A stretch of 64,000 bases of DNA. Source: Hyphococcus sp. (lineage in GTDB: Bacteria; Pseudomonadota; Alphaproteobacteria; Caulobacterales; Parvularculaceae). Shown here piece by piece: positions 1 through 64,000 of this stretch (its first letter is position 1; every line of letters begins with the position of its first letter). A program made the translations under genes and the position numbers. Location: the NCBI GenBank assembly GCA_021776375.1, contig JAJFGA010000028.1, positions 1 to 64,000 of the forward strand, written 5' to 3'. Below the pieces are notes generated by a model. It did not search any database and had not been told where the DNA came from. It worked only from the letters and a program-made list of their open reading frames with translations.

Positions 1-1
1 G

Positions 2-397
<396 letters not shown>

Positions 398-403
398 GTT
401 CAG

Positions 404-799
404 ATGGCTGATAAACTCCACTTCAATCTCGTCTCGCCTGAGCGCGAGCTTATGTCTGAGGATGTTGACCAGGTAGATATTCCGGGTGCGGAAGGCTGGA
501 TCGGCGTATTGCCGAACCATGCGCCGTTAATGACAACGCTGGCGCCCGGCATGGTGCGGATCCGCACCGGTTCAGACGAAAAGCAGATCTTCGTGCGAGG
601 CGGTTTTGCGGAAATTTCGCCCGCAGGACTGACGCTTCTGGCCGAAGAGGCAATGCCGGCGGAAGAGCTCGACGCGGAAAAAATCGCCTTGCGGGTCAAG
701 GACGCAGAAGAAGACCTCGCCGACGCCGACAGCGATGAAAAAAAGCTCGCCGCCCAACAGTCGCTCGATCGTTTAAAAGAGCTACAGGCCGCGCTTTAG
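404..799 (+). CDS. atpC: F1 ATP synthase epsilon subunit
   Basis: MADKLHFNLVSPERELMSEDVDQVDIPGAEGWIGVLPNHAPLMTTL; directly after atpD. Confidence 0.96.
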   Translation: MADKLHFNLVSPERELMSEDVDQVDIPGAEGWIGVLPNHAPLMTTLAPGMVRIRTGSDEKQIFVRGGFAEISPAGLTLLAEEAMPAEELDAEKIALRVKDAEEDLADADSDEKKLAAQQSLDRLKELQAAL

Positions 800-1833
800 C
801 GTCCTCGTCGCAAGTCCGGGTGCAGGCTTTTTCCTAAAATGTGATCATCACGGCCGACTACATGGCTGGCGGATCCAACAATCAGATTGTCCGGCCCTCT
901 GACTACGTGGGTATTCTTTTCCGGATAGGGCAGCGACGATAAAAAATGCTGCATGCAATTGAGGCGCGCACGCTTCTTGTCGTCAGATTTCACCACAATC
1001 CACGGTGCGTTGGCTGTGTCGGTGTAGAAAAACTTAGCCTCTTTTGCTTCCGTATAGTCATCCCATTTATTTAATGACGCCTTATCGATCGGCGACAGCT
1101 TCCATTGTTTTAAAGGATCGCCTTCACGCGACTTGAAACGGCGAAGCTGCTCTTGGCGGGTGACGGAAAACCAGTATTTGAAAAGAATGATGCCGCTATT
1201 GACCAGCATCTGTTCCAGCGCCGGCGCCTCGCGCATAAACTCAAGATATTCATTGGGCGAGCAAAATCCCATGACCCGCTCAACCCCGGCGCGATTATAC
1301 CATGAGCGGTCAAACATGACGATTTCGCCGCCAGCCGGTAAGTGCTGGATATAGCGTTGGAAGAACCATTGCTTGCGTTCGCGTTCGCTCGGCTTGGACA
1401 GCGCGACGACCCGCGCGGTGCGGGGATTTAAATGCTCCATAAAGCGCTTGATCGTGCCGCCCTTGCCAGCGGCGTCGCGGCCCTCAAACAGGAGTACGAT
1501 TTTCTGGTCGGTTTCCTCCACCCAACGCTGGGCTTTTAAAAGCTCGACCTGTAATTCAGCTTTATGGCGCTCATAGACTTTCCGCGAAATTTTCCGCCGG
1601 TAAGGATATTCACCGGTTTCAAAAGCCCGCCGGATCGCTTCCTGGTCGTGGCGCATCTCGGCTAGTGCGTGGAGGACCGCTCCAGCTTTTGCGGGCTTTG
1701 CCTGGCTGGTTTCCGCGGCGGTTCCATTTTGCGCCGTCTGCCCATTGTGGGCGAGCGTGGTTGCGTCGCTTGCGGATCGGGTCTGCGCTTCCGGTTCATT
1801 TCCTGGAGCGCTGCGTTGTTCGTCATCCTTCAT
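796..1833 (-). CDS. ppk2: Polyphosphate kinase 2 family protein
   Basis: LLFEGRDAAGKGGTIKRFMEHLNPR, FDRSWYNRAGVERVMGFC (PPK2 Walker motifs). Confidence 0.93.
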   Translation of the reverse strand: MKDDEQRSAPGNEPEAQTRSASDATTLAHNGQTAQNGTAAETSQAKPAKAGAVLHALAEMRHDQEAIRRAFETGEYPYRRKISRKVYERHKAELQVELLKAQRWVEETDQKIVLLFEGRDAAGKGGTIKRFMEHLNPRTARVVALSKPSERERKQWFFQRYIQHLPAGGEIVMFDRSWYNRAGVERVMGFCSPNEYLEFMREAPALEQMLVNSGIILFKYWFSVTRQEQLRRFKSREGDPLKQWKLSPIDKASLNKWDDYTEAKEAKFFYTDTANAPWIVVKSDDKKRARLNCMQHFLSSLPYPEKNTHVVRGPDNLIVGSASHVVGRDDHILGKSLHPDLRRGR

Positions 1834-1974
1834 GTCTAAACCTAACTCCCCTGGCCGGATTGCGCGCCGGCCCTGAGGCTCATAAAACTACTGCAATGGA
1901 TGGCGCCGCGCCAGTGGCCGCAGCGGCCTCACGCCGCGCCATTTTGACCGCAGGCGGGTTTATTTTTGGTGAAG

Positions 1975-2511
1975 CTATTTGGGGAAAGGCGGCGCTTGTT
2001 TCGCGTTATAGCTGCGCAGAAAATCCCGCAGTGGCGTGAACGCGGCCATCAGCTCCTCATAGATATGTCGCTTGAACGGTACGATCAGGGACGGCGCCTC
2101 TTCCAGCTCGCCCCACCGCCAGTCGTCAAATTCGCGGTGATCGTGGACGTCAAGGTCAACCTCGCTGTCCTCGCCCTCAAACAGCATTGCCGCCCATTTC
2201 TGGCGTTGGCCTTCCCACTTGTTCTTTTTATAGGTGGTGGGAAAATCATAAGCGAGCCAGCCTGGGGTGACGGTGAGGAGCCGGGCGGAGGCAACGCCGG
2301 TTTCTTCTTTGAGTTCACGAAAGGCGGCCGCAATAATATCTTCACCCGGATCAACTCCGCCCTGCGGCATCTGCCATCGCTGTATCGGGTCTTTGGCAAG
2401 CTCAGGAGAGAAGTCTCCGGCGCGCCGTCCATACCAGACACAGCCCTCGCGGTTGAAGAGGGTAACACCGACATTGGGGCGATAGTTCTTGAGGCGAGTT
2501 TCGGGGTCCAT
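1975..2511 (-). CDS. rppH: RNA pyrophosphohydrolase (Nudix)
   Basis: MDPETRLKNYRPNVGVTLFNREGCVWYGRR...QMPQGGVDPGEDIIAAAFRELKEETG Nudix box; internal ATG chosen over longer ORF start. Confidence 0.92.
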   Translation of the reverse strand: MDPETRLKNYRPNVGVTLFNREGCVWYGRRAGDFSPELAKDPIQRWQMPQGGVDPGEDIIAAAFRELKEETGVASARLLTVTPGWLAYDFPTTYKKNKWEGQRQKWAAMLFEGEDSEVDLDVHDHREFDDWRWGELEEAPSLIVPFKRHIYEELMAAFTPLRDFLRSYNAKQAPPFPK

Positions 2512-2548
2512 AGAATTTTGTGCGCCGTAAATAACTTGTCGCCGATGT

Positions 2549-3814
2549 TTAGCGCCGGGACGCTTGGCTCTGCAAGACGGCCGAGGCCGGCGCGGCGACA
2601 AAACCGTTGTCTTCAAGCCCGTCCGCCCATGCGGCAATTTCATCGAGCGTGGTCGCATAAGCATAGGTCTTGCCGAGTGCGACGCCGTCGCGTTTGGCGA
2701 TTTGCTCCAGTGCGCGCAACTCTCGGCGCACGGCGTTGCGGCGCGACGGGTCGGGGGCAGGCGGTACAATGCGATTGACGGAAATGATGACATCACCGCC
2801 CCGCGTTCCGCCGGCAATACGCGCAGCTCCGGTGTCGTCAATATAAGCGACGCCCGCATCCTCGAGTTTTTTCAAAACCGGCGCCATCGCCTCGTTCTGG
2901 GTGGAGAATTTGGCGCCAAGATAATTCGTCGCCGCGAAATAGCCGCCAAATCGCGACATCAACCAATCGAGGCGCTGGAGATTTTCCTCGCGGGTTTGCG
3001 TCGTCAGGAGGCCCGCGGAACCAAGCGCGTCGACATTGGCGCCATAGCCCTCCATCGGCAGTTCTATAAGGATTTCATGACCAGCGTCGCGGGCTTTTTG
3101 GGTCCAGAATTTCAGATCTTTTGCATAGGGCGCAAAAGCCAGCGAGACTGTTGAGGGAAGCTCGTCAATCGCGCGTTGCGTCAGCGCCGAATTCAGCCCG
3201 AGACCGCCGACAATTATCGCGATCTGCGGCGCGCCGTCCTGCTCCGGGCTGGCGGCGGCGTAAACATGCATGGCCTTGCGCCCATCAGGGCTGATGCGCG
3301 GCGCCTTGCCGAACGGCGTTGTGCGAAGCAAAGCCGGATCAGGTCCGGCGATTTTGGCGGCGCGTGAGTGGGTGAGGGATGCGGCGGTTGCCGGTGTAGC
3401 TGCTGGCCCGCCGCCGGCGATGGTGATGACGATTTCGTCGGTGTCTTGCGCATCTGCCGCCAGGTCAGGTTCATCCGGGTAGAGAAGAACGTCTTTGCTT
3501 TCCACGCCTTCTATGGCTTCCATCGCCGCCTCGCCGGCGTCGCGTAAATTCGGCGGCGCGAGGCGCAGACCGGGGGTCCCCGTTGCGGCCTGGTTTGCAG
3601 CCGGGGCCTCGCTGACCGTCACCGACGGTTCATGGCGCGCCATCCGCTCCATCCCGTCAATCGGCAGGGACACCCGCCCCGGCCCATTGCCGCTGGTGAT
3701 CGAGTAGGTGAGCCCCGCGGCAAGAATCCCGAGCACGCCGAGAGCGCTGAGCCATGCCAGTGACAGGCGGCTCAGGACCGGGAGAATAAATCTGCGGCGG
3801 CGGTGGGCTACCAT
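2549..3814 (-). CDS. Divergent polysaccharide deacetylase family protein (YibQ-like), N-terminal membrane anchor
   Basis: IAIIVGGLGLNSALTQRAIDELPSTVSLAFAPYAKDLKFWTQKARDAGHEILIELPMEGYG. Confidence 0.85.
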   Translation of the reverse strand: MVAHRRRRFILPVLSRLSLAWLSALGVLGILAAGLTYSITSGNGPGRVSLPIDGMERMARHEPSVTVSEAPAANQAATGTPGLRLAPPNLRDAGEAAMEAIEGVESKDVLLYPDEPDLAADAQDTDEIVITIAGGGPAATPATAASLTHSRAAKIAGPDPALLRTTPFGKAPRISPDGRKAMHVYAAASPEQDGAPQIAIIVGGLGLNSALTQRAIDELPSTVSLAFAPYAKDLKFWTQKARDAGHEILIELPMEGYGANVDALGSAGLLTTQTREENLQRLDWLMSRFGGYFAATNYLGAKFSTQNEAMAPVLKKLEDAGVAYIDDTGAARIAGGTRGGDVIISVNRIVPPAPDPSRRNAVRRELRALEQIAKRDGVALGKTYAYATTLDEIAAWADGLEDNGFVAAPASAVLQSQASRR

Positions 3815-3895
3815 TTTACCTGTTGGCGCGAGGGGTGCGCGCCTCTATCTAACTTACCCGTCATAAATACGGATAATACGGTTAACCAATTGAAA

Positions 3896-3924
3896 ACGGG
3901 GCGGCCTTTGAAAGGCTGCCCCGT
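3896..3924 (-). terminator. Inverted repeat downstream of ctpA, terminator-like
   Basis: acggggcggcctttgaaaggctgccccgt; T-rich on the minus strand side. Confidence 0.55.
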
Positions 3925-3952
3925 CTCGATTGTAATCGTATGGTAAGGTGCG

Positions 3953-5383
3953 TTATTGGCGCGCAACCCCAGCATCGGCCAGCAATTGCCGGTAGGTGGT
4001 GGCGTCGGTCAAGATTTCAACGGCGCGCTCAAGCTGGCAATCCCTCAGGGTCTCGCCATCTTCCTCGAACGGGCATTCGACCGATTCAATGGTCGGCGCG
4101 GCGGCATCATCATCGCCATCGGCGCTCACCGTCGCCTCGACGACGTCTTCACTCACGTCAAGCGCCCCTGGCAGGTCGCGTTCGGCCCGGCGCGCAGCAT
4201 TCTCATCCTGGCCCGGATAGGTCACCGGCATGGCGATATCGGGATCAATGCCGAGCGCCTGGATTGAACGGCCGGAGGGGGTGTAATACCGCGCCGTGGT
4301 CAGCCGCAAGGCGCCCTGAAGGCCATTTTGCAGCGGGATGACGGTTTGCACAGAGCCCTTGCCGAAGGATTTTGTGCCAAGCAGAAGTGCGCGATTGCGG
4401 TCCTGCAAAGCGCCGGCGACAATTTCCGAGGCAGACGCCGAGCCACCATTAATCAGTACAATGACCGGTTTTCCGCTAAGCTTATCGCCCGGCGTGCCCA
4501 TTTCACGCAAGGTGTCGCGCGGGCGCCGGCCTCTAGTTGAAACAATCTCGCCGCCTTCAAGGAATACGTCTGAAACAGCGACCGCTTGATCAAGCAAGCC
4601 GCCGGGGTTTGACCGCAGGTCCAAAATAAGCCCTTTCGGTCCACCCGGAATTTCTTTTGACAATTTCTTGATAGCTTTTTTAACACCGTCCTCAGCCTGT
4701 TCGCTGAAGGTTGCTATGCGGACATAGGCAAAGTCGCCCTCCGCGCGCCATCGGACCGCCTGGACGGTGACAATATCGCGAACGATGGTCAGCTCAAACG
4801 GCTCGGCGTCGCGGTCGCGCAGGATTTTGATATCGACCTTTGTGCCTTTCTCGCCTTTAAGCTTGGAAATAGCCTCATCGATGGTCATGCCCAGCACAAC
4901 CTCGCCGTCGATTTCGACGATCAGGTCGTTGGTGAGAACGCCAGCGCGGTCGGCGGGAGTGTCTTCGATTGGCGCGACAATTTTAACGTAGCCTTTGTCG
5001 TCGCCTTCATTGTCCATTACAATCTGAATGCCGAGCCCGGCAAAGGTGCCGCGGGTCTGCTCTTGCATGGTCTGAAAGTCTTCAGCCGTCAGATAGCTTG
5101 AATGCGGATCAAGCGTGTCGAGCATGCCGTTAATGGCGCCCTTGATCAGCTCACCGTCTTCCGGGTCGGTGACATAGTTCTCGTGCACCTGCTCAAAGAC
5201 TTCGCCAAAGAGATCGAGTTGGCGGAATGTGTCTGCTGAGATGGATGCCCGCGCAAACACCGCGCTGGACAAAACCCCGAATAGGAGCGCGCCGCCTACT
5301 GCGGCGCCGGCAAGCGCGCTGGCGGAATAGCGTTTCGCCGCCGAAGGGCGAATTCTGGGAGCGCGGGAAGAGAGCTTCTTCAT
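3953..5383 (-). CDS. ctpA: S41 family C-terminal processing peptidase
   Basis: PDZ region plus VLINGGSASASEIVAGALQD and GTKSFGKGSVQT. Confidence 0.94.
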   Translation of the reverse strand: MKKLSSRAPRIRPSAAKRYSASALAGAAVGGALLFGVLSSAVFARASISADTFRQLDLFGEVFEQVHENYVTDPEDGELIKGAINGMLDTLDPHSSYLTAEDFQTMQEQTRGTFAGLGIQIVMDNEGDDKGYVKIVAPIEDTPADRAGVLTNDLIVEIDGEVVLGMTIDEAISKLKGEKGTKVDIKILRDRDAEPFELTIVRDIVTVQAVRWRAEGDFAYVRIATFSEQAEDGVKKAIKKLSKEIPGGPKGLILDLRSNPGGLLDQAVAVSDVFLEGGEIVSTRGRRPRDTLREMGTPGDKLSGKPVIVLINGGSASASEIVAGALQDRNRALLLGTKSFGKGSVQTVIPLQNGLQGALRLTTARYYTPSGRSIQALGIDPDIAMPVTYPGQDENAARRAERDLPGALDVSEDVVEATVSADGDDDAAAPTIESVECPFEEDGETLRDCQLERAVEILTDATTYRQLLADAGVARQ

Positions 5384-5404
5384 TTTACTACCTTTTCATA
5401 CCGG

Positions 5405-6640
5405 CTAGAATGCCAGTTCTTCGATACTCTTGCTTGAGAGCCACAACGCGGGGTTAACGGGCTCACCTTTTTTGCGGATCTGAAGATCCAAATCTGTGCC
5501 GCCTTCGGCCATGGTCGCCACCGGCTCTCCGGCGGTAATCTGCTGGTTTTCCTCAACCAGAATGTCGCCGACGCCCAATAACAATATATGAAAGCCGCCG
5601 CCAACGTCCAGAACCACCAGATTACCAATTGGCTGCCAATCCCGCGCCACTACCACACGGCCCTCAAATGGTGCGGTCACAATTGCCTGATCGCGCGCAG
5701 AAAGGCGGATTCCTTCAAAAACACCGCCTTCCGGGCGGGGTTTGCCGAAGGCGCCCGTTAACCTTCCGGCAACCGGCGGTCGCAACCGGCCAAGCGCGGC
5801 GGCGAAATTCTTGGTGGCGATAAAGGGCTCAGGGGCTATCGGCTTGATCGCCGGGGTGATTTCGAGGGGGCTGAGGGCGATTTTTTTCGGCGGCGGGGGT
5901 TTGAGCCGCGGGGTTACGAGATGCGCCAGCCGCTCCAGGCGGCGCAGCATCTCGCGCAGGCTGGTCGCCTCAACCGCCAGGCGAGCGGTCTGTTTCTGGG
6001 CCGCAGCGGCAAGCCCGGCGGCGACATCGCGTTCTTTTTCCTTTTGCTTCATTAAATCGCCCAAGACGTCGCGGCGGGCGGCAAGCTCGGTATTGGTTCC
6101 GGCATAAGCGGCTTGCTCGCGCGCCAGCGCCGCCGACAGTTCGGCCAAGCTTTCTACCGCAACCCGCAGGCGGGCGGCTCTGGCCTCCAGCGCCGGGGCG
6201 GCGTCAGATAAGAGCATCGCCGCGCGCGCTGATTTGTTGGCGTCCTCCGGCGAGACCAGCAGCGCCGGCGGGCGCGACAACTCAAGCGATTGCAGCGCGG
6301 CTAAAACTTCGCTGACATTTTTGCTCTCGGCGCGCAACGCTGTCGCTGCTTGCGCCTTTTCCTGTTCGAGTTCGGCGATCGAGCCTTCAAGGCCGGTAAT
6401 TTTACGCTCGGCCTGCTGAATTGAATTGGCGGTTTCAATCATCCGGTGGCGCAGCGCCGCGACTTCTTTTTCGCGCGCAGCGGCCTCGCGGCGCAGACGC
6501 TTTTCTTCTTCGGCGCGGTCTTTGAGGCGGCGCTCGACATCTTGCAGCTGGCTCGGGTCCGTCTGCGCACTTGCCTGCGCAGGCACGCCCAAGGCTGTCG
6601 CCGCAACAATAAGGGAAAGCAGGAGTGCGCGCGCGGTCAT
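5405..6640 (-). CDS. Murein hydrolase activator EnvC family (coiled coil plus M23 LytM domain)
   Basis: Signal peptide MTARALLLSLIVAATALGVPAQASA, long coiled coil, C-terminal FEGRVVVARDWQPIGNLVVLDVGGGFHILLLGVGDI. Confidence 0.88.
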   Translation of the reverse strand: MTARALLLSLIVAATALGVPAQASAQTDPSQLQDVERRLKDRAEEEKRLRREAAAREKEVAALRHRMIETANSIQQAERKITGLEGSIAELEQEKAQAATALRAESKNVSEVLAALQSLELSRPPALLVSPEDANKSARAAMLLSDAAPALEARAARLRVAVESLAELSAALAREQAAYAGTNTELAARRDVLGDLMKQKEKERDVAAGLAAAAQKQTARLAVEATSLREMLRRLERLAHLVTPRLKPPPPKKIALSPLEITPAIKPIAPEPFIATKNFAAALGRLRPPVAGRLTGAFGKPRPEGGVFEGIRLSARDQAIVTAPFEGRVVVARDWQPIGNLVVLDVGGGFHILLLGVGDILVEENQQITAGEPVATMAEGGTDLDLQIRKKGEPVNPALWLSSKSIEELAF

Positions 6641-7119
6641 GAGCGGTGATAAGGGTGGCCGGTAAGGATGGTCATTGCGCGGTATAATTGCTCCATCAGC
6701 ATCACCCTGACAAGCATATGCGGCCAGGTCGCAACGCCAAAGCACAAAGATAGCGCAGCGCGTTCTGTGACCGATTTGTCATGGCCGTCGGCGCCGCCGA
6801 TCAAAAACGCCGCGGCGCTGGCGCCGTCATCGCGCTGGCGGGCGAGCATGTCGGCGAGGGCCTGGCTGGAATAGTTGCGGCCGCGCTCGTCGAGACGGAT
6901 GAGAACCGATCCCGGCGGTGCGGCGCCATAAAGCATCGCCCCTTCGCGGGCGCATCTTTTTGCGCCTTTCAGCTTCGCCGGTGTTTCAAATTCTAAGATG
7001 TCAGGGCCAGAAAAACCGATATTGCGGGCAATCGCTCCCGCCCGGTCCTGGTAATCGCATGCAAGCGTTTTTTCCGGGCCGGCGCGCATTTTCCCAATGG
7101 CGGCGATGATCAGTCGCAT
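6637..7119 (-). CDS. rlmH: 23S rRNA pseudouridine(1915) N3-methyltransferase
   Basis: MRLIIAAIGKMRAGPEK... FLIGGADGHDKSVTERA...LSLCFGVATWPHMLVRVMLMEQLYRAMTILTGHPYHR. Confidence 0.95.
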   Translation of the reverse strand: MRLIIAAIGKMRAGPEKTLACDYQDRAGAIARNIGFSGPDILEFETPAKLKGAKRCAREGAMLYGAAPPGSVLIRLDERGRNYSSQALADMLARQRDDGASAAAFLIGGADGHDKSVTERAALSLCFGVATWPHMLVRVMLMEQLYRAMTILTGHPYHRS

Positions 7120-7130
7120 GACTACCTTTA

Positions 7131-7233
7131 CTAGAGCATTTTCCGACCAAGCGGGTACCGGTTGGGCGCCAGAAAATGCGGCCACTAAGAATCTAGAACA
7201 ATATCCGATCGTGCCGATCAGATATTGTTCTAG
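7131..7233. repeat. Two consecutive inverted repeats in the rlmH/rsfS spacer (REP-like intergenic element)
   Basis: gcattttc...gaaaatgc pair, then perfect 13-bp arms ctagaacaatatc (7193-7205) / gatattgttctag (7221-7233). Confidence 0.7.
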
Positions 7234-7246
7234 CGAAGGCTTTTAA

Positions 7247-7783
7247 TTAAGCCTCGGTCTTGACCGGCGCATGCGCCGCTTCCGACCACACGCGTTCAAT
7301 GTTGTAAAAGCTACGCACTTCCGGGCGGAACAGATGCACGATCACATCATGAGCGTCGATTAAGACCCAATCGCAGGCGCCCGAGCCCTCGACATGGGCG
7401 CCGGTAACGCCGGCGACCTTGAGGCGCGCGACGATTTTGTCGGCCATCGCGCCGACATGGCGCTGCGAACGGCCGGAGGCGACAACCATGAAATCGGCAA
7501 TGTCTGACTTGCCGGCAAGGTCGATGGTGACGACATCTTCGGCTTTGTCGTCATCTAGCTGCTCAACAATGAGGGAAAGAATTTTGCGACCAATCTCAGT
7601 CGGCGTCAGGCCGACAAAAGCGTCCGGAATTGTGACCCGGCTGTGGTCGTCATCGCTATCAGCGACAAGTCTTAATGCGGCCTTTCCGGCAGCCGCGGCG
7701 CCGTCAAGTGAACTCAGCGCAGTTCTCCATTTGCAACACGAGAAATCCTCGTTCGGTGAATATAGGAGCTTTTGGGGCGGCAT
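7247..7783 (-). CDS. rsfS: Ribosome silencing factor
   Basis: IVEQLDDDKAEDVVTIDLAGKSDIADFMVVASGRSQRHVGAMADKI...DWVLIDAHDVIVHLFRPEVRSFYNIERVW. Confidence 0.94.
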   Translation of the reverse strand: MPPQKLLYSPNEDFSCCKWRTALSSLDGAAAAGKAALRLVADSDDDHSRVTIPDAFVGLTPTEIGRKILSLIVEQLDDDKAEDVVTIDLAGKSDIADFMVVASGRSQRHVGAMADKIVARLKVAGVTGAHVEGSGACDWVLIDAHDVIVHLFRPEVRSFYNIERVWSEAAHAPVKTEA

Positions 7784-7802
7784 CCAAGCGGGCGCCGGGG
7801 AA

Positions 7803-9410
7803 TTAACTGTTGCTTAAAAGGCACGCCGCGAACCAGCCCTTATCGTCGGTCCAGATGGCCTCCTTGCGCCACGGCGTTTTGGCGAAAAGCGCGTCCAGCC
7901 GCTCGGGCGAATATTTGTAAGAATTCTCCGTATGCAGGGTCTCGCCCGTCGCAAAGGTAAATTTCTGTTCATCAATTGTTATGGCTGTCGGGCGCAGCGC
8001 CCGTAGATGCATTTCAATGCGGCAGTTTTTTTCGCAGTAAAATGCGTAATGCTCGAAATCGCTGATAGTTAATATGGCGTCCAGTTCGCGCTGCATCCGC
8101 ACGAGAAGATTGAGGTTGAACGCGGCCGTGACGCCGTCGCGGTCATTATAGGCGGCCTGAAGGACGGCGGGGTCTTTTTCGAGATCAATCCCGAGCAGGA
8201 ATTTGGCGTCGGGCCCGAGCGTCTGGCTGGCGCGGTTTAAAAACTTAACGGCGGTATCGGGCTGCATATTGCCGAGGGTGGAGCCCGGGAAGAATCCCAG
8301 CCAATGCGCCGGTTGCGGCAAATGCCCGGCCGGGATGGTCACCGGCGCATGAAAATCGGCGCAGACAGCCGCCACGGGGAGTTTATGCCTGTCGGTAAGC
8401 GCGGTTGCGCTCTCGATCAGATAGTCTTTGGAAATATCCATCGCCACATAGGCGGCGGGCTGGTCAAGGCCGTCGAGCAGCCAGGCGATTTTTTCGCTGG
8501 CGCCTGAGCCATATTCAAAAATCGCTGCGCCAGAACCGATCTGGTCTGTGATGTCGGCGGCGTTAGCGTCAAACACCGCTTTTTCCGTGCGCGTCGGATA
8601 ATAGTCATCGAGCGTCGTAATCTGCTGAAACAGTTTCGAGCCACGCTCATCATAGAAATATTTTGGCGAGAGACTTTTTTGCGTCTGCGCTAATCCGGCA
8701 AGCGCATCAGCTTTAAAGTCGCCGAGATCGGGATGCAGGTCGAGAAAAAATGCCAGCGACCCATAAGGCGCGGTTATATCGGTCACGTTGTGAATGTCTC
8801 CAGAAGGTTTGTTGGGTGATGCAAGCGTGTTGTTTCTGATTGCGGTGGAGGAAATGGGATTGTCGGTGTCTGAAAAATAGACCCAGACCGGCGGATCGTT
8901 CCGGGTCAACTGGTTGAGGTTTTCCTCATTGATGCGGAAAGCGTCAAGCGCTTTTGCCGCCTCTCCTGACAGCGCGTTGTCAGTATAGCCGGGACGATTG
9001 AACACCGCCATTGGCGCCAGCTCGGCAATTTTTCGCCAGTGCTTCCAGCGATGAAATTCGGCCAGGCTGTCCGCGCCCATCAGCCAGATAAAATCGATAT
9101 CAGGATTGGTAACCTGCAACCGCTCAAGTGTATCAATCGTATACTGAAGATTGTGTCGACGTTCAAAATCGCTGACGACAATATCGGGATGGTCGGCGAC
9201 GGCGCGCGCCTTTGAAAGCCGTAGCTCATAGGGCGCATATTGGCCCGCATCCTTTAACGGATTGCCGGGCGTTACAAGCCACCACACCGCTTCCAGGCCA
9301 AGCTTTTCCAGCGCGGCCAAAGAAATTAGCCGGTGCCCGGTATGGGCGGGATTGAAGGAGCCGCCGAGAAGCCCGATCCGGCGGCGAGAGAGCTTGTCAG
9401 AGGACATCAC
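7803..9410 (-). CDS. nadD: Fusion protein: nicotinate-nucleotide adenylyltransferase (NadD) + EgtD-type L-histidine N-alpha-methyltransferase
   Basis: N-terminus IGLLGGSFNPAHTGHRLIS...WLMGADSLAEFHRW...ISSTAIRNN (NadD); C-terminus SPKYFYDERGSKLFQQITTLDDYYPTRTE...FEYGSGASEKIAWLLDGL...LGFFPGSTLGNM...YKYSPERLDALF (EgtD); one uninterrupted 535-aa ORF. Confidence 0.9.
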   Translation of the reverse strand: MMSSDKLSRRRIGLLGGSFNPAHTGHRLISLAALEKLGLEAVWWLVTPGNPLKDAGQYAPYELRLSKARAVADHPDIVVSDFERRHNLQYTIDTLERLQVTNPDIDFIWLMGADSLAEFHRWKHWRKIAELAPMAVFNRPGYTDNALSGEAAKALDAFRINEENLNQLTRNDPPVWVYFSDTDNPISSTAIRNNTLASPNKPSGDIHNVTDITAPYGSLAFFLDLHPDLGDFKADALAGLAQTQKSLSPKYFYDERGSKLFQQITTLDDYYPTRTEKAVFDANAADITDQIGSGAAIFEYGSGASEKIAWLLDGLDQPAAYVAMDISKDYLIESATALTDRHKLPVAAVCADFHAPVTIPAGHLPQPAHWLGFFPGSTLGNMQPDTAVKFLNRASQTLGPDAKFLLGIDLEKDPAVLQAAYNDRDGVTAAFNLNLLVRMQRELDAILTISDFEHYAFYCEKNCRIEMHLRALRPTAITIDEQKFTFATGETLHTENSYKYSPERLDALFAKTPWRKEAIWTDDKGWFAACLLSNS

Positions 9411-9510
9411 GTTTCCGGTGCGACGGCGTTTGCGTGGCCGCTTACATAGACGCCCGGGTGAGAGATTAAAACCGGCGCAAGCGTGAAAAATCGGTTGGGG
9501 GTAAGCCTAT

Positions 9511-10620
<1,110 letters not shown>

Positions 10621-10669
10621 TTACGTATCATTGCCTATGGTGTGCGGCAGTTTTAGCGAAGGAGTGATT

Positions 10670-11776
10670 ATGCCGGATAATGTCGACGTCCTGTTCGAAC
10701 CGTTTGAGATGGGGGCGTTAAGGCTCGCCAACCGCATCGTCATGGCGCCGATGACGCGTTCGTTCTCGCCGGGCAATGTTCCGGGCGAGGATGTCGCCGC
10801 CTATTACCGCCGTCGTGCAGAGGGCGGGGTCGGTCTGATCCTCACCGAAGGCGTCTCGACCAACACGACAACGGCCTCAGGCACGCCGAATGTACCCAAT
10901 ATTGTCACCGATGATGCCAAGGCCGGCTGGGCGAGGGTGGTTTCCGGCGTCAAGGCCGCTGGCGGCGTCATTGGCGTTCAGCTGTGGCATGAGGGGGCGT
11001 TTCGCAATCCGGCAAAGACGGCGCATCCCGACACTCCTTCCTGGTCGGCGTCGGGCGTGAAGGTTCCTGGCAAACAGGTTAGCGCGCCGATGAGCGACGT
11101 TGAGATCGAGATCGCAATCACCGAATTTGTTGACGGCGCTGTGGCGGCAAAGGAGATCGGCTTTGATTGCGTGGAGTTTCACGGCGCTCATAGTTATCTG
11201 ATTGACAGTTTCTTTTGGGAAGAGACTAATCTGCGTACCGACAAATGGGGCGGCCCGGATTGGTCTGGCCGCACCGCCTTTGCTGCAGAAATTATCCGCC
11301 GCACCCGGGAACGCGTGGGTGCGGATTTTCCGTTGCTGATCCGGCTGTCGCAGTGGAAGCAACAGGATTTCTCTGCACGGCCGGCAAAATCTCCTGATGA
11401 ATTAGCGCAATGGCTGGCGCCGCTGGTCGATGCCGGGATTGATATTTTCCACTGCTCGCAGCGGCGTTTCTGGGAACCGGAGTTTGAAAACTCCGATCTC
11501 AACTTCGCTGGCTGGACCCAAAAGCTCAGCGGTAAGCCGGCAATTTCTGTCGGCTCGGTCGGGCTCAGTGGCGAATTTACCGCTACCTATGCGGGCGAAG
11601 TCTCGCAGCCCGCCAGCCTTGATGAGCTTATCCGGCGCATGGAAGCGCGGGAGTTTGATCTTATCGCGGTCGGCCGGGCGCTGTTGCAGGACCCTGACTG
11701 GGTGACAAAAATCCGTGACGGGCGAAACGACGAACTGGCGGCATTTTCAAAAGACGCGCTGGCGACGCTTTACTGA
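10670..11776 (+). CDS. NADH:flavin oxidoreductase (Old Yellow Enzyme family)
   Basis: LFEPFEMGALRLANRIVMAPMTRSFS...CVEFHGAHSYLIDSFFW; ATG after ggag. Confidence 0.92.
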   Translation: MPDNVDVLFEPFEMGALRLANRIVMAPMTRSFSPGNVPGEDVAAYYRRRAEGGVGLILTEGVSTNTTTASGTPNVPNIVTDDAKAGWARVVSGVKAAGGVIGVQLWHEGAFRNPAKTAHPDTPSWSASGVKVPGKQVSAPMSDVEIEIAITEFVDGAVAAKEIGFDCVEFHGAHSYLIDSFFWEETNLRTDKWGGPDWSGRTAFAAEIIRRTRERVGADFPLLIRLSQWKQQDFSARPAKSPDELAQWLAPLVDAGIDIFHCSQRRFWEPEFENSDLNFAGWTQKLSGKPAISVGSVGLSGEFTATYAGEVSQPASLDELIRRMEAREFDLIAVGRALLQDPDWVTKIRDGRNDELAAFSKDALATLY

Positions 11777-11804
11777 AATAACTTGTTCTGATCTGGAGAA
11801 TAAA

Positions 11805-12470
11805 ATGATTACGGTTCACCATCTTGAAAATTCACGGTCCCAGCGCGTCCTCTGGCTGCTTGAGGAATTGGGCGCCGACTATGAAATCAAACACTACAAA
11901 CGCGACAAGAAAACCAGCCTCGCACCGGCCGCGTTAAAAAAAGTGCATCCGCTCGGTAAATCGCCAGTCGTGGAACAGAACGGGCAGGTGATCGCCGAGA
12001 CTGGTGCGATTATGGAGTATCTTGTCGAGCAGCATGACGGCGCCTTGGCGCCGGCGTCGGGTGCGCCAAACTATCAACGCTACAAATACTGGATGCATGC
12101 GGCAGAAGGCTCGTTCGCGGCAATCATGGTGACGGCTTTGTTGCTCACCCGCATGGAAACCGCGCCGATGCCGTTTTTTGCCAAACCCATAGCGCGCAAA
12201 CTGACGAAGGGCGTGCGCGACGCCTATCTCGACCACACCATGAAAGGGCTGTTTGATTATGCCGAGGCGACGCTTGGACAATCCGAATGGCTGGCGGGCG
12301 ATGCGTTTTCCGCTGCTGATATCATTATGAGTTTTCCGCTCGAGGGCTTTGCGGCGCGCGGCAATATCGCGCTTTACAAAAATATTTCTGCTTTTTTGGG
12401 CCGTATTCATGCCCGTCCCGCCTATCAGCGAGCGGTGGAAAAGGGCGGCCCTTATGGGCTCATCCGGTAA
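11805..12470 (+). CDS. Glutathione S-transferase family protein
   Basis: MITVHHLENSRSQRVLWLLEELGADYEIKHY...GKSPVVEQNGQVIAETGAIMEYL. Confidence 0.92.
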   Translation: MITVHHLENSRSQRVLWLLEELGADYEIKHYKRDKKTSLAPAALKKVHPLGKSPVVEQNGQVIAETGAIMEYLVEQHDGALAPASGAPNYQRYKYWMHAAEGSFAAIMVTALLLTRMETAPMPFFAKPIARKLTKGVRDAYLDHTMKGLFDYAEATLGQSEWLAGDAFSAADIIMSFPLEGFAARGNIALYKNISAFLGRIHARPAYQRAVEKGGPYGLIR

Positions 12471-12590
12471 CAATGTCGTGTGGCTGCGCCACGCCGGCGC
12501 CATTTTCCGGGCTTTCTTTCGCCTCCGGTGGGGCTTAGCTAAGAGGCCAATAGGGCCAGTCCAGGCGGCCTGATAAATGAGGAATAAGCG

Positions 12591-13370
12591 ATGAGCATCG
12601 CAATGTTTTCGGCGATATCACTGATTTGCATCGACGCGGCGGCGGCGCGGCCGTTGCCGGCGAGCGCGGCGGTCACGCCAATTGTAGTTGCGGTTCAGGC
12701 CGCGGCAGACCCGCAACTCACCACGCCGTCGGCAGGTGAGATTGACCGCGTTATTTTGGCGCCGGCCAGCGAACCGGCTCCGGCCGCAGCGGTCGAGGAG
12801 AACGACGTCGGCCCGCTCGTCTTTGAAGGCGAAAGCGACGATGCGGTGGTGCAGCGTTTTGTCGATTACCTTGAGCAAACCACCACCTTGACGGGCGATT
12901 TCACCCAGATTGCCCCGTCCGGCGCGATCTCGACTGGTCAATTATATCTGCGCCGGCCGGGATTCTTACGGTTTGAATATGATCCGCCGGACCCACTCCT
13001 GATCGTCGCCAATGGCGGCATGGTTTATGTCTATGACGATGCCCTGGAGACGACCGATTCCTATCCCTTAGGTAAAACCCCGCTCAAATTTCTGCTGAGC
13101 CGGAAGCTCAATTTCGATGAAACCACAGTGGTTGACGTTGACCGCGGCGTTAACAATGTCGCGATCACGCTGGCCTCCAAAAAAGACGACACAGAGGGCG
13201 AGTTGACGGTTATCGTCAAAGCACCGGAAATGACGCTGGTCCGCTGGATTGTCCGCGATTTACAAAACGGCATAACCGTCGTCACGATTGATAATGTGAT
13301 CGCAGGCGAGCGTCTCGCCAACCGGCTCTTCCGGCCTCCGGATGCGGGCGGAGCATTCCTTAAAAATTAG
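12591..13370 (+). CDS. lolA: Outer membrane lipoprotein carrier LolA family
   Basis: YLEQTTTLTGDFTQIAPSGAISTGQLYLRRPGFLRFEYDPPDPLLIVANGGMVYVYD. Confidence 0.85.
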   Translation: MSIAMFSAISLICIDAAAARPLPASAAVTPIVVAVQAAADPQLTTPSAGEIDRVILAPASEPAPAAAVEENDVGPLVFEGESDDAVVQRFVDYLEQTTTLTGDFTQIAPSGAISTGQLYLRRPGFLRFEYDPPDPLLIVANGGMVYVYDDALETTDSYPLGKTPLKFLLSRKLNFDETTVVDVDRGVNNVAITLASKKDDTEGELTVIVKAPEMTLVRWIVRDLQNGITVVTIDNVIAGERLANRLFRPPDAGGAFLKN

Positions 13371-13480
13371 CAATGCTACAAATATCGCAGCAATTTGCTG
13401 CTTTTGTTACAGGGTCACAATCAAGCTTTTTTTTAGTTTGCCTATTGAAAACCTTATCAGTGATGCGTTAATGTAACAGT

Positions 13481-13632
13481 ACGCGAAGGGTGTTCTATCA
13501 GGCCAGCGTTGCCCCCCCGCTTGCAGGCCTGAAAGCCAGTCGCGTCGCCGGAATATCCCCTCCCGGCGTAGGCGCAACAGCGCAGCTTGGCGTCCGATCT
13601 TTCTTCAGGGTCGGACGCCTTTTTCTTTTGGG
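13481..13632 (+). ncRNA. Candidate small RNA gene with its own promoter and terminator
   Basis: Sigma70-like TTGAAA (13445) N17 TTAATG (13468); nested self-complementary segments (cgccgg...ccggcg; gttgc...gcaac); strong terminator at 13589-13629; no convincing ORF. Confidence 0.45.
13589..13629 (+). terminator. Rho-independent terminator
   Basis: ggcgtccga-tctttcttcaggg-tcggacgcc followed by tttttctttt. Confidence 0.9.
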
Positions 13633-13672
13633 TGGGCTATGACCCAGGCCAAGCAGCGGAGAACGTGTCGCC

Positions 13673-14269
13673 ATGGACGAAAATGAGCTGGAAGAGCTGG
13701 AGCGTGAGCTGCCTAGCCTGACCGTCCTGACGCGGTTTGCCCGTACGCTGGACCGGATTCCGTGGTTTGCTAACCTCGGTGAACCGCTGACGCCCGGCGC
13801 GCGCGCCGCTGCTGAGGAATATGTCGCTCGGCTGGGGTTTCCCGACGCAGAAGTCGCCATCTTAATCGACTGGGACGATGCAGCGGCGGCGACCGAAAGC
13901 CTCGACTGGCAGAGCCCCGCCTGGGAGGCCGAAGAGATGCAACGCGCCGACCTCACCGGGCGCGCGCTTGAGTGTTTATCGCAAGAGGCGCTGCATATCG
14001 GCATGACGCTGATTGCCGATAAAATCACCGAGCCGGCGCTGGAAGGCATGGAACAGGCGGCGGTGATTTTTGATATTGTCGAGGAGGGCCCGCGCAACAT
14101 CGCGGTCGGTGCGGCGGTTCAGGCGGCTAATGGCGCCGCGCTCGCGCTTCTCGCGGCGACCAATCCCGACTTCGATATTGAAGCGCATCCGTTCGCCGCA
14201 AAATTTCGTCTGTTTGAGTTCGGGCGCTGGCCTGTGGGCGTCACCGGGCTTTCGTTCAACCTGTTTTAA
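13673..14269 (+). CDS. Conserved hypothetical protein
   Basis: MDENELEELERELPSLTVLTRFARTLDRIPWF...; coding-like composition, no family recognised. Confidence 0.7.
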   Translation: MDENELEELERELPSLTVLTRFARTLDRIPWFANLGEPLTPGARAAAEEYVARLGFPDAEVAILIDWDDAAAATESLDWQSPAWEAEEMQRADLTGRALECLSQEALHIGMTLIADKITEPALEGMEQAAVIFDIVEEGPRNIAVGAAVQAANGAALALLAATNPDFDIEAHPFAAKFRLFEFGRWPVGVTGLSFNLF

Positions 14270-15023
14270 AATCAAGCCCAGCCGCGACCAGCAAATAGAC
14301 AGCGATCAGTGTCAGGATCATTTTAAAACCTCGGTCAAAGTGGGCTTCCGGCATCCGTCTTAGATAATGCGTGCCGATCACCGTGCCGGCAAAGCCCGAC
14401 AGAAGGATTGCAGCAATCAGCGCCGCCCATTGGCCAAAGGCAAAGCCGAGCGCGCCGAATACGATAATTTTGATACCGTGCTGGGCGACCATGCAGGCGG
14501 CATGGGTGGCGACGCGGCCGAGCCGGTCCAGCCTGGTCGCCGACAGCATGGTTGCGGCAATCGGGCCGGTGGCCCCAAAAAACATGGTGAGAAATGCGCC
14601 GACCGCGCCGGTTGCGAAAAAGGTTTTCACGCCGGGCGAGAAGCTTTTTGGGCGCGGCCCCCAGACAGTGTAAAGGATGAAGGCGGCAACGCCTGCGCGC
14701 AGCGCCCAGACCGGCATTTCCACAGCAAGCCGACCGCCAAGCCCAGCGCCTAGAAGCCCGCCAGCGGTAAACCATAAAACAATAGGCCACACCACGTCGC
14801 GGCGTTGTAGGTAGAAGCGTCCAGCGTTTGAGCCGAGCTGAGCAGCGCCGTGCACCGGCACCACGGCAGTGGCGGGAAAAATCGCGCTCATCACCGCAAG
14901 CAGCGCAAGCCCGCCGCCAAGACCGAAAGCAGCCGTAAGGGCGGCAGTAAAAAACGCCGCAACGATTGCGCCAAGCGCCGCCCATAGGGGCAATCCTTCG
15001 GGCAAGAGGGTGATGAGATCCAT
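14256..15023 (-). CDS. TauE/SafE family sulfite exporter-like membrane protein
   Basis: AAFFTAALTAAFGLGGGLALLAVMSAIFPATAVVPVHGAAQLGSNAGR. Confidence 0.88.
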   Translation of the reverse strand: MDLITLLPEGLPLWAALGAIVAAFFTAALTAAFGLGGGLALLAVMSAIFPATAVVPVHGAAQLGSNAGRFYLQRRDVVWPIVLWFTAGGLLGAGLGGRLAVEMPVWALRAGVAAFILYTVWGPRPKSFSPGVKTFFATGAVGAFLTMFFGATGPIAATMLSATRLDRLGRVATHAACMVAQHGIKIIVFGALGFAFGQWAALIAAILLSGFAGTVIGTHYLRRMPEAHFDRGFKMILTLIAVYLLVAAGLDFKTG

Positions 15024-15145
15024 GCAACGCTTGATATAGGCGGTTGGCCGCCACGGCAAATAAGCTGGCTTGACGACCTTGCATTCGGCGCATAGCCATA
15101 GAGCCTCGCTCCGCCGCCACGGTTCGCCCTCAACCAGAGTTCTCC

Positions 15146-15949
15146 ATGAAAATCACCACCTGGAACATTAATTCCGTCCGCCTACGTATTGATCTTGTGA
15201 CACAGTTTTTAAAACAACAGGCGCCGGATGTGTTGTGTCTGCAGGAAATCAAATGCGTTGAAGACGCCTTCCCGTCCAAGGCGTTTCGCGATGCCGGTTA
15301 TGAACATATCGCCGTTTCCGGTCAGAAGGGATATCATGGCGTCGCGATTGCCTCGCGCCTGCCGCTCAAGAAAATTGAAAAGCGTGAGTTTTGCGGCAAG
15401 GAAGACGCCCGCCATATTGCCGCCAGCCTGCCGGGCGGCGTGCGCATCCATAATTTCTATGTCCCGGCCGGCGGTGATGTCCCTGACCCGAAGAAGAACG
15501 ACAAATTCGCCCATAAGCTCGATTTTATGGATGAAATGCGGGGCTGGTTTTCAGAATTGGGCCCGCGTTCAAAGTCTATTCTGGTCGGTGATTTGAATGT
15601 TGCGCCAACCGAAAACGATGTCTGGTCGCACAAGCAATTGTTGAAAATCGTCTCGCACACGCCGGTCGAGGTCGAGCTGTTGAACGCTGTCATCGCCTCA
15701 CATGGCTGGCTTGATGTCGCGCGCGCACTCGTTCCTGAGCCGGAAAAACTCTACACTTGGTGGTCCTACCGGGCGAAAGATTGGCGCCAATCCAATCGCG
15801 GTCGTCGCCTTGACCATATCTGGGTGAGCCCGACGCTCAAAAAACCAGCGCTCGATGGCGGACGTAAAGCCTATCAAATCCATGATGACGCACGCGGATG
15901 GGAGCGGCCTTCCGATCATGCGCCCGTGTCACTGACGCTAGATATATAG
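15146..15949 (+). CDS. xth: Exodeoxyribonuclease III
   Basis: MKITTWNINSVRLRIDLVTQFLKQQAPDVLCLQEIKC...DLNVAPTENDVW...RLDHIWVSPTL...SDHAPVSLTL. Confidence 0.95.
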   Translation: MKITTWNINSVRLRIDLVTQFLKQQAPDVLCLQEIKCVEDAFPSKAFRDAGYEHIAVSGQKGYHGVAIASRLPLKKIEKREFCGKEDARHIAASLPGGVRIHNFYVPAGGDVPDPKKNDKFAHKLDFMDEMRGWFSELGPRSKSILVGDLNVAPTENDVWSHKQLLKIVSHTPVEVELLNAVIASHGWLDVARALVPEPEKLYTWWSYRAKDWRQSNRGRRLDHIWVSPTLKKPALDGGRKAYQIHDDARGWERPSDHAPVSLTLDI

Positions 15950-17053
15950 ATGCGGCGCAAGCGCCGTCATTAGTGCGTCAATATCGCTTTCATCATTATA
16001 AAGATGAACTGAAAGCCGAACCACGCCCTGCCTTGTGTCGTGAATGACGCCGGCATCCGCCAGGTCCGCCGCAGCCGCATCATAATCACGCACGTTGATC
16101 AGAACGCCAGAGCCGCGTGCGCCCTCGGTCATCATCGATTGCACTGCGCTGTCCGGCAGGCCGTCAAACAGCCGCGACAATAGCGCCTGATTATGCGCGT
16201 AGATTGCATCAACGCCGTGTGCGCCGATAATCTCAAAGCCAGCCAGCGCGCCAGCGGCAGGCGCGATCGAGGGCGTGCCGCCAGTATAGCGGGCTGCGCC
16301 TTTGGCATATTCAAAATGGCGGATATCCAATTCGAACGGGTCTTCATGGGAAAACCATCCGACATCCATCGGCGCGCATTGTGCAGCGGTGTCGTCTCGC
16401 ACCCATAAGAATGCAGCGCCTGGCCCGCCGCAGAGATATTTTAGCGACGTACCGACGGCAAAATCAGGAGCCCATTCATTCAGTCGCACCGGCACGGCGC
16501 CGGCCGCCTGGGCGACGTCGAGGAGCGAGAAAACGCCCGCCTCGCGGGCGCGGCGGGCGATTTCCCCAGCCGGCGCCATGACGCTGGAGTTGGAATAGAC
16601 CCGTGTGGCCGCCACCAGCTGAACATCGTCTTCGAATGCCGGCGCCCATGCATCCGGGTCGGCAAGGCGCATCCCGCCGGGCAGGAACACCAGCTCATAG
16701 CCAATCCGCTGCGCCTGGGCGAGGGCGAAGCCGACGGTCGGAAAATCATCTTCACTGAGAACAATTTTCGTTCGTCCCGTTCGTTCGGGAAGCGAGAACA
16801 GGATTTTAGAAATCCCACTCGTGACATTACTCTGTAGGCAGATGTCGTGCGCTTCGGCGCCAATCAGTGGCGCGAGGCCAGCGCGCGCAAGCGCCAGGGT
16901 TTCAAACCAGGCATCCCAGACGCCGGCGCCCTCGCGCCGCCATGGGCTTGCAAAGCTCCGCGCCATCGCCGCATCCATGGTTTTTGGCTGCGCGCCGACA
17001 GAATGCGACAGGAAATAATGCTTGCCCGGCAAGTGAAATTTATCGCGGTCCAT
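15938..17053 (-). CDS. Aminotransferase class V-fold / kynureninase-like PLP enzyme
   Basis: KHYFLSHSVGAQPKTMDAAM...CLQSNVTSGISKILFSLP...LLDVAQAAGAVPVRLNEWAPDFAVGTSLKYLCGGPGAAFLWV. Confidence 0.85.
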   Translation of the reverse strand: MDRDKFHLPGKHYFLSHSVGAQPKTMDAAMARSFASPWRREGAGVWDAWFETLALARAGLAPLIGAEAHDICLQSNVTSGISKILFSLPERTGRTKIVLSEDDFPTVGFALAQAQRIGYELVFLPGGMRLADPDAWAPAFEDDVQLVAATRVYSNSSVMAPAGEIARRAREAGVFSLLDVAQAAGAVPVRLNEWAPDFAVGTSLKYLCGGPGAAFLWVRDDTAAQCAPMDVGWFSHEDPFELDIRHFEYAKGAARYTGGTPSIAPAAGALAGFEIIGAHGVDAIYAHNQALLSRLFDGLPDSAVQSMMTEGARGSGVLINVRDYDAAAADLADAGVIHDTRQGVVRLSVHLYNDESDIDALMTALAPHLYI

Positions 17054-17056
17054 GGG

Positions 17057-17557
17057 TTACCCGGAAAGTTTGCGTAATTCGTCGCGCGTCACCGCCCCTG
17101 GCACCACCACCACCGGTATCGGTCGCACGCCAAGATAGGCAGGGTTTTGCGCCAGCGCCGAGACCAGAGGGCCGGGGCCGCTAGTCTCGGTGGAGGCGCC
17201 GAGAAATAAGAATGCGATCTGTGGGTCTTCTTCAATCAACTTGCCGATTTCCTCAACGACGACGCCTTCGCGGATGATCTCTTCCGGGGCCTCGCCGGTT
17301 TGGGCTTTCACTTCGGCGGCAAATTCATGCAGCAACGCTTCGGCATTTTCATACGCTTCAGCGCGCATCGTCTCCGCGACCGTCGCCCAATGGCCAAATT
17401 CCGGCGGTTCGACCACATGCAACAGGGTCACGCGGGCGGTGGAGCGTTTGGCGCGGCGTCCGGAGAAAAATGCCGCCAGCCGTGCTTCGGGACAATCGGA
17501 GGCAATCACCAGAAATTTGATCCGGTCGTCGGCGCTGTTTTTTTCGGTCTCGCTCAT
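17057..17557 (-). CDS. Universal stress protein family
   Basis: DDRIKFLVIASDCPEARLAAFFSGRRAKRSTARVTLLHVVEPPEFGHW...FLFLGASTE. Confidence 0.8.
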   Translation of the reverse strand: MSETEKNSADDRIKFLVIASDCPEARLAAFFSGRRAKRSTARVTLLHVVEPPEFGHWATVAETMRAEAYENAEALLHEFAAEVKAQTGEAPEEIIREGVVVEEIGKLIEEDPQIAFLFLGASTETSGPGPLVSALAQNPAYLGVRPIPVVVVPGAVTRDELRKLSG

Positions 17558-17633
17558 GGCGGTACAATGCAATGAAACGCCGGCTCGCGTCTACTTGGCC
17601 AGGAAGGCCTTGGGCGCGGCGGAAAATGCGGGG

Positions 17634-17668
17634 AAAAGAAAACGCCGCCGGCGCTGGGCCGGCGGCGT
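17634..17668 (-). terminator. Terminator of the MarR-family gene
   Basis: cgccgccggc-gctgg-gccggcggcg; minus strand continues into gttttctttt. Confidence 0.75.
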
Positions 17669-17696
17669 TAAGAATTAAACGTTTAGCTTAACTATC

Positions 17697-18251
17697 TTAG
17701 CGGCGCTTAGTCCGGCGTTTGGCTTTACGTTTTACAGCTTTTTTCGCGGTTTTACGTTTTACGGTTTTCTTCGCCGCTTTACGTTTTGTGGCGCGTTTTT
17801 TGGGTGCGGCAGCCGCTGATTCCATGCTGTCGAGCGCATCGGCGTAAGCTTTGAGCGCTTTCATGAAGCCGGCCTGCTGGGTTTTAGGCAGGACCGACAG
17901 AACGGCGCGGTCAGATTTGTTGACCTTGGCGTCGGCTGATTTGAGGATGCGCTTGCCGGCGGCAGAGATGCTGACCGCGTTGGCTCTGGCGTCTTCTTTG
18001 GTGCGTTTGCGCGTCAACAGGCCTTTTTTGATCATCCGTGCGATCATGTCGGCCAGCGTCGAGCGGTCGATGCCGGTGTGGCGCACGAGATCCGTCTGGC
18101 TCAACCCTTCGTTCTTGGCGACAACGCTCAGAACTTCAAACTGACGCGGCGTCGGGCCGGTTGAACCAACTTCTTTTGAATAAAGGTCGTGTGCATATTG
18201 CTGGGCGCGGCGTAATAGGTGGCCTGGTGAAGTCTTAAGCGAATAAGCCAT
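17697..18251 (-). CDS. MarR family winged-helix regulator with Lys/Arg/Ala-rich histone-H1-like C-terminal tail
   Basis: PTPRQFEVLSVVAKNEGLSQTDLVRHTGIDRSTLADMIARMIKKGLLTRKRTKEDARANAVSI; tail PKKRATKRKAAKKTVKRKTAKKAVKRKAKRRTKRR. Confidence 0.88.
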   Translation of the reverse strand: MAYSLKTSPGHLLRRAQQYAHDLYSKEVGSTGPTPRQFEVLSVVAKNEGLSQTDLVRHTGIDRSTLADMIARMIKKGLLTRKRTKEDARANAVSISAAGKRILKSADAKVNKSDRAVLSVLPKTQQAGFMKALKAYADALDSMESAAAAPKKRATKRKAAKKTVKRKTAKKAVKRKAKRRTKRR

Positions 18252-18348
18252 GAATTTCTCCGTGTTTCGGCTGTATAGGAAATATCTCGAATGGGTTCAA
18301 TTTGTGCGCTGCAATCTGAATATTCGAAAACGTTGCGTCACCCTCAGC

Positions 18349-18408
18349 GTCATGAGACTGAATGTCGTTAGGCTGAATACCATAAGACTGGGCGTCATTA
18401 GAACTATT
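18349..18408. repeat. Four degenerate 15-bp tandem repeats upstream of the MarR gene
   Basis: gtcatgagactgaat / gtcgttaggctgaat / accataagactgggc / gtcattagaactatt. Confidence 0.65.
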
Positions 18409-18608
18409 CCAGAAGAAATGCAAAATTACACCTGACGCGGACGGTTTGAACCGTGCATGTACATAGTGGATTGAAAGTTGTCCGTCATTGGCAAAATTGC
18501 CGCACCAGATCACAAAATGGCGAGTTTAAGCTTTGGGCGGATAATCAGCAGACGTGTGATCGTGCGTTTGGGTTACGTAAAGTTAAAAATCGGGGACGGC
18601 GTCGGGCG

Positions 18609-19322
18609 TTAGTTTTCCCCAGCAGAGTTTTCGCTCGGTTCTTCAGCGGCGTTTTCATCAGGCATATATTGGGCGATCAGCGACGCCTGAAATCCGGTGA
18701 AGACCAGGCTGGCGGCGGTGAATCCGAATATTTTCAGATTGACCCAATGTTTTTCCCCAGAACAGCCCGCCCCGCCAGTGAGGTCGCAATCGCGCATGAA
18801 ATAGCGCCAGGCAATCTCGTTGGCGATGGCGAGGACTGCAAAAAACACCGCATAACGTTTTGTCAGCGTGCGCCAGGCGCCGTCCGGCAGATGCAGGGTG
18901 CCGTCAAAGACAATTTTGAGGAAATTACGGTCGGCAATCATGCCGCCGGCCAGGGTCGAGGCGAACAGCATGTAAATAATCGTAGGTTTCATGTAAAAGA
19001 ACATCTTGTTGTGCAAGATCAGCGTCAGACTGCCGAGGACGCCGACAATGACGCCGGTGACCAGCAGCATCGGCGCCACACGGCGCTCCTTCCAAACCGA
19101 ATAGACGAAGGCGGCCAGGTAGGCCGGTAGAAACAGCCCGACCGCGAGATACATTTCCTCGCCCTCGGAGATCGACCAGCCTTGACCGACCAGCCCGCCG
19201 ATCAGGGGGGCGAGACGGCCGCCGAAAAAATAGGCGATCATGAACACTGCGAGCGGGCCCATATCGACAGCGAATTTGGCGCCGCCGGAAAGCCGTAGCT
19301 CAGGGGTTTTTGTCTCGTTCAT
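18609..19322 (-). CDS. yciB: Inner membrane-spanning septation protein (YciB/IspZ)
   Basis: KFAVDMGPLAVFMIAYFFGGRLA...LHNKMFFYMKPTIIYMLFASTLAGG...WRTLTKRYAVFFAVLAIANEIAWR. Confidence 0.93.
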   Translation of the reverse strand: MNETKTPELRLSGGAKFAVDMGPLAVFMIAYFFGGRLAPLIGGLVGQGWSISEGEEMYLAVGLFLPAYLAAFVYSVWKERRVAPMLLVTGVIVGVLGSLTLILHNKMFFYMKPTIIYMLFASTLAGGMIADRNFLKIVFDGTLHLPDGAWRTLTKRYAVFFAVLAIANEIAWRYFMRDCDLTGGAGCSGEKHWVNLKIFGFTAASLVFTGFQASLIAQYMPDENAAEEPSENSAGEN

Positions 19323-19358
19323 GCAACGCTCCTCGGGGGCTGGGAAATCTAATCTGGA

Positions 19359-20528
19359 TTAATCGACCGCGCCGGCAAGCGCGCGGGCAAAACTTTCGGC
19401 GTGGAAGGTTTGTAAATCGTCAACACTTTCGCCGACGCCGATAAAGTGTATCGGCAGTACAAATTTGTCGCCTAGCGCAACCAGGACGCCGCCCCTGGCG
19501 GTGCCGTCAAGCTTGGTCATGACCAGACCGGTGACGCCGGCGATATCAGAAAATGCGGCCGCCTGACTAATTGCGTTCTGGCCGACGGTGGCGTCAAGCA
19601 CAAGAATGACGTCATGTGGCGCGGTTGCATCGAGCTTTTTCAGGACGCGCACAATTTTCGCAAGCTCGTCCATCAATGCGGATTTGTTTTGTAACCGGCC
19701 GGCAGTGTCGATGAATAAAACATCGGCGTTGGCGGCTTTTGCTTCTTTCACGGCGTCAAAGGCAAGGCCTGCCGCATCTGCACCAACCTCGCGCGCGATC
19801 ACAGGCGCGCCGGTGCGTTCGCCCCAGACGGACAGCTGCTCTATGGCGGCGGCGCGGAAGGTGTCGCCAGCCGCCAGCATCACCGACAGGCCGTCATCTT
19901 TAAATTTCTGCGCCAGCTTGCCGATGGTGGTGGTCTTCCCGGAACCGTTGACGCCGATCATCAAGATCACGTGCGGCCGGTTCTCGGCGTTGATCAGAAG
20001 CGGTTTTTCGAGCGGCTCAAGCGTTGCCGCGACCTCGCCGGCTAGAGTTTCGCGAACTTCCGCATCGGTAATTTCCTTGTCGAATTTGTCCTGCGCCAGA
20101 CTATCGGTAATACGCTCAGCGGCGGCGACGCCGAGATCGGCGGTGATCAGGAGTTCTTCAAGCTCATCCAGCGTTTCCTGGTCAAGCTTGCGCTTGGTGA
20201 AAATGCCGGCGACCCCGTCGGAAATTCGCGATGATGATTTGGAAAGCCCTTGGCTAAGCCGCGACAGCCAGCCCGGATTGTTTTTCTCGGTCGGCTCTGG
20301 GGGCGACGTCGGGGTCGCGGGTTCATCGTCTGATGCGGGCTCGACGATTTCAGTTAGAGGCGCCGGCGTCGCGGTCGGTTCGGGGGCGGCATTTTGCGGC
20401 GGCGCTATGGCCTCCGGTGCGCCATCATCGGCGGTGGGCGCATCTTCCTGCGCAGATTGTTGTTCCAGCGCCGTATCATCGGGCGGCTTTTTTTTGCTGA
20501 ACAGGCCGGAGAGGAAATTCTTCGCCAC
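19359..20528 (-). CDS. ftsY: Signal recognition particle receptor FtsY
   Basis: VILMIGVNGSGKTTTIGKLAQKF...AGDTFRAAAIEQLSVW...DTAGRLQNKSALMDELAKI...MTKLDGTARGG. Confidence 0.97.
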   Translation of the reverse strand: MAKNFLSGLFSKKKPPDDTALEQQSAQEDAPTADDGAPEAIAPPQNAAPEPTATPAPLTEIVEPASDDEPATPTSPPEPTEKNNPGWLSRLSQGLSKSSSRISDGVAGIFTKRKLDQETLDELEELLITADLGVAAAERITDSLAQDKFDKEITDAEVRETLAGEVAATLEPLEKPLLINAENRPHVILMIGVNGSGKTTTIGKLAQKFKDDGLSVMLAAGDTFRAAAIEQLSVWGERTGAPVIAREVGADAAGLAFDAVKEAKAANADVLFIDTAGRLQNKSALMDELAKIVRVLKKLDATAPHDVILVLDATVGQNAISQAAAFSDIAGVTGLVMTKLDGTARGGVLVALGDKFVLPIHFIGVGESVDDLQTFHAESFARALAGAVD

Positions 20529-20585
20529 GGTTGATTTACTCCTGCAACATTGGGCGTGCGTTTAACGTCAGGCGAGCGATGGATT

Positions 20586-21860
20586 TCATACCGCCTCGCC
20601 GATCAGGAGGTCGCCTGCGCGTGCGGACAGACGAAGTTGGCATGCAGCGCCAATGGTTGCGGTCTCGCCATTGGTGACTTTAACACTGGCGAAATTGCCA
20701 AGCCGGGCGCGGCCGCCGCTTTCCATGATGGCGAGTTCCTCGCGCCCGACAAGTTCCTCCAGAAAATCGTGCAGCGCGTCGGCAGCTTTCGCTCGCAGCC
20801 GCGCGGCGCGCTCTTTAATGATCGCACGCGGAACTTGCGGCATCAGCGCCGCCGGGGTTCCCTTGCGCGGTGAGAAGGGGAAGGCATGCAGATATTGCAG
20901 GCCCGCTTCGTCGATAATATCGAGGCTGCGGGCGAACATCTCTTCGCTCTCGGTCGGGAACCCGGCGATTATGTCGGCGCCGAAAGCGACATCGGCGCGC
21001 CTGGAGCGAATATTATGGCAAAGTTCAATGGCCTGCTCGCGTGTGTGGCGGCGCTTCATACGCTTAAGGATCATGTTGTCGCCGGACTGTAGCGATAGAT
21101 GCAAATAAGGCGCAACGCGGCTGTCGCCGGTGATGCGCTCAAACAGCTGGTCATCGATTTCCGCGCCGTCAACCGACGACAGACGCAGGCGGGCAATCGC
21201 CGGGACCTGATCAAGGATCGCCGCAACCAGTGCGCCAAGCGTTGGCGCACCTTCGAGATCGGCCCCGTAAGAGGTCATATCGACGCCGGTCAGCACAATC
21301 TCCTGGTGGCCAGACGCGGCCAGTCGCTGCGCTTGTTCAACTGCGATACGCACTGGCACCGAGCGCGAATTGCCGCGCCCGAACGGAATGATGCAGAAGG
21401 TGCAGCGGTGATCGCAGCCATTTTGAATCTGCAAAAATGCGCGCGCGTGATCGCCATAACCATCGATCAGATGGCCGGCGGTCTCGCGGACCGACATGAT
21501 GTCATTGACGCGAATGGTTGGCGCATCATTGGCGTCCGGCTCCTCTGCAAGCGTGCGCCATTCCTGCGGGGTCAATTTTTCCTGATTACCGATGACGGCG
21601 TCGACTTCCGCCATTGCTGCGAAGTCATCCGGTGCGGTTTGCGCGGCGCAGCCGGTGACGATAATCCTGGCGCCCGGCCGCGCGCGTCTTGCGCGACGAA
21701 TATTCTGGCGTGCGGTCCGCACCGCTTCGTTGGTGACCGCGCAGGTGTTAATCACCACGGCGTCGTCTAACCCGGCCGCGCCGGCAAGCCGGCGCATAGC
21801 TTCGCTCTCCACCAGATTGAGGCGGCAGCCAAGCGAGATGATATCGAGATTGGCGGACAT
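20586..21860 (-). CDS. mtaB: tRNA (N6-threonylcarbamoyladenosine(37)-C2)-methylthiotransferase
   Basis: IISLGCRLNLVESEAMRRLA...IQNGCDHRCTFCIIPFGRGNSRSVP. Confidence 0.95.
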   Translation of the reverse strand: MSANLDIISLGCRLNLVESEAMRRLAGAAGLDDAVVINTCAVTNEAVRTARQNIRRARRARPGARIIVTGCAAQTAPDDFAAMAEVDAVIGNQEKLTPQEWRTLAEEPDANDAPTIRVNDIMSVRETAGHLIDGYGDHARAFLQIQNGCDHRCTFCIIPFGRGNSRSVPVRIAVEQAQRLAASGHQEIVLTGVDMTSYGADLEGAPTLGALVAAILDQVPAIARLRLSSVDGAEIDDQLFERITGDSRVAPYLHLSLQSGDNMILKRMKRRHTREQAIELCHNIRSRRADVAFGADIIAGFPTESEEMFARSLDIIDEAGLQYLHAFPFSPRKGTPAALMPQVPRAIIKERAARLRAKAADALHDFLEELVGREELAIMESGGRARLGNFASVKVTNGETATIGAACQLRLSARAGDLLIGEAV

Positions 21861-21918
21861 GCGCGCTTGTTTGGGCTAAGACGGCGCAGAGAACAAGGGC
21901 GCGCGCCCCAGAGCGGCT

Positions 21919-22365
21919 TTATGGGGCGGAGCCGCCGAATATTTGCGGAAAGGGGTGGTCTGGAGCGTTAGCGGTTTGTGCGAACACGGCGGCTTTTTCG
22001 GGCTCGGCGGCGATCACCTCGCCAAGGTAGCGCATGATTTTGTAAAATTCATTTTCGGCAATCCGGAGATTGACCTCGCGCCGGGTCTCTTCAGCGGCCG
22101 ACCCGCCATAATTTTCAAGTGCGTGGCGAGCAAGGTCGCCGGCCTCGGTGTTGGCTAATTGTCCCGCGACCGCCATTTGGGCGATATAGTAAGCGCGCTT
22201 TAACGGGGTTGTGGCGTCTTCCGGCTTCATCGCGTCGCGCAGCCGCAAGATGTGAGCGCCGTCGGTTTTGACCCGCAGCCGGGCTTTGCGGTCGCCATTT
22301 TCAACCACAACGCCGTTGATCATCAGCTCTTCATAGGGGCGAAGCTTTAAAATCAGACCGGCCAT
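21919..22365 (-). CDS. flbT: Flagellar biosynthesis repressor FlbT
   Basis: MAGLILKLRPYEELMINGVVVENGDRKARLRVKTDGAHILRLRDAMKPEDATTPLKRAYYIAQMAVAG. Confidence 0.88.
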   Translation of the reverse strand: MAGLILKLRPYEELMINGVVVENGDRKARLRVKTDGAHILRLRDAMKPEDATTPLKRAYYIAQMAVAGQLANTEAGDLARHALENYGGSAAEETRREVNLRIAENEFYKIMRYLGEVIAAEPEKAAVFAQTANAPDHPFPQIFGGSAP

Positions 22366-22512
22366 AAACTTGTCTCCGCTTGTTTCACAAACACTCATGA
22401 GCGCACATAAGTATACAACCATAAATTGAATACGATACAACTATAAATAGAAAGTTAACAGAGAATGAAGCCCAACATAAACGGGCTTGAACCGGCCTCA
22501 GCCGGGTCCTGA

Positions 22513-23604
22513 CTAGTTTTCCATCGCCAGAAGGATTGAAAAGCCAACAATCATAAACAGGGCAAGCGGCGAGAAAGCCCCAAGGATCGCCGGGATGACC
22601 CCGAGCTTGCCGAGCGCGAGCGCCAGGCTTTCAGCAACGAAATAGGTAAAGCCGAGGGCCGACCCGGAGATTGCCCGGACCAGGAGAACGCCCTGGCGGT
22701 GCATGCCGAAGCCAGCGATTGCGCCCAGGAGCGGCATCACCAGCGTCGCCATCGGCTTGGAGAACCGCCCCAAAAAGGATGTCATCGCTTCGCGCGTTTC
22801 GGCTTGTTCGCGGCGCAGCTGGCGAATTTTTTTTGACAAGTCGCCGAGGCTGGTTTGGTCAGGTTTTAAGGTCAGCGCAAACAACAGCTCCGGGTCGAGG
22901 CTGTTGGTCCACAAGGCGACGGCGTTCTCGGTGACGACAAGGGTCTCGGCATCAAATGTTTTTAACCCGAACAGTCGCCAAACCCCGTCTTCATGACGTG
23001 CGGCGCGCGCCTCTATAACTTTTGAAGCAAGGCCGTCTTCATCAAGATCGTAGATTGAGACATCAGACAGTAAGACCGCACCGCCGAACCGGGCGGCGCT
23101 GTGCGCGCTGATATATTCATTGTCGAAATTAATACGGATGTTGGTTCGTGTGCCGGTGTCTTCCGGCAGATCTAGGGCGTAATCATTCGCCGCCCAGTAA
23201 TCGAGTGCTTCGGATGATTTGACCGTCACCGTTTCAAAGAAGATAAAATGCGCGACGGAGATAATTACGCAAACTATCCCAAGCGGTAAGAGGACCCGGT
23301 GCACTGACATGCCGGCCGCGCGCATGACGGTAATTTCACTCGTATGGCTAAGGCCGGCAAGGGTGACGACAATGCCGAGGAGCGCCGCGAAAGGCGTAAA
23401 CTGCGCAACGACTTGCGGTGCGCGTAAACGAATGTAGCGGATTAATGAGTCCGCCGTGGCGCCGTCCGCCGCCAGAATATCACTCGAGCGATTTAACAGA
23501 TCGAGCATCTGCATTATGATAACAAAGAATAGCAAGAAGCCGATGAAGCGGATCAAAAACTGCCGCCCGACATAAAGCGTGAATATGCCCCGTGCGGCGT
23601 TCAT
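22513..23604 (-). CDS. lptG: LPS export ABC transporter permease LptG
   Basis: LYVGRQFLIRFIGFLLFFVIIMQMLDLLNRSSDIL...TFAALLG-type; 4-bp overlap with lptF. Confidence 0.93.
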   Translation of the reverse strand: MNAARGIFTLYVGRQFLIRFIGFLLFFVIIMQMLDLLNRSSDILAADGATADSLIRYIRLRAPQVVAQFTPFAALLGIVVTLAGLSHTSEITVMRAAGMSVHRVLLPLGIVCVIISVAHFIFFETVTVKSSEALDYWAANDYALDLPEDTGTRTNIRINFDNEYISAHSAARFGGAVLLSDVSIYDLDEDGLASKVIEARAARHEDGVWRLFGLKTFDAETLVVTENAVALWTNSLDPELLFALTLKPDQTSLGDLSKKIRQLRREQAETREAMTSFLGRFSKPMATLVMPLLGAIAGFGMHRQGVLLVRAISGSALGFTYFVAESLALALGKLGVIPAILGAFSPLALFMIVGFSILLAMEN

Positions 23605-24803
23605 TGAGCCTCGCCTGCCGTCGCCGAGGGTGCCGGGCCTTCAGCACCGGCAAGGCGCACAGTCTCAGTTTCTCGGCGGGTCATCACGCGCGCTGTGCGC
23701 GCACGATCAACCGAGCCGCGATAGAGCAACATCGATATCATGGCAAAAGCTGCAAACACTCCCCACATAGAGATGTAAGGCGACAGTTCGCCATTGCCGG
23801 CGACAACCTTGCCCCACTCCTCCAGCGTTTCGTGATAGACGATTAAAATTGCAATGCCGACAATAGGTTTTATCGAAGACTTTTGACGGCGGCCAGAAAT
23901 GCCCATCGCGATCGCCAATATTGGCATCACCAGGAAGGACAAGGGATGAATGATGCGCCAGTGCAGCCCGCCGCGATATTTGTCATAGAGCGGTGAGGAC
24001 GCGCGCGTTTCCCGCCCTAGAAAACTGACAATTTCATCAAATGTCGCTTCGCGTTCGTCGCCGCCGCGTTCGCGGAAGACGCCGATAGCAGGCAGGGCGA
24101 TTTCAAGGTCGAAGGAATCAAAATTCAACGCCTGAATTTGTTCACCGAGCGGATCAATGATCACCTGGCGGCCTTGTTCGAGCTTTAACAGCAACGAACG
24201 GATATCCGGAGTGGTTGAAATGGCGCCATAGCGGGCGGTGATCGTTGTGCGCCCGCCATCCAGTCCACGGCGTTCCAGGAAAATATTTTCTGCGTCGCGG
24301 GTGTCTTTGTTGACGGCGCCGAGACGGATGGTGACCCGGTCTGAGATATCGACGAACTCGCCTGCGGGCACCTTTATGCCGAGTGCGCCGCTGGTCACAT
24401 TGAAACGGATCTGGCTGTATTCGTAACGCGAATAGGGTTGGATATAGGAGACCAGGAGGAAGTCGAGCACCATGATAAACAAGACCAGCACGTAGATTGG
24501 CCGCAACAGCCGGCCAAACGAGGCGCCGCTTGAACTCAAAGCGTCAAGCTCGCTCGATAGCGAGAGGTTGCGGAATGCCAGCATGATGCCGAGGAAAGTG
24601 CCGAGCGGCAGCGCGAGGCCCAGATAGTGCGGCACCAGATTGGCCAGCATTTGCCACACCACATCGATCGGGCCTTGCTCAGCGAGCACAAAATCGAACA
24701 GTCGCAGCATATGCTCAAGCAGCAACAGCATGCCGGCGATACTTAGCGCCAGAAGTAGCGGTGTGATGACAGTGCGCAGAATATAGCGGTCAATGAGATG
24801 CAT
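23601..24803 (-). CDS. lptF: LPS export ABC transporter permease LptF
   Basis: MHLIDRYILRTVITPLLLALSIAGMLLLLEHMLRLFDFV...SYIQPYSRYEYSQIRF. Confidence 0.93.
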   Translation of the reverse strand: MHLIDRYILRTVITPLLLALSIAGMLLLLEHMLRLFDFVLAEQGPIDVVWQMLANLVPHYLGLALPLGTFLGIMLAFRNLSLSSELDALSSSGASFGRLLRPIYVLVLFIMVLDFLLVSYIQPYSRYEYSQIRFNVTSGALGIKVPAGEFVDISDRVTIRLGAVNKDTRDAENIFLERRGLDGGRTTITARYGAISTTPDIRSLLLKLEQGRQVIIDPLGEQIQALNFDSFDLEIALPAIGVFRERGGDEREATFDEIVSFLGRETRASSPLYDKYRGGLHWRIIHPLSFLVMPILAIAMGISGRRQKSSIKPIVGIAILIVYHETLEEWGKVVAGNGELSPYISMWGVFAAFAMISMLLYRGSVDRARTARVMTRRETETVRLAGAEGPAPSATAGEAQ

Positions 24804-25009
24804 GGACGGCGTTTTGTCACCGGGTGTTGATGTGTCGCCAATTCCTTAACGGACCGGCGTGGTTTGTGTTGTGTAGCGAATTCCGGACCACTCGGGAAGG
24901 CGGCGGTGAATATTCTACTGGCGAGGGTGCGCGGTTCATTTAGCAGACGCTGCTGGCCGTCTTGTCTCGATTTGGCAAAGCCGGCATGGCTGTGGTCGGA
25001 TCGGCGGCG

Positions 25010-25957
25010 CTAGGCGCTCTCCAGTCGACCCTCAACCCAGTCCCAGAACAGGGCGGAAAAATCTGCGCCGCCAAATCTGCGCATCTCCTGCACCCCGGTC
25101 GGCGAGGTGACGTTAATCTCGGTGAGATAGTCGCCGATGACATCGATGCCGGCGAATACGAGGCCGCGCTCGGACAGGGCCGGACCGATGCGGTCACAGA
25201 TTTCCTGATCGCGCGCGGTCATCTCAATCGCTTCGGCGCGCCCGCCAACATGCATGTTGGAACGGGTCTCGCCCGCTGCCGGCACGCGGTTGATCGCGCC
25301 CACCGCCTCGCCGTCAAGCAGAATGATACGTTTATCGCCTTCGGAAACGGAGGGTAGAAATTTCTGCGCAATAATTGGCTCACGGAACATCTGCTCAAAA
25401 AGTTCGAGCAGTGCATTGAAATTGCCATCTTCTGGCCGGAGGCGAAACACGCCGGCGCCGCCATTGCCGTAAAGCGGTTTTAAAATCATGTCGCCATGCT
25501 CTGCCCGGAACTCACGGATCGCGTCTGCGTCACTTGTAATCAGTGTTGGCGGCGTCAGGTCTTTAAAGTCGGTGACGAAAAGCTTTTCAGGCGCATCACG
25601 AATGGCGCGCGGATCGTTCAGAACCATCACGTCCGGTTGCAGCCGTTCAAGGATTTGCGCGGCGGTGATGTAGGCCATGTCGTAAGGCGGGTCCTGACGA
25701 ATAAGGACAACGTCAAGTGAACGCAGATCGATCAGTTCGGGCGCTGCAAGAGTCGCGTGCTCGCCTTGGGTGCGGCTCATGCGGTCGATGCGCTGCGCGC
25801 GTGCGCGCACCTCGTCGCCATAGAGCTGCAACGTCTCTGGCCCATAGACCCAAATCTCGTGGCCTCTGGCGTTGGCTTCAAAGGCCATATCGAAGGACGT
25901 GTCGGCGTTGACGTCGACGGCGTCGATGGGGTCCATCTGGAAGGCGATTTTCAACAT
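25010..25957 (-). CDS. gshB: Glutathione synthetase
   Basis: KIAFQMDPIDAVDVNADTSFDMAFEANARGHEIWVYGPETL...MILKPLYGNGGAGVFRL...INVTSPTGVQEMRRFGG. Confidence 0.96.
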   Translation of the reverse strand: MLKIAFQMDPIDAVDVNADTSFDMAFEANARGHEIWVYGPETLQLYGDEVRARAQRIDRMSRTQGEHATLAAPELIDLRSLDVVLIRQDPPYDMAYITAAQILERLQPDVMVLNDPRAIRDAPEKLFVTDFKDLTPPTLITSDADAIREFRAEHGDMILKPLYGNGGAGVFRLRPEDGNFNALLELFEQMFREPIIAQKFLPSVSEGDKRIILLDGEAVGAINRVPAAGETRSNMHVGGRAEAIEMTARDQEICDRIGPALSERGLVFAGIDVIGDYLTEINVTSPTGVQEMRRFGGADFSALFWDWVEGRLESA

Positions 25958-26058
25958 GGCGGGCTTTCGCGCTTAAGGTTTCGGGGGGCGGGTCTATAGC
26001 GCCGGGCGGGCGGAGTTTAACATGATTGACGACTTTTTCAGCGGCCCTGGCGGAACAA

Positions 26059-26433
26059 TTAATCGTCATCCAACCAGGCGCTGGTAATATGGCGCCAGCG
26101 CCAACCGGAGACGGCGATAATATCGTAACGCATATCGCAATGCGCAAGTCGCGGATGGTGCGCTAAAAACATTGACGCCGCATCACTGACTCGGCGCTGA
26201 TTGGCGTAGCTAACTGCCTCCAGCGCATCGTCAAGGCTGGCGCGGGCTTTGACCTCAACGAAGATGAGCAGTTTGCCGCGTTTGGCGACCAGGTCGATTT
26301 CCCCGCCGTGCGCCTTAAAGCGGCGGGCGATAATCGTAAAACCCTTCAAGCTCAAGACCAGACCGGCGAGCCTTTCCCCACGCCGGCCGGCGGCTTCTGC
26401 GCGCTGCTTCGCTCCGCTGTTGGGGCGGCTCAT
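26059..26433 (-). CDS. YraN family (UPF0102) nuclease-like protein
   Basis: KGFTIIARRFKAHGGEIDLVAKRGKLLIFVEVKARASLDDALEAVS. Confidence 0.92.
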   Translation of the reverse strand: MSRPNSGAKQRAEAAGRRGERLAGLVLSLKGFTIIARRFKAHGGEIDLVAKRGKLLIFVEVKARASLDDALEAVSYANQRRVSDAASMFLAHHPRLAHCDMRYDIIAVSGWRWRHITSAWLDDD

Positions 26434-27281
26434 CGGTGGTCTTTTAATTTGAGTGCGCGGGCATAGGCGCTTTTGCGCGCAACGCCGAGGATGCTTGCCG
26501 CTTGCGCAGCGGCGTCCTTAACGCTCATCGTTTCAAGCGCGTCTTTGAGGAAGCGGTCGAGCGCTTCTGGAGTGACGGGTTTGGGCTCGGGCGGAAATAC
26601 CAAGACGACAATCTCGCCCTTTGGCGGCGCGTCTTTATAACCAGCTGCGAGCTCAGATAATTCACCCTCGCGAAATTCTTCATGGAGTTTTGTCAACTCA
26701 CGGGCGACCACCGCACGACGCTCGCCAAAAGCTTTCGCCATTGCCTCAAGGCAGGCGCAAAGGCGCGGGCCTGTCTCATAAAAGACCAGCGTCGCGGCGA
26801 CCTCTGCAACGGTGGCGAACGCCTTGTCGCGGGCCCCGGCGCGTGATGGGGCAAACCCTGCAAACAGGAAATGATCGCTAGGCGCTCCGGCGGCTGACAG
26901 CGCAGTGATCACGGCCGACGCTCCGGGGATTGGGGTGACCGCAACGCCCGCCTCGCGCGCCTCGCGCACCAGCTTATAGCCCGGATCGGAGATCAACGGC
27001 GTGCCGGCGTCGGAGACCAGACACATCGCCGCGCCATCTTGCAGTTTTTTAATAATGCCCGGGCGCGTCCGGGCCGCATTGTGCTCATGATAAGCTTTGA
27101 GCGGGGTTTTGATCCCATAGGCGGCGCAAAGCTTGGCGGTCTGGCGGGTGTCCTCGCAGACGATCAAATCGGCGGCCTTAAGCGTTTCGACAGCCCGATA
27201 GGTTATGTCGCCGAGATTGCCGATTGGCGTTGCGGTCACATAAAGGCCGGGTTCGAGGCGTAGGGGCGTATGGGTCATCAA
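26430..27281 (-). CDS. rsmI: 16S rRNA 2'-O-methyltransferase RsmI
   Basis: GLYVTATPIGNLGDITYRAVETLKAADLIVCEDTRQTAKLCAAYGI...SDAGTPLISDPGYKLV. Confidence 0.96.
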   Translation of the reverse strand: MMTHTPLRLEPGLYVTATPIGNLGDITYRAVETLKAADLIVCEDTRQTAKLCAAYGIKTPLKAYHEHNAARTRPGIIKKLQDGAAMCLVSDAGTPLISDPGYKLVREAREAGVAVTPIPGASAVITALSAAGAPSDHFLFAGFAPSRAGARDKAFATVAEVAATLVFYETGPRLCACLEAMAKAFGERRAVVARELTKLHEEFREGELSELAAGYKDAPPKGEIVVLVFPPEPKPVTPEALDRFLKDALETMSVKDAAAQAASILGVARKSAYARALKLKDHR

Positions 27282-27413
27282 CGCAACGATTGGCCCGGTC
27301 GGCAGCGCCCGTCAATCGGGACGATGGACGGGATGGTCGATCAGGCTTGTTTACGGCGCGGGCGGCGGCGGTTAGTCTTGCGCTCGCATATCACAATAGT
27401 AAGGGCGGAGTTT

Positions 27414-28766
27414 ATGCGCATGGATGTTGGTTTTGGATTGCGGGTAGGGCTCGCGAGCCTTATGGCGGCGGCGATTGTCGCTTGTGAGACCGCGCCGGTG
27501 CGCCCGAGTCCTTCGGTGGTCACGCTGCCCGGCCAGCCCGGTATTGAAGCGCCGGAGAGTGCAGCGACGCCCGGTCCGGAATTTGATCAGGAAGCGCGCC
27601 GTTATGATCGTCGCGGCTATGCCCGCCCGCGCCATATGGACGGTGAGGAGCCAGTGCGCGTCGGCCTGCTGTTGCCATTTTCCGCCAATAGCGCGCCGGC
27701 CCAGAAGGTCGCCTCGGCGATGTTTGACGCCGCCCAGCTGGCTGCGTTCGACGCCGGCGATGAGCGCTTCTTGCTGATCCCAAAAGACACCAAAGGCACC
27801 GCGATTGGCGCGGCGGATGCGGCGCGCTCCGCGCTTGCCGATGGCGCTGAAATTATTTTAGGGCCATTATTTTCTGAATCGGTTGAGGCGGCGGCGGTGG
27901 TTACGCGCGCCGCTGCAACGCCGATGATTGCATTTTCTTCCGACCTCAAATCCGGCGGCGACGGAGTTTATCTGTTGAGCTTCCCGCCGGAGCTCGAAAT
28001 CGAACGCGTCACCGAATATGCGGTTAGCCAGGAATTAACGCGCTTCGGCGTGCTTGCGCCGCTAACCGAATATGGCAACCGGGTCTCTGGCGCATTCGCC
28101 GAAGCGGTGTTTGTACGCGGCGGGATTATAATTCACGAAGAGCGTTATATGCAGGAGCCGGACGCGATGTTGGCGCCGGCCAAACGGCTTGCACGGTTTT
28201 CGGAAGAAATCGTACCGCTCGAACTGCGCCATGAATATAATGGCGAGAAGCCAGAGCCTGGTGCTGAAGAAGCTGGCTACACTCAAGGCTATCAGGCGGT
28301 TTTGATGCCGGAGCAGGGCACGCTGTTGCGCGCGCTCGCGCCGCTCTTGCCGTTCTACAACGTTGATATCACGCGGGTGAAACTGCTTGGCATATCGGCG
28401 TGGAAAAACCCGCGCCTGACCCGCGAGCCGGCCTTGCGCGGCGGCTGGTTTGCCGCGCCCGATCCCGAGATTACGCGCAATTTTGAAAACCGTTTCGCTG
28501 GCGCGTTTGGCGCGCCGCCGCCACGGCTTGCCTCGCTGGCCTATGACGCTTCTCTCCTCGCCGCCCGGCTTGCGGCGAGCGAGCGCAAGCGCAACCGCTT
28601 TTCGGTGGAGACGATTACCGATCCCAATGGTTATTTCGGCGCCGACGGCCTGTTCCGCCTGAATGCGGATGGATCCGTTGAGCGCGGCTTGGCGATTTTG
28701 GAAATTCAGCCCGGCGGTATTTTAACCATCGATCCCGCGCCGCGCAGCTTCGCGCCGAGCTTTTGA
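27414..28766 (+). CDS. Penicillin-binding protein activator (LpoA/LppC-like) lipoprotein
   Basis: Lipobox AAIVAC; RVGLLLPFSANSAPAQKVASAMFDAAQLAAFD...ILGPLFSESVEAAAVVTRAAATPMIAFSSD. Confidence 0.88.
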   Translation: MRMDVGFGLRVGLASLMAAAIVACETAPVRPSPSVVTLPGQPGIEAPESAATPGPEFDQEARRYDRRGYARPRHMDGEEPVRVGLLLPFSANSAPAQKVASAMFDAAQLAAFDAGDERFLLIPKDTKGTAIGAADAARSALADGAEIILGPLFSESVEAAAVVTRAAATPMIAFSSDLKSGGDGVYLLSFPPELEIERVTEYAVSQELTRFGVLAPLTEYGNRVSGAFAEAVFVRGGIIIHEERYMQEPDAMLAPAKRLARFSEEIVPLELRHEYNGEKPEPGAEEAGYTQGYQAVLMPEQGTLLRALAPLLPFYNVDITRVKLLGISAWKNPRLTREPALRGGWFAAPDPEITRNFENRFAGAFGAPPPRLASLAYDASLLAARLAASERKRNRFSVETITDPNGYFGADGLFRLNADGSVERGLAILEIQPGGILTIDPAPRSFAPSF

Positions 28767-29533
28767 CGGTTGCCTGCAACGCGGGCGGCAGGGTTTGTTT
28801 ACCGGAGATAAAGATATTGCGTATTCTGCCTTGCGTTCTTGGCGTACTTTTCTTTGTGGCATCGGCGCAGGCTGAAGACGAGCCGCCACAAGCCATTCAC
28901 ACTCTGACGGCGGCCGCTGGGCAAGCCGCGGCGTTTGGTGATGTGCGCTATGCGTTTAGCCTTGATCACTGGAGCGAACAGAACGGCGAGGAGCTTAATC
29001 TGCGTTTGCGGTTTGACCCTCGGATGGCTCAGGGCGAACAATGGTCGCTATTGGACGCCTCCCTCGACGATCTGTCCAAAGTTCAAAGGAAAGCCTTCAA
29101 GCAATTTCAGAAATCAGAAAATCCCGACGATGCGCTCGTCTATGACAAGTTGGAAGACATGCTCGGTGATGTTGTTCTGGTAGAGGAAACCACAGCTGAC
29201 GCGATTTTCACCGCGCCAGTTGTCAGTGAGGATCTGCCGGAAGGTGTTTTGGAAATGACGATTATGCTCAACAAAGCCGCCGGTTTTGTCTCGCAGATCG
29301 ATATGCGCTCAATAAAGCCGTTCAAACCAGCCGCGATTGCAAAAATAAAATCGATGACCCAGAGCCAGACCTTTGCAGCTCCCGACAGCGATGGCGTTGC
29401 GTTGTTGCAGACAAGCGAAGGCGCCGCCAATGGCAAGGCAGTGTTGAAATCATTCACCTCACAAAGCCGCCAGAGCTATTTTGATATTGAACGCATCGAT
29501 CCACCGGCATCTCCCGTGGCCGATACTGAATAA
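28763..29533 (+). CDS. Hypothetical secreted protein (likely internal TTG start near 28816)
   Basis: ILRILPCVLGVLFFVASAQAEDEPPQ signal peptide; no family recognised. Confidence 0.65.
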   Translation: MTVACNAGGRVCLPEIKILRILPCVLGVLFFVASAQAEDEPPQAIHTLTAAAGQAAAFGDVRYAFSLDHWSEQNGEELNLRLRFDPRMAQGEQWSLLDASLDDLSKVQRKAFKQFQKSENPDDALVYDKLEDMLGDVVLVEETTADAIFTAPVVSEDLPEGVLEMTIMLNKAAGFVSQIDMRSIKPFKPAAIAKIKSMTQSQTFAAPDSDGVALLQTSEGAANGKAVLKSFTSQSRQSYFDIERIDPPASPVADTE

Positions 29534-29553
29534 AGCGGCAAGCGCAAAAGGCT

Positions 29554-30687
29554 TTAGCGCAGCAATTCATAAAGCACGGCATTGAGTACGCGCCGCCCAT
29601 TTACTGTAGCACGCAAGCGCCCGCAATCGAGCGTTACGAGACCGTCGTCGATGAGCGCGTGAAGGCGCTCAGTGCGGCGCTCATCGGCATAGAAGTAATC
29701 GTCAGCATAGAGCGTTACGCCGTCAGTGAGGCGCAGACCCATGGTTAGGCGCTCCACTAGCTGCGCGGTCTCATCCAACACTTCGGTTACATAGCGATCG
29801 GCGCCACCTGACAAATAGTCCGCAGGCGTCTTGGCGGCCTCCGTTGCGAGGCGGCGTCCATCAATGCTCAACCGCCCATGAGCACCGGGGCCGACGCCGA
29901 TATAGTCATGGTAATTCCAATAGATGAGATTGTGCCGTGAGCGCGCGTCCTGTGCGGCATGGTTTGAGATTTCATAGGCGGGAAGCCCGGCGTCGGCGGT
30001 CATCTCCTGGGCGAGGTCAAACTGGTCGGCGCATTGATCTTCGGTTGCCGGCGCCCATCGCCCGGCGGCGACGGCCTTGGCGAAGGCTGTGCCTGGCTCG
30101 ATGGTGAGCTGGTAGAGCGATAGATGGCCGACGCCAAAATTAAGCGCTTCACCGAGTTCATCGCGCCAGGCGCTCAGCGTCTGTCCCGGCCGGGCGTAGA
30201 TGAGGTCAAATGTGGTGCGTTTGAATGTCCGTTGCGCCGTTTCGATAGCCCGTCTTGCGCTGGCGGCGTCATGATCGCGCCCGAGGAAGGCGAGCGCATC
30301 ATCGCGCAGCGACTGGACGCCAAGCGACAGACGATTGACGCCGGCGGCGGCCAGCGCCTCAAAATGCGATTGCTCCGCATCCGTTGGATTGGCCTCAATG
30401 GTGATTTCAGGGCCGGGTTCAAACCCCCAAAGCCGTTCGCAAGTGCAGATCACCGCATCGATTACGTCCAGCGGCGCCAGCGACGGCGTGCCGCCGCCAA
30501 AATAGAGGCTGGTCAGCTTACGGTTTGGCGTCCGCGCCGCCATGAGTTCAAGATCGCGCGTCAACATTTCTGCCCAGCGCGCCGCATCAAGGGCTTTGTT
30601 TTTGTAAATATTAAAGTCGCAATAAGGGCAAATTCGCGCACAATAAGGCCAGTGAACATAAACCCCAAGCGGCGTATGGTTAGCCAT
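29554..30687 (-). CDS. hemW: Radical SAM heme chaperone HemW
   Basis: [31 protein letters not shown]...LYFGGGTPSLAPLDVIDAVI. Confidence 0.95.
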   Translation of the reverse strand: MANHTPLGVYVHWPYCARICPYCDFNIYKNKALDAARWAEMLTRDLELMAARTPNRKLTSLYFGGGTPSLAPLDVIDAVICTCERLWGFEPGPEITIEANPTDAEQSHFEALAAAGVNRLSLGVQSLRDDALAFLGRDHDAASARRAIETAQRTFKRTTFDLIYARPGQTLSAWRDELGEALNFGVGHLSLYQLTIEPGTAFAKAVAAGRWAPATEDQCADQFDLAQEMTADAGLPAYEISNHAAQDARSRHNLIYWNYHDYIGVGPGAHGRLSIDGRRLATEAAKTPADYLSGGADRYVTEVLDETAQLVERLTMGLRLTDGVTLYADDYFYADERRTERLHALIDDGLVTLDCGRLRATVNGRRVLNAVLYELLR

Positions 30688-31456
30688 TAGCGGCCTCGGC
30701 CAGCGCAATCGTGTGATCCAGAAGGTCGCGGCCGCCCGGTGCGCCATGGCTCGGGATAATAATTTCGGCGTCGGGGAATTCGGCAGCGACGCGGCGCACC
30801 GTATCGGCCCATGCGGCGATATCTGCGTCGGCCGTGCTGCCGAGGCTGTTCGATTCGTCCGGCCGGATCAGACATCCCCCGAACAGTACCTTCGTCTTTG
30901 GATCATAGGCGACGATGTTGTCGCGCGTGTGGCCGGGGCCCGGGTAGAAAAACTGGATCCTCCCGACTTCCCAGGATGCTGGGCCTCCACGCTGATAATC
31001 GAAATAGGGAACAGAATCTCTGGCCGGGGTCAGGCCGCGCTTGGTGGCGGCCTCATTTGTTAACTCGAAAGCTAACGTGACCCAGTTGCGTTTGTTGACA
31101 GTGTCCATTCCCCCCATCTTGTCGGCATGGGCGTGGGTCGGAACAAGTGTTCCCGGGCCGTTGAATATCTGCTCGTCGATCAGATCGAGTAACCGCTCCG
31201 TATCCGCATTACTCCAGGCAGTATCAATAACTATTAGTTCGTTGTCGTCTTTAACGATAAGTCCCTGCGAAAGAATCAGCCCCCAGGGCTCGATAGTTTC
31301 GTAGCTCTTGTGGATCCAGACATCTTCAGCGATTTTCTCCAGCGCCAAGTCAGGATTGCCACCCTCTTGGGCAAGTCCGTGTTGCGACGTGGGCGCCAAA
31401 GTGCAGGCGGCAAGCAACAGTCCGCCGAATATCCAAAGTGTAAGATTTCTAATCAT
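30680..31456 (-). CDS. Subclass B1-like metallo-beta-lactamase, putative lipoprotein
   Basis: Lipobox LAAC; zinc motifs [37 protein letters not shown]; local resemblance to NDM-type sequence. Confidence 0.85.
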
Positions 31457-32066
31457 TTTCCAAACACGCTTTCGTCAGTTTACGGAAGGCATTGGCGCGA
31501 TGCGACATTGCGTGTTTCGCATCCGGCGCCATTTCGCCAAAAGTGACATCATACCCGTCAGGTATAAAGATCGGATCATAGCCAAATCCGTTGTCGCCGC
31601 GGGGCGGGAAGGTGAGTGTCCCTGTCACTTCCCCCTCGAATACTTCCTCAGCCCCATCCGGCCAGGCAAGACAAAGCGCACAAACAAAGCGTGCGGAGAG
31701 GTCGCGTGCGCCGCGTTCTGTCAGCTGTTCCTCGATTTTCTTCATCGCGCGGCCAAAATCGCGCGGCTCGCCGGCCCAGCGGGCAGAATAAATCCCGGGC
31801 GCGCCGCTGAGAGCAGCAACCGCCAGCCCGGAATCATCGCCGAGGGCAGGCAGGTTTGAGGCGTCTGCAGCGGCCCTCGCCTTGAGAATAGCGTTCTCAG
31901 CGAAGGTTTTTCCGGTCTCTTCAGGGTCATTTAGGCCAATTTTTTTGGCGGACACCGTCTCGATACCGAAGGGGGTCACTAATGCATTGATTTCTATGAT
32001 TTTCCCGTCGTTGTGAGAGGCGATAATAAGCCGTCCAGGAGGCAATTTTCGTCGCTTTTCGATCAT
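31449..32066 (-). CDS. rdgB: XTP/dITP diphosphatase (RdgB/Ham1)
   Basis: [55 protein letters not shown]...[11 protein letters not shown]. Confidence 0.95.
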
Positions 32067-32241
32067 GTTTTACCCTTTTTCGGAAAATATTTATCGTTTT
32101 TCGAGAAAAAACCCTTGCATTGTTTTTCGATAAGTGTATATCGATAATCAACAAGACGGCGAAACAAACGCCGCAACGGAAAACCGGCCCAAAAGCCAGA
32201 TGGCGATAAAAACAAGACCGGCGATCCGAACACAAGACCCT

Positions 32242-32317
32242 CCAGCGAAGGCTGGAAATAAAAATCACCGGCAAAGCCGGAACAAAAAAAGAGCGGCTGG
32301 GAAAGCCCAGACCGCTC
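32242..32317 (-). terminator. Three tandem hairpins, one a canonical minus-strand intrinsic terminator
   Basis: 32291-32317 stem read on minus as GAGCGG-t-CTGGG-cttt-CCCAG-CCGCTC then T7 (32290-32284); ccggc-aaa-gccgg 32268-32280; ccagc-gaag-gctgg 32242-32255. Confidence 0.75.
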
Positions 32318-32375
32318 AGAAGATCAGAAATGAGTTGCGTCGCTTCAACTAGGGAAAAAGAAAAGGAGAAATCCC

Positions 32376-32510
32376 ATGTCTAACAAACACTCAACAGATA
32401 ACTTCGGTGGATTTGGCGGCATTGTCAATGGTCTGGCCGTTTTGGTCACGATTTCCTTGATCGGCGCTGGCTACCTCACGGCCCTCGGCTCATTCGCAGG
32501 CATTGCGTAA
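32376..32510 (+). CDS. 44-aa hydrophobic small protein
   Basis: aaaaggagaaatccc-ATG: MSNKHSTDNFGGFGGIVNGLAVLVTISLIGAGYLTALGSFAGIA; strong SD. Confidence 0.55.
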   Translation: MSNKHSTDNFGGFGGIVNGLAVLVTISLIGAGYLTALGSFAGIA

Positions 32511-32668
32511 TGTCCAAATTCTTTCAATTTGCAGCCGCGGCTCTGTTGGCGGCGGTTGCCGCAGCGAGCCTTGCGGGGCTCGCGATAGCGGCCGAGCAAG
32601 GACCAGGCGCTACGCTTGCGGGCGCTAACCTCTGTCAAAAAGCTATATGTTTTGTGGCTTTCTTTTGA
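32510..32668 (+). CDS. 52-aa small exported protein
   Basis: TAATG overlap with the previous ORF; MSKFFQFAAAALLAAVAAASLAGLAIAAEQGPGATLAGANLCQKAICFVAFF, signal-peptide-like. Confidence 0.5.
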   Translation: MSKFFQFAAAALLAAVAAASLAGLAIAAEQGPGATLAGANLCQKAICFVAFF

Positions 32669-32822
32669 ACCCTGCTCTGGGGCTGCTTGGGGAAAGTCAA
32701 GGCGTTGCGCTGATCGTCTGGCGGGCAGAATCGCCCGACGATATCCGCAGTCGGCAGATTGACATCATGCCGGGGCGTTTTCACAAAAGCGCAAATTTGG
32801 GACTTAGGACGGAGACAGGCGG

Positions 32823-33329
32823 ATGCGCGCGATAGGAAAAGGATCACTAGCGTCTATCCTCGCTATGGGTCTGAACATAACACGGATTATTTTGTGGCTT
32901 GCCTTTATCGGGTTTTCGATTGCTCTGGTGGTTATTCCCTTAGCGTCGATCGTCTACGGGATGTTCCAGGGCTTTGATGACGGCGACGCTCTTGTCGAGG
33001 GCGCAGATTATATCCAAATCGCATATCAATTCGTCAGCTTTGGCGTCATGTTGTTTGTCATCACCCGATTGCTGGAAGTTTTGAAAACGCTGCGTTTCGG
33101 CTCGCCCTTCGTAAAAGAGAACGCCGACCACTTTCGTACCGTTGGCTATGCTCTTCTGATTGGGGAGGGCGCCAAAATCGCTTTCGGGCTGCTTTCGTTG
33201 ATCACCAGCGCCGACATTGAAATTGACACCCAGCCGATCACCTGGCTGGCGATCATCACTGTTTTTGTGCTTGCAGAAGTGTTTCACGAAGGCGCGCGGA
33301 TGAAAGAAGAACAGGATCTTACGGTTTAA
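32823..33329 (+). CDS. DUF2975 family membrane protein
   Basis: Four hydrophobic helices; LRFGSPFVKENADHFRTVGYALLIGEGAKIAFGLL; paired with downstream HTH gene. Confidence 0.8.
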   Translation: MRAIGKGSLASILAMGLNITRIILWLAFIGFSIALVVIPLASIVYGMFQGFDDGDALVEGADYIQIAYQFVSFGVMLFVITRLLEVLKTLRFGSPFVKENADHFRTVGYALLIGEGAKIAFGLLSLITSADIEIDTQPITWLAIITVFVLAEVFHEGARMKEEQDLTV

Positions 33330-33332
33330 ATC

Positions 33333-33563
33333 ATGGCGATTTCGGTAAAACTCGACCGCATACTTCTCGATCGCGGGATGTCTTTGACAGAATTGTCAGA
33401 GCGGGTCGGTGTGACGATCGCGAATTTATCGATCCTGAAAACCGGCAAGGCCAAAGCCATTCGTTTTTCAACGCTTGAGGCGATTTGTCATGAGCTTGAA
33501 TGCCAGCCCGGGGACATCTTGTTTTTTGACGTAGAAGATAGCGCCGCCAAGGCGGCGGAATAA
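33333..33563 (+). CDS. Cro/C1-type HTH regulator (YozG-like)
   Basis: MAISVKLDRILLDRGMSLTELSERVGVTIANLSILKTGKAKAIRFSTLEAICHELECQPGDIL. Confidence 0.92.
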   Translation: MAISVKLDRILLDRGMSLTELSERVGVTIANLSILKTGKAKAIRFSTLEAICHELECQPGDILFFDVEDSAAKAAE

Positions 33564-33589
33564 TCGTCCGGCGGAGTTTCTGGTTTTAC

Positions 33590-34906
33590 TTATTCGGCCT
33601 GACTGGCCGCGGCGATGCGCGATGGGCTTGCCTCGCCGACCGCGCGGCTGGTCATCGCAAATATCCATAGCGCTACGCCGAGCAAGCTTGTGCAGATATA
33701 GGGAATTTGCGGCGCTATGGAGTAAAGCCCGACGCCGAGCAACGGAGCGATAATAAAGCCGGAGGCGCCGGCCGCGCCGGTTAGGCCGATGGCCGCGCCC
33801 TGCTCGTCCGGCGTGACCGCCAGAGAGGCGGCGGCGTTAAAGCCGGGAACCGCAAGGCCGGCGCCAAAACCGGCAAGCACCATCCCGAAGATCACGATCC
33901 CCAGATGCGGCAATGTCCATATCAAACCATGTCCGGCGACAATTAAGACCGGCGCAATGCGCATCAACAAGCGCGGCTCAACGCCAAAGCGCTGGACGAT
34001 GACGATCTGCGAGAACAAGGCCGCCATTGCGCCGCCCATAAGGCCGAGGCCCACAAGTTGCGGCGCCATTTCAGTGGTTACGCCCAACGCATCCATAAAA
34101 TAAAACGCAATCGTCTGTACCAGGATGGCGTTGGCGATGCCAAAGGTGAGCCCGAAAATCAAGAATGGGCGAATGCGCCTGTCGCTTAATTTCATCTTGA
34201 TTGATTTTTTGCGTTGTTTCGGGCGCGTGTGCTCTGGCAGATAGAGGTAGACCGCAAAGCTCATAATGGCGGCAAGCCCGGCAATGGCGAAAAAAGGCGC
34301 CGTTGGCCCGAGCAGAGCAGCCACGGCGCCAAAGCCGGGACCAATCATCGCGCCGAGGCCGAATGCTGCGGAGTAGCTTGCAATTCCGGCGGTCCGATCG
34401 ACGGCGCTGGTGCGGTCGGCGATATAGGCTTGTGCTGCGGGAGGGCCGGCTGAGCCAAAGGCGCCATAAAAGCTCCGCGTGACGACCAGAACAACATAGA
34501 GAGGCGCACCCGATAGCGCGCCCAAAAGTCCCAGCTTGATCGTCGCCCCGAAAAGAATCATCGAGACGGCAAAGCCGACCAGACCGATTAATATATATGG
34601 CTTGCGCCCGCCACCGTCGCTGCGTCGACCCCAACGCGGTACGAAGAAAACCCAGCACACAGCCGAGATCATAAAGATCAAAACCACCTGCAAATCGGAC
34701 ACGCCGATGTCGCGGGCAATCGGCGGCAAGATCGAAAAGATGATGGTCTGGCCCATGCCAGCGCAGACCGCGCCGGCCAAAAGCAGCATAAAGGCGATCC
34801 GTCGCGCCTTTGGCGATGACGCTGCAAAATTTTCAGCTTCAGTGACAGCGCTTGCCGCGCCGGCATTTAAAGCATCATTACGTTTGGAAGAGTCGGGATT
34901 TTCCAT
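33590..34906 (-). CDS. MFS transporter (drug-efflux-like)
   Basis: FSILPPIARDIGVSDLQVVLIFMISAVCWVFFVPRWGRRSDGGGRKPYILIGL; 12-TM pattern. Confidence 0.88.
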   Translation of the reverse strand: MENPDSSKRNDALNAGAASAVTEAENFAASSPKARRIAFMLLLAGAVCAGMGQTIIFSILPPIARDIGVSDLQVVLIFMISAVCWVFFVPRWGRRSDGGGRKPYILIGLVGFAVSMILFGATIKLGLLGALSGAPLYVVLVVTRSFYGAFGSAGPPAAQAYIADRTSAVDRTAGIASYSAAFGLGAMIGPGFGAVAALLGPTAPFFAIAGLAAIMSFAVYLYLPEHTRPKQRKKSIKMKLSDRRIRPFLIFGLTFGIANAILVQTIAFYFMDALGVTTEMAPQLVGLGLMGGAMAALFSQIVIVQRFGVEPRLLMRIAPVLIVAGHGLIWTLPHLGIVIFGMVLAGFGAGLAVPGFNAAASLAVTPDEQGAAIGLTGAAGASGFIIAPLLGVGLYSIAPQIPYICTSLLGVALWIFAMTSRAVGEASPSRIAAASQAE

Positions 34907-35017
34907 GGCCGTTTCAGAGCATGCGCAAGAGCACAGTGCAACAATGTTGTGTATGGTGGTCCCGGTTAACATGCGCGACATCCAGTCATGCACTCAAAGC
35001 CATGAGAGGCGGCGCCT

Positions 35018-35500
35018 ATGCAAGACGAACATGATTTCTCCGCCGAGGGCGGGTGCGCCTGTGGCGGTGTGCGCTATCGCATGACATCAGGGCCGCTATT
35101 TGTGCATTGCTGTCACTGCCGATGGTGCCAGCGCGAGAGCGGCGCCGCGTTTGCGCTCAATGCACTGATCGAGGCTGATCGGGTGGAAATATTGAAGGGC
35201 GTATCGGCGCCGGTTGTTGTTCCATCACATAGCGGCAAGGGGCAGGAATTTCACCGCTGCCCGGATTGCCAGATCGCATTGTGGAGCCACTATGCCGGCA
35301 TGGGCGCCAAGCTATGTTTCATCCGTGTGGGGACGTTAGACAATCCAGACGTTCTGGCGCCGGATATTCATATTTTCACATCAACCAAACAGGCTTGGGT
35401 CAATCTGGAAGGCGCCGCCCTGATTGTGGCAGAGTATTACAGCAAAAAGGACTTCTGGCCGGCGGAGAGTCTTGAGCGGTGGCGTGTGTTGGAGGGATAG
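35018..35500 (+). CDS. GFA (CENP-V/glutathione-dependent formaldehyde-activating) family protein
   Basis: EGGCACGGVRYRMTSGPLFVHCCHCRWCQRESGAAFALNALI. Confidence 0.9.
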   Translation: MQDEHDFSAEGGCACGGVRYRMTSGPLFVHCCHCRWCQRESGAAFALNALIEADRVEILKGVSAPVVVPSHSGKGQEFHRCPDCQIALWSHYAGMGAKLCFIRVGTLDNPDVLAPDIHIFTSTKQAWVNLEGAALIVAEYYSKKDFWPAESLERWRVLEG

Positions 35501-35510
35501 GCGGCGCCTG

Positions 35511-36818
35511 TCATGGCGCCTTATAAGCGACGCCCTCTTTCATCACAAAATCGATATTTTCAAGCTCGGTAATATCCGTAAGTGGATCACCACCCACAGC
35601 GACGAGGTCGCCGGATTTGCCAACCGCGATCACGCCGATCAGATCGGACTGGCCAAGATGCGCCGCGCCGACAATGGTCGCGGAACTGATCGCCTCCATC
35701 GGCGTCATGCCTGCGTCAACAAGGAGCGCGAATTCACGGGCATTATCGCCGTGCCTAGAAACGCCGCTATCCGTACCGAAAGCGATTTTGACCCCGCCCG
35801 CATGGGCGCGCCGCGCCATATCGAGGATTTGCGGGCCGACCTGCTTTGCTTTTTTGCGGATCGGCGGCGGGAAAAAACTATTTGGATCATTGGCTATTTC
35901 CGCGACCGTCACGCCCGCCAGGATTGTGGGGACAAGATAGGCGTCGTAGCGCTTGAACAGGCGAAAGGATTCCGCGTCGGAGAATGTTCCGTGCTCGATC
36001 GAATCTACCCCTGCGCGCAGTGCTGCGTTTATTCCATCGGCGCCATGGGCGTGCGCGGTCACCTTCCGGCCGAGCGCATGGCTTGTATCCATAATGGCTT
36101 TCAGCTCATCGTCGAAGAATTGCTGGCCAGTGCCAGCCGCCGTTTCCGACAACACGCCGCCGGTTGATACAAGCTTGATGTGGTCAGCGGTGCGACGCAC
36201 CTGGTCGCGCACCGCTTTTCGACATTCGGCGGCGCCGTCGCAAACGCCGGTTGATTGGATGACATCGAACACGTCACCACGGTACCCGTGGCGCTGGCCG
36301 TGCCCGCCAGTGGGCGATATCGTATGGCCGGAGGCGAAAACGCGCGGGCCGATCACATCGCCGCGTTCTATGCCATCGCGCAGGGCGAAAACGGCGTCAT
36401 CGCCGCTTGCCCCAACATCGCGCACGGTGGTGAACCCCGCTAGCAGTGTCTTTTTTGCGAATCCGGCGGCGATCACCGCGACATCCGCGTCGGAGCGCTC
36501 GACCACGGATAATTTCGCCCTGGGTCCCAATTCGCTTGTTAGATGCACATGGCTGTCGATGAAGCCGGGCATCACAAAATAATCTTTGAGGTCATACAGT
36601 GCGACGTTGTCGTCGGGCGTTGCGCCGGTCGAGGCGGCATCGACATATCCCGCTAGAACACCGGTGATTTTTCCGTCTTCAATGATGATGCTGCGCTCAG
36701 TCAAAACCGCCTTGCCAGGCTCCGCGAGGAGGCGGCCGGCATGGACGATCGAATAATCAGCCGCCAGAGCGCTTGCAATCATAGCGCTGGCGCCCGCAAG
36801 CACGGACAGGAATTTCAT
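35511..36818 (-). CDS. Secreted amidohydrolase family protein
   Basis: DYFVMPGFIDSHVHLTSELG...HAHGADGINAALRAGVDSIEHG...AFGTDSGVSRHG. Confidence 0.92.
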   Translation of the reverse strand: MKFLSVLAGASAMIASALAADYSIVHAGRLLAEPGKAVLTERSIIIEDGKITGVLAGYVDAASTGATPDDNVALYDLKDYFVMPGFIDSHVHLTSELGPRAKLSVVERSDADVAVIAAGFAKKTLLAGFTTVRDVGASGDDAVFALRDGIERGDVIGPRVFASGHTISPTGGHGQRHGYRGDVFDVIQSTGVCDGAAECRKAVRDQVRRTADHIKLVSTGGVLSETAAGTGQQFFDDELKAIMDTSHALGRKVTAHAHGADGINAALRAGVDSIEHGTFSDAESFRLFKRYDAYLVPTILAGVTVAEIANDPNSFFPPPIRKKAKQVGPQILDMARRAHAGGVKIAFGTDSGVSRHGDNAREFALLVDAGMTPMEAISSATIVGAAHLGQSDLIGVIAVGKSGDLVAVGGDPLTDITELENIDFVMKEGVAYKAP

Positions 36819-36861
36819 AAAAACCTCGTTAAATTTGGGTATGCGGAATTCGTGTTTGTCT

Positions 36862-37839
36862 TCAGGTAGCTGCGTTTTTGTCTTGCATGGTCAACCGGCG
36901 CCTTGCCTTGGGTCCCATATATAGCTTTTCGTGGGCAAAGTCGAAAATGAAACTGCGCTCCGTCATCAGATCGGAGCCGATAAGACAGAACGCTTTTTCG
37001 TGAACGCCCAGCTCTTCAAATATAGGCGCATCGAAAACGGTGAGAATACGTTTGCTCCATCTTGCCTTAGCAATCCTGATTGTTCCAACCCGAATGCGGC
37101 TTGCAACTTCAACGCGGTCGAAAATATCGCTTAAGCGGCTGCCAGTTCTAAATCCGGAGGCTCTTGATCCTTCGATGACGACACCGCCGAGCAATCGCCG
37201 CATCGCGCGGTTGTTTATCAGCGTTCCTGAGGCGCCGAGATCGATGATGCACGGGACTTTTCGTCCGTGTATGCTGACGGTAATGCGATAAAGAGTGCCC
37301 GCGCCTTCGCCGAAATTTCTTGCGCGCATACGGGTTTTTGACCAGCCGCGCGGTAAATCCTTAACCGGATCACGCCGGTCATAGAGTCGGATCGTTTGTT
37401 TGTCGGCATCAAATAGAACTGTGTACTGGGTTAAAAAATCGAGCCCCAAAATGCCGCCCGGCGTTTGCCGGGTTTCTCGCCAATCGGGCAAAACCACACC
37501 GACATGATTGTCCAGGCGCTGATCGCCGATGGTCAGGTCGCCGATATTGATCGCGGGCAGAATTTCGGACCCGGCAAGGCCGAGAATGCGGATCGGCTCC
37601 CGATCCGCGGGGGTGAAAATATTTTCGTCGGCGAGGTTTTGGAATGCCGCGGTAATCGTCGCCCCGGAATCAAGAACAAAATCATAAGGTCCCTGGCCGT
37701 TCACCATAACGCTCACGGTGACCCAGCCCTCATAATCGATGCGATAGGGAAGTTCGGCGATTGGGTCGGCGGCGCGTGCGGACAGGCTGAAAGCGGTCCC
37801 CGCAAGCAAAAGCCATAAGAAAAATGCGATGCGCGGCAC
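36862..37839 (-). CDS. Secreted retropepsin/pepsin-like aspartyl protease
   Basis: Signal peptide; YDFVLDSGATITAAF and second PCIIDLGASGTLINN motif. Confidence 0.82.
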   Translation of the reverse strand: MPRIAFFLWLLLAGTAFSLSARAADPIAELPYRIDYEGWVTVSVMVNGQGPYDFVLDSGATITAAFQNLADENIFTPADREPIRILGLAGSEILPAINIGDLTIGDQRLDNHVGVVLPDWRETRQTPGGILGLDFLTQYTVLFDADKQTIRLYDRRDPVKDLPRGWSKTRMRARNFGEGAGTLYRITVSIHGRKVPCIIDLGASGTLINNRAMRRLLGGVVIEGSRASGFRTGSRLSDIFDRVEVASRIRVGTIRIAKARWSKRILTVFDAPIFEELGVHEKAFCLIGSDLMTERSFIFDFAHEKLYMGPKARRRLTMQDKNAAT

Positions 37840-38023
37840 GGCTCGCCTCCCTGAGGCGCAGTCTGTGAATGGCCGCCCCTGAAGTTGATTTTAGGGCAAT
37901 TGGCGGATCGCGCCAGTCGTTTCGGCCGATTGTGAGATCGTTTCGTCCGGCGCAGTGCATTGGGGCGGATCAATCGCAAGAAACGGGATGCGGCCATTCG
38001 GTCTAGTGCGCTATAAGCTGGCG

Positions 38024-38248
38024 ATGACGCGTCATTATACAACCGACGACGCCCGCTGGGAGGCGGTGCAAACCCGTGAAAAAGCCGCCGATGGGCAGTT
38101 TTGGAGCTGCGTGCGGACCACCGGGGTCTATTGTTTCCCGTCCTGCCCCGCTCGCCCGCTCCGGAAAAATGTCTTTTTTGTCAAATCACCAGCTGAGGCT
38201 CAGGTCGCCGGCTATCGCGCCTGCAGGCGCTGCCGGCCTGACGGATAG
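38024..38248 (+). CDS. Stand-alone Ada metal-binding domain protein
   Basis: MTRHYTTDDARWEAVQTREKAADGQFWSCVRTTGVYCFPSCPARPLRKNVFFVKSPAEAQVAGYRACRRCRPDG*. Confidence 0.85.
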   Translation: MTRHYTTDDARWEAVQTREKAADGQFWSCVRTTGVYCFPSCPARPLRKNVFFVKSPAEAQVAGYRACRRCRPDG

Positions 38249-38447
38249 CGGCGCTGACTGTGCTGAGCGGTCGGGTTGCAGCTTTCCTTTGCTGCGATAG
38301 CGAAAAACCTTCTCGTATACCTTGCGCCATGCGGCTGGCGCGTTATAACCCGCCGCTTCGACCCGATCGCCGGGCCTTTAGGCATGCCTTGGCGATCTTG
38401 AAACGCAATCATTGCGCGCCCGAAAGGGCCCTTATAGGAACAGCGAA

Positions 38448-38648
38448 ATGCCCAAGATGAAGACCAAATCAGGCGCGAAAAAGCGCTTTAAAATGACCGC
38501 GACCGGCAAAGTCAAAGCCGGTGTCGCCGGTAAGCGCCACGGCATGATTAAACGCACGTCCAAGCAAATCCGCCAGAACCGCGGCATGGACCTGCTATCG
38601 GCCCCTGATGCTAAGATCGTCAAAAAATATATGCCGTATAATCGCTAA
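38448..38648 (+). CDS. rpmI: 50S ribosomal protein L35
   Basis: [46 protein letters not shown]. Confidence 0.97.
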
Positions 38649-38660
38649 GGAGACGCCAGC

Positions 38661-39017
38661 ATGTCACGTGTAAAAAGAGGCGTCACCGCCCACGCCCGCC
38701 ATAAGAAAGTCATCAGCAAGGCCAAAGGCTATTACGGCCGCCGTAAAAACACCTTCCGCATCGCCAATCAGGCGGTGGAAAAGGCCGGCCAATACGCCTA
38801 TCGCGACCGCCGCGTCAGAAAACGAAATTTCCGCGCGCTGTGGATCCAGCGCATCAACGCCGCCGCGCGCGCGCTCGATATCACCTATGGCCGATTTATT
38901 CACGGGCTCGACGCCGCCGGGATTGAAGTTGACCGTAAGGTGCTTGCCGATCTCGCCGTCCACGAGCCCGAGGCGTTCAAGGCGCTGGCGGAAAAAGCAA
39001 AAGCCGCGCTCGCTTAG
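38661..39017 (+). CDS. rplT: 50S ribosomal protein L20
   Basis: [68 protein letters not shown]. Confidence 0.98.
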
Positions 39018-39127
39018 TTAGCGCACGCCGCCCCTTGGCCTCATCTTGATGTGCGAGCCTTAATGACGGCGAGCCGTGAGGGATGGAAATCAAGCAATGG
39101 GTGACGTTCTTGAACAATTTCGATAAG

Positions 39128-39157
39128 GCGTCATTCGGAAACGAGTGACGCTTTTTT
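39128..39157 (+). terminator. Rho-independent terminator after rpmI-rplT
   Basis: gcgtca-ttcggaaacgag-tgacgc-tttttt. Confidence 0.8.
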
Positions 39158-39174
39158 CGTGTAGGATATTTTCC

Positions 39175-39630
39175 ATGGCGCCAGTGTTTGCCAAACGATC
39201 CGACGGCTACGAATTATCAGACGACAAGACGCGGTTGAATCTTCCGTTGGTCTCCGAGTTTTTGCAAGGCGCATATTGGTCGCGCAATATTCCGGCAGAT
39301 GTTGTCAGGCGCGCAATTGAGGGGAGCTGGTGTTTTGGCGTTTACGCACCTGACGAGGGTCAGGTCGGTTTTGCGCGATTGGTCACTGATTATGCGACAT
39401 TTGCTTATCTCGCTGATGTTTTTGTTGTTGAGCCCCATCGGGGGCTTGGTCTCGCCGGGTGGTTGATGGATGCGATGTTTGAACAAGAGGCCGTGAAGGC
39501 TTTGCGGCGGGTAACTCTGGCGACGCGTGACGCTCATTCGTTGTATCAGAAAGTCGGATTTACACCGTTGGCGCGCCCGGAAATTTTTATGGAAATAGTG
39601 CGGCCGGGAATCTATGCACGAACGCAATAG
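39175..39630 (+). CDS. GNAT family N-acetyltransferase
   Basis: VGFARLVTDYATFAYLADVFVVEPHRGLGLAGWLMDAMF...TRDAHSLYQKVGFTPL. Confidence 0.92.
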   Translation: MAPVFAKRSDGYELSDDKTRLNLPLVSEFLQGAYWSRNIPADVVRRAIEGSWCFGVYAPDEGQVGFARLVTDYATFAYLADVFVVEPHRGLGLAGWLMDAMFEQEAVKALRRVTLATRDAHSLYQKVGFTPLARPEIFMEIVRPGIYARTQ

Positions 39631-39645
39631 TGCAAACAGGGTGAT

Positions 39646-40722
39646 ATGGAACACATTAAAAAGCTCGAAATCGAATTAGCCGCCAAGATCGCCGCCGCTT
39701 CCAACGAAGCAGCGCTCGAAGCGGTGCGTGTTGCTGCGCTCGGAAAAAAAGGCGCTGTTTCCGAGCGGATGAAAACCCTCGGAAAAATGAGCGCGGACGA
39801 GCGCAAACAGATGGGCCCGGCGCTGAACGGGCTGAAGGCGCGCATAACGCAAGCGGTTGAGGCGCGCAAGGCGACATTAGAGGCCGCCGCCCTTGACGCG
39901 CGACTGGCTTCAGAGAAGGTCGACATCACGCTTCCCGTGCGGCCTTCGCCCAAAGGCAAGATCCACCCTGTCAGCCAGGTGACGGAGGAGGTTGTCGCTA
40001 TCTTTTCCGCGATGGGCTTTGACGTCGCCGAAGGCCCGGATATTGAAGATGATTTTCACAATTTTACGGCGCTGAATTTCCCCGCCGACCATCCGGCGCG
40101 CGATATGCACGACACGTTTTTCTTTGAGCCGAAAGCGGACGGCGAGCGCATGTTGCTGCGCACGCATACCTCGCCCGTGCAAATCCGCACCATGAAAACG
40201 CAGCCGCCGCCGATCCGGATTATCATCCCGGGGCGGACTTATCGTTGCGATTCAGACCAGACCCACACGCCGATGTTCCATCAGGTCGAGGGGCTGGTGA
40301 TCGATCGGCAAACCAATATGGGCCATTTGAAAGGCACGCTCGAAGCCTTCTGCAAAGCGTTCTTTGAGGTCGATAGCGTCAAGACGCGGTTTCGCCCGCA
40401 TTTCTTTCCGTTCACGGAACCTTCGGCGGAAATGGATATCGGTTATGAGCGTGTAGGGAAGGAAATCCGCATCGGCCAGGGCGCCGATTGGATGGAGATT
40501 TTGGGCTGCGGTATGGTGCATCCGAATGTTTTGGAAAATTGCGGCCTTGACCCAGACGACTTTCAAGGCTTCGCCTTTGGCATGGGCATAGATCGCCTGG
40601 CTATGCTAAAATACGGCATTCCCGACCTGCGTGATTTCTTCGCCGCTGACGCGCGGTGGCTTGAACATTACGGCTTTGACCCGCTGGACCAGCCAAACCT
40701 GGCGACGGGATTGTCGCGATAA
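39646..40722 (+). CDS. pheS: Phenylalanyl-tRNA synthetase alpha subunit
   Basis: [53 protein letters not shown]. Confidence 0.97.
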
Positions 40723-40753
40723 AGCAAGGCATTGGAAGAAGGAGCGAGCGGCC

Positions 40754-41137
40754 ATGACCTACTATATTGCAAAAACCGTCACCGGTGATTTTGACGCTGT
40801 TATTGAGCGCGTCATCGTGGCGCTCAAAGCCGAAGGTTTCGGCGTCTTGACCGAGATCGATGTCGCCGCGACCCTGAAGAAAAAAATCGATGTCGATTTT
40901 CGCCCCTATCGTATTCTCGGCGCCTGTAATCCAAAAATGGCCCACAAGGCGCTGATGGCTGAAGACAAGATCGGCGTTATGTTGCCTTGTAATGTCATCG
41001 TTCAGAAAACGGATGAAGGCGTCGAAGTCGCAGCGGTAGACCCGAAAGCCTCGATGCAGGCGGTAGAAAACCCAAGCCTTACTGATATCGCCGGTCCGGT
41101 GAAAGAGGCGCTGACACGGGTTGTTGAGGGGCTGTAG
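40754..41137 (+). CDS. DUF302 domain protein
   Basis: MTYYIAKTVTGDFDAVIERVIVALKAEGFGVLTEIDVAATLKKKIDVDFRPYRILGACNPKMAHKAL...GVMLPCNVIV. Confidence 0.9.
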   Translation: MTYYIAKTVTGDFDAVIERVIVALKAEGFGVLTEIDVAATLKKKIDVDFRPYRILGACNPKMAHKALMAEDKIGVMLPCNVIVQKTDEGVEVAAVDPKASMQAVENPSLTDIAGPVKEALTRVVEGL

Positions 41138-41177
41138 ATGACGCATTTGAAACCAACTCTTTTGTTGAGAAAGAAAA

Positions 41178-43604
41178 ATGAAATTCACTCTTAGTTGGCT
41201 CAAAGAGCACCTGGAAACATCCGCCAGTCTCGACGATATTGTTGCGGCGATGGTCTCGGTTGGTCTTGAGGTTGAAGACGTCGAGAACCCGGCCGAGCGG
41301 CTGGCCGCATTCACGATTGGCGAAGTGCTGGAGGCGGATAAACATCCCGACGCCGATAAGCTGAAGATCTGCCGCGTCGCCACAAAAGACGGCGAGATGC
41401 AGATCGTCTGCGGCGCTCCGAATGCGCGCGCGGGGATCAAGATCGCCTATGCGCCGGTCGGCGCCTATGTTCCCGGCATCGACGTCACGCTTAAGAAAGC
41501 GAAAATCCGCGGTGTTGAAAGTTTCGGCATGATGTGTTCAGCGCGCGAGATGGAGCTTGGCGACGATCATGACGGGATTATCGAGGCGCCGGCGGAGGCT
41601 GCTGTCGGCGATCCGGTTGCGGGGTGGCTTGGCGTTAATGATCCAGTGATTGATTTTGAGGTCACGCCAAATCGTTCCGATACGAATGGTGTCAACGGCG
41701 TTGCGCGCGACCTTGCCGCCGCCGGGCTCGGCAAGTTGATCACGCCGCAACCGGTTGCGATTAAAGGTGACTTCCCTTGTGCACAAAAGATCGGTCTCCG
41801 TTTTTCTGATGCGACGCAAGATGCCTGTCCGGCTTTTGCGGGGCGCATTATCAAGAATGTTCAAAACGGCCCCAGCCCTCAATGGTTGCAGGACAAGTTG
41901 CGCGCCATAGGTTTGCGCCCAATCAATGCACTGGTCGATATCACAAATTATATGTCCTATGACCGCGCGCGGCCGCTTCATGTATATGACGCCGACAAAC
42001 TAAACGGCGAAATCCACGCCCGGCTCGGCGAGCGCGGCGAAACCTTCCTTGCGTTGGACGGCAAGGAATATGTGGCCGATGAGACCATGACGGTGATCGC
42101 CGACGATAATGGTGTAGTAGGGCTCGGCGGGGTGATGGGCGGCGAGAGCACCGGTTGCACGCCCGAGACCACGAGCGTCTTTATCGAATGCGCCTGTTTC
42201 GATCCCCTGCGCACAGCAAAGACAGGGCGAAAAACCGGCATTAATTCTGATGCGCGCTATCGTTTTGAACGCGGTGTTGACCCCGACTTTGTTATGCCTG
42301 GGCTGGAAATGGCGACGCGGCTGGTGATGGACATGTGCGGTGGTGCGCCGAGCGAGATCACGCTTTCCGGGAGTATTCCGCAGACTGATCATGTTGTTCT
42401 GTTTCCGCCATCGGAGGTCACACGCCTCACGGGCATGAAGACCTCGCCTGAGAATTGCGAGAGCATCTTGACCGCGCTCGGCTTCGCTGTCGCCAAGTCC
42501 GACCCGTGGCAGGTGACGGCGCCGAGCTGGCGCCCGGATATTGGCGGCAAGGCCGATCTTGTCGAGGAAATTGCGCGCATTATTGGGTTCGATCACTTGC
42601 CAACGCAGATGTTGCCGCAACGCGCCGCTGTTGAAATGCCGAAGCTGACGCTGTCGCAGGACCGGCGCCGGCTGGCGCGCCGGGGGCTCGCCGCTCATGG
42701 TCTTCATGAGATTGTCACCTGGTCGTTCATGGATGCGCGCGCCGCGGCGTTGTTTTGTCCGCAAGTTGAACATAGCGGCGAAGAGTGGCTGAAGGCGCAA
42801 GGGCTTATACTCGCTAATCCGATTTCTTCCGATCTTGCGGCGATGCGTCCGTCAATCCTGCCGAACCTCGCCGCCGCCCTTCAGCGCAATGCCGACCATG
42901 GCCGCAATGACCTGGCGCTGTTTGAGGTCGCGCCCGTCTATCAAGGGGACACTCCTGACAAACAGATAAATGTCGCCGCCGGCGCGCGTCGTTCTAGCCC
43001 GCCGCGACACTGGCAGGGCGCGGAGGCGCCAGCCAATGTGTTTGATGTAAAAGCCGACGCGCTTGTCGCGCTTGACGCCGCCGGCGCGCCGCTGGCGAGC
43101 CTGCAGGCGAGCGCTGATGCTCCATCCTGGTACCACCCGGGCCGTTCCGGCGTCTTGCGCCTCGGCCCCAAGGTGCTGGCGCATTTTGGCGAGCTGCACC
43201 CGGGCGTGTTGAAGGCGATGGACATTGACGGTTCGGTGCACGGGTTTGAAGTTTTCCTCGACACCATTCCAACGCCGAAGAAAAAGCCGACCAAAACCCG
43301 GCCCGCGCTCAACGCATCGGAGCTTTTGGCGTTAACCCGGGATTTTGCGTTTGTCGTCGACGAAGACATCGCTGCTGCGGTGCTGTTAAAAGCGGTTCTT
43401 GGCGCTGACAAAAAATACATTACCGGGGTTCGATTGTTTGACGTTTATCGCGGCAAGGGTGTTGACGACGGCAAGAAATCGCTAGCGGTCGAGGTTGCCA
43501 TTCAACCGCAGGGCAAGACCTTCACCGATGAGGAAATCGAAGCGATTGCCGCCAGGATCGTCGCCCAGGCGACAAAAGCAACGGGCGGGGTTTTGCGGGC
43601 GTAA
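41178..43604 (+). CDS. pheT: Phenylalanyl-tRNA synthetase beta subunit
   Basis: MKFTLSWLKEHLETSASLDDIVAAMVSVGLEVEDVENPAERLAAFTIGEVLEADKHPDADKLKICRV. Confidence 0.97.
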   Translation: MKFTLSWLKEHLETSASLDDIVAAMVSVGLEVEDVENPAERLAAFTIGEVLEADKHPDADKLKICRVATKDGEMQIVCGAPNARAGIKIAYAPVGAYVPGIDVTLKKAKIRGVESFGMMCSAREMELGDDHDGIIEAPAEAAVGDPVAGWLGVNDPVIDFEVTPNRSDTNGVNGVARDLAAAGLGKLITPQPVAIKGDFPCAQKIGLRFSDATQDACPAFAGRIIKNVQNGPSPQWLQDKLRAIGLRPINALVDITNYMSYDRARPLHVYDADKLNGEIHARLGERGETFLALDGKEYVADETMTVIADDNGVVGLGGVMGGESTGCTPETTSVFIECACFDPLRTAKTGRKTGINSDARYRFERGVDPDFVMPGLEMATRLVMDMCGGAPSEITLSGSIPQTDHVVLFPPSEVTRLTGMKTSPENCESILTALGFAVAKSDPWQVTAPSWRPDIGGKADLVEEIARIIGFDHLPTQMLPQRAAVEMPKLTLSQDRRRLARRGLAAHGLHEIVTWSFMDARAAALFCPQVEHSGEEWLKAQGLILANPISSDLAAMRPSILPNLAAALQRNADHGRNDLALFEVAPVYQGDTPDKQINVAAGARRSSPPRHWQGAEAPANVFDVKADALVALDAAGAPLASLQASADAPSWYHPGRSGVLRLGPKVLAHFGELHPGVLKAMDIDGSVHGFEVFLDTIPTPKKKPTKTRPALNASELLALTRDFAFVVDEDIAAAVLLKAVLGADKKYITGVRLFDVYRGKGVDDGKKSLAVEVAIQPQGKTFTDEEIEAIAARIVAQATKATGGVLRA

Positions 43605-43691
43605 AGCCGAGCCTGTGCTGGCCAATAGCGGCTTGCAGATCGCGCGCCGCCAAGCTATGACGCGGTTTCCTTGAAGGCCCGGGAGGTTTGG

Positions 43692-43767
43692 GCCGCATTA
43701 GCTCAGTTGGTAGAGCACGTCATTCGTAATGACGGGGTCAGGTGTTCGAGTCACCTATGCGGCACCA
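43692..43767 (+). tRNA. tRNA-Thr, anticodon CGT, CCA encoded
   Basis: gccgcat...gctcagttggtagagc...cgtca-ttCGTaa-tgacg...aggtg-ttcgagt-cacct...atgcggc-acca cloverleaf. Confidence 0.97.
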
Positions 43768-44099
43768 CTTACATAAAATTTCTAAATTTTTACAATAGTT
43801 TGCGACGCTCGTACGCCACCTTTCAAACTATTCTTGATGACGATCTCAATCGCAATGATGTTGATGATGCAAGGTGGGCATCCAAAATCGGGATAAGGAG
43901 GAAAATCATTTCCGCTTCCTAATCGGTTCGGTTGGCGTGATTTCAATCGGTGAGTTCAACGAAGATCATTTGCGCATCCCGTATATACGAAAGGCGACCA
44001 CGACCCTTCCCTAATCTGAACGCTGTAATAGGAAAATGAAGCGTCACCCCAGGATCAAGCTTGCAATTAAGAAAAGAAATTAACGTTTCCAAATATCAC

Positions 44100-45002
44100 T
44101 TAATGATCCAGAGATTCGTACACCGGTGTGATAATGCGCTCCGCTGTTATAAACCCCTGCCCCCATTTGCCATTGGTGTCAGACAGCGGATCAGCGGCGA
44201 CGATTTCGCGAAGCGTTTCGCCATTTTCCATTCTCGTATTTACGCGCATCCGTACGGAATTTAACATGTCATAATAGGAAATAAGATCGCTCTCAGATGC
44301 GAGTGGCCCGTGGCCGGGAATGATCTTCCAGCTGTCATCAACAATATTTAGCGCTACATCCACAGCAGCTATTATGCCATCAATGCTACCTCCCGAACTC
44401 GTATCAATAAACGGATAATTGCCGTTAAAAAACACGTCGCCCATGTGAATTATTTTGGCATCTTCAAAAATAATCATTGAATCGCCGTCTGTATGGCCAT
44501 GCGGTGAGTGAATGAGCCGGGCGTTTTCGCCATTGAGATAAAATGACAAATCGCTTCTAAAGGTGATATCCGGAAGCGCCTCTTTGGGTCTTGGCTCTAC
44601 TTTTGCGTCGATCGCCTTGATAAATTGCTTCGTGCCTAACCGCTTTCGAACATTTTCATGTGCAACAATATACGCCCCGATTTCTGAAAAATTCTCATTG
44701 CCCCCTGTGTGATCACCATGCCAATGCGTATTGATAACAAAATTGATTGATCCGCCACCTAACTCCTCAATTTTGGCAACTATTTTTTTGGTTAAAGGAG
44801 CAAACTGATCATCAATTAGGAATACTCCATCCTCGCCCATGGAAACGCCTATATTTCCACCAAGACTGGATAGCATATAAATGCCTCTACCAAGGTCATG
44901 AGACTCGACGACGGCATTATCTATATCCGCTTGCGCCAGTGCTGTTGCGCTCGAAGCTACAAAGAAGAGAACAGATACATGTACTAGATGTTTTAAACTC
45001 AT
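44100..45002 (-). CDS. Secreted MBL-fold metallohydrolase
   Basis: Signal peptide; INTHWHGDHTGGNENF, HSPHGHTDGDS, HMGDVFFNGNYPF, IPGHGPL. Confidence 0.88.
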   Translation of the reverse strand: MSLKHLVHVSVLFFVASSATALAQADIDNAVVESHDLGRGIYMLSSLGGNIGVSMGEDGVFLIDDQFAPLTKKIVAKIEELGGGSINFVINTHWHGDHTGGNENFSEIGAYIVAHENVRKRLGTKQFIKAIDAKVEPRPKEALPDITFRSDLSFYLNGENARLIHSPHGHTDGDSMIIFEDAKIIHMGDVFFNGNYPFIDTSSGGSIDGIIAAVDVALNIVDDSWKIIPGHGPLASESDLISYYDMLNSVRMRVNTRMENGETLREIVAADPLSDTNGKWGQGFITAERIITPVYESLDH

Positions 45003-45291
45003 TGTTGTGGGCTTTCTTTCGGCTGAGCCTGCCGGTCAGGATTTAATCCGCCAGATCAAATGTTAATATTCAGCATGCGTTGTAATAATTGTTTGCCGGT
45101 GGTGTAAAACGGCGGCATCCCAGACCTCCCCACCGCAAGGCAATATAGCGCGAGGCTATCTGTTTGCGCTATTACTTTGTTATCACAAGCCTGTGAAGGC
45201 AAATAATTTGACAAATAGTATATATTATGCAAATGTTTTGAGTTCGTTTAGCCGCTTGCGATGGCGATTGCAAAGAATTTTCAGATTACTC

Positions 45292-45726
45292 ATGGACAAT
45301 ACTGACAAGCAAATCCTAGCCGTTCTCCAACATGACGGACGCATTACAAATATCGAACTCGCCAAAAGGGTCGGTCTTACTCATTCTGCGTGCGCGCGAC
45401 GCATCCAACGTTTGGAGAGTGACGGCGTCATTCGCGGATATAAGGCATTGATTGATAGACAAGCTGTTGGTCTAACGGTTCACGCTTTTATCGGCGTCAC
45501 GTGCTCTCCGGATACGGACTTTCGGGACGCCGCACGGCGACTGAGCAAAATTGAGCATACAGTCAGCTGCTATGTCATGAGCGGCGAGTTCGATATCATG
45601 CTGGAGGTGCTCGCAGAGGACATGGATAGCCTATCGCTGATAATCCTTGACTACGTTTTAAAGACACAGGGCGTGCGCGCATCGCGGAGCGTGTTCGTGC
45701 TTGAAGATGTTGGAATGGTCACATAG
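45292..45726 (+). CDS. Lrp/AsnC family transcriptional regulator
   Basis: MDNTDKQILAVLQHDGRITNIELAKRVGLTHSACARRIQRLESDGVIRGYKALID. Confidence 0.95.
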   Translation: MDNTDKQILAVLQHDGRITNIELAKRVGLTHSACARRIQRLESDGVIRGYKALIDRQAVGLTVHAFIGVTCSPDTDFRDAARRLSKIEHTVSCYVMSGEFDIMLEVLAEDMDSLSLIILDYVLKTQGVRASRSVFVLEDVGMVT

Positions 45727-46028
45727 CGCCGCATATCGTGACAAGGGCTAGCGGATCAATGAACTCTTATTGTCAACAACCGCACTGCAACTCTGATTTC
45801 GCTGATGCCACGCCACAAAAGCAACCTTCGAGATTCAGGAATGCACTGCAGGCAATGGCAACCTTCTTCATACGCAAATAGTTTGCACCGTACGCTGTGC
45901 GGCATGTCAATTTCGCAAATGGCTTGAGCAAAAGATCCGATCACCGAATAGTGATCGCGAAGGGTAACAACGAATCTGGTAATTGGCGCCGTCACACAAT
46001 CATTATGCGACAAAACGGGAGGTAAGTT

Positions 46029-46469
46029 ATGAATAAGGCAATCACGTTTGCAGTACTGGCATTGCTCGCGCCATACCCAGCTCACGCGCAAAACATAGAC
46101 GCAACAACGTCTGTTCGCACGGCGATTCTCGATTTCGTGGAGGGATGTTATGACGGCGATACAGAGCGCGTGGCGCGCGCTTTTCACCCAAATTTGGACA
46201 AAGGCGGCTTTTGGCAACGCCCCGACGGAACCGTTAGCAGCGGAACACATTCCTATCATGAAATCATAGAGGAGTGCAGAACGCTTTATACTGAACGAGT
46301 ACAGCTTCCTGATGAGCCCAAAATGGACATCACGATTTTCGAAATTCTCGATCTTACTGCAAGCGCGAAATTAACCGCCGAATGGGGTACTGATTTCTTC
46401 CACTTAGCAAAATACGACGGCCACTGGCTAATAAAAAACTCGCTGGGTGAGGCGCATCGAGCCGAGTAG
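46029..46469 (+). CDS. Secreted NTF2-like (lumazine-binding-like) family protein
   Basis: Signal peptide MNKAITFAVLALLAPYPAHA; ILDFVEGCYDGDTERVARAFHPNLDKGGFWQ...AEWGTDFFHLAKYDGHWLIKNSL. Confidence 0.8.
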   Translation: MNKAITFAVLALLAPYPAHAQNIDATTSVRTAILDFVEGCYDGDTERVARAFHPNLDKGGFWQRPDGTVSSGTHSYHEIIEECRTLYTERVQLPDEPKMDITIFEILDLTASAKLTAEWGTDFFHLAKYDGHWLIKNSLGEAHRAE

Positions 46470-46575
46470 GAATACGTTCACTAGCATCCAAAATTAAATT
46501 CGCCCGCTTAGGATTGCCCGTCAGCAAATATTTGAATTTGGTATTCAGCGAAAAGTGCGTTCATAAAATTGAGCG

Positions 46576-47337
46576 CTACCATTTATTGAGGAGCGCATGC
46601 TCTTCGTCAGCATCAAGCGGTTCATCTGAAATGAGGCCGTCAACAAACTCATCAAATTGGGCGTTGAACCCTGCGGATGCGGTTGAGTAGACGCCATCTT
46701 CTACATTTTGTGCGGGCACAAGAGCGACAAGTTGGACTTCCCATGTCGTTGTTTTGCGGCAGGCCACAGCACGGTTAGTCAATTCGTTCTGCGTCACCAT
46801 GAACTCACGACAGTAATCGCCATTGACTGACATAAATGTCAGCGACGGCGTTATCGCGGCATCGTTTGTTGCGTTGATAATATATGTATCAAGGCTCGCG
46901 ACTTTCTCGAGCGCATGATGAAGAGGGCTGGTTTTATCAAGGGCGCCGGCAGCCAGAACATTGTTACGCTGTACGGCTGTGCCGGTTGGTGTAATTTGCA
47001 TGCCCAAACCAAGCCCAACAACAAGCATCATGGATGCAGCAATTGGCATCGCCCATTGCTGTGCTGCTCTTGGCAGGCGATGAAATGGAAAGGGCACGAC
47101 ATTTTGTGGGCGCTCAGCAGTATCAGTTGATTCAAGCATATCAAGCACGGCCTGTGGCATAGGCGTCTTGTCAATGTCGCTATAGGCGGCGACAATCAAA
47201 TGATTGGAGCTTTTTAGTTGCTCAACCCTTCTCGCAAGCCTGTCATCTTGTTGTAGCGCCTGGCTAATCATGTCCAATTCACTATCAGCCAGTTCGCCAT
47301 CGATATAGGCAGAGAGTTTTTCGTCCGTAATCGTCAT
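46576..47337 (-). CDS. Anti-sigma factor, single-TM with C-terminal extracytoplasmic domain
   Basis: MTITDEKLSAYIDGELADSELDMISQALQQDDRLARRVEQLK; TM WAMPIAASMMLVVGLGLGM; directly after the sigma gene. Confidence 0.85.
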   Translation of the reverse strand: MTITDEKLSAYIDGELADSELDMISQALQQDDRLARRVEQLKSSNHLIVAAYSDIDKTPMPQAVLDMLESTDTAERPQNVVPFPFHRLPRAAQQWAMPIAASMMLVVGLGLGMQITPTGTAVQRNNVLAAGALDKTSPLHHALEKVASLDTYIINATNDAAITPSLTFMSVNGDYCREFMVTQNELTNRAVACRKTTTWEVQLVALVPAQNVEDGVYSTASAGFNAQFDEFVDGLISDEPLDADEEHALLNKW

Positions 47338-47339
47338 GA

Positions 47340-47870
47340 TTAGGCTCCAATAATCGCATTTGTTTCAATACCGGCGCCCTTCGCGCCAAGTGTTTTGATC
47401 AGCGCTTTGCGCGCCCTGGCAATGCGGCTCATGATTGTGCCGATTGGCGCGTCCAACGCTTGCGCTGCTTCAGCATAGGAAAAGCCTTCAAGAGCAACGA
47501 GTGATAAAGCCGCGCGTTGCTCATCGGGCAACGCACCCATCGCTTTATTCACTTCGTTGAAGGCTATTTTATCCATCATCATTCGTTCTCCATCGACCTT
47601 TTCTTCGCCGCCAATCTTGCCACTTTCGACCGCTGCACCCCGTACTTTTCGTGACCGTATCTCGTCGATCCAGATATTTTTGCACACACGAAACGCCCAT
47701 TTTCCCAAATTCACGTCATCGGGCGCGCCCTTCTTCAATACGCGTTCAACCGTCGCCTGTAGTAAGTCATCGGCGTCAGCGCGAGCGCCCGTAAGCGCAT
47801 ACGCATATCGGCGTAACCGCGGTAATAGCTCGACAATGCCTTGACGCAGCGCGTCCGTTTTCATCGACAT
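47340..47870 (-). CDS. ECF-type RNA polymerase sigma factor
   Basis: LRRYAYALTGARADADDLLQATVERVLKK...WAFRVCKNIWIDEIRSRKVRG...LPDEQRAALSLVALEGFSYAEAAQALDAPIGTIMSRIARARKAL. Confidence 0.94.
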   Translation of the reverse strand: MSMKTDALRQGIVELLPRLRRYAYALTGARADADDLLQATVERVLKKGAPDDVNLGKWAFRVCKNIWIDEIRSRKVRGAAVESGKIGGEEKVDGERMMMDKIAFNEVNKAMGALPDEQRAALSLVALEGFSYAEAAQALDAPIGTIMSRIARARKALIKTLGAKGAGIETNAIIGA

Positions 47871-47880
47871 TCACCCTATT

Positions 47881-47907
47881 GACGTGCTGGGTCTCGAAAT
47901 TATTCCC
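47881..47907 (-). promoter_or_regulatory. Candidate ECF promoter for the sigma gene: GGGAAT-N17-CGTC
   Basis: Minus strand GGGAATAATTTCGAGACCCAGCACGTC immediately upstream of 47870. Confidence 0.65.
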
Positions 47908-47915
47908 TAAAAAGT

Positions 47916-47942
47916 GGGAATTTTCCCTACTTTCGAAACGTC
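47916..47942 (+). promoter_or_regulatory. Candidate ECF promoter for the subtilase gene: GGGAAT-N17-CGTC
   Basis: GGGAATTTTCCCTACTTTCGAAACGTC, 49 bp before ATG 47992. Confidence 0.7.
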
Positions 47943-47991
47943 ACCTTTACGATGTCGTATGATAGACTCGATTGGTTAAATTTGGTGAGAT

Positions 47992-50331
47992 ATGTTCAGC
48001 TTGTATAAAAGGCGCCCCACACGCAAACGATCGGTTCCATCGCGTATGCCCCGACCATTTTTATATATATTATGCTTCCTGGCGGCGGCGTTTCCAGTCA
48101 TTGGCCTGCCAATCGTCGGTTCGCCAGGCGCCGCGATGGCCAAGTCAGGGTCTGGCAGCGAGGGCACGCCAGAAGACGATATTGAGGGCGACATTGAAGA
48201 TGATGTTGAAGAGAGTATCGAAGAGGAACTGGAAGACAGTGTCGAAACGGATATTGAGGATAGTGTTGAAGATGACGTCGAGGACAGCGTCGAAGACGAT
48301 ATAGAAGATAGTGTTGAAGATAACATTGAAGACAGTGTCGAAGACGATGTTGAGGATAGCGTCGAAGACAGCGTTGAAGACAGCGTTGAAGACGATGTTG
48401 AGGATAGTGTCGAAGATGACGTTGAAGACAGCGTTGAAGACGATGTTGAAGATAGTGTCGAAGATGACGTCGAGGACAACGTTGAAGATGATGTTGAGGA
48501 TAGTGTTGAAGACGGTGTCGAAGATCGAGTGGATAGCGAAGTCAGCGATAACATTGACACGAAGATCGAAGACAATAGCGGTTCGGGGAACGCGAGTGAT
48601 CGTGATCTTGAAGATGAGATTGATGATAAGATCAGTTCGGAAGTCAGCGACCAAAGAGATGCCAGCGAAAGTTTAGGCGATATTTTTGATGAGGCTAAAG
48701 CTCTCGCGGAAGCGGAGCGTGACACTACGCGGATTGCAGCAGACGCAGAACGAGATGCGGCGCGGGCCGCAGCCAAATTTGCCCGTGATGACGCATTGGC
48801 TGCGCCAAATGCTGATGTGGAGGCAATTGAAGCGGAATATGATTTGGCGAAAGAGGCCGCAGAGGAGGGTCGCGATGCTGCGCATGAATCGGCCGATGAA
48901 ACCTTAGCGACCACATTATTATCAATTAGCGCCGAAGAGGAAATGCTTGAGGGCGACAATGAGGAATCGTCCGGTTCAGGATCTTCAAATTCAGACAGTA
49001 GCGACGATGACGATGAAGACCTGGAAGACGATTCCGGATCTGGATCATCTAATTCGGGCTCTGGTAATGACGATGACGACGACGATGATGATGAAGAAAA
49101 TTCCGGCTCCGACAATGGTGATGACGAGGGTGACGAAGACGAAGATGAGGGTGAAGATGAGGACAATTCGGAATCCAGATCTTCAAATTCGGGGTCCGGC
49201 AATAGCGGATCTTCTCAATCCCTAAACGACAGAATATTTTCTGTCGCCCTTGACGAAAGCGGCAATGAGATAGAACGCGGCGAATGGCTAATGCTGACGC
49301 CGTCAGATGCTTTAGAAGAGTTGAGAGCACAAGGGTTTTCTACAACAGAAATAGAAAAGTTGGATGGGCTTAATCTTGTACTCGCGCGCATAGAAGCTTC
49401 TGATCGTCACAGCCTTAAAGAAGCAGAGGCGATTGTTCAGGACACAGCATTAGGCGCTGAGGTCGACTATAATCATATCTATTACAAACATCACTATACG
49501 CCGGGATCGAAACAAATCCGAAAAGGGCGTCATGGCGCAACGCCGACGGATTTATTTAAAATGCCGGAAGCTGACGGCGGTAAGGGGCGGTCAATTGGGA
49601 TTATCGATACTAATGTTGATGTAACCCACGGAACGCTCAAAAATGCTCACATTCAGGTCGGAGATTTTGTGCCCTATACGCATGCGCGACCCGAAACCCA
49701 TGGGACCACTATCGTATCTATCCTGGCCGGAGACAGTGACGCATATCAAGGCCTGTTGCCAAAGGCTGATATTTACGCTGCATCCGTGTTTTTCAATTCT
49801 CCAACAGGGGAAGAAGCGGCGACTACCATGAGTTTGGTTCGCGCACTTGATTGGATGACAAAAAACAATGTGCCTGTTGTTAATATGAGCCTTACGGGCC
49901 CGGAAAATGCGATTTTAAAAAGCGCAATCGATCATGCCTATGAAAAAGGAACAATTGTTGTCGCCGCTGTTGGCAATGCCGGCCCAACGGCGCCGCCGCT
50001 ATATCCGGCCGCCTACAGCAATGTCATCGCCGTCACCGCGATCACAAAGAAAATGAAGATATACCGTCTCGCCAACCGTGGTGAGCATGTGGATTTTGCA
50101 GCCCCTGGCGTAAACGTTCAGCATGCATTGGACCATGGTGAGTTTGCCGCATCCTCAGGCACATCCATCGCCGCGCCCTTTGTCAGCGCGCTATTGTCTC
50201 TTTACACTGATGAGAACGGGCATATCAGCGATATGCGACTTAATGACCTTACGGCGAATGCAGTTGACCTTGGCCGCAAAGGATTTGATCCCATTTATGG
50301 GAATGGCTTGATTAGACCGCTTGGCGATTAA
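47992..50331 (+). CDS. S8 subtilisin-like serine protease with acidic tetrapeptide-repeat and Asp/Ser/Gly-rich N-terminal half
   Basis: Catalytic regions IGIIDTNVDVTH (Asp), RPETHGTTIVSIL (His), SSGTSIAAPFVSALLSLY (Ser); N-terminal hydrophobic segment; (D/S)(V/I)ED repeats. Confidence 0.93.
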   Translation: MFSLYKRRPTRKRSVPSRMPRPFLYILCFLAAAFPVIGLPIVGSPGAAMAKSGSGSEGTPEDDIEGDIEDDVEESIEEELEDSVETDIEDSVEDDVEDSVEDDIEDSVEDNIEDSVEDDVEDSVEDSVEDSVEDDVEDSVEDDVEDSVEDDVEDSVEDDVEDNVEDDVEDSVEDGVEDRVDSEVSDNIDTKIEDNSGSGNASDRDLEDEIDDKISSEVSDQRDASESLGDIFDEAKALAEAERDTTRIAADAERDAARAAAKFARDDALAAPNADVEAIEAEYDLAKEAAEEGRDAAHESADETLATTLLSISAEEEMLEGDNEESSGSGSSNSDSSDDDDEDLEDDSGSGSSNSGSGNDDDDDDDDEENSGSDNGDDEGDEDEDEGEDEDNSESRSSNSGSGNSGSSQSLNDRIFSVALDESGNEIERGEWLMLTPSDALEELRAQGFSTTEIEKLDGLNLVLARIEASDRHSLKEAEAIVQDTALGAEVDYNHIYYKHHYTPGSKQIRKGRHGATPTDLFKMPEADGGKGRSIGIIDTNVDVTHGTLKNAHIQVGDFVPYTHARPETHGTTIVSILAGDSDAYQGLLPKADIYAASVFFNSPTGEEAATTMSLVRALDWMTKNNVPVVNMSLTGPENAILKSAIDHAYEKGTIVVAAVGNAGPTAPPLYPAAYSNVIAVTAITKKMKIYRLANRGEHVDFAAPGVNVQHALDHGEFAASSGTSIAAPFVSALLSLYTDENGHISDMRLNDLTANAVDLGRKGFDPIYGNGLIRPLGD
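48172..48530 (+). repeat. In-frame degenerate 12-bp tandem repeats encoding [DSN][VI]ED
   Basis: gaagacagcgtt / gaagatgacgtt / gaggatagtgtc units encoding DSVEDDVEDSVEDDVED... Confidence 0.95.
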
Positions 50332-50487
50332 ATCGCCAGTGTTTGTCATGGTTTGACGGCATCCATTAACGACCCAAATATTTTTCTGGAAATCCGAAGA
50401 CGGATTGCAGCCGCGTTCTCCGGCTACTGCAATTTACGTTTTGTTTACTACACGCAAAAAAAACTCATCAAATAAAAAGCTTCTTTG

Positions 50488-50514
50488 GGGAATATATCGC
50501 GTCCTTGAGCCGTC
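50488..50514 (+). promoter_or_regulatory. Candidate ECF promoter for the helical-rod gene: GGGAAT-N17-CGTC
   Basis: GGGAATATATCGCGTCCTTGAGCCGTC, 34 bp before ATG 50549; same spacing as the two divergent motifs at 47.9 kb. Confidence 0.7.
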
Positions 50515-50548
50515 ACTATCAAGAACCGCCCACCACAGGAGAATTTGT

Positions 50549-51517
50549 ATGGGTACCGCGAAAATATATGCTTCTGCTTTCGCCATTGCGGCTGTCCTAG
50601 GCTGGTCTGGCCTGGCAAATGCCGCCCCGGCCAATACGGCATCGGGCGCGACCGGCCTCCAGCTAGCTATGTTGCTTCAATCGAGCGCAGACCCAAGCGA
50701 CGATGACATCGACGCCGATGGCCTCAAGCGTCGTGGCGACGGAACTATTGATGATGATCAGCCGGGCCAAGATGATGTAGACGATGACATTGGTCCCGAT
50801 GGCCTTAAGCGCCGCGGTGACGGCACTATTGATGACGACCAACCAGGTTCAGATGACGACACAGCAGATGCAGATGACGATGATGATCGTCGCGGCCGAG
50901 GCAGAGGTCGTCGCGGCGATTCGTTAGATGACGACGATGGAGAGCGCCGCGGCCGTGGACGCGGAAGAGGCCGGGGCCGCGGTCACGACGGCGATGATGC
51001 TGCCCGCGATGAAGCTCGCGAAGCAGAACGCGCCGCAAAGGATGCTGAAAAAGCTGCACGACGTGAGGCCAAGCAGGCTGAAAAAGAAGCCCGCAAAGAA
51101 GCGCGAGAAGCTGAAAAAGAGGCAAAGGAAGCCGCTGAAGAAGCTGAAGAAGCCGCCAAAGAGGCCGCTGAAGAAGCTGAAGAAGCTGCCGAGGAAGCCG
51201 CTGAAGAAGCTGAAGAGGCTGCCAAGGAAGCCGCCGAAGAAGCTGAAGAAGCGGCCAAGGAAGCCGCCGAAGAAGCTGAAGAAGCCGCCAAAGAGGCCGC
51301 TGATGAAGCCAAAGAAGCGGCCAAGGAAGCTGCGGATGAAGCTGAAGAAGCCGCCAAGGAAGCCGCTGATGAAGCCAAAGAAGCAGCTAAAGAAGCTGCT
51401 GACGAAGCTGAAGAAGAAGCAAGAGAGGCCGCCGAGGAAGAAGCAAAAGAAGAAGCTGAGGATGATGCTGAAGATGAGGTTGAAGACGAGGCTGAAGACA
51501 ATAGCGGCAAAGGGTAA
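50549..51517 (+). CDS. Exported repeat protein: duplicated Asp-rich module, RG tract, long Ala/Glu/Lys helix
   Basis: Signal peptide MGTAKIYASAFAIAAVLGWSGLANA; 2x DGLKRRGDGTIDDDQPG; RRGRGRGRGRGRG; (KEAAEEAEEAA)n; ends EDNSGKG. Confidence 0.8.
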   Translation: MGTAKIYASAFAIAAVLGWSGLANAAPANTASGATGLQLAMLLQSSADPSDDDIDADGLKRRGDGTIDDDQPGQDDVDDDIGPDGLKRRGDGTIDDDQPGSDDDTADADDDDDRRGRGRGRRGDSLDDDDGERRGRGRGRGRGRGHDGDDAARDEAREAERAAKDAEKAARREAKQAEKEARKEAREAEKEAKEAAEEAEEAAKEAAEEAEEAAEEAAEEAEEAAKEAAEEAEEAAKEAAEEAEEAAKEAADEAKEAAKEAADEAEEAAKEAADEAKEAAKEAADEAEEEAREAAEEEAKEEAEDDAEDEVEDEAEDNSGKG

Positions 51518-51605
51518 TCAGCAATGTGCGCGCGGCGAGACACTCCTCGTCGCGCATCATGCTATTCGTTCAAAAATTTCAATCTCGAAAAATGAGGTCT
51601 AAACC

Positions 51606-52541
51606 ATGAAAGATACGTTCAAAACCAGTCTGATTTACATCGCTTTATTGTCGAGTGTTTCAGCGCAAGCGTTTGCCCAGTCTGAGGGTACTAAAAAACG
51701 TGCAGACTCGCCATTCAGCGTTGAACTTAGCGTTGGCGCTGAATATGACGACAACATTTCTGTCAATGAAATTGATAGCAGCACTGGCGCAGATGATTTC
51801 TCCGCCGTTATTGATGCAGACCTCGAATATGAAACTGAACTCGGCGAAGACACCGAGCTAAACGTCAGTTACAGTTTTTCACAAAGTCTGCATGATGAAT
51901 TTACGGCCTTCGATATCCAGTCGCATTTTGCCTCTGTTGGGCTATCGCATGATTTTGGTGAATTCGATTTCGGTGGCGCGTACAGGTTTATTTATACGCG
52001 GCTTGGCGGTGCGGGCTTTTTGCAGATGCAACAGTTTTCGCCATATGCTTCAAGATTTTTCGGCAAGAAAGTTTTTGTTCGCGCTGATTATACATACACA
52101 GACAAGGATTTTGAAAACAGAGTAGACCGCGATTCAACCATTCATGCGGGCGGCGCCGATGTTTACTTCTTTGTGGATGGCGTGAACACATATTTTGTTG
52201 TTGGTTATAAATATGAAGATGAGGACGCCACGGACCCAGAGTTCGATTTCCAATCCCACAACATTAAAGCACGCATATCAAAACGTTTTCCTATGGGTAA
52301 ACGTAAGGCAAAATTGAAACTGGGGTGGCGTTATGAGTCACGTGACTACGCATCCATAACACCGTCCATCGGCGTGATTAGAGACGATAGCCGTCACCGG
52401 TTTCAGGCAGAACTGGAAATTCCTGTGACGGACCACGTATATACCGCAGTGGAATATGAATATTCCGACTTTACGTCAAACCTCGCATCGGCCGACTATA
52501 CGCAAAACCTGGCCGCTGCCAGATTGGGCGTAAGATTCTAA
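51606..52541 (+). CDS. Outer membrane beta-barrel protein
   Basis: Signal peptide; FSVELSVGAEYDDNISVNEIDSSTGADDFSAVIDADLEYE...; alternating strands, C-terminal LAAARLGVRF. Confidence 0.8.
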   Translation: MKDTFKTSLIYIALLSSVSAQAFAQSEGTKKRADSPFSVELSVGAEYDDNISVNEIDSSTGADDFSAVIDADLEYETELGEDTELNVSYSFSQSLHDEFTAFDIQSHFASVGLSHDFGEFDFGGAYRFIYTRLGGAGFLQMQQFSPYASRFFGKKVFVRADYTYTDKDFENRVDRDSTIHAGGADVYFFVDGVNTYFVVGYKYEDEDATDPEFDFQSHNIKARISKRFPMGKRKAKLKLGWRYESRDYASITPSIGVIRDDSRHRFQAELEIPVTDHVYTAVEYEYSDFTSNLASADYTQNLAAARLGVRF

Positions 52542-52627
52542 AGACACTGGCTATTGGCAGACGTTCGGATGGTTGCGAACGAAATTGCCAGGTCGACTTA
52601 GACCTCAGCCTGACATTGCTCGCAGCC

Positions 52628-52663
52628 GACCCGCCCGCTTTTTCAAAGCGGGCGGGTCTTTTT
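52628..52663 (+). terminator. Rho-independent terminator closing the protease/rod/OMP region
   Basis: gacccgcccgc-tttttcaaa-gcgggcgggtc-ttttt. Confidence 0.93.
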
Positions 52664-53086
52664 ATATTGTCCCTTATAAATCTTACAAAACTTCGTGATG
52701 TATGAGAAGGTTGACGCGCTGCCCATCATGGGCATCGCGGCCGATTCGGCGGCGTTCAATGAGTGGTAAGGCTGTGGCGAAAAGAGCTTGCATCTTCAAA
52801 GGCCATATAAGGTCGAGGATATCCAGATAGGTCCATCGAAGTAACTGGCTATGAAGGCTAAAGAGATCTGATATGTTCTACACGGATAATCAGGCGCCTA
52901 AGGGCGCTGCTCCCCAATTCAACATGGATCACTTAGGGTGTAGGTTTGGCGTGGAATGTTTGTTTCAAGAAATTAGCTATCTTATTTCAATGGGTTAGGC
53001 GCGTCTCTGTAACCGCCTATGCGCACTATTTTCAAGCTGACGCACTGGCGATCAAGGCCCCTTTGCGCTCTTGATAGCAACCGCAT

Positions 53087-53779
53087 ATGCTGCACGGGTT
53101 GCAAAAAATGAGGGGTGACATGCGGGCTATCCATCTATTTGTCCGGCTGACAATTTACTATGTTGCCATTTCCGCGACGGTTTTTGCCATCGTGACGGCC
53201 TATCCAGCTTTGCAGGAATTTCTGCCGATCGGCGGAGCCGAGACGCTGTTGAGCGGGTCTGGAGACGATCCGTTTGAAGCGATCGAGATCGGCGCCACGC
53301 GGATTTCAAATCTTGGCGATAGTATTGTTTGGATGGTGATCGCTGTCGGCGGCGCCATTCTGACAATTTTGCCGGTGAGCTGGACTTATATGGCGATCCG
53401 TGCGCGTAGCGAGTACGATCAGTCGCTGGTGGAGACAATCATTATATTGCCGATCGCTGTAACCAGTATCGTTGTTATTGTTCATAACTCTCTCGCGCTT
53501 GCGTTCAGTCTGGCGGGAATAGTCGGCGGCGTCAGATTCCGCAATACGCTGAAAAGTTCTGGCGACGCGCTATATATTTTGCTGGCGATAGGCATTGGGC
53601 TATCGGCCGGTATTGGCGCGATGGAAATCGCCGTCGTCATGTCCGTGGCGTTCAACTATTGTTTTTTGGTGCTTTGGATCACTGATTTCGGCGCGCAAAA
53701 GGGCGCTCATCGATATATGCGCCGGACCTATAAGAAACAGCAAGGCGGTGCGACGCAAGCAGCGGATGCGCCAGAATGA
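53087..53779 (+). CDS. DUF4956 family membrane protein (start may be 53108 or 53120)
   Basis: SLAGIVGGVRFRNTLKSSGDALYILLAIGIGLSAGIGAMEIAVVMSVAFNY. Confidence 0.78.
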   Translation: MLHGLQKMRGDMRAIHLFVRLTIYYVAISATVFAIVTAYPALQEFLPIGGAETLLSGSGDDPFEAIEIGATRISNLGDSIVWMVIAVGGAILTILPVSWTYMAIRARSEYDQSLVETIIILPIAVTSIVVIVHNSLALAFSLAGIVGGVRFRNTLKSSGDALYILLAIGIGLSAGIGAMEIAVVMSVAFNYCFLVLWITDFGAQKGAHRYMRRTYKKQQGGATQAADAPE

Positions 53780-54612
53780 ACCGCTTCTTTAGCGCCATCA
53801 TTTTTATAGGTTGCTTGATCTCTACGGCGCTAGGGCAGGGGGGTGAGGGTAATTTTTCAATGACTGGTCCGCCTATGCAAGCGCCGCTGGCTAAAGGGTT
53901 GGTGGAGATTTCCGGTCTTGCGGCGGCGTCAAAAAATAGCGTTTATGCGCATAATGACGAACACGGCATTGTCTATGAGCTGGCTGTGGCCGACGGCAAG
54001 GTTTTGTCGGCTTTTGCGCTTGGCGATCCGACGGTTAAAGCTGATTTTGAGGGGGTCGCCACCCTCGACGATCGCATTTATTTGCTGACCTCAACCGGGT
54101 TGATTTATGAAGCGCCGAAAGGCGCTAACCGGGAGCGCGTCAAGTACAATGTTTTCGATACTGGTGTTGGAATGTTTTGCGAAGCGGAAGGGTTGGCTAA
54201 AGCGTCCGCTGAAGGTGAGTTTTTGGTTTTGTGCAAGAAGGCGTATGTTTCGGCGCTAGAAGGCCGCCTGATCGTCTTTCGGTGGAGCGTGTCGGAACGC
54301 CGTGTGGTTACGAAGCCATGGGTCAATATTTTGTACACGGACCTCTTGCCCAACAAATTAGCGCAGCAGTTTCAGCCTTCCGCCATCGAATGGGATGCTG
54401 CGCGACAATTGATGATTATTTTGTCTGCACGCAGCAAGCACTTAATTGCTGTAAATAAAAGCGGGCGCACCGCCTATGCAAAAGCGCTTACAGCCAAACA
54501 TCATGCGCAGTCGGAGGGGGTGACGTTGTTGACGTCGGGCGAGCTTGTGATCGCCGATGAGGGCGCGCGGCGCGGTCCCGGAAAGCTTTCGGTTTATCAA
54601 ACGCCGCGTTAG
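53776..54612 (+). CDS. Secreted beta-propeller-like protein (SdiA-regulated/phytase-like)
   Basis: GLVEISGLAAASKNSVYAHNDEHGIVYELAVADGKVLSAFALGDPTVKADFEGVATLDDRIYLLTSTGLIYE; ATGA overlap with DUF4956. Confidence 0.6.
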   Translation: MNRFFSAIIFIGCLISTALGQGGEGNFSMTGPPMQAPLAKGLVEISGLAAASKNSVYAHNDEHGIVYELAVADGKVLSAFALGDPTVKADFEGVATLDDRIYLLTSTGLIYEAPKGANRERVKYNVFDTGVGMFCEAEGLAKASAEGEFLVLCKKAYVSALEGRLIVFRWSVSERRVVTKPWVNILYTDLLPNKLAQQFQPSAIEWDAARQLMIILSARSKHLIAVNKSGRTAYAKALTAKHHAQSEGVTLLTSGELVIADEGARRGPGKLSVYQTPR

Positions 54613-54637
54613 GCGGATCCCCGCCCTATGTAAGGCC

Positions 54638-55693
54638 CTAGCCTCGACAAATAGAAAAAAGCCGCCGTTCCATTTTTTCCGGATTGGTGATCACGTCAAA
54701 GAAAGTGTCGAGATATTTCGATGCCGAGGCTCTTTTCTTCTTACTAAGCCCAGGGGTTTTGGCGATTGCTTGGTACAGCGCGTCATGGCTTTGATTAAAA
54801 TGAATTGCCGCTTCGCGCACCGCGTTGTTGTGCGTGCAAAAGCCGCGATAGCGCCGGGTTTTGATGCTGCGTATCGAAATACCCTCTGGCGGTACGGCGT
54901 ATGGCGCATCGACAAGGCCGGAATAGTCAAAATCATAAGGCAGGGGCACAATGCCGCTGCTCGCGTCGTGGGTAGGGCTGAGGAGCTTAGTGTTGTGGCA
55001 GCAGTCCTTGCCTGCAACCGCGTCATGCATGGCCCAATCAAGATTGCCGATCATGTATTGAAACAGCGCGTAGTGCGCGGCAGCTTGCGGATCAAGTTGC
55101 GACAACCTGGCGTCGGCGACGTCGAGTTCTTTCAGTTTGTTTCGCTTGGCCGTATCGTCAGCGTCTTCAATAAAAAACCCGTAACGTGTGGTGACTGTTT
55201 TGCCATTTTTTGAGTCGATATAATCGATTTCGGCGAGTCGGACCTTAAGGCTAATGGGTGTTATGGCGTTAAATAATTTGTATGCTGTGTATTCGAGAAG
55301 GTAATATTGCTGATAGCTTTTTGGAGATCGGCAATGGGTGACCAGTTTTAAGCGTTTTTGCCCATCAAAGAGCGAGCCGTCGACGGGTTTTTCACCAAAC
55401 GCCACACGCAGCGGTGCGAAGGCGCAGGTGTTTTTGTCACGTCGCGATTTGCCGCGGGCGGACAGCTCTATGACATGGCGTTCAGGCGTATCGCCATCTA
55501 GGTAGAGTGTGGCGGGATACGGATCTGTTGATCTGTCTGAGCTGCTTTTGATTTTTGAAAATGGCGCTTCTAGTCGAATTTTTAAAATAGAATCGCTACG
55601 AAAAAGGGGCTTTGCATTTTTTGCCAGCAATGGCGAAAGCATCGCCGCCAGACATGCGCTAATAATTGCAGCACTTTTGAATAATGTGACCAT
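54638..55693 (-). CDS. Secreted CotH-like / kinase-fold-like protein
   Basis: FQYMIGNLDWAMHDAVAGKDCCHNTKLL...GIVPLPYDFDYSGLVDAPYA. Confidence 0.5.
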   Translation of the reverse strand: MVTLFKSAAIISACLAAMLSPLLAKNAKPLFRSDSILKIRLEAPFSKIKSSSDRSTDPYPATLYLDGDTPERHVIELSARGKSRRDKNTCAFAPLRVAFGEKPVDGSLFDGQKRLKLVTHCRSPKSYQQYYLLEYTAYKLFNAITPISLKVRLAEIDYIDSKNGKTVTTRYGFFIEDADDTAKRNKLKELDVADARLSQLDPQAAAHYALFQYMIGNLDWAMHDAVAGKDCCHNTKLLSPTHDASSGIVPLPYDFDYSGLVDAPYAVPPEGISIRSIKTRRYRGFCTHNNAVREAAIHFNQSHDALYQAIAKTPGLSKKKRASASKYLDTFFDVITNPEKMERRLFSICRG

Positions 55694-55695
55694 GA

Positions 55696-56781
55696 TTAAT
55701 TCCCTTCCCCTGCTGCGTCGCTGTCAAGTGTTGTAACAACGCCATTATCATGTGCGTAGAGTGCGCCATCCTTGATCTCAAGAAAAGATTTTGTTCCGCC
55801 GTAATAGGCCGCGATGCCGGTGTCGATCTGTACGAGTGTGCCATTTTTGTGGGCGGCGATGCCTGTCAGTAATGGTGTGTGGCCAATAACTATGCGCGCG
55901 ACGTCAAAAGCGTTCAGGACAAGCTCAATCTCATCTGTAATTGAAAGCTGTGCGGATGTTTGTGTATCACTCATTCCCATATCGGTTGCGCGAGTGGTGT
56001 TGCTCTCTGTACGGACAACAAGACCGCGATACCACAGCGGTCCAGCGGCGTCATTAATGATGCTGCCAGGATCAGTGCTACGTTCTGTCAGCGCTTTGGC
56101 CACTGCGTCGTTGATTTCATCCAATGAAAATGACACGTATTTCTCACTGACGCCGCCATGAACAAAAAGGCTATCGCCAATGATTGCAACCGCTGGGTTT
56201 GCGGCCACCCATTCGCCGACATCCCCATCCGGGCGCCACGCGGTCTGGTGTTCGAGTTTGCCCAGGGGCGTCGCTTCTATCCATTGCGCCTTGATGTCTT
56301 CGCTCGTGAGTTCAGGGTCGCGTTCTAGGTAGAACGCCTCAATATTCTCGCGATTGGCCTCATAAACCCGTTCGCGCACTCGCTTTGAATTGCGGTTTGT
56401 AAATGCGCTATATTCGCCGGGGTGAACATATCGAAGGTCGCCCGTAATATTCATGGCTTCATGATTGCCGACAAGAGTGACAACGCGTCCTCCCTTGCGC
56501 GGCGCCTGTTTTTGTAGTTTGCGCAGATGGTTGATGATTTTCAGCGAGTCCGGGCCGCGATCGGGAACATCCCCTGTCTGTACAAAGATTGTTTTGCCGC
56601 CAGCCCAACGTCCGCGCTTGTCAATGAGACCTGCGTCCAACATCAGGCTTTCAAACGCCTGATAGTCGCCATGCAAATCTCCTATAGCGATGATGCGCGT
56701 CTGTTCGGGCGGGGTTTCCTGTGCGCTAGCGCACCCGGCAGCCAGGCCCCAGGCTAAAATAGCGATCAATCGTATCAACAT
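55696..56781 (-). CDS. Metallophosphoesterase (PPP-type), putative lipoprotein
   Basis: IIAIGDLHGDYQAFESLM, FVQTGDVPDRGPDSLKII, LVGNHEAMN, VIGHTPLLTG; GLAAGC lipobox. Confidence 0.9.
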   Translation of the reverse strand: MLIRLIAILAWGLAAGCASAQETPPEQTRIIAIGDLHGDYQAFESLMLDAGLIDKRGRWAGGKTIFVQTGDVPDRGPDSLKIINHLRKLQKQAPRKGGRVVTLVGNHEAMNITGDLRYVHPGEYSAFTNRNSKRVRERVYEANRENIEAFYLERDPELTSEDIKAQWIEATPLGKLEHQTAWRPDGDVGEWVAANPAVAIIGDSLFVHGGVSEKYVSFSLDEINDAVAKALTERSTDPGSIINDAAGPLWYRGLVVRTESNTTRATDMGMSDTQTSAQLSITDEIELVLNAFDVARIVIGHTPLLTGIAAHKNGTLVQIDTGIAAYYGGTKSFLEIKDGALYAHDNGVVTTLDSDAAGEGN

Positions 56782-56929
56782 AACAAGCCCCCTTCTTGAA
56801 CACGGCCTATGCGACCGCTCTAAAGTCGCGCTGTCAAGCGTATCCGATACGATTTGGGCGCCGCGCAATGTTAGGGTAGCCTATTTAGCGCCATTGCAGC
56901 GAGGGAGCCGCCTGATCTTAGTAACCACC

Positions 56930-58519
56930 TTGAAATCGACCCGAGCCCTGGTGTTCTGGCCGCCTGTCGCCCTATTACTCTTGGCGCTGGTGTTCAGCCT
57001 GGCAGATTTTGACAATTTTCACGCCGCCGTTACAGCCGCCAATGGCTGGATATTGAGCCGGTTTGACTGGCTGTTCAGTCTTGCTTCCTTCGCCGCCGTG
57101 GTTTTGCTGGCTTGGGTTGGGATGTCGTCGCTCGGTGCGGTGCGGATTGGCGGGCCGACGGCCAAGCCGATTTTAAGCCGCTGGAACTGGTTCGCCATCA
57201 CCTTGTGCACGACTATCGCCACTGGAATTTTGTTTTGGGGTACAGCCGAGTCGATGTTTCACGTCAATAGTCCGCCGGATTTTGCCGGCGTTGAGGCGCG
57301 CTCCGAAGGCGCGGCGCGTTTCGCGCTGTCGTCGATGTTTATGCATTGGACGATCACGCCTTATGCAATCTACTCTGTGCCGGCGCTGGCGTTTGCGTTG
57401 GCGCATTACAATCTCGGCCGGCCTTATTCCTTAAGCGGACCTTTATCGCTGGTCTTCGGCCGCGCTGCGACCGGGCGGGGCGGCGCTATCATTGACGCGG
57501 TTGGTCTTTATGCGCTGGTCGCAGGGGTCGCCGCATCGCTGGGCGCCGGCGTGATGACGGTTGCCGGCGGTCTCCACACCGTCGCCGGATGGTACGATGG
57601 CGCGTTGATGCGGCTTGGCGTTACGATTGCTATCGTTGTTTTCTTCGTCGCCTCATCGGTGAGCGGCATTCAGCGTGGCATCAAGGTTTTGTCCGATATC
57701 AACGTCAAATTCTTCTTTGCGCTATGTGCGTTTGTTTTTCTTGCAGGGCCCAGCCTTGCGATCTTATCGCTCGGCGGCGATGCGCTGGTTGAGTATGTGG
57801 TTGAATTTCTTCCCCGTAGTCTCAGCTTCGGAGAGCGTGCCGGTGATCAATGGACCCGTGACTGGACGGTGTTTTATTTCGCCAACTGGCTGGCCTGGGC
57901 GCCGATCACGGCATTGTTTCTGGGGCGGATCGCGGTCGGATATACGGTCCGTGAGTTTTTGCTGTTCAATCTCGCGGCGCCGGCGGCGTTTGGCGCTCTA
58001 TGGATGACAGTATTTGGCGGCACGGCGATTGAGATTGATGTTGCTACCGGCGGTGCGCTGACGGCGGCGTTGAACAGCGACGGACCGGAAGCCGTAATCT
58101 ATGCGCTGTTTCAGACATTGCCCTTGACCGGTTTCATTATCGTCGCGTTTGTCGCGGTGACGTTCATTTCATTTGTCACTGCGATGGATTCCAACACTCA
58201 TTCAATTACCAGCGTTTGCCTGAAACCGGATGCTCCCGGCGGCCAGTACGGAACATCTGCGCTTGTCGTCAAAGTGTTCTGGGGCGTGCTTGTCGGCGCC
58301 ATCGCCTGGGTGATGACATCGACGACGGGAATTGCCGGCGTACGCATGTTGTCCAATCTCGGCGGCCTGCCGGGGCTGTTTATTCTGATCGCGATGGGCG
58401 CGGTGTTGATCGCCCTGCGCGCTGCCTGGTTCGATGAGGTAAAGGCGGCCAGCCAACCGGCAATAGCAGGGGCGGAACCCGGACGAATTTCAGCGAAGGC
58501 GGAAGCTAGGCAGGATTGA
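56930..58519 (+). CDS. BCCT family betaine/carnitine/choline-type transporter (start uncertain)
   Basis: GILFWGTAESMFHVNSPP...MFMHWTITPYAIYSVPALAFALAHYN...FFANWLAWAP-type TVFYFANWLAWAPITALFLGRIAVGYTVREF. Confidence 0.9.
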   Translation: MKSTRALVFWPPVALLLLALVFSLADFDNFHAAVTAANGWILSRFDWLFSLASFAAVVLLAWVGMSSLGAVRIGGPTAKPILSRWNWFAITLCTTIATGILFWGTAESMFHVNSPPDFAGVEARSEGAARFALSSMFMHWTITPYAIYSVPALAFALAHYNLGRPYSLSGPLSLVFGRAATGRGGAIIDAVGLYALVAGVAASLGAGVMTVAGGLHTVAGWYDGALMRLGVTIAIVVFFVASSVSGIQRGIKVLSDINVKFFFALCAFVFLAGPSLAILSLGGDALVEYVVEFLPRSLSFGERAGDQWTRDWTVFYFANWLAWAPITALFLGRIAVGYTVREFLLFNLAAPAAFGALWMTVFGGTAIEIDVATGGALTAALNSDGPEAVIYALFQTLPLTGFIIVAFVAVTFISFVTAMDSNTHSITSVCLKPDAPGGQYGTSALVVKVFWGVLVGAIAWVMTSTTGIAGVRMLSNLGGLPGLFILIAMGAVLIALRAAWFDEVKAASQPAIAGAEPGRISAKAEARQD

Positions 58520-58602
58520 GGCAATTGGCGTTTGCCGCTGCAAAGTTATCGCCCGTATGAAACGCATTGACAGGGCTTTATTTGTCATATAGCTAACATG
58601 TT

Positions 58603-58956
58603 ATGGAACATATAGGTTATATACGACATCAACCGAACCTGGACGCGGTCTTTGCCGCGCTGGCCGACCCGACGCGCCGGGCGATATTATCGCGTCTGGC
58701 GGATGGCCAGGCGTCGGTCAATGAAATCGCCGCTCCCTTTGAAATTAGCCAACCGGCGGTCTCGCGGCATTTGAAGGTGCTTGAGCGGGCGGGGTTGATC
58801 TCGCGCGATGTTGATGAGCAACGCCGCCCGGCGGTGTTGAAGGCGGAAACCATGGCGGCGGCTGTTGAATGGCTTACGGAATTCAAAGAGTTCTGGGAGA
58901 CCAGCTTCGACCAGCTAGATGATATTTTAATTCGTATGCAGAAAACAAAACAATAG
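58603..58956 (+). CDS. ArsR family transcriptional regulator
   Basis: LDAVFAALADPTRRAILSRLADGQASVNEIAAPFEISQPAVSRHLKVLERAGLI. Confidence 0.95.
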   Translation: MEHIGYIRHQPNLDAVFAALADPTRRAILSRLADGQASVNEIAAPFEISQPAVSRHLKVLERAGLISRDVDEQRRPAVLKAETMAAAVEWLTEFKEFWETSFDQLDDILIRMQKTKQ

Positions 58957-58967
58957 GAAGCCAGCAA

Positions 58968-59471
58968 ATGAGTGACTCACCAGAATTTATTCTCGACCGC
59001 ACATTCGATGCACCCCGCGAAATGGTTTGGCGGGCCTGGACCGATCCTGAATTGCTCGCGCGTTGGTATGGCCCGGGCGTTGAGACCGTCATCCACAAAT
59101 TTGACTTGAAGCCCGGCGGCGAATGGCTCAACGAGATGAAAATGGGCGATAACTCCATGCTGAGTAAGGCTGTTTTCAAAGAAGTAACGCCGCTGGAACG
59201 GCTGGTTTGGCATCACCACTCCTCTACAGATAAGAAATGGAACACGGTCCCCAACCCAAAGATGCCGGACTGGCCTAGTGTGCTTTTAACAACCGTGACG
59301 TTTGAAGATGAGGGCGCAAAGACCAAGGTGCGGCTGGTTTGGGCGCCACATGAGGCGAGCGATGCTGAGATGGCCTGTTTTGCTGGCGTTGTGGCTAATA
59401 TGGGCAAAGGTTGGGAAGGCGGATACGCTGTTATGGATGAGATTTTCGCAGAGTTGCAGGCGGAAAAATAA
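58968..59471 (+). CDS. SRPBCC/AHSA1 family protein
   Basis: FILDRTFDAPREMVWRAWTDPELLARWYGPGVETVIHKFDLKPGGEW. Confidence 0.95.
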   Translation: MSDSPEFILDRTFDAPREMVWRAWTDPELLARWYGPGVETVIHKFDLKPGGEWLNEMKMGDNSMLSKAVFKEVTPLERLVWHHHSSTDKKWNTVPNPKMPDWPSVLLTTVTFEDEGAKTKVRLVWAPHEASDAEMACFAGVVANMGKGWEGGYAVMDEIFAELQAEK

Positions 59472-59484
59472 ATCGGGGGATGCA

Positions 59485-59892
59485 ATGAACTTTAAGACCG
59501 CTGACGGCGTTCATTGGAGTTTCTGGGCCGTCGGCGCCGGCGCGCTGATCTGGAATCTTATGGGCGTTATGAATTTCTTTATGCAGATGAATCCAGAGAC
59601 GGTCGCTAACATGCCTCAGTCCTATCGTGCGATCGTTGAAGCTCGGCCCTTATGGGCCACCGGAGCTTTTGTGATAGCTGTCTTTGGCGGCGCGCTTGGC
59701 AGTCTTCTGCTTTTGTTCCGGAAGTCGGCTGCATATTATGTATTTATCGCGTCGCTCCTTGGCGTAATTGTGCAGATGACAACTACCCTTGGCCAACTTA
59801 GTGCGACAATCGGCGTTGGTATATCCGTATTGGTGGTGGCGTTTTTGATCTGGTACTCGAAGCACGCAGAGAGCAACGGTTGGATCCGTTAG
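59485..59892 (+). CDS. Four-TM hypothetical membrane protein
   Basis: MNFKTADGVHWSFWAVGAGALIWNLMGVMNFFMQMNPETVANMPQSYRAIVEARPLWATGAFVIAVFGGALGSLLLL. Confidence 0.82.
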   Translation: MNFKTADGVHWSFWAVGAGALIWNLMGVMNFFMQMNPETVANMPQSYRAIVEARPLWATGAFVIAVFGGALGSLLLLFRKSAAYYVFIASLLGVIVQMTTTLGQLSATIGVGISVLVVAFLIWYSKHAESNGWIR

Positions 59893-59927
59893 CGATTTTC
59901 CGCATTACACACCGCCGCAATAAAAAA

Positions 59928-59954
59928 CCGCCCCGGCTGTTAAGGCCGGGGCGG
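59928..59954 (-). terminator. Terminator of the TPR lipoprotein gene
   Basis: ccgccccggc-tgttaa-ggccggggcgg; minus strand continues TTTTTTATTG. Confidence 0.85.
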
Positions 59955-59989
59955 CGACGCAACTTGCTTACGCAACAAAACTGATGCGG

Positions 59990-60979
59990 CTATTGTTCTG
60001 AATCTGATCCAGCGTCAACGGTCTCGGAGACATTTGTCAGAGGCGTTGTTTCGATCAGTGCGACCGGCGCGCCGTCCGGTTTTTTGTCTTCGGGTTTGGG
60101 CTGTTCGCGAAGCTGTGGGTTCTGGCGCGGCGTTAGCGGCGCCGCCGGGACGCTGTCGAAATTCGGCGTGTCAACATTGGTTGCTGCATATTCGCCCCAA
60201 TAGGCCGGTTGATTCATCAACTGGCGGAAATAATCAATATTGTTATTGGCGACTTGCGGCGGCAAGTCGGAACGCGCCAGACGTTCAGCGCCGGACAAAT
60301 CACCGGACAGCGCCAACACCAGCGCAAGGTTCTGGCGAATGCGCGCATTGCCTCCTGCTTTGCTGGCCGCCATGCGGAGCGTTGCTTCCGCCTTTTTCAG
60401 ATTGCCCTCAAGCGCATAGGAAAGGCCCTTGTTGTTGAGCACCGACACGGCCCGGGGCGCCAGCATCAGAGCGCGATCATACTTCGCCCGCGCAGCACCA
60501 TGTTCGCCGATCTGGTCGAGCGCGACGCCATAGGCCGAAAGCGCGCTCCAATCCGTTGGGTTTGCGGTGACGGCATTTTCAAGATGGCGTACAGCCTCGA
60601 AGGCGCGACCGCTCTCAACCAGCACCTTGCCATATTCCAGCGCAACTTCAGGACTGTCAGGATGGAGGCTGGCAGCTTTTTGCATCACGGTCACCGCCTC
60701 TTCAACCGAGCTGATCTTGCGCAGGGATTTGGAAAATCGTGTTGCTATGGCTGAGTCGGACTGGTCTGTGTTGTACCGTGTGCCCCAAAAGGCGGCGGCG
60801 GCGATAGGGTCCATGCTTTCATCGGCTGCGGAACTTGAAAATACGCCAATTGCGTCGCGATATTGGACGGCCTCGCCGTTGGAGGCGGTCTTTTGCGTTG
60901 TGCTGCATGCCTGGAGCATAATAGCGGCGGCTGCGATGCCTACGTATTTTAAGCCAAGCGGGAGAGAGCGGAGAGCCAT
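59990..60979 (-). CDS. TPR lipoprotein, TadD-like
   Basis: Lipobox LQAC; TPRs EVALEYGKVLVESGRAFEAVRHLENAVTANPTDWSALSAYGVALDQIGEHGAARAKYDRALMLAP. Confidence 0.82.
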   Translation of the reverse strand: MALRSLPLGLKYVGIAAAAIMLQACSTTQKTASNGEAVQYRDAIGVFSSSAADESMDPIAAAAFWGTRYNTDQSDSAIATRFSKSLRKISSVEEAVTVMQKAASLHPDSPEVALEYGKVLVESGRAFEAVRHLENAVTANPTDWSALSAYGVALDQIGEHGAARAKYDRALMLAPRAVSVLNNKGLSYALEGNLKKAEATLRMAASKAGGNARIRQNLALVLALSGDLSGAERLARSDLPPQVANNNIDYFRQLMNQPAYWGEYAATNVDTPNFDSVPAAPLTPRQNPQLREQPKPEDKKPDGAPVALIETTPLTNVSETVDAGSDSEQ

Positions 60980-61088
60980 GATTGTGCCTCGGTCACTGAT
61001 AATTTCAGGTCGATCATGCTCTCAGGAGTTCAAAAAAGGCTTAAGCATATGCTTAATGTGCTATCGAAATTAGGAAAATAGCGGGTTA

Positions 61089-62459
61089 TTGATGGGCAAA
61101 GATCTCTTGCAAGAATATGAAGCCGGCGCCGCCAGGGCGTCGCGGATGATCCATACCGTCAAAGAGGGCGGGCTGGACGCTGCGGATATCCCCGATAGCC
61201 TCAAGCGGCTTGCCGCCGACAATGGCTTTATCGGCAAGGCTGGTGCGGTTCTCGCCAATGCAGACGGCGTATTGCTTGGCCTCGGCGATGGCGGCGATCC
61301 GTTCATCGCCGCCGCCGCCGCCGATAAGCTGCCGGAGGGCGATTATAGTTTTGCGGCATGGTTAAACGAAGATGAAGCGCCGCTGGCCTGTCTCGGCTGG
61401 CTGATGGGCGGTTATCGCTTTGATCGTTACAAATCGCAAAGGCCGGCGCTGGCGCGTCTGATTGCGCCCTCGGGCGTCGATATTGAGGCGGTTTTGCGCG
61501 CCGCCGACGCCATCGGTTTGGTCCGCGATCTTGTTAATACGCCGGCGGCCGATATGACGCCGGAAGCGCTGGAATACGAGGCGCGGGTGATATCCAACGC
61601 ACATGGCGGGACCCTTAAGGTCATTGCCGGCGATGACCTCCTTAAGGAAGGTTTCCCGATGATCCATGCGGTCGGCCGGGCCGCAGCGGCGTCGCCGCGG
61701 CTGATCGACCTGACCTGGGGTGATCCCGCCGCGCCAAAGCTTACGCTGGTCGGCAAAGGCGTCACTTTTGATTGCGGCGGTCTCAATATGAAGGGCGGCG
61801 CCGGTATGGCGCTAATGAAGAAGGATATGGGCGGCGGCGCCCATGCTCTGGCGCTCGGGCGGATGATTATGGCGGCGGGTCTGAAGTTGCGCTTGCGGGT
61901 GCTGGTCGCGGCGGTGGAAAACGCTGTCGCCGGCAACGCCTATCGGCCCGGCGATGTGCTAGCCAGCCGCAAAGGCCTCAGCGTTGAGATTGGCAATACC
62001 GACGCCGAAGGCCGACTGGTTCTTGCCGACGCGCTGGCGCTTGGCGGCGAAGAGGACCCGGACCTGATGATCTCGCTGGCGACGTTGACTGGCGCGGCGC
62101 GGGTAGCGCTGGGGCCTGAGCTTGCGCCGTTTTATTGTGACGACGATGATCTCGCCGCCGCCCTGCAAGCGGCGTCAACAAAACTTGCCGACCCGGTCTG
62201 GCGGATGCCGCTGTGGCGCAATTATGATGCGATGCTGTCCTCGCAGATCGCTGACGTCAATCACGTCTCCGGCGGCGCTTTTGCCGGATCGGTGACGGCG
62301 GCGCTGTTTTTGAAGCGGTTCACGCCAAATGGCGGCGCGTGGATGCATTTTGACCTTTATGCGTGGCGTGCGAAGGCGGCGCCGGGCCGCCCGGTCGGCG
62401 GCGAGGCGCAGGCGATCAGGGCGCTGTTTGAAGTGCTGGCGGCGCGCTATCCGGCCTGA
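61089..62459 (+). CDS. Leucyl aminopeptidase family (M17) protein
   Basis: LVGKGVTFDCGGLNMKGGAGMALMKKDMGGGAHALAL...NTDAEGRLVLADAL. Confidence 0.93.
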   Translation: MMGKDLLQEYEAGAARASRMIHTVKEGGLDAADIPDSLKRLAADNGFIGKAGAVLANADGVLLGLGDGGDPFIAAAAADKLPEGDYSFAAWLNEDEAPLACLGWLMGGYRFDRYKSQRPALARLIAPSGVDIEAVLRAADAIGLVRDLVNTPAADMTPEALEYEARVISNAHGGTLKVIAGDDLLKEGFPMIHAVGRAAAASPRLIDLTWGDPAAPKLTLVGKGVTFDCGGLNMKGGAGMALMKKDMGGGAHALALGRMIMAAGLKLRLRVLVAAVENAVAGNAYRPGDVLASRKGLSVEIGNTDAEGRLVLADALALGGEEDPDLMISLATLTGAARVALGPELAPFYCDDDDLAAALQAASTKLADPVWRMPLWRNYDAMLSSQIADVNHVSGGAFAGSVTAALFLKRFTPNGGAWMHFDLYAWRAKAAPGRPVGGEAQAIRALFEVLAARYPA

Positions 62460-62559
62460 CTGGAGCACCGGGCGATCCCTCTTCAGGACTTTTTCTTGCT
62501 CTTCTGGTGCGAACAGTTGCAAGCAGACGGCAAGTAATTCTCTAGGGAATGAGCCGGCG

Positions 62560-62916
62560 ATGGCGTCTATCGACATATTGACTAACTGGCGCGATGTGAT
62601 GTGCGACGCTGTGCGCGCCGATGGGCCGGATCTTTCGATGCGTCAATGGTCGATCTTACTGACCGTCTATCTCAATCCGGGACCGCATACGGTGCGTGCG
62701 CTGGCCCGTGATCTCAATGTGCCCAAGCCCGCAATATCACGCGCGCTGGATGCGCTGTCCATTCTCGGCTTTGTCAAACGAGTACGCGATCCGGGTGATA
62801 AACGGGTCGTCCTTGTACAGAAGACCCCAGACGGTGCGGTTTATCTCGACGAATTTGCACGGCTGGTAGAATCGCGCGTCTCCAGCGAGCCGGCGCTGGG
62901 CGCTCTCTACGGATAA
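62560..62916 (+). CDS. MarR family transcriptional regulator
   Basis: MRQWSILLTVYLNPGPHTVRALARDLNVPKPAISRALDALSILGFVKRVRDPGDKRVV. Confidence 0.88.
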   Translation: MASIDILTNWRDVMCDAVRADGPDLSMRQWSILLTVYLNPGPHTVRALARDLNVPKPAISRALDALSILGFVKRVRDPGDKRVVLVQKTPDGAVYLDEFARLVESRVSSEPALGALYG

Positions 62917-62928
62917 AATTAATGCGCG

Positions 62929-63924
62929 CTATTCCAGTCTTGGAAGATCAGCAATTTTTACACCGGCGATTTGCGCAAAACCCTCTTTAAGTTCAATCGG
63001 TGCGGTGATCTTGCCGCCGGATGGTAGCGCCATTAAGGTGAGGCCCGCCGCCATTGCGCTGGCTTCGGCTTGCGACAAGGCGCCGGATTTGCCGAGCAGA
63101 TTGGCAAGCCCTGCCGGGCTTTGCAGTTCAGTTTTTAGAGAGCCTTGCGGGTAGTGGTTTGGGTCAAGTTGAATGGCGCCTGAAAGCGCTATTTTCATGG
63201 TCTCAATTTCAGCAAAGAAATGCGCAATGGTCAACGCGCCGCCCGCCTCGCGCCAGCTGGCGGCTGGCGTGGGCGCTAGCAACATATCAGTCGCAGACAG
63301 AGACGCTATGGTTTGCAGCTGCACCATTTCGTAGCTCTCTCCACCAGCTGAAATTTCAAGATCGTTGGCGGCGAGATTGAGCGTCAGCACCGCTGGATCA
63401 TCGGGCGCGGGCGCGAGATCTAACACCAGCGAGGCGAGGCGGTAGGTTGCGCCGTCGCTATCGCGGCGGCCGGCAGCGTCGCCGGCGGTGAGGGCGAACA
63501 CCCAGCCGCGGGTTTTGTCATTGGCAATCGATGCGCGCAGATCTGCCGCCGAACCGCGCCATGCGCCAAAGCCATCGACGCTTAACAGTTGTTCGCCGCC
63601 CGGCGAGAGGATCAGCCGGTTAAGATCATACGGCAGCGCATCAAGAAACAAAGTTTCTGCTCGCCAATGCCATGCTTCCGGCAATGAGATTTCCGGCGCC
63701 TCAATGTGAACGCGCAGGAAAAACGGAAAGCCCTCCGCGGTGACGGGCCCGTGAAAAACATCAAGTCCGGCGGCGCGTTGATCGATAACCCAACCGTCAA
63801 CCGCCTTTTTCATTTCATGGGCGCCGGCGCGCCATAAGAGATAATAGCCAGCGAATATAAGTGCGGCGATGACGAAAGGGACATAGAGCCAACGTTTTGA
63901 TATGCGTGATGAACGGTCAGCCAT
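62929..63924 (-). CDS. DUF2125 domain protein
   Basis: WLYVPFVIAALIFAGYYLLWRAGAHEMKKAVDGWVIDQRAAGLDVFHGPVTAEGFPFFLRVHIEAPEIS. Confidence 0.88.
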   Translation of the reverse strand: MADRSSRISKRWLYVPFVIAALIFAGYYLLWRAGAHEMKKAVDGWVIDQRAAGLDVFHGPVTAEGFPFFLRVHIEAPEISLPEAWHWRAETLFLDALPYDLNRLILSPGGEQLLSVDGFGAWRGSAADLRASIANDKTRGWVFALTAGDAAGRRDSDGATYRLASLVLDLAPAPDDPAVLTLNLAANDLEISAGGESYEMVQLQTIASLSATDMLLAPTPAASWREAGGALTIAHFFAEIETMKIALSGAIQLDPNHYPQGSLKTELQSPAGLANLLGKSGALSQAEASAMAAGLTLMALPSGGKITAPIELKEGFAQIAGVKIADLPRLE

Positions 63925-64000
63925 CGGATGGTTCTGTTCCGTTTGCAGGGGTGTCGAGAAGGTCAGGTCGCGCGCCGTCGATTTGTTGCTTCAACTGATC
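63917..64000 (-). CDS. C-terminal end of an unidentified CDS running off the window
   Basis: DQLKQQIDGARPDLLDTPANGTEPSDG*, TGA overlapping the DUF2125 ATG (ATGGCTGA). Confidence 0.5.
   Translation of the reverse strand, partial: DQLKQQIDGARPDLLDTPANGTEPSDG

Follow-up and report, generated by a model that had tools for sequence, protein, structure and literature searches.

A fused nadD-egtD gene in Marinicaulis predicted to encode a bifunctional enzyme linked to ergothioneine synthesis

In a number of Marinicaulis species (Parvularculaceae) the genes for NadD and EgtD are joined into one open reading frame. We analysed this gene in a stretch of 64,000 nucleotides, here called the window, where it lies on the minus strand at positions 7803..9410. 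It very probably encodes a bifunctional NadD-EgtD enzyme that arose by stepwise gene fusion and would feed ergothioneine synthesis; its most likely effect is a coupling of expression. A literature search on NadD with EgtD or ergothioneine found no description of such a fusion, in line with the preliminary description of this DNA, whose author knew of no characterised case. The domain architecture occurs in a culturable species.

One open reading frame encodes NadD and EgtD

The open reading frame starts with a GTG at 9410 or an ATG at 9407, runs for 535 codons without an internal stop and ends with the stop codon at 7803-7805. As the preliminary description had proposed, it combines two enzyme families, and both domains scored above the curated cut-offs. 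The amino-terminal NadD domain (residues 14-193; 8832..9371, minus strand) was recognised by Pfam as CTP_transf_like. With the NCBIfam models it reached 245.6 bits for NF000843 (cut-off 240) and 123.0 bits for TIGR00482 (cut-off 112.45). It contains the nucleotidyltransferase motifs GGSFNPAHTGH and ISSTAIR, and its fold matched NadD structures in the PDB with TM-scores up to 0.74. Like the free NadD of the relatives, the domain ends soon after ISSTAIR, but here the chain continues into EgtD.

The carboxy-terminal domain (residues 232-533; 7812..8717, minus strand) corresponds to the histidine N-alpha-methyltransferase EgtD. It was matched by Methyltransf_33 of Pfam and by TIGR03438 of NCBIfam with 354.6 bits (cut-off 290.9), where positions 2-300 of the 301 model positions were aligned. 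The domain shares its full length, its fold (TM-score 0.90 to 4pio, by target length) and its substrate-site residues with the EgtD of M. smegmatis (PDB 4pim/4pio), which is a free enzyme and not the second half of a NadD fusion. The histidine site was inspected at Y39, F47, Y56, N166, Y206, T213, M252, E282 and S284 (mycobacterial EgtD numbering); the roles of Y39, F47, Y56, N166, Y206, E282 and S284 have been described (PMC8593015). All nine residues are identical in the fusion; two of them, M252 and E282, are the positions altered in the tryptophan-binding EgtD variant 4pip. The loss of histidine- or SAM-binding residues, which would have spoken against the assignment, was thus not seen at the histidine-site positions checked.

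The two domains are separated by a linker (residues 195-213; 8772..8828, minus strand). In an AlphaFold2 model both domains were predicted with confidence, whereas the linker appeared disordered (pLDDT < 50). Since the pTM was 0.60 overall and the linker is disordered, the relative placement of the two domains is undefined in the model. In nine fused genomes exactly one NadD match above the TIGR00482 cut-off was found in each, and likewise one copy of EgtD. As the only NadD in these genomes, the fused domain should provide the essential NadD activity of the cell, converting NaMN and ATP to NaAD, and the EgtD domain would trimethylate histidine with SAM to hercynine.

The fused gene is located between obgE (9511..10554) and rsfS (7247..7783), where the preliminary description had placed it. 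Downstream of rsfS lies rlmH (6637..7185); all three genes are on the minus strand, and the true starts of rsfS and rlmH are probably further in. The synteny is conserved, with the gene order oye/gst, obgE, nadD-egtD, rsfS, rlmH, envC, ctpA, polysaccharide deacetylase and nudH.

Fused and separate genes among the relatives

We searched 60 related genomes and read the junction between the two genes at the codon level. The fused reading frame was present in 15 of the 28 Marinicaulis genomes and in one sister genus. Among the fused assemblies are the isolate M. flavus SY-3-19 (L066) and a genome in a single contig (G004). The fusion of the sister genus (G035) extends across two contigs (L187 and L035) that share an identical overlap of 141 bases. 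In the other 13 Marinicaulis genomes the genes are split and abut or overlap. A single stop parts two genes that share a reading frame in four of them; in the remaining nine the frames differ and the open frames overlap. When 385 genomes of the whole class were searched, the only match in one piece at E <= 1e-80 was that of the window itself; this sample is thin, and fusions may exist elsewhere.

The genome of the window is a fragmented, 84%-complete MAG, so that two genes could in principle have been joined by an assembly or sequencing artefact. The probability of this is negligible. The same fused frame occurs in 15 independent assemblies of the genus, including the isolate and the one-contig genome, which rules out an artefact and with it the hidden frameshift considered in the preliminary description; in addition, the junction is under codon-level selection in the M. 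flavus clade. The artefact was therefore rejected on the comparative data, and the fusion is real and not due to chance or sequencing error.

Another family of the same order, that of G043, has about 45 nadD-egtD pairs, and none of them is fused. Single long matches in this family were rejected as fusions because the two genes in them are separated by an in-frame stop, so that the matches reflect adjacency. About 20 of the pairs (L137, L034, L157-L174) share a frame and are parted by one stop, or by two in one case, and about 25 are in different frames; the excess of same-frame pairs is partly a selection effect of the strict E-value.

Two kinds of fusion differ in the internal start and the linker

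The preliminary description had pointed to an in-frame GTG preceded by GGAG close to the junction. Both elements were found, with the GTG at 8784..8786 (residue 209) and the candidate Shine-Dalgarno sequence GGAGA at 8797..8801, both on the minus strand, and an internal start of a free EgtD is plausible. All six genomes of the window clade (L006-L011) have retained GGAG and, where EgtD once began, a GTG or ATG; most split genomes also have one of these codons at this position. A candidate start with a Shine-Dalgarno sequence is no longer present in the M. flavus clade, except for a weak one in L023.

The linker evolved differently in the two clades. In the window clade it was near-neutral (residues 195-208), with a pN/pS of 0.69 compared to 0.14 and 0.18 for the domains (all pairs of the five closest members). 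In the M. flavus clade the linker was as constrained as the NadD and EgtD domains (Nd 4/81.5, Sd 14/20.5, p = 1.5e-9; two independent pairs from four comparable species). Thus, the reading frame is conserved in 15 genomes of the genus, whereas constraint on the linker is clear in the M. flavus clade and weak in the window clade.

Since the internal Shine-Dalgarno sequence and start are kept and the linker is near-neutral, the window clade probably makes both the fusion and a free EgtD, and with such a linker the fused form may not matter there. With the start mostly absent from the M. flavus clade, the fusion is probably the sole product there. The loss of the start together with the strong purifying selection on the linker indicates, at the codon level, that the single polypeptide is maintained by selection in this clade.

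Four related split genomes (L013, L018, L020 and L032) have no ATG, GTG or TTG for egtD near the usual start. They keep the GGAGA with an ATC 7 nucleotides later; about 13 codons downstream all four have an ATG, which lacks a clear Shine-Dalgarno sequence. Translation of their egtD would begin at ATC, a rare start codon, or at a start that has moved.

The fusion appears to have arisen repeatedly

To place the fused state on a phylogeny, nine flanking genes were used for a tree, which was calculated by a quick method with some rows sparsely filled. The fused state required five changes, four of which were forced by starred branches. The five fused lineages are G035, L024, L014, the M. flavus clade with seven species and the window clade with six species. 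A tree of nadD-egtD itself gave six changes. Gains and losses cannot be told apart by such counts on their own; we read the changes as gains, given that the genes are separate in the outgroup genera and in another family of the order.

The surroundings of the genes point to the order of events. In other Alphaproteobacteria the order obgE-nadD-egtB-egtD-rsfS-rlmH was found in L080, and also in L078, where obgE was beyond reach. Ten loci (L138-L141, L143-L146, L150 and L151) show egtB-egtD-rsfS-rlmH; the flank retrieved for them does not contain nadD. Three others (L148, L153 and L154) have nadD-egtD without egtB, and the family of G043 likewise has nadD-egtD-rsfS without egtB. The other genera of the Parvularculaceae carry an egtB-egtD pair or egtD alone in divergent orientation upstream of nadD, and in the EgtD tree their proteins fall on another branch. 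We infer as the simplest path that in ancestral Alphaproteobacteria an egtB-egtD pair was inserted downstream of nadD and ahead of rsfS, that egtB was then lost from this spot, leaving nadD and egtD as neighbours, and that finally the stop or the frame of nadD was lost and the genes were joined in five Parvularculaceae lineages.

EgtB is encoded beside nadK

The preliminary description had noted that no egtB lies in the window. This holds for the window, but in the genus egtB is unlinked to the fusion and present elsewhere. Matches to EgtB (TIGR03440) were found in all 27 other Marinicaulis genomes, 25 above the cut-off and two, from fragmented assemblies, just below it. In every locus of the genus examined with enough flank, egtB is divergent beside the NAD kinase gene nadK, and throughout the genus it adjoins nadK and a class II aldolase gene (e.g. 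L192:5889-8929 and L193:5884-8947). The placement beside nadK was also observed in members of two sister genera, g3 and g9, and one genome from another family has egtB within about 1.3 kb of nadK. Since nadK and the aldolase gene adjoin each other in relatives that have no egtB at this site, it appears that egtB was inserted there.

The 84%-complete assembly of the window contains neither egtB nor nadK. The gene nadK is taken to be essential. Its absence together with that of egtB, its neighbour in the sister species, makes an assembly gap the likely reason for the missing egtB, rather than a loss, and a loss of the ergothioneine pathway in this organism was rejected as unproven. A weak match to EgtB on contig C90 (48 bits) turned out to be an FGE-sulfatase-like protein beside dnaK. 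The class-V aminotransferase of the window (15938-17053, minus strand) is kynureninase-like and below every curated NCBIfam cut-off; it was rejected as EgtE with 56.7 bits (cut-off 400).

The preliminary description had suggested hercynine or another methylated product. Hercynine is the predicted product of the EgtD domain, but hercynine alone is an unlikely end product. As egtB exists in the genus, its product would carry hercynine onward, and the pathway most likely leads to ergothioneine; for the organism of the window this rests on the sister species.

Possible roles of the fusion

A coupling of NAD+ synthesis to hercynine, as originally suggested for the fusion, was not borne out. Sister species encode the two proteins in neighbouring, unfused genes, the linker is predicted to be flexible with no defined arrangement of the domains, there is no known shared metabolite, and the linker in the window clade is near-neutral. 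The main effect of the fusion is most likely a coupling of expression, by which EgtD would be made at a fixed ratio to an essential housekeeping enzyme, and not catalytic channelling.

The fusion might be selectively neutral, with the stop lost and regained by drift, the joined protein equal to the pair in function and a free EgtD possibly doing most of the work. We give this nearly an even chance. It would account for recurrent gains inside one genus, where the two genes already adjoin or overlap and 13 close relatives do well with separate genes, and it fits the window clade with its retained internal start and its flexible, near-neutral linker. It does not fit the M. flavus clade, which is mostly without the internal start and has a linker constrained like the domains. 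Moreover, the roughly 45 pairs of the other family, many of them in the same frame, were never fused, so the fusion is not simply inevitable.

A functional coupling within redox defence, in which NAD(P) supply and ergothioneine synthesis would be co-localised or co-regulated by sharing a polypeptide, appears rather unlikely. The five separate fusions, the constrained linker of the M. flavus clade and the independent position of egtB beside nadK in the same genera are consistent with it. However, no shared metabolite is known, no domain interface was predicted, species with split genes exist, and egtB may have come to lie between nadK and the aldolase gene by chance. It is improbable, in our view, that the fusion was repeatedly selected to tie ergothioneine synthesis to NAD(P) supply, with EgtD joined to NadD and EgtB placed beside NAD kinase; if so, both entry steps of an antioxidant pathway would be wired to pyridine-nucleotide synthesis. 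The arrangement suggests a connection of NAD(P) with ergothioneine synthesis that can be tested.

The fusion can be set beside other joined enzymes. ALDH-ADH fusions act on consecutive steps, whereas NadD and EgtD have no known shared intermediate. Convergent ALDH-ADH gene fusions (PMC12454647) are a similarly repeated joining of the same two enzyme families. The fungal Egt1, a natural fusion of methyltransferase and sulfoxide synthase that likewise carries EgtD activity (PMC11993508), joins two steps of one pathway, whereas EgtD is here joined to the enzyme of another pathway. The adjacent egtB-egtD genes of Alphaproteobacteria such as Methylobacterium (PMC4621440) encode the same two-enzyme start of ergothioneine synthesis, which in Marinicaulis is divided between two loci, with egtB beside nadK and egtD fused to nadD. 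Most stages are found in this one genus, from overlapping genes and in-frame neighbours separated by a stop to fusions with the internal start retained and fusions in which it is mostly gone and the linker is under selection. Marinicaulis is therefore a good natural system to study when a gene fusion becomes functionally fixed.

Other genes of the window

Two repeat-rich proteins are encoded elsewhere on the plus strand of the window. The open reading frame at 50405-51517 encodes a protein of 370 residues that is rich in Glu/Ala/Lys/Asp repeats and has no Pfam match. The gene at 47992-50331 encodes a protein of 779 residues, in which long acidic D/E/S/V repeats are followed by a subtilase domain (Peptidase_S8, residues 530-772). 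It adjoins the genes of an ECF-type sigma factor and a putative anti-sigma factor (47340-47870 and 46576-47337), and a long antisense open reading frame runs through its repeats.
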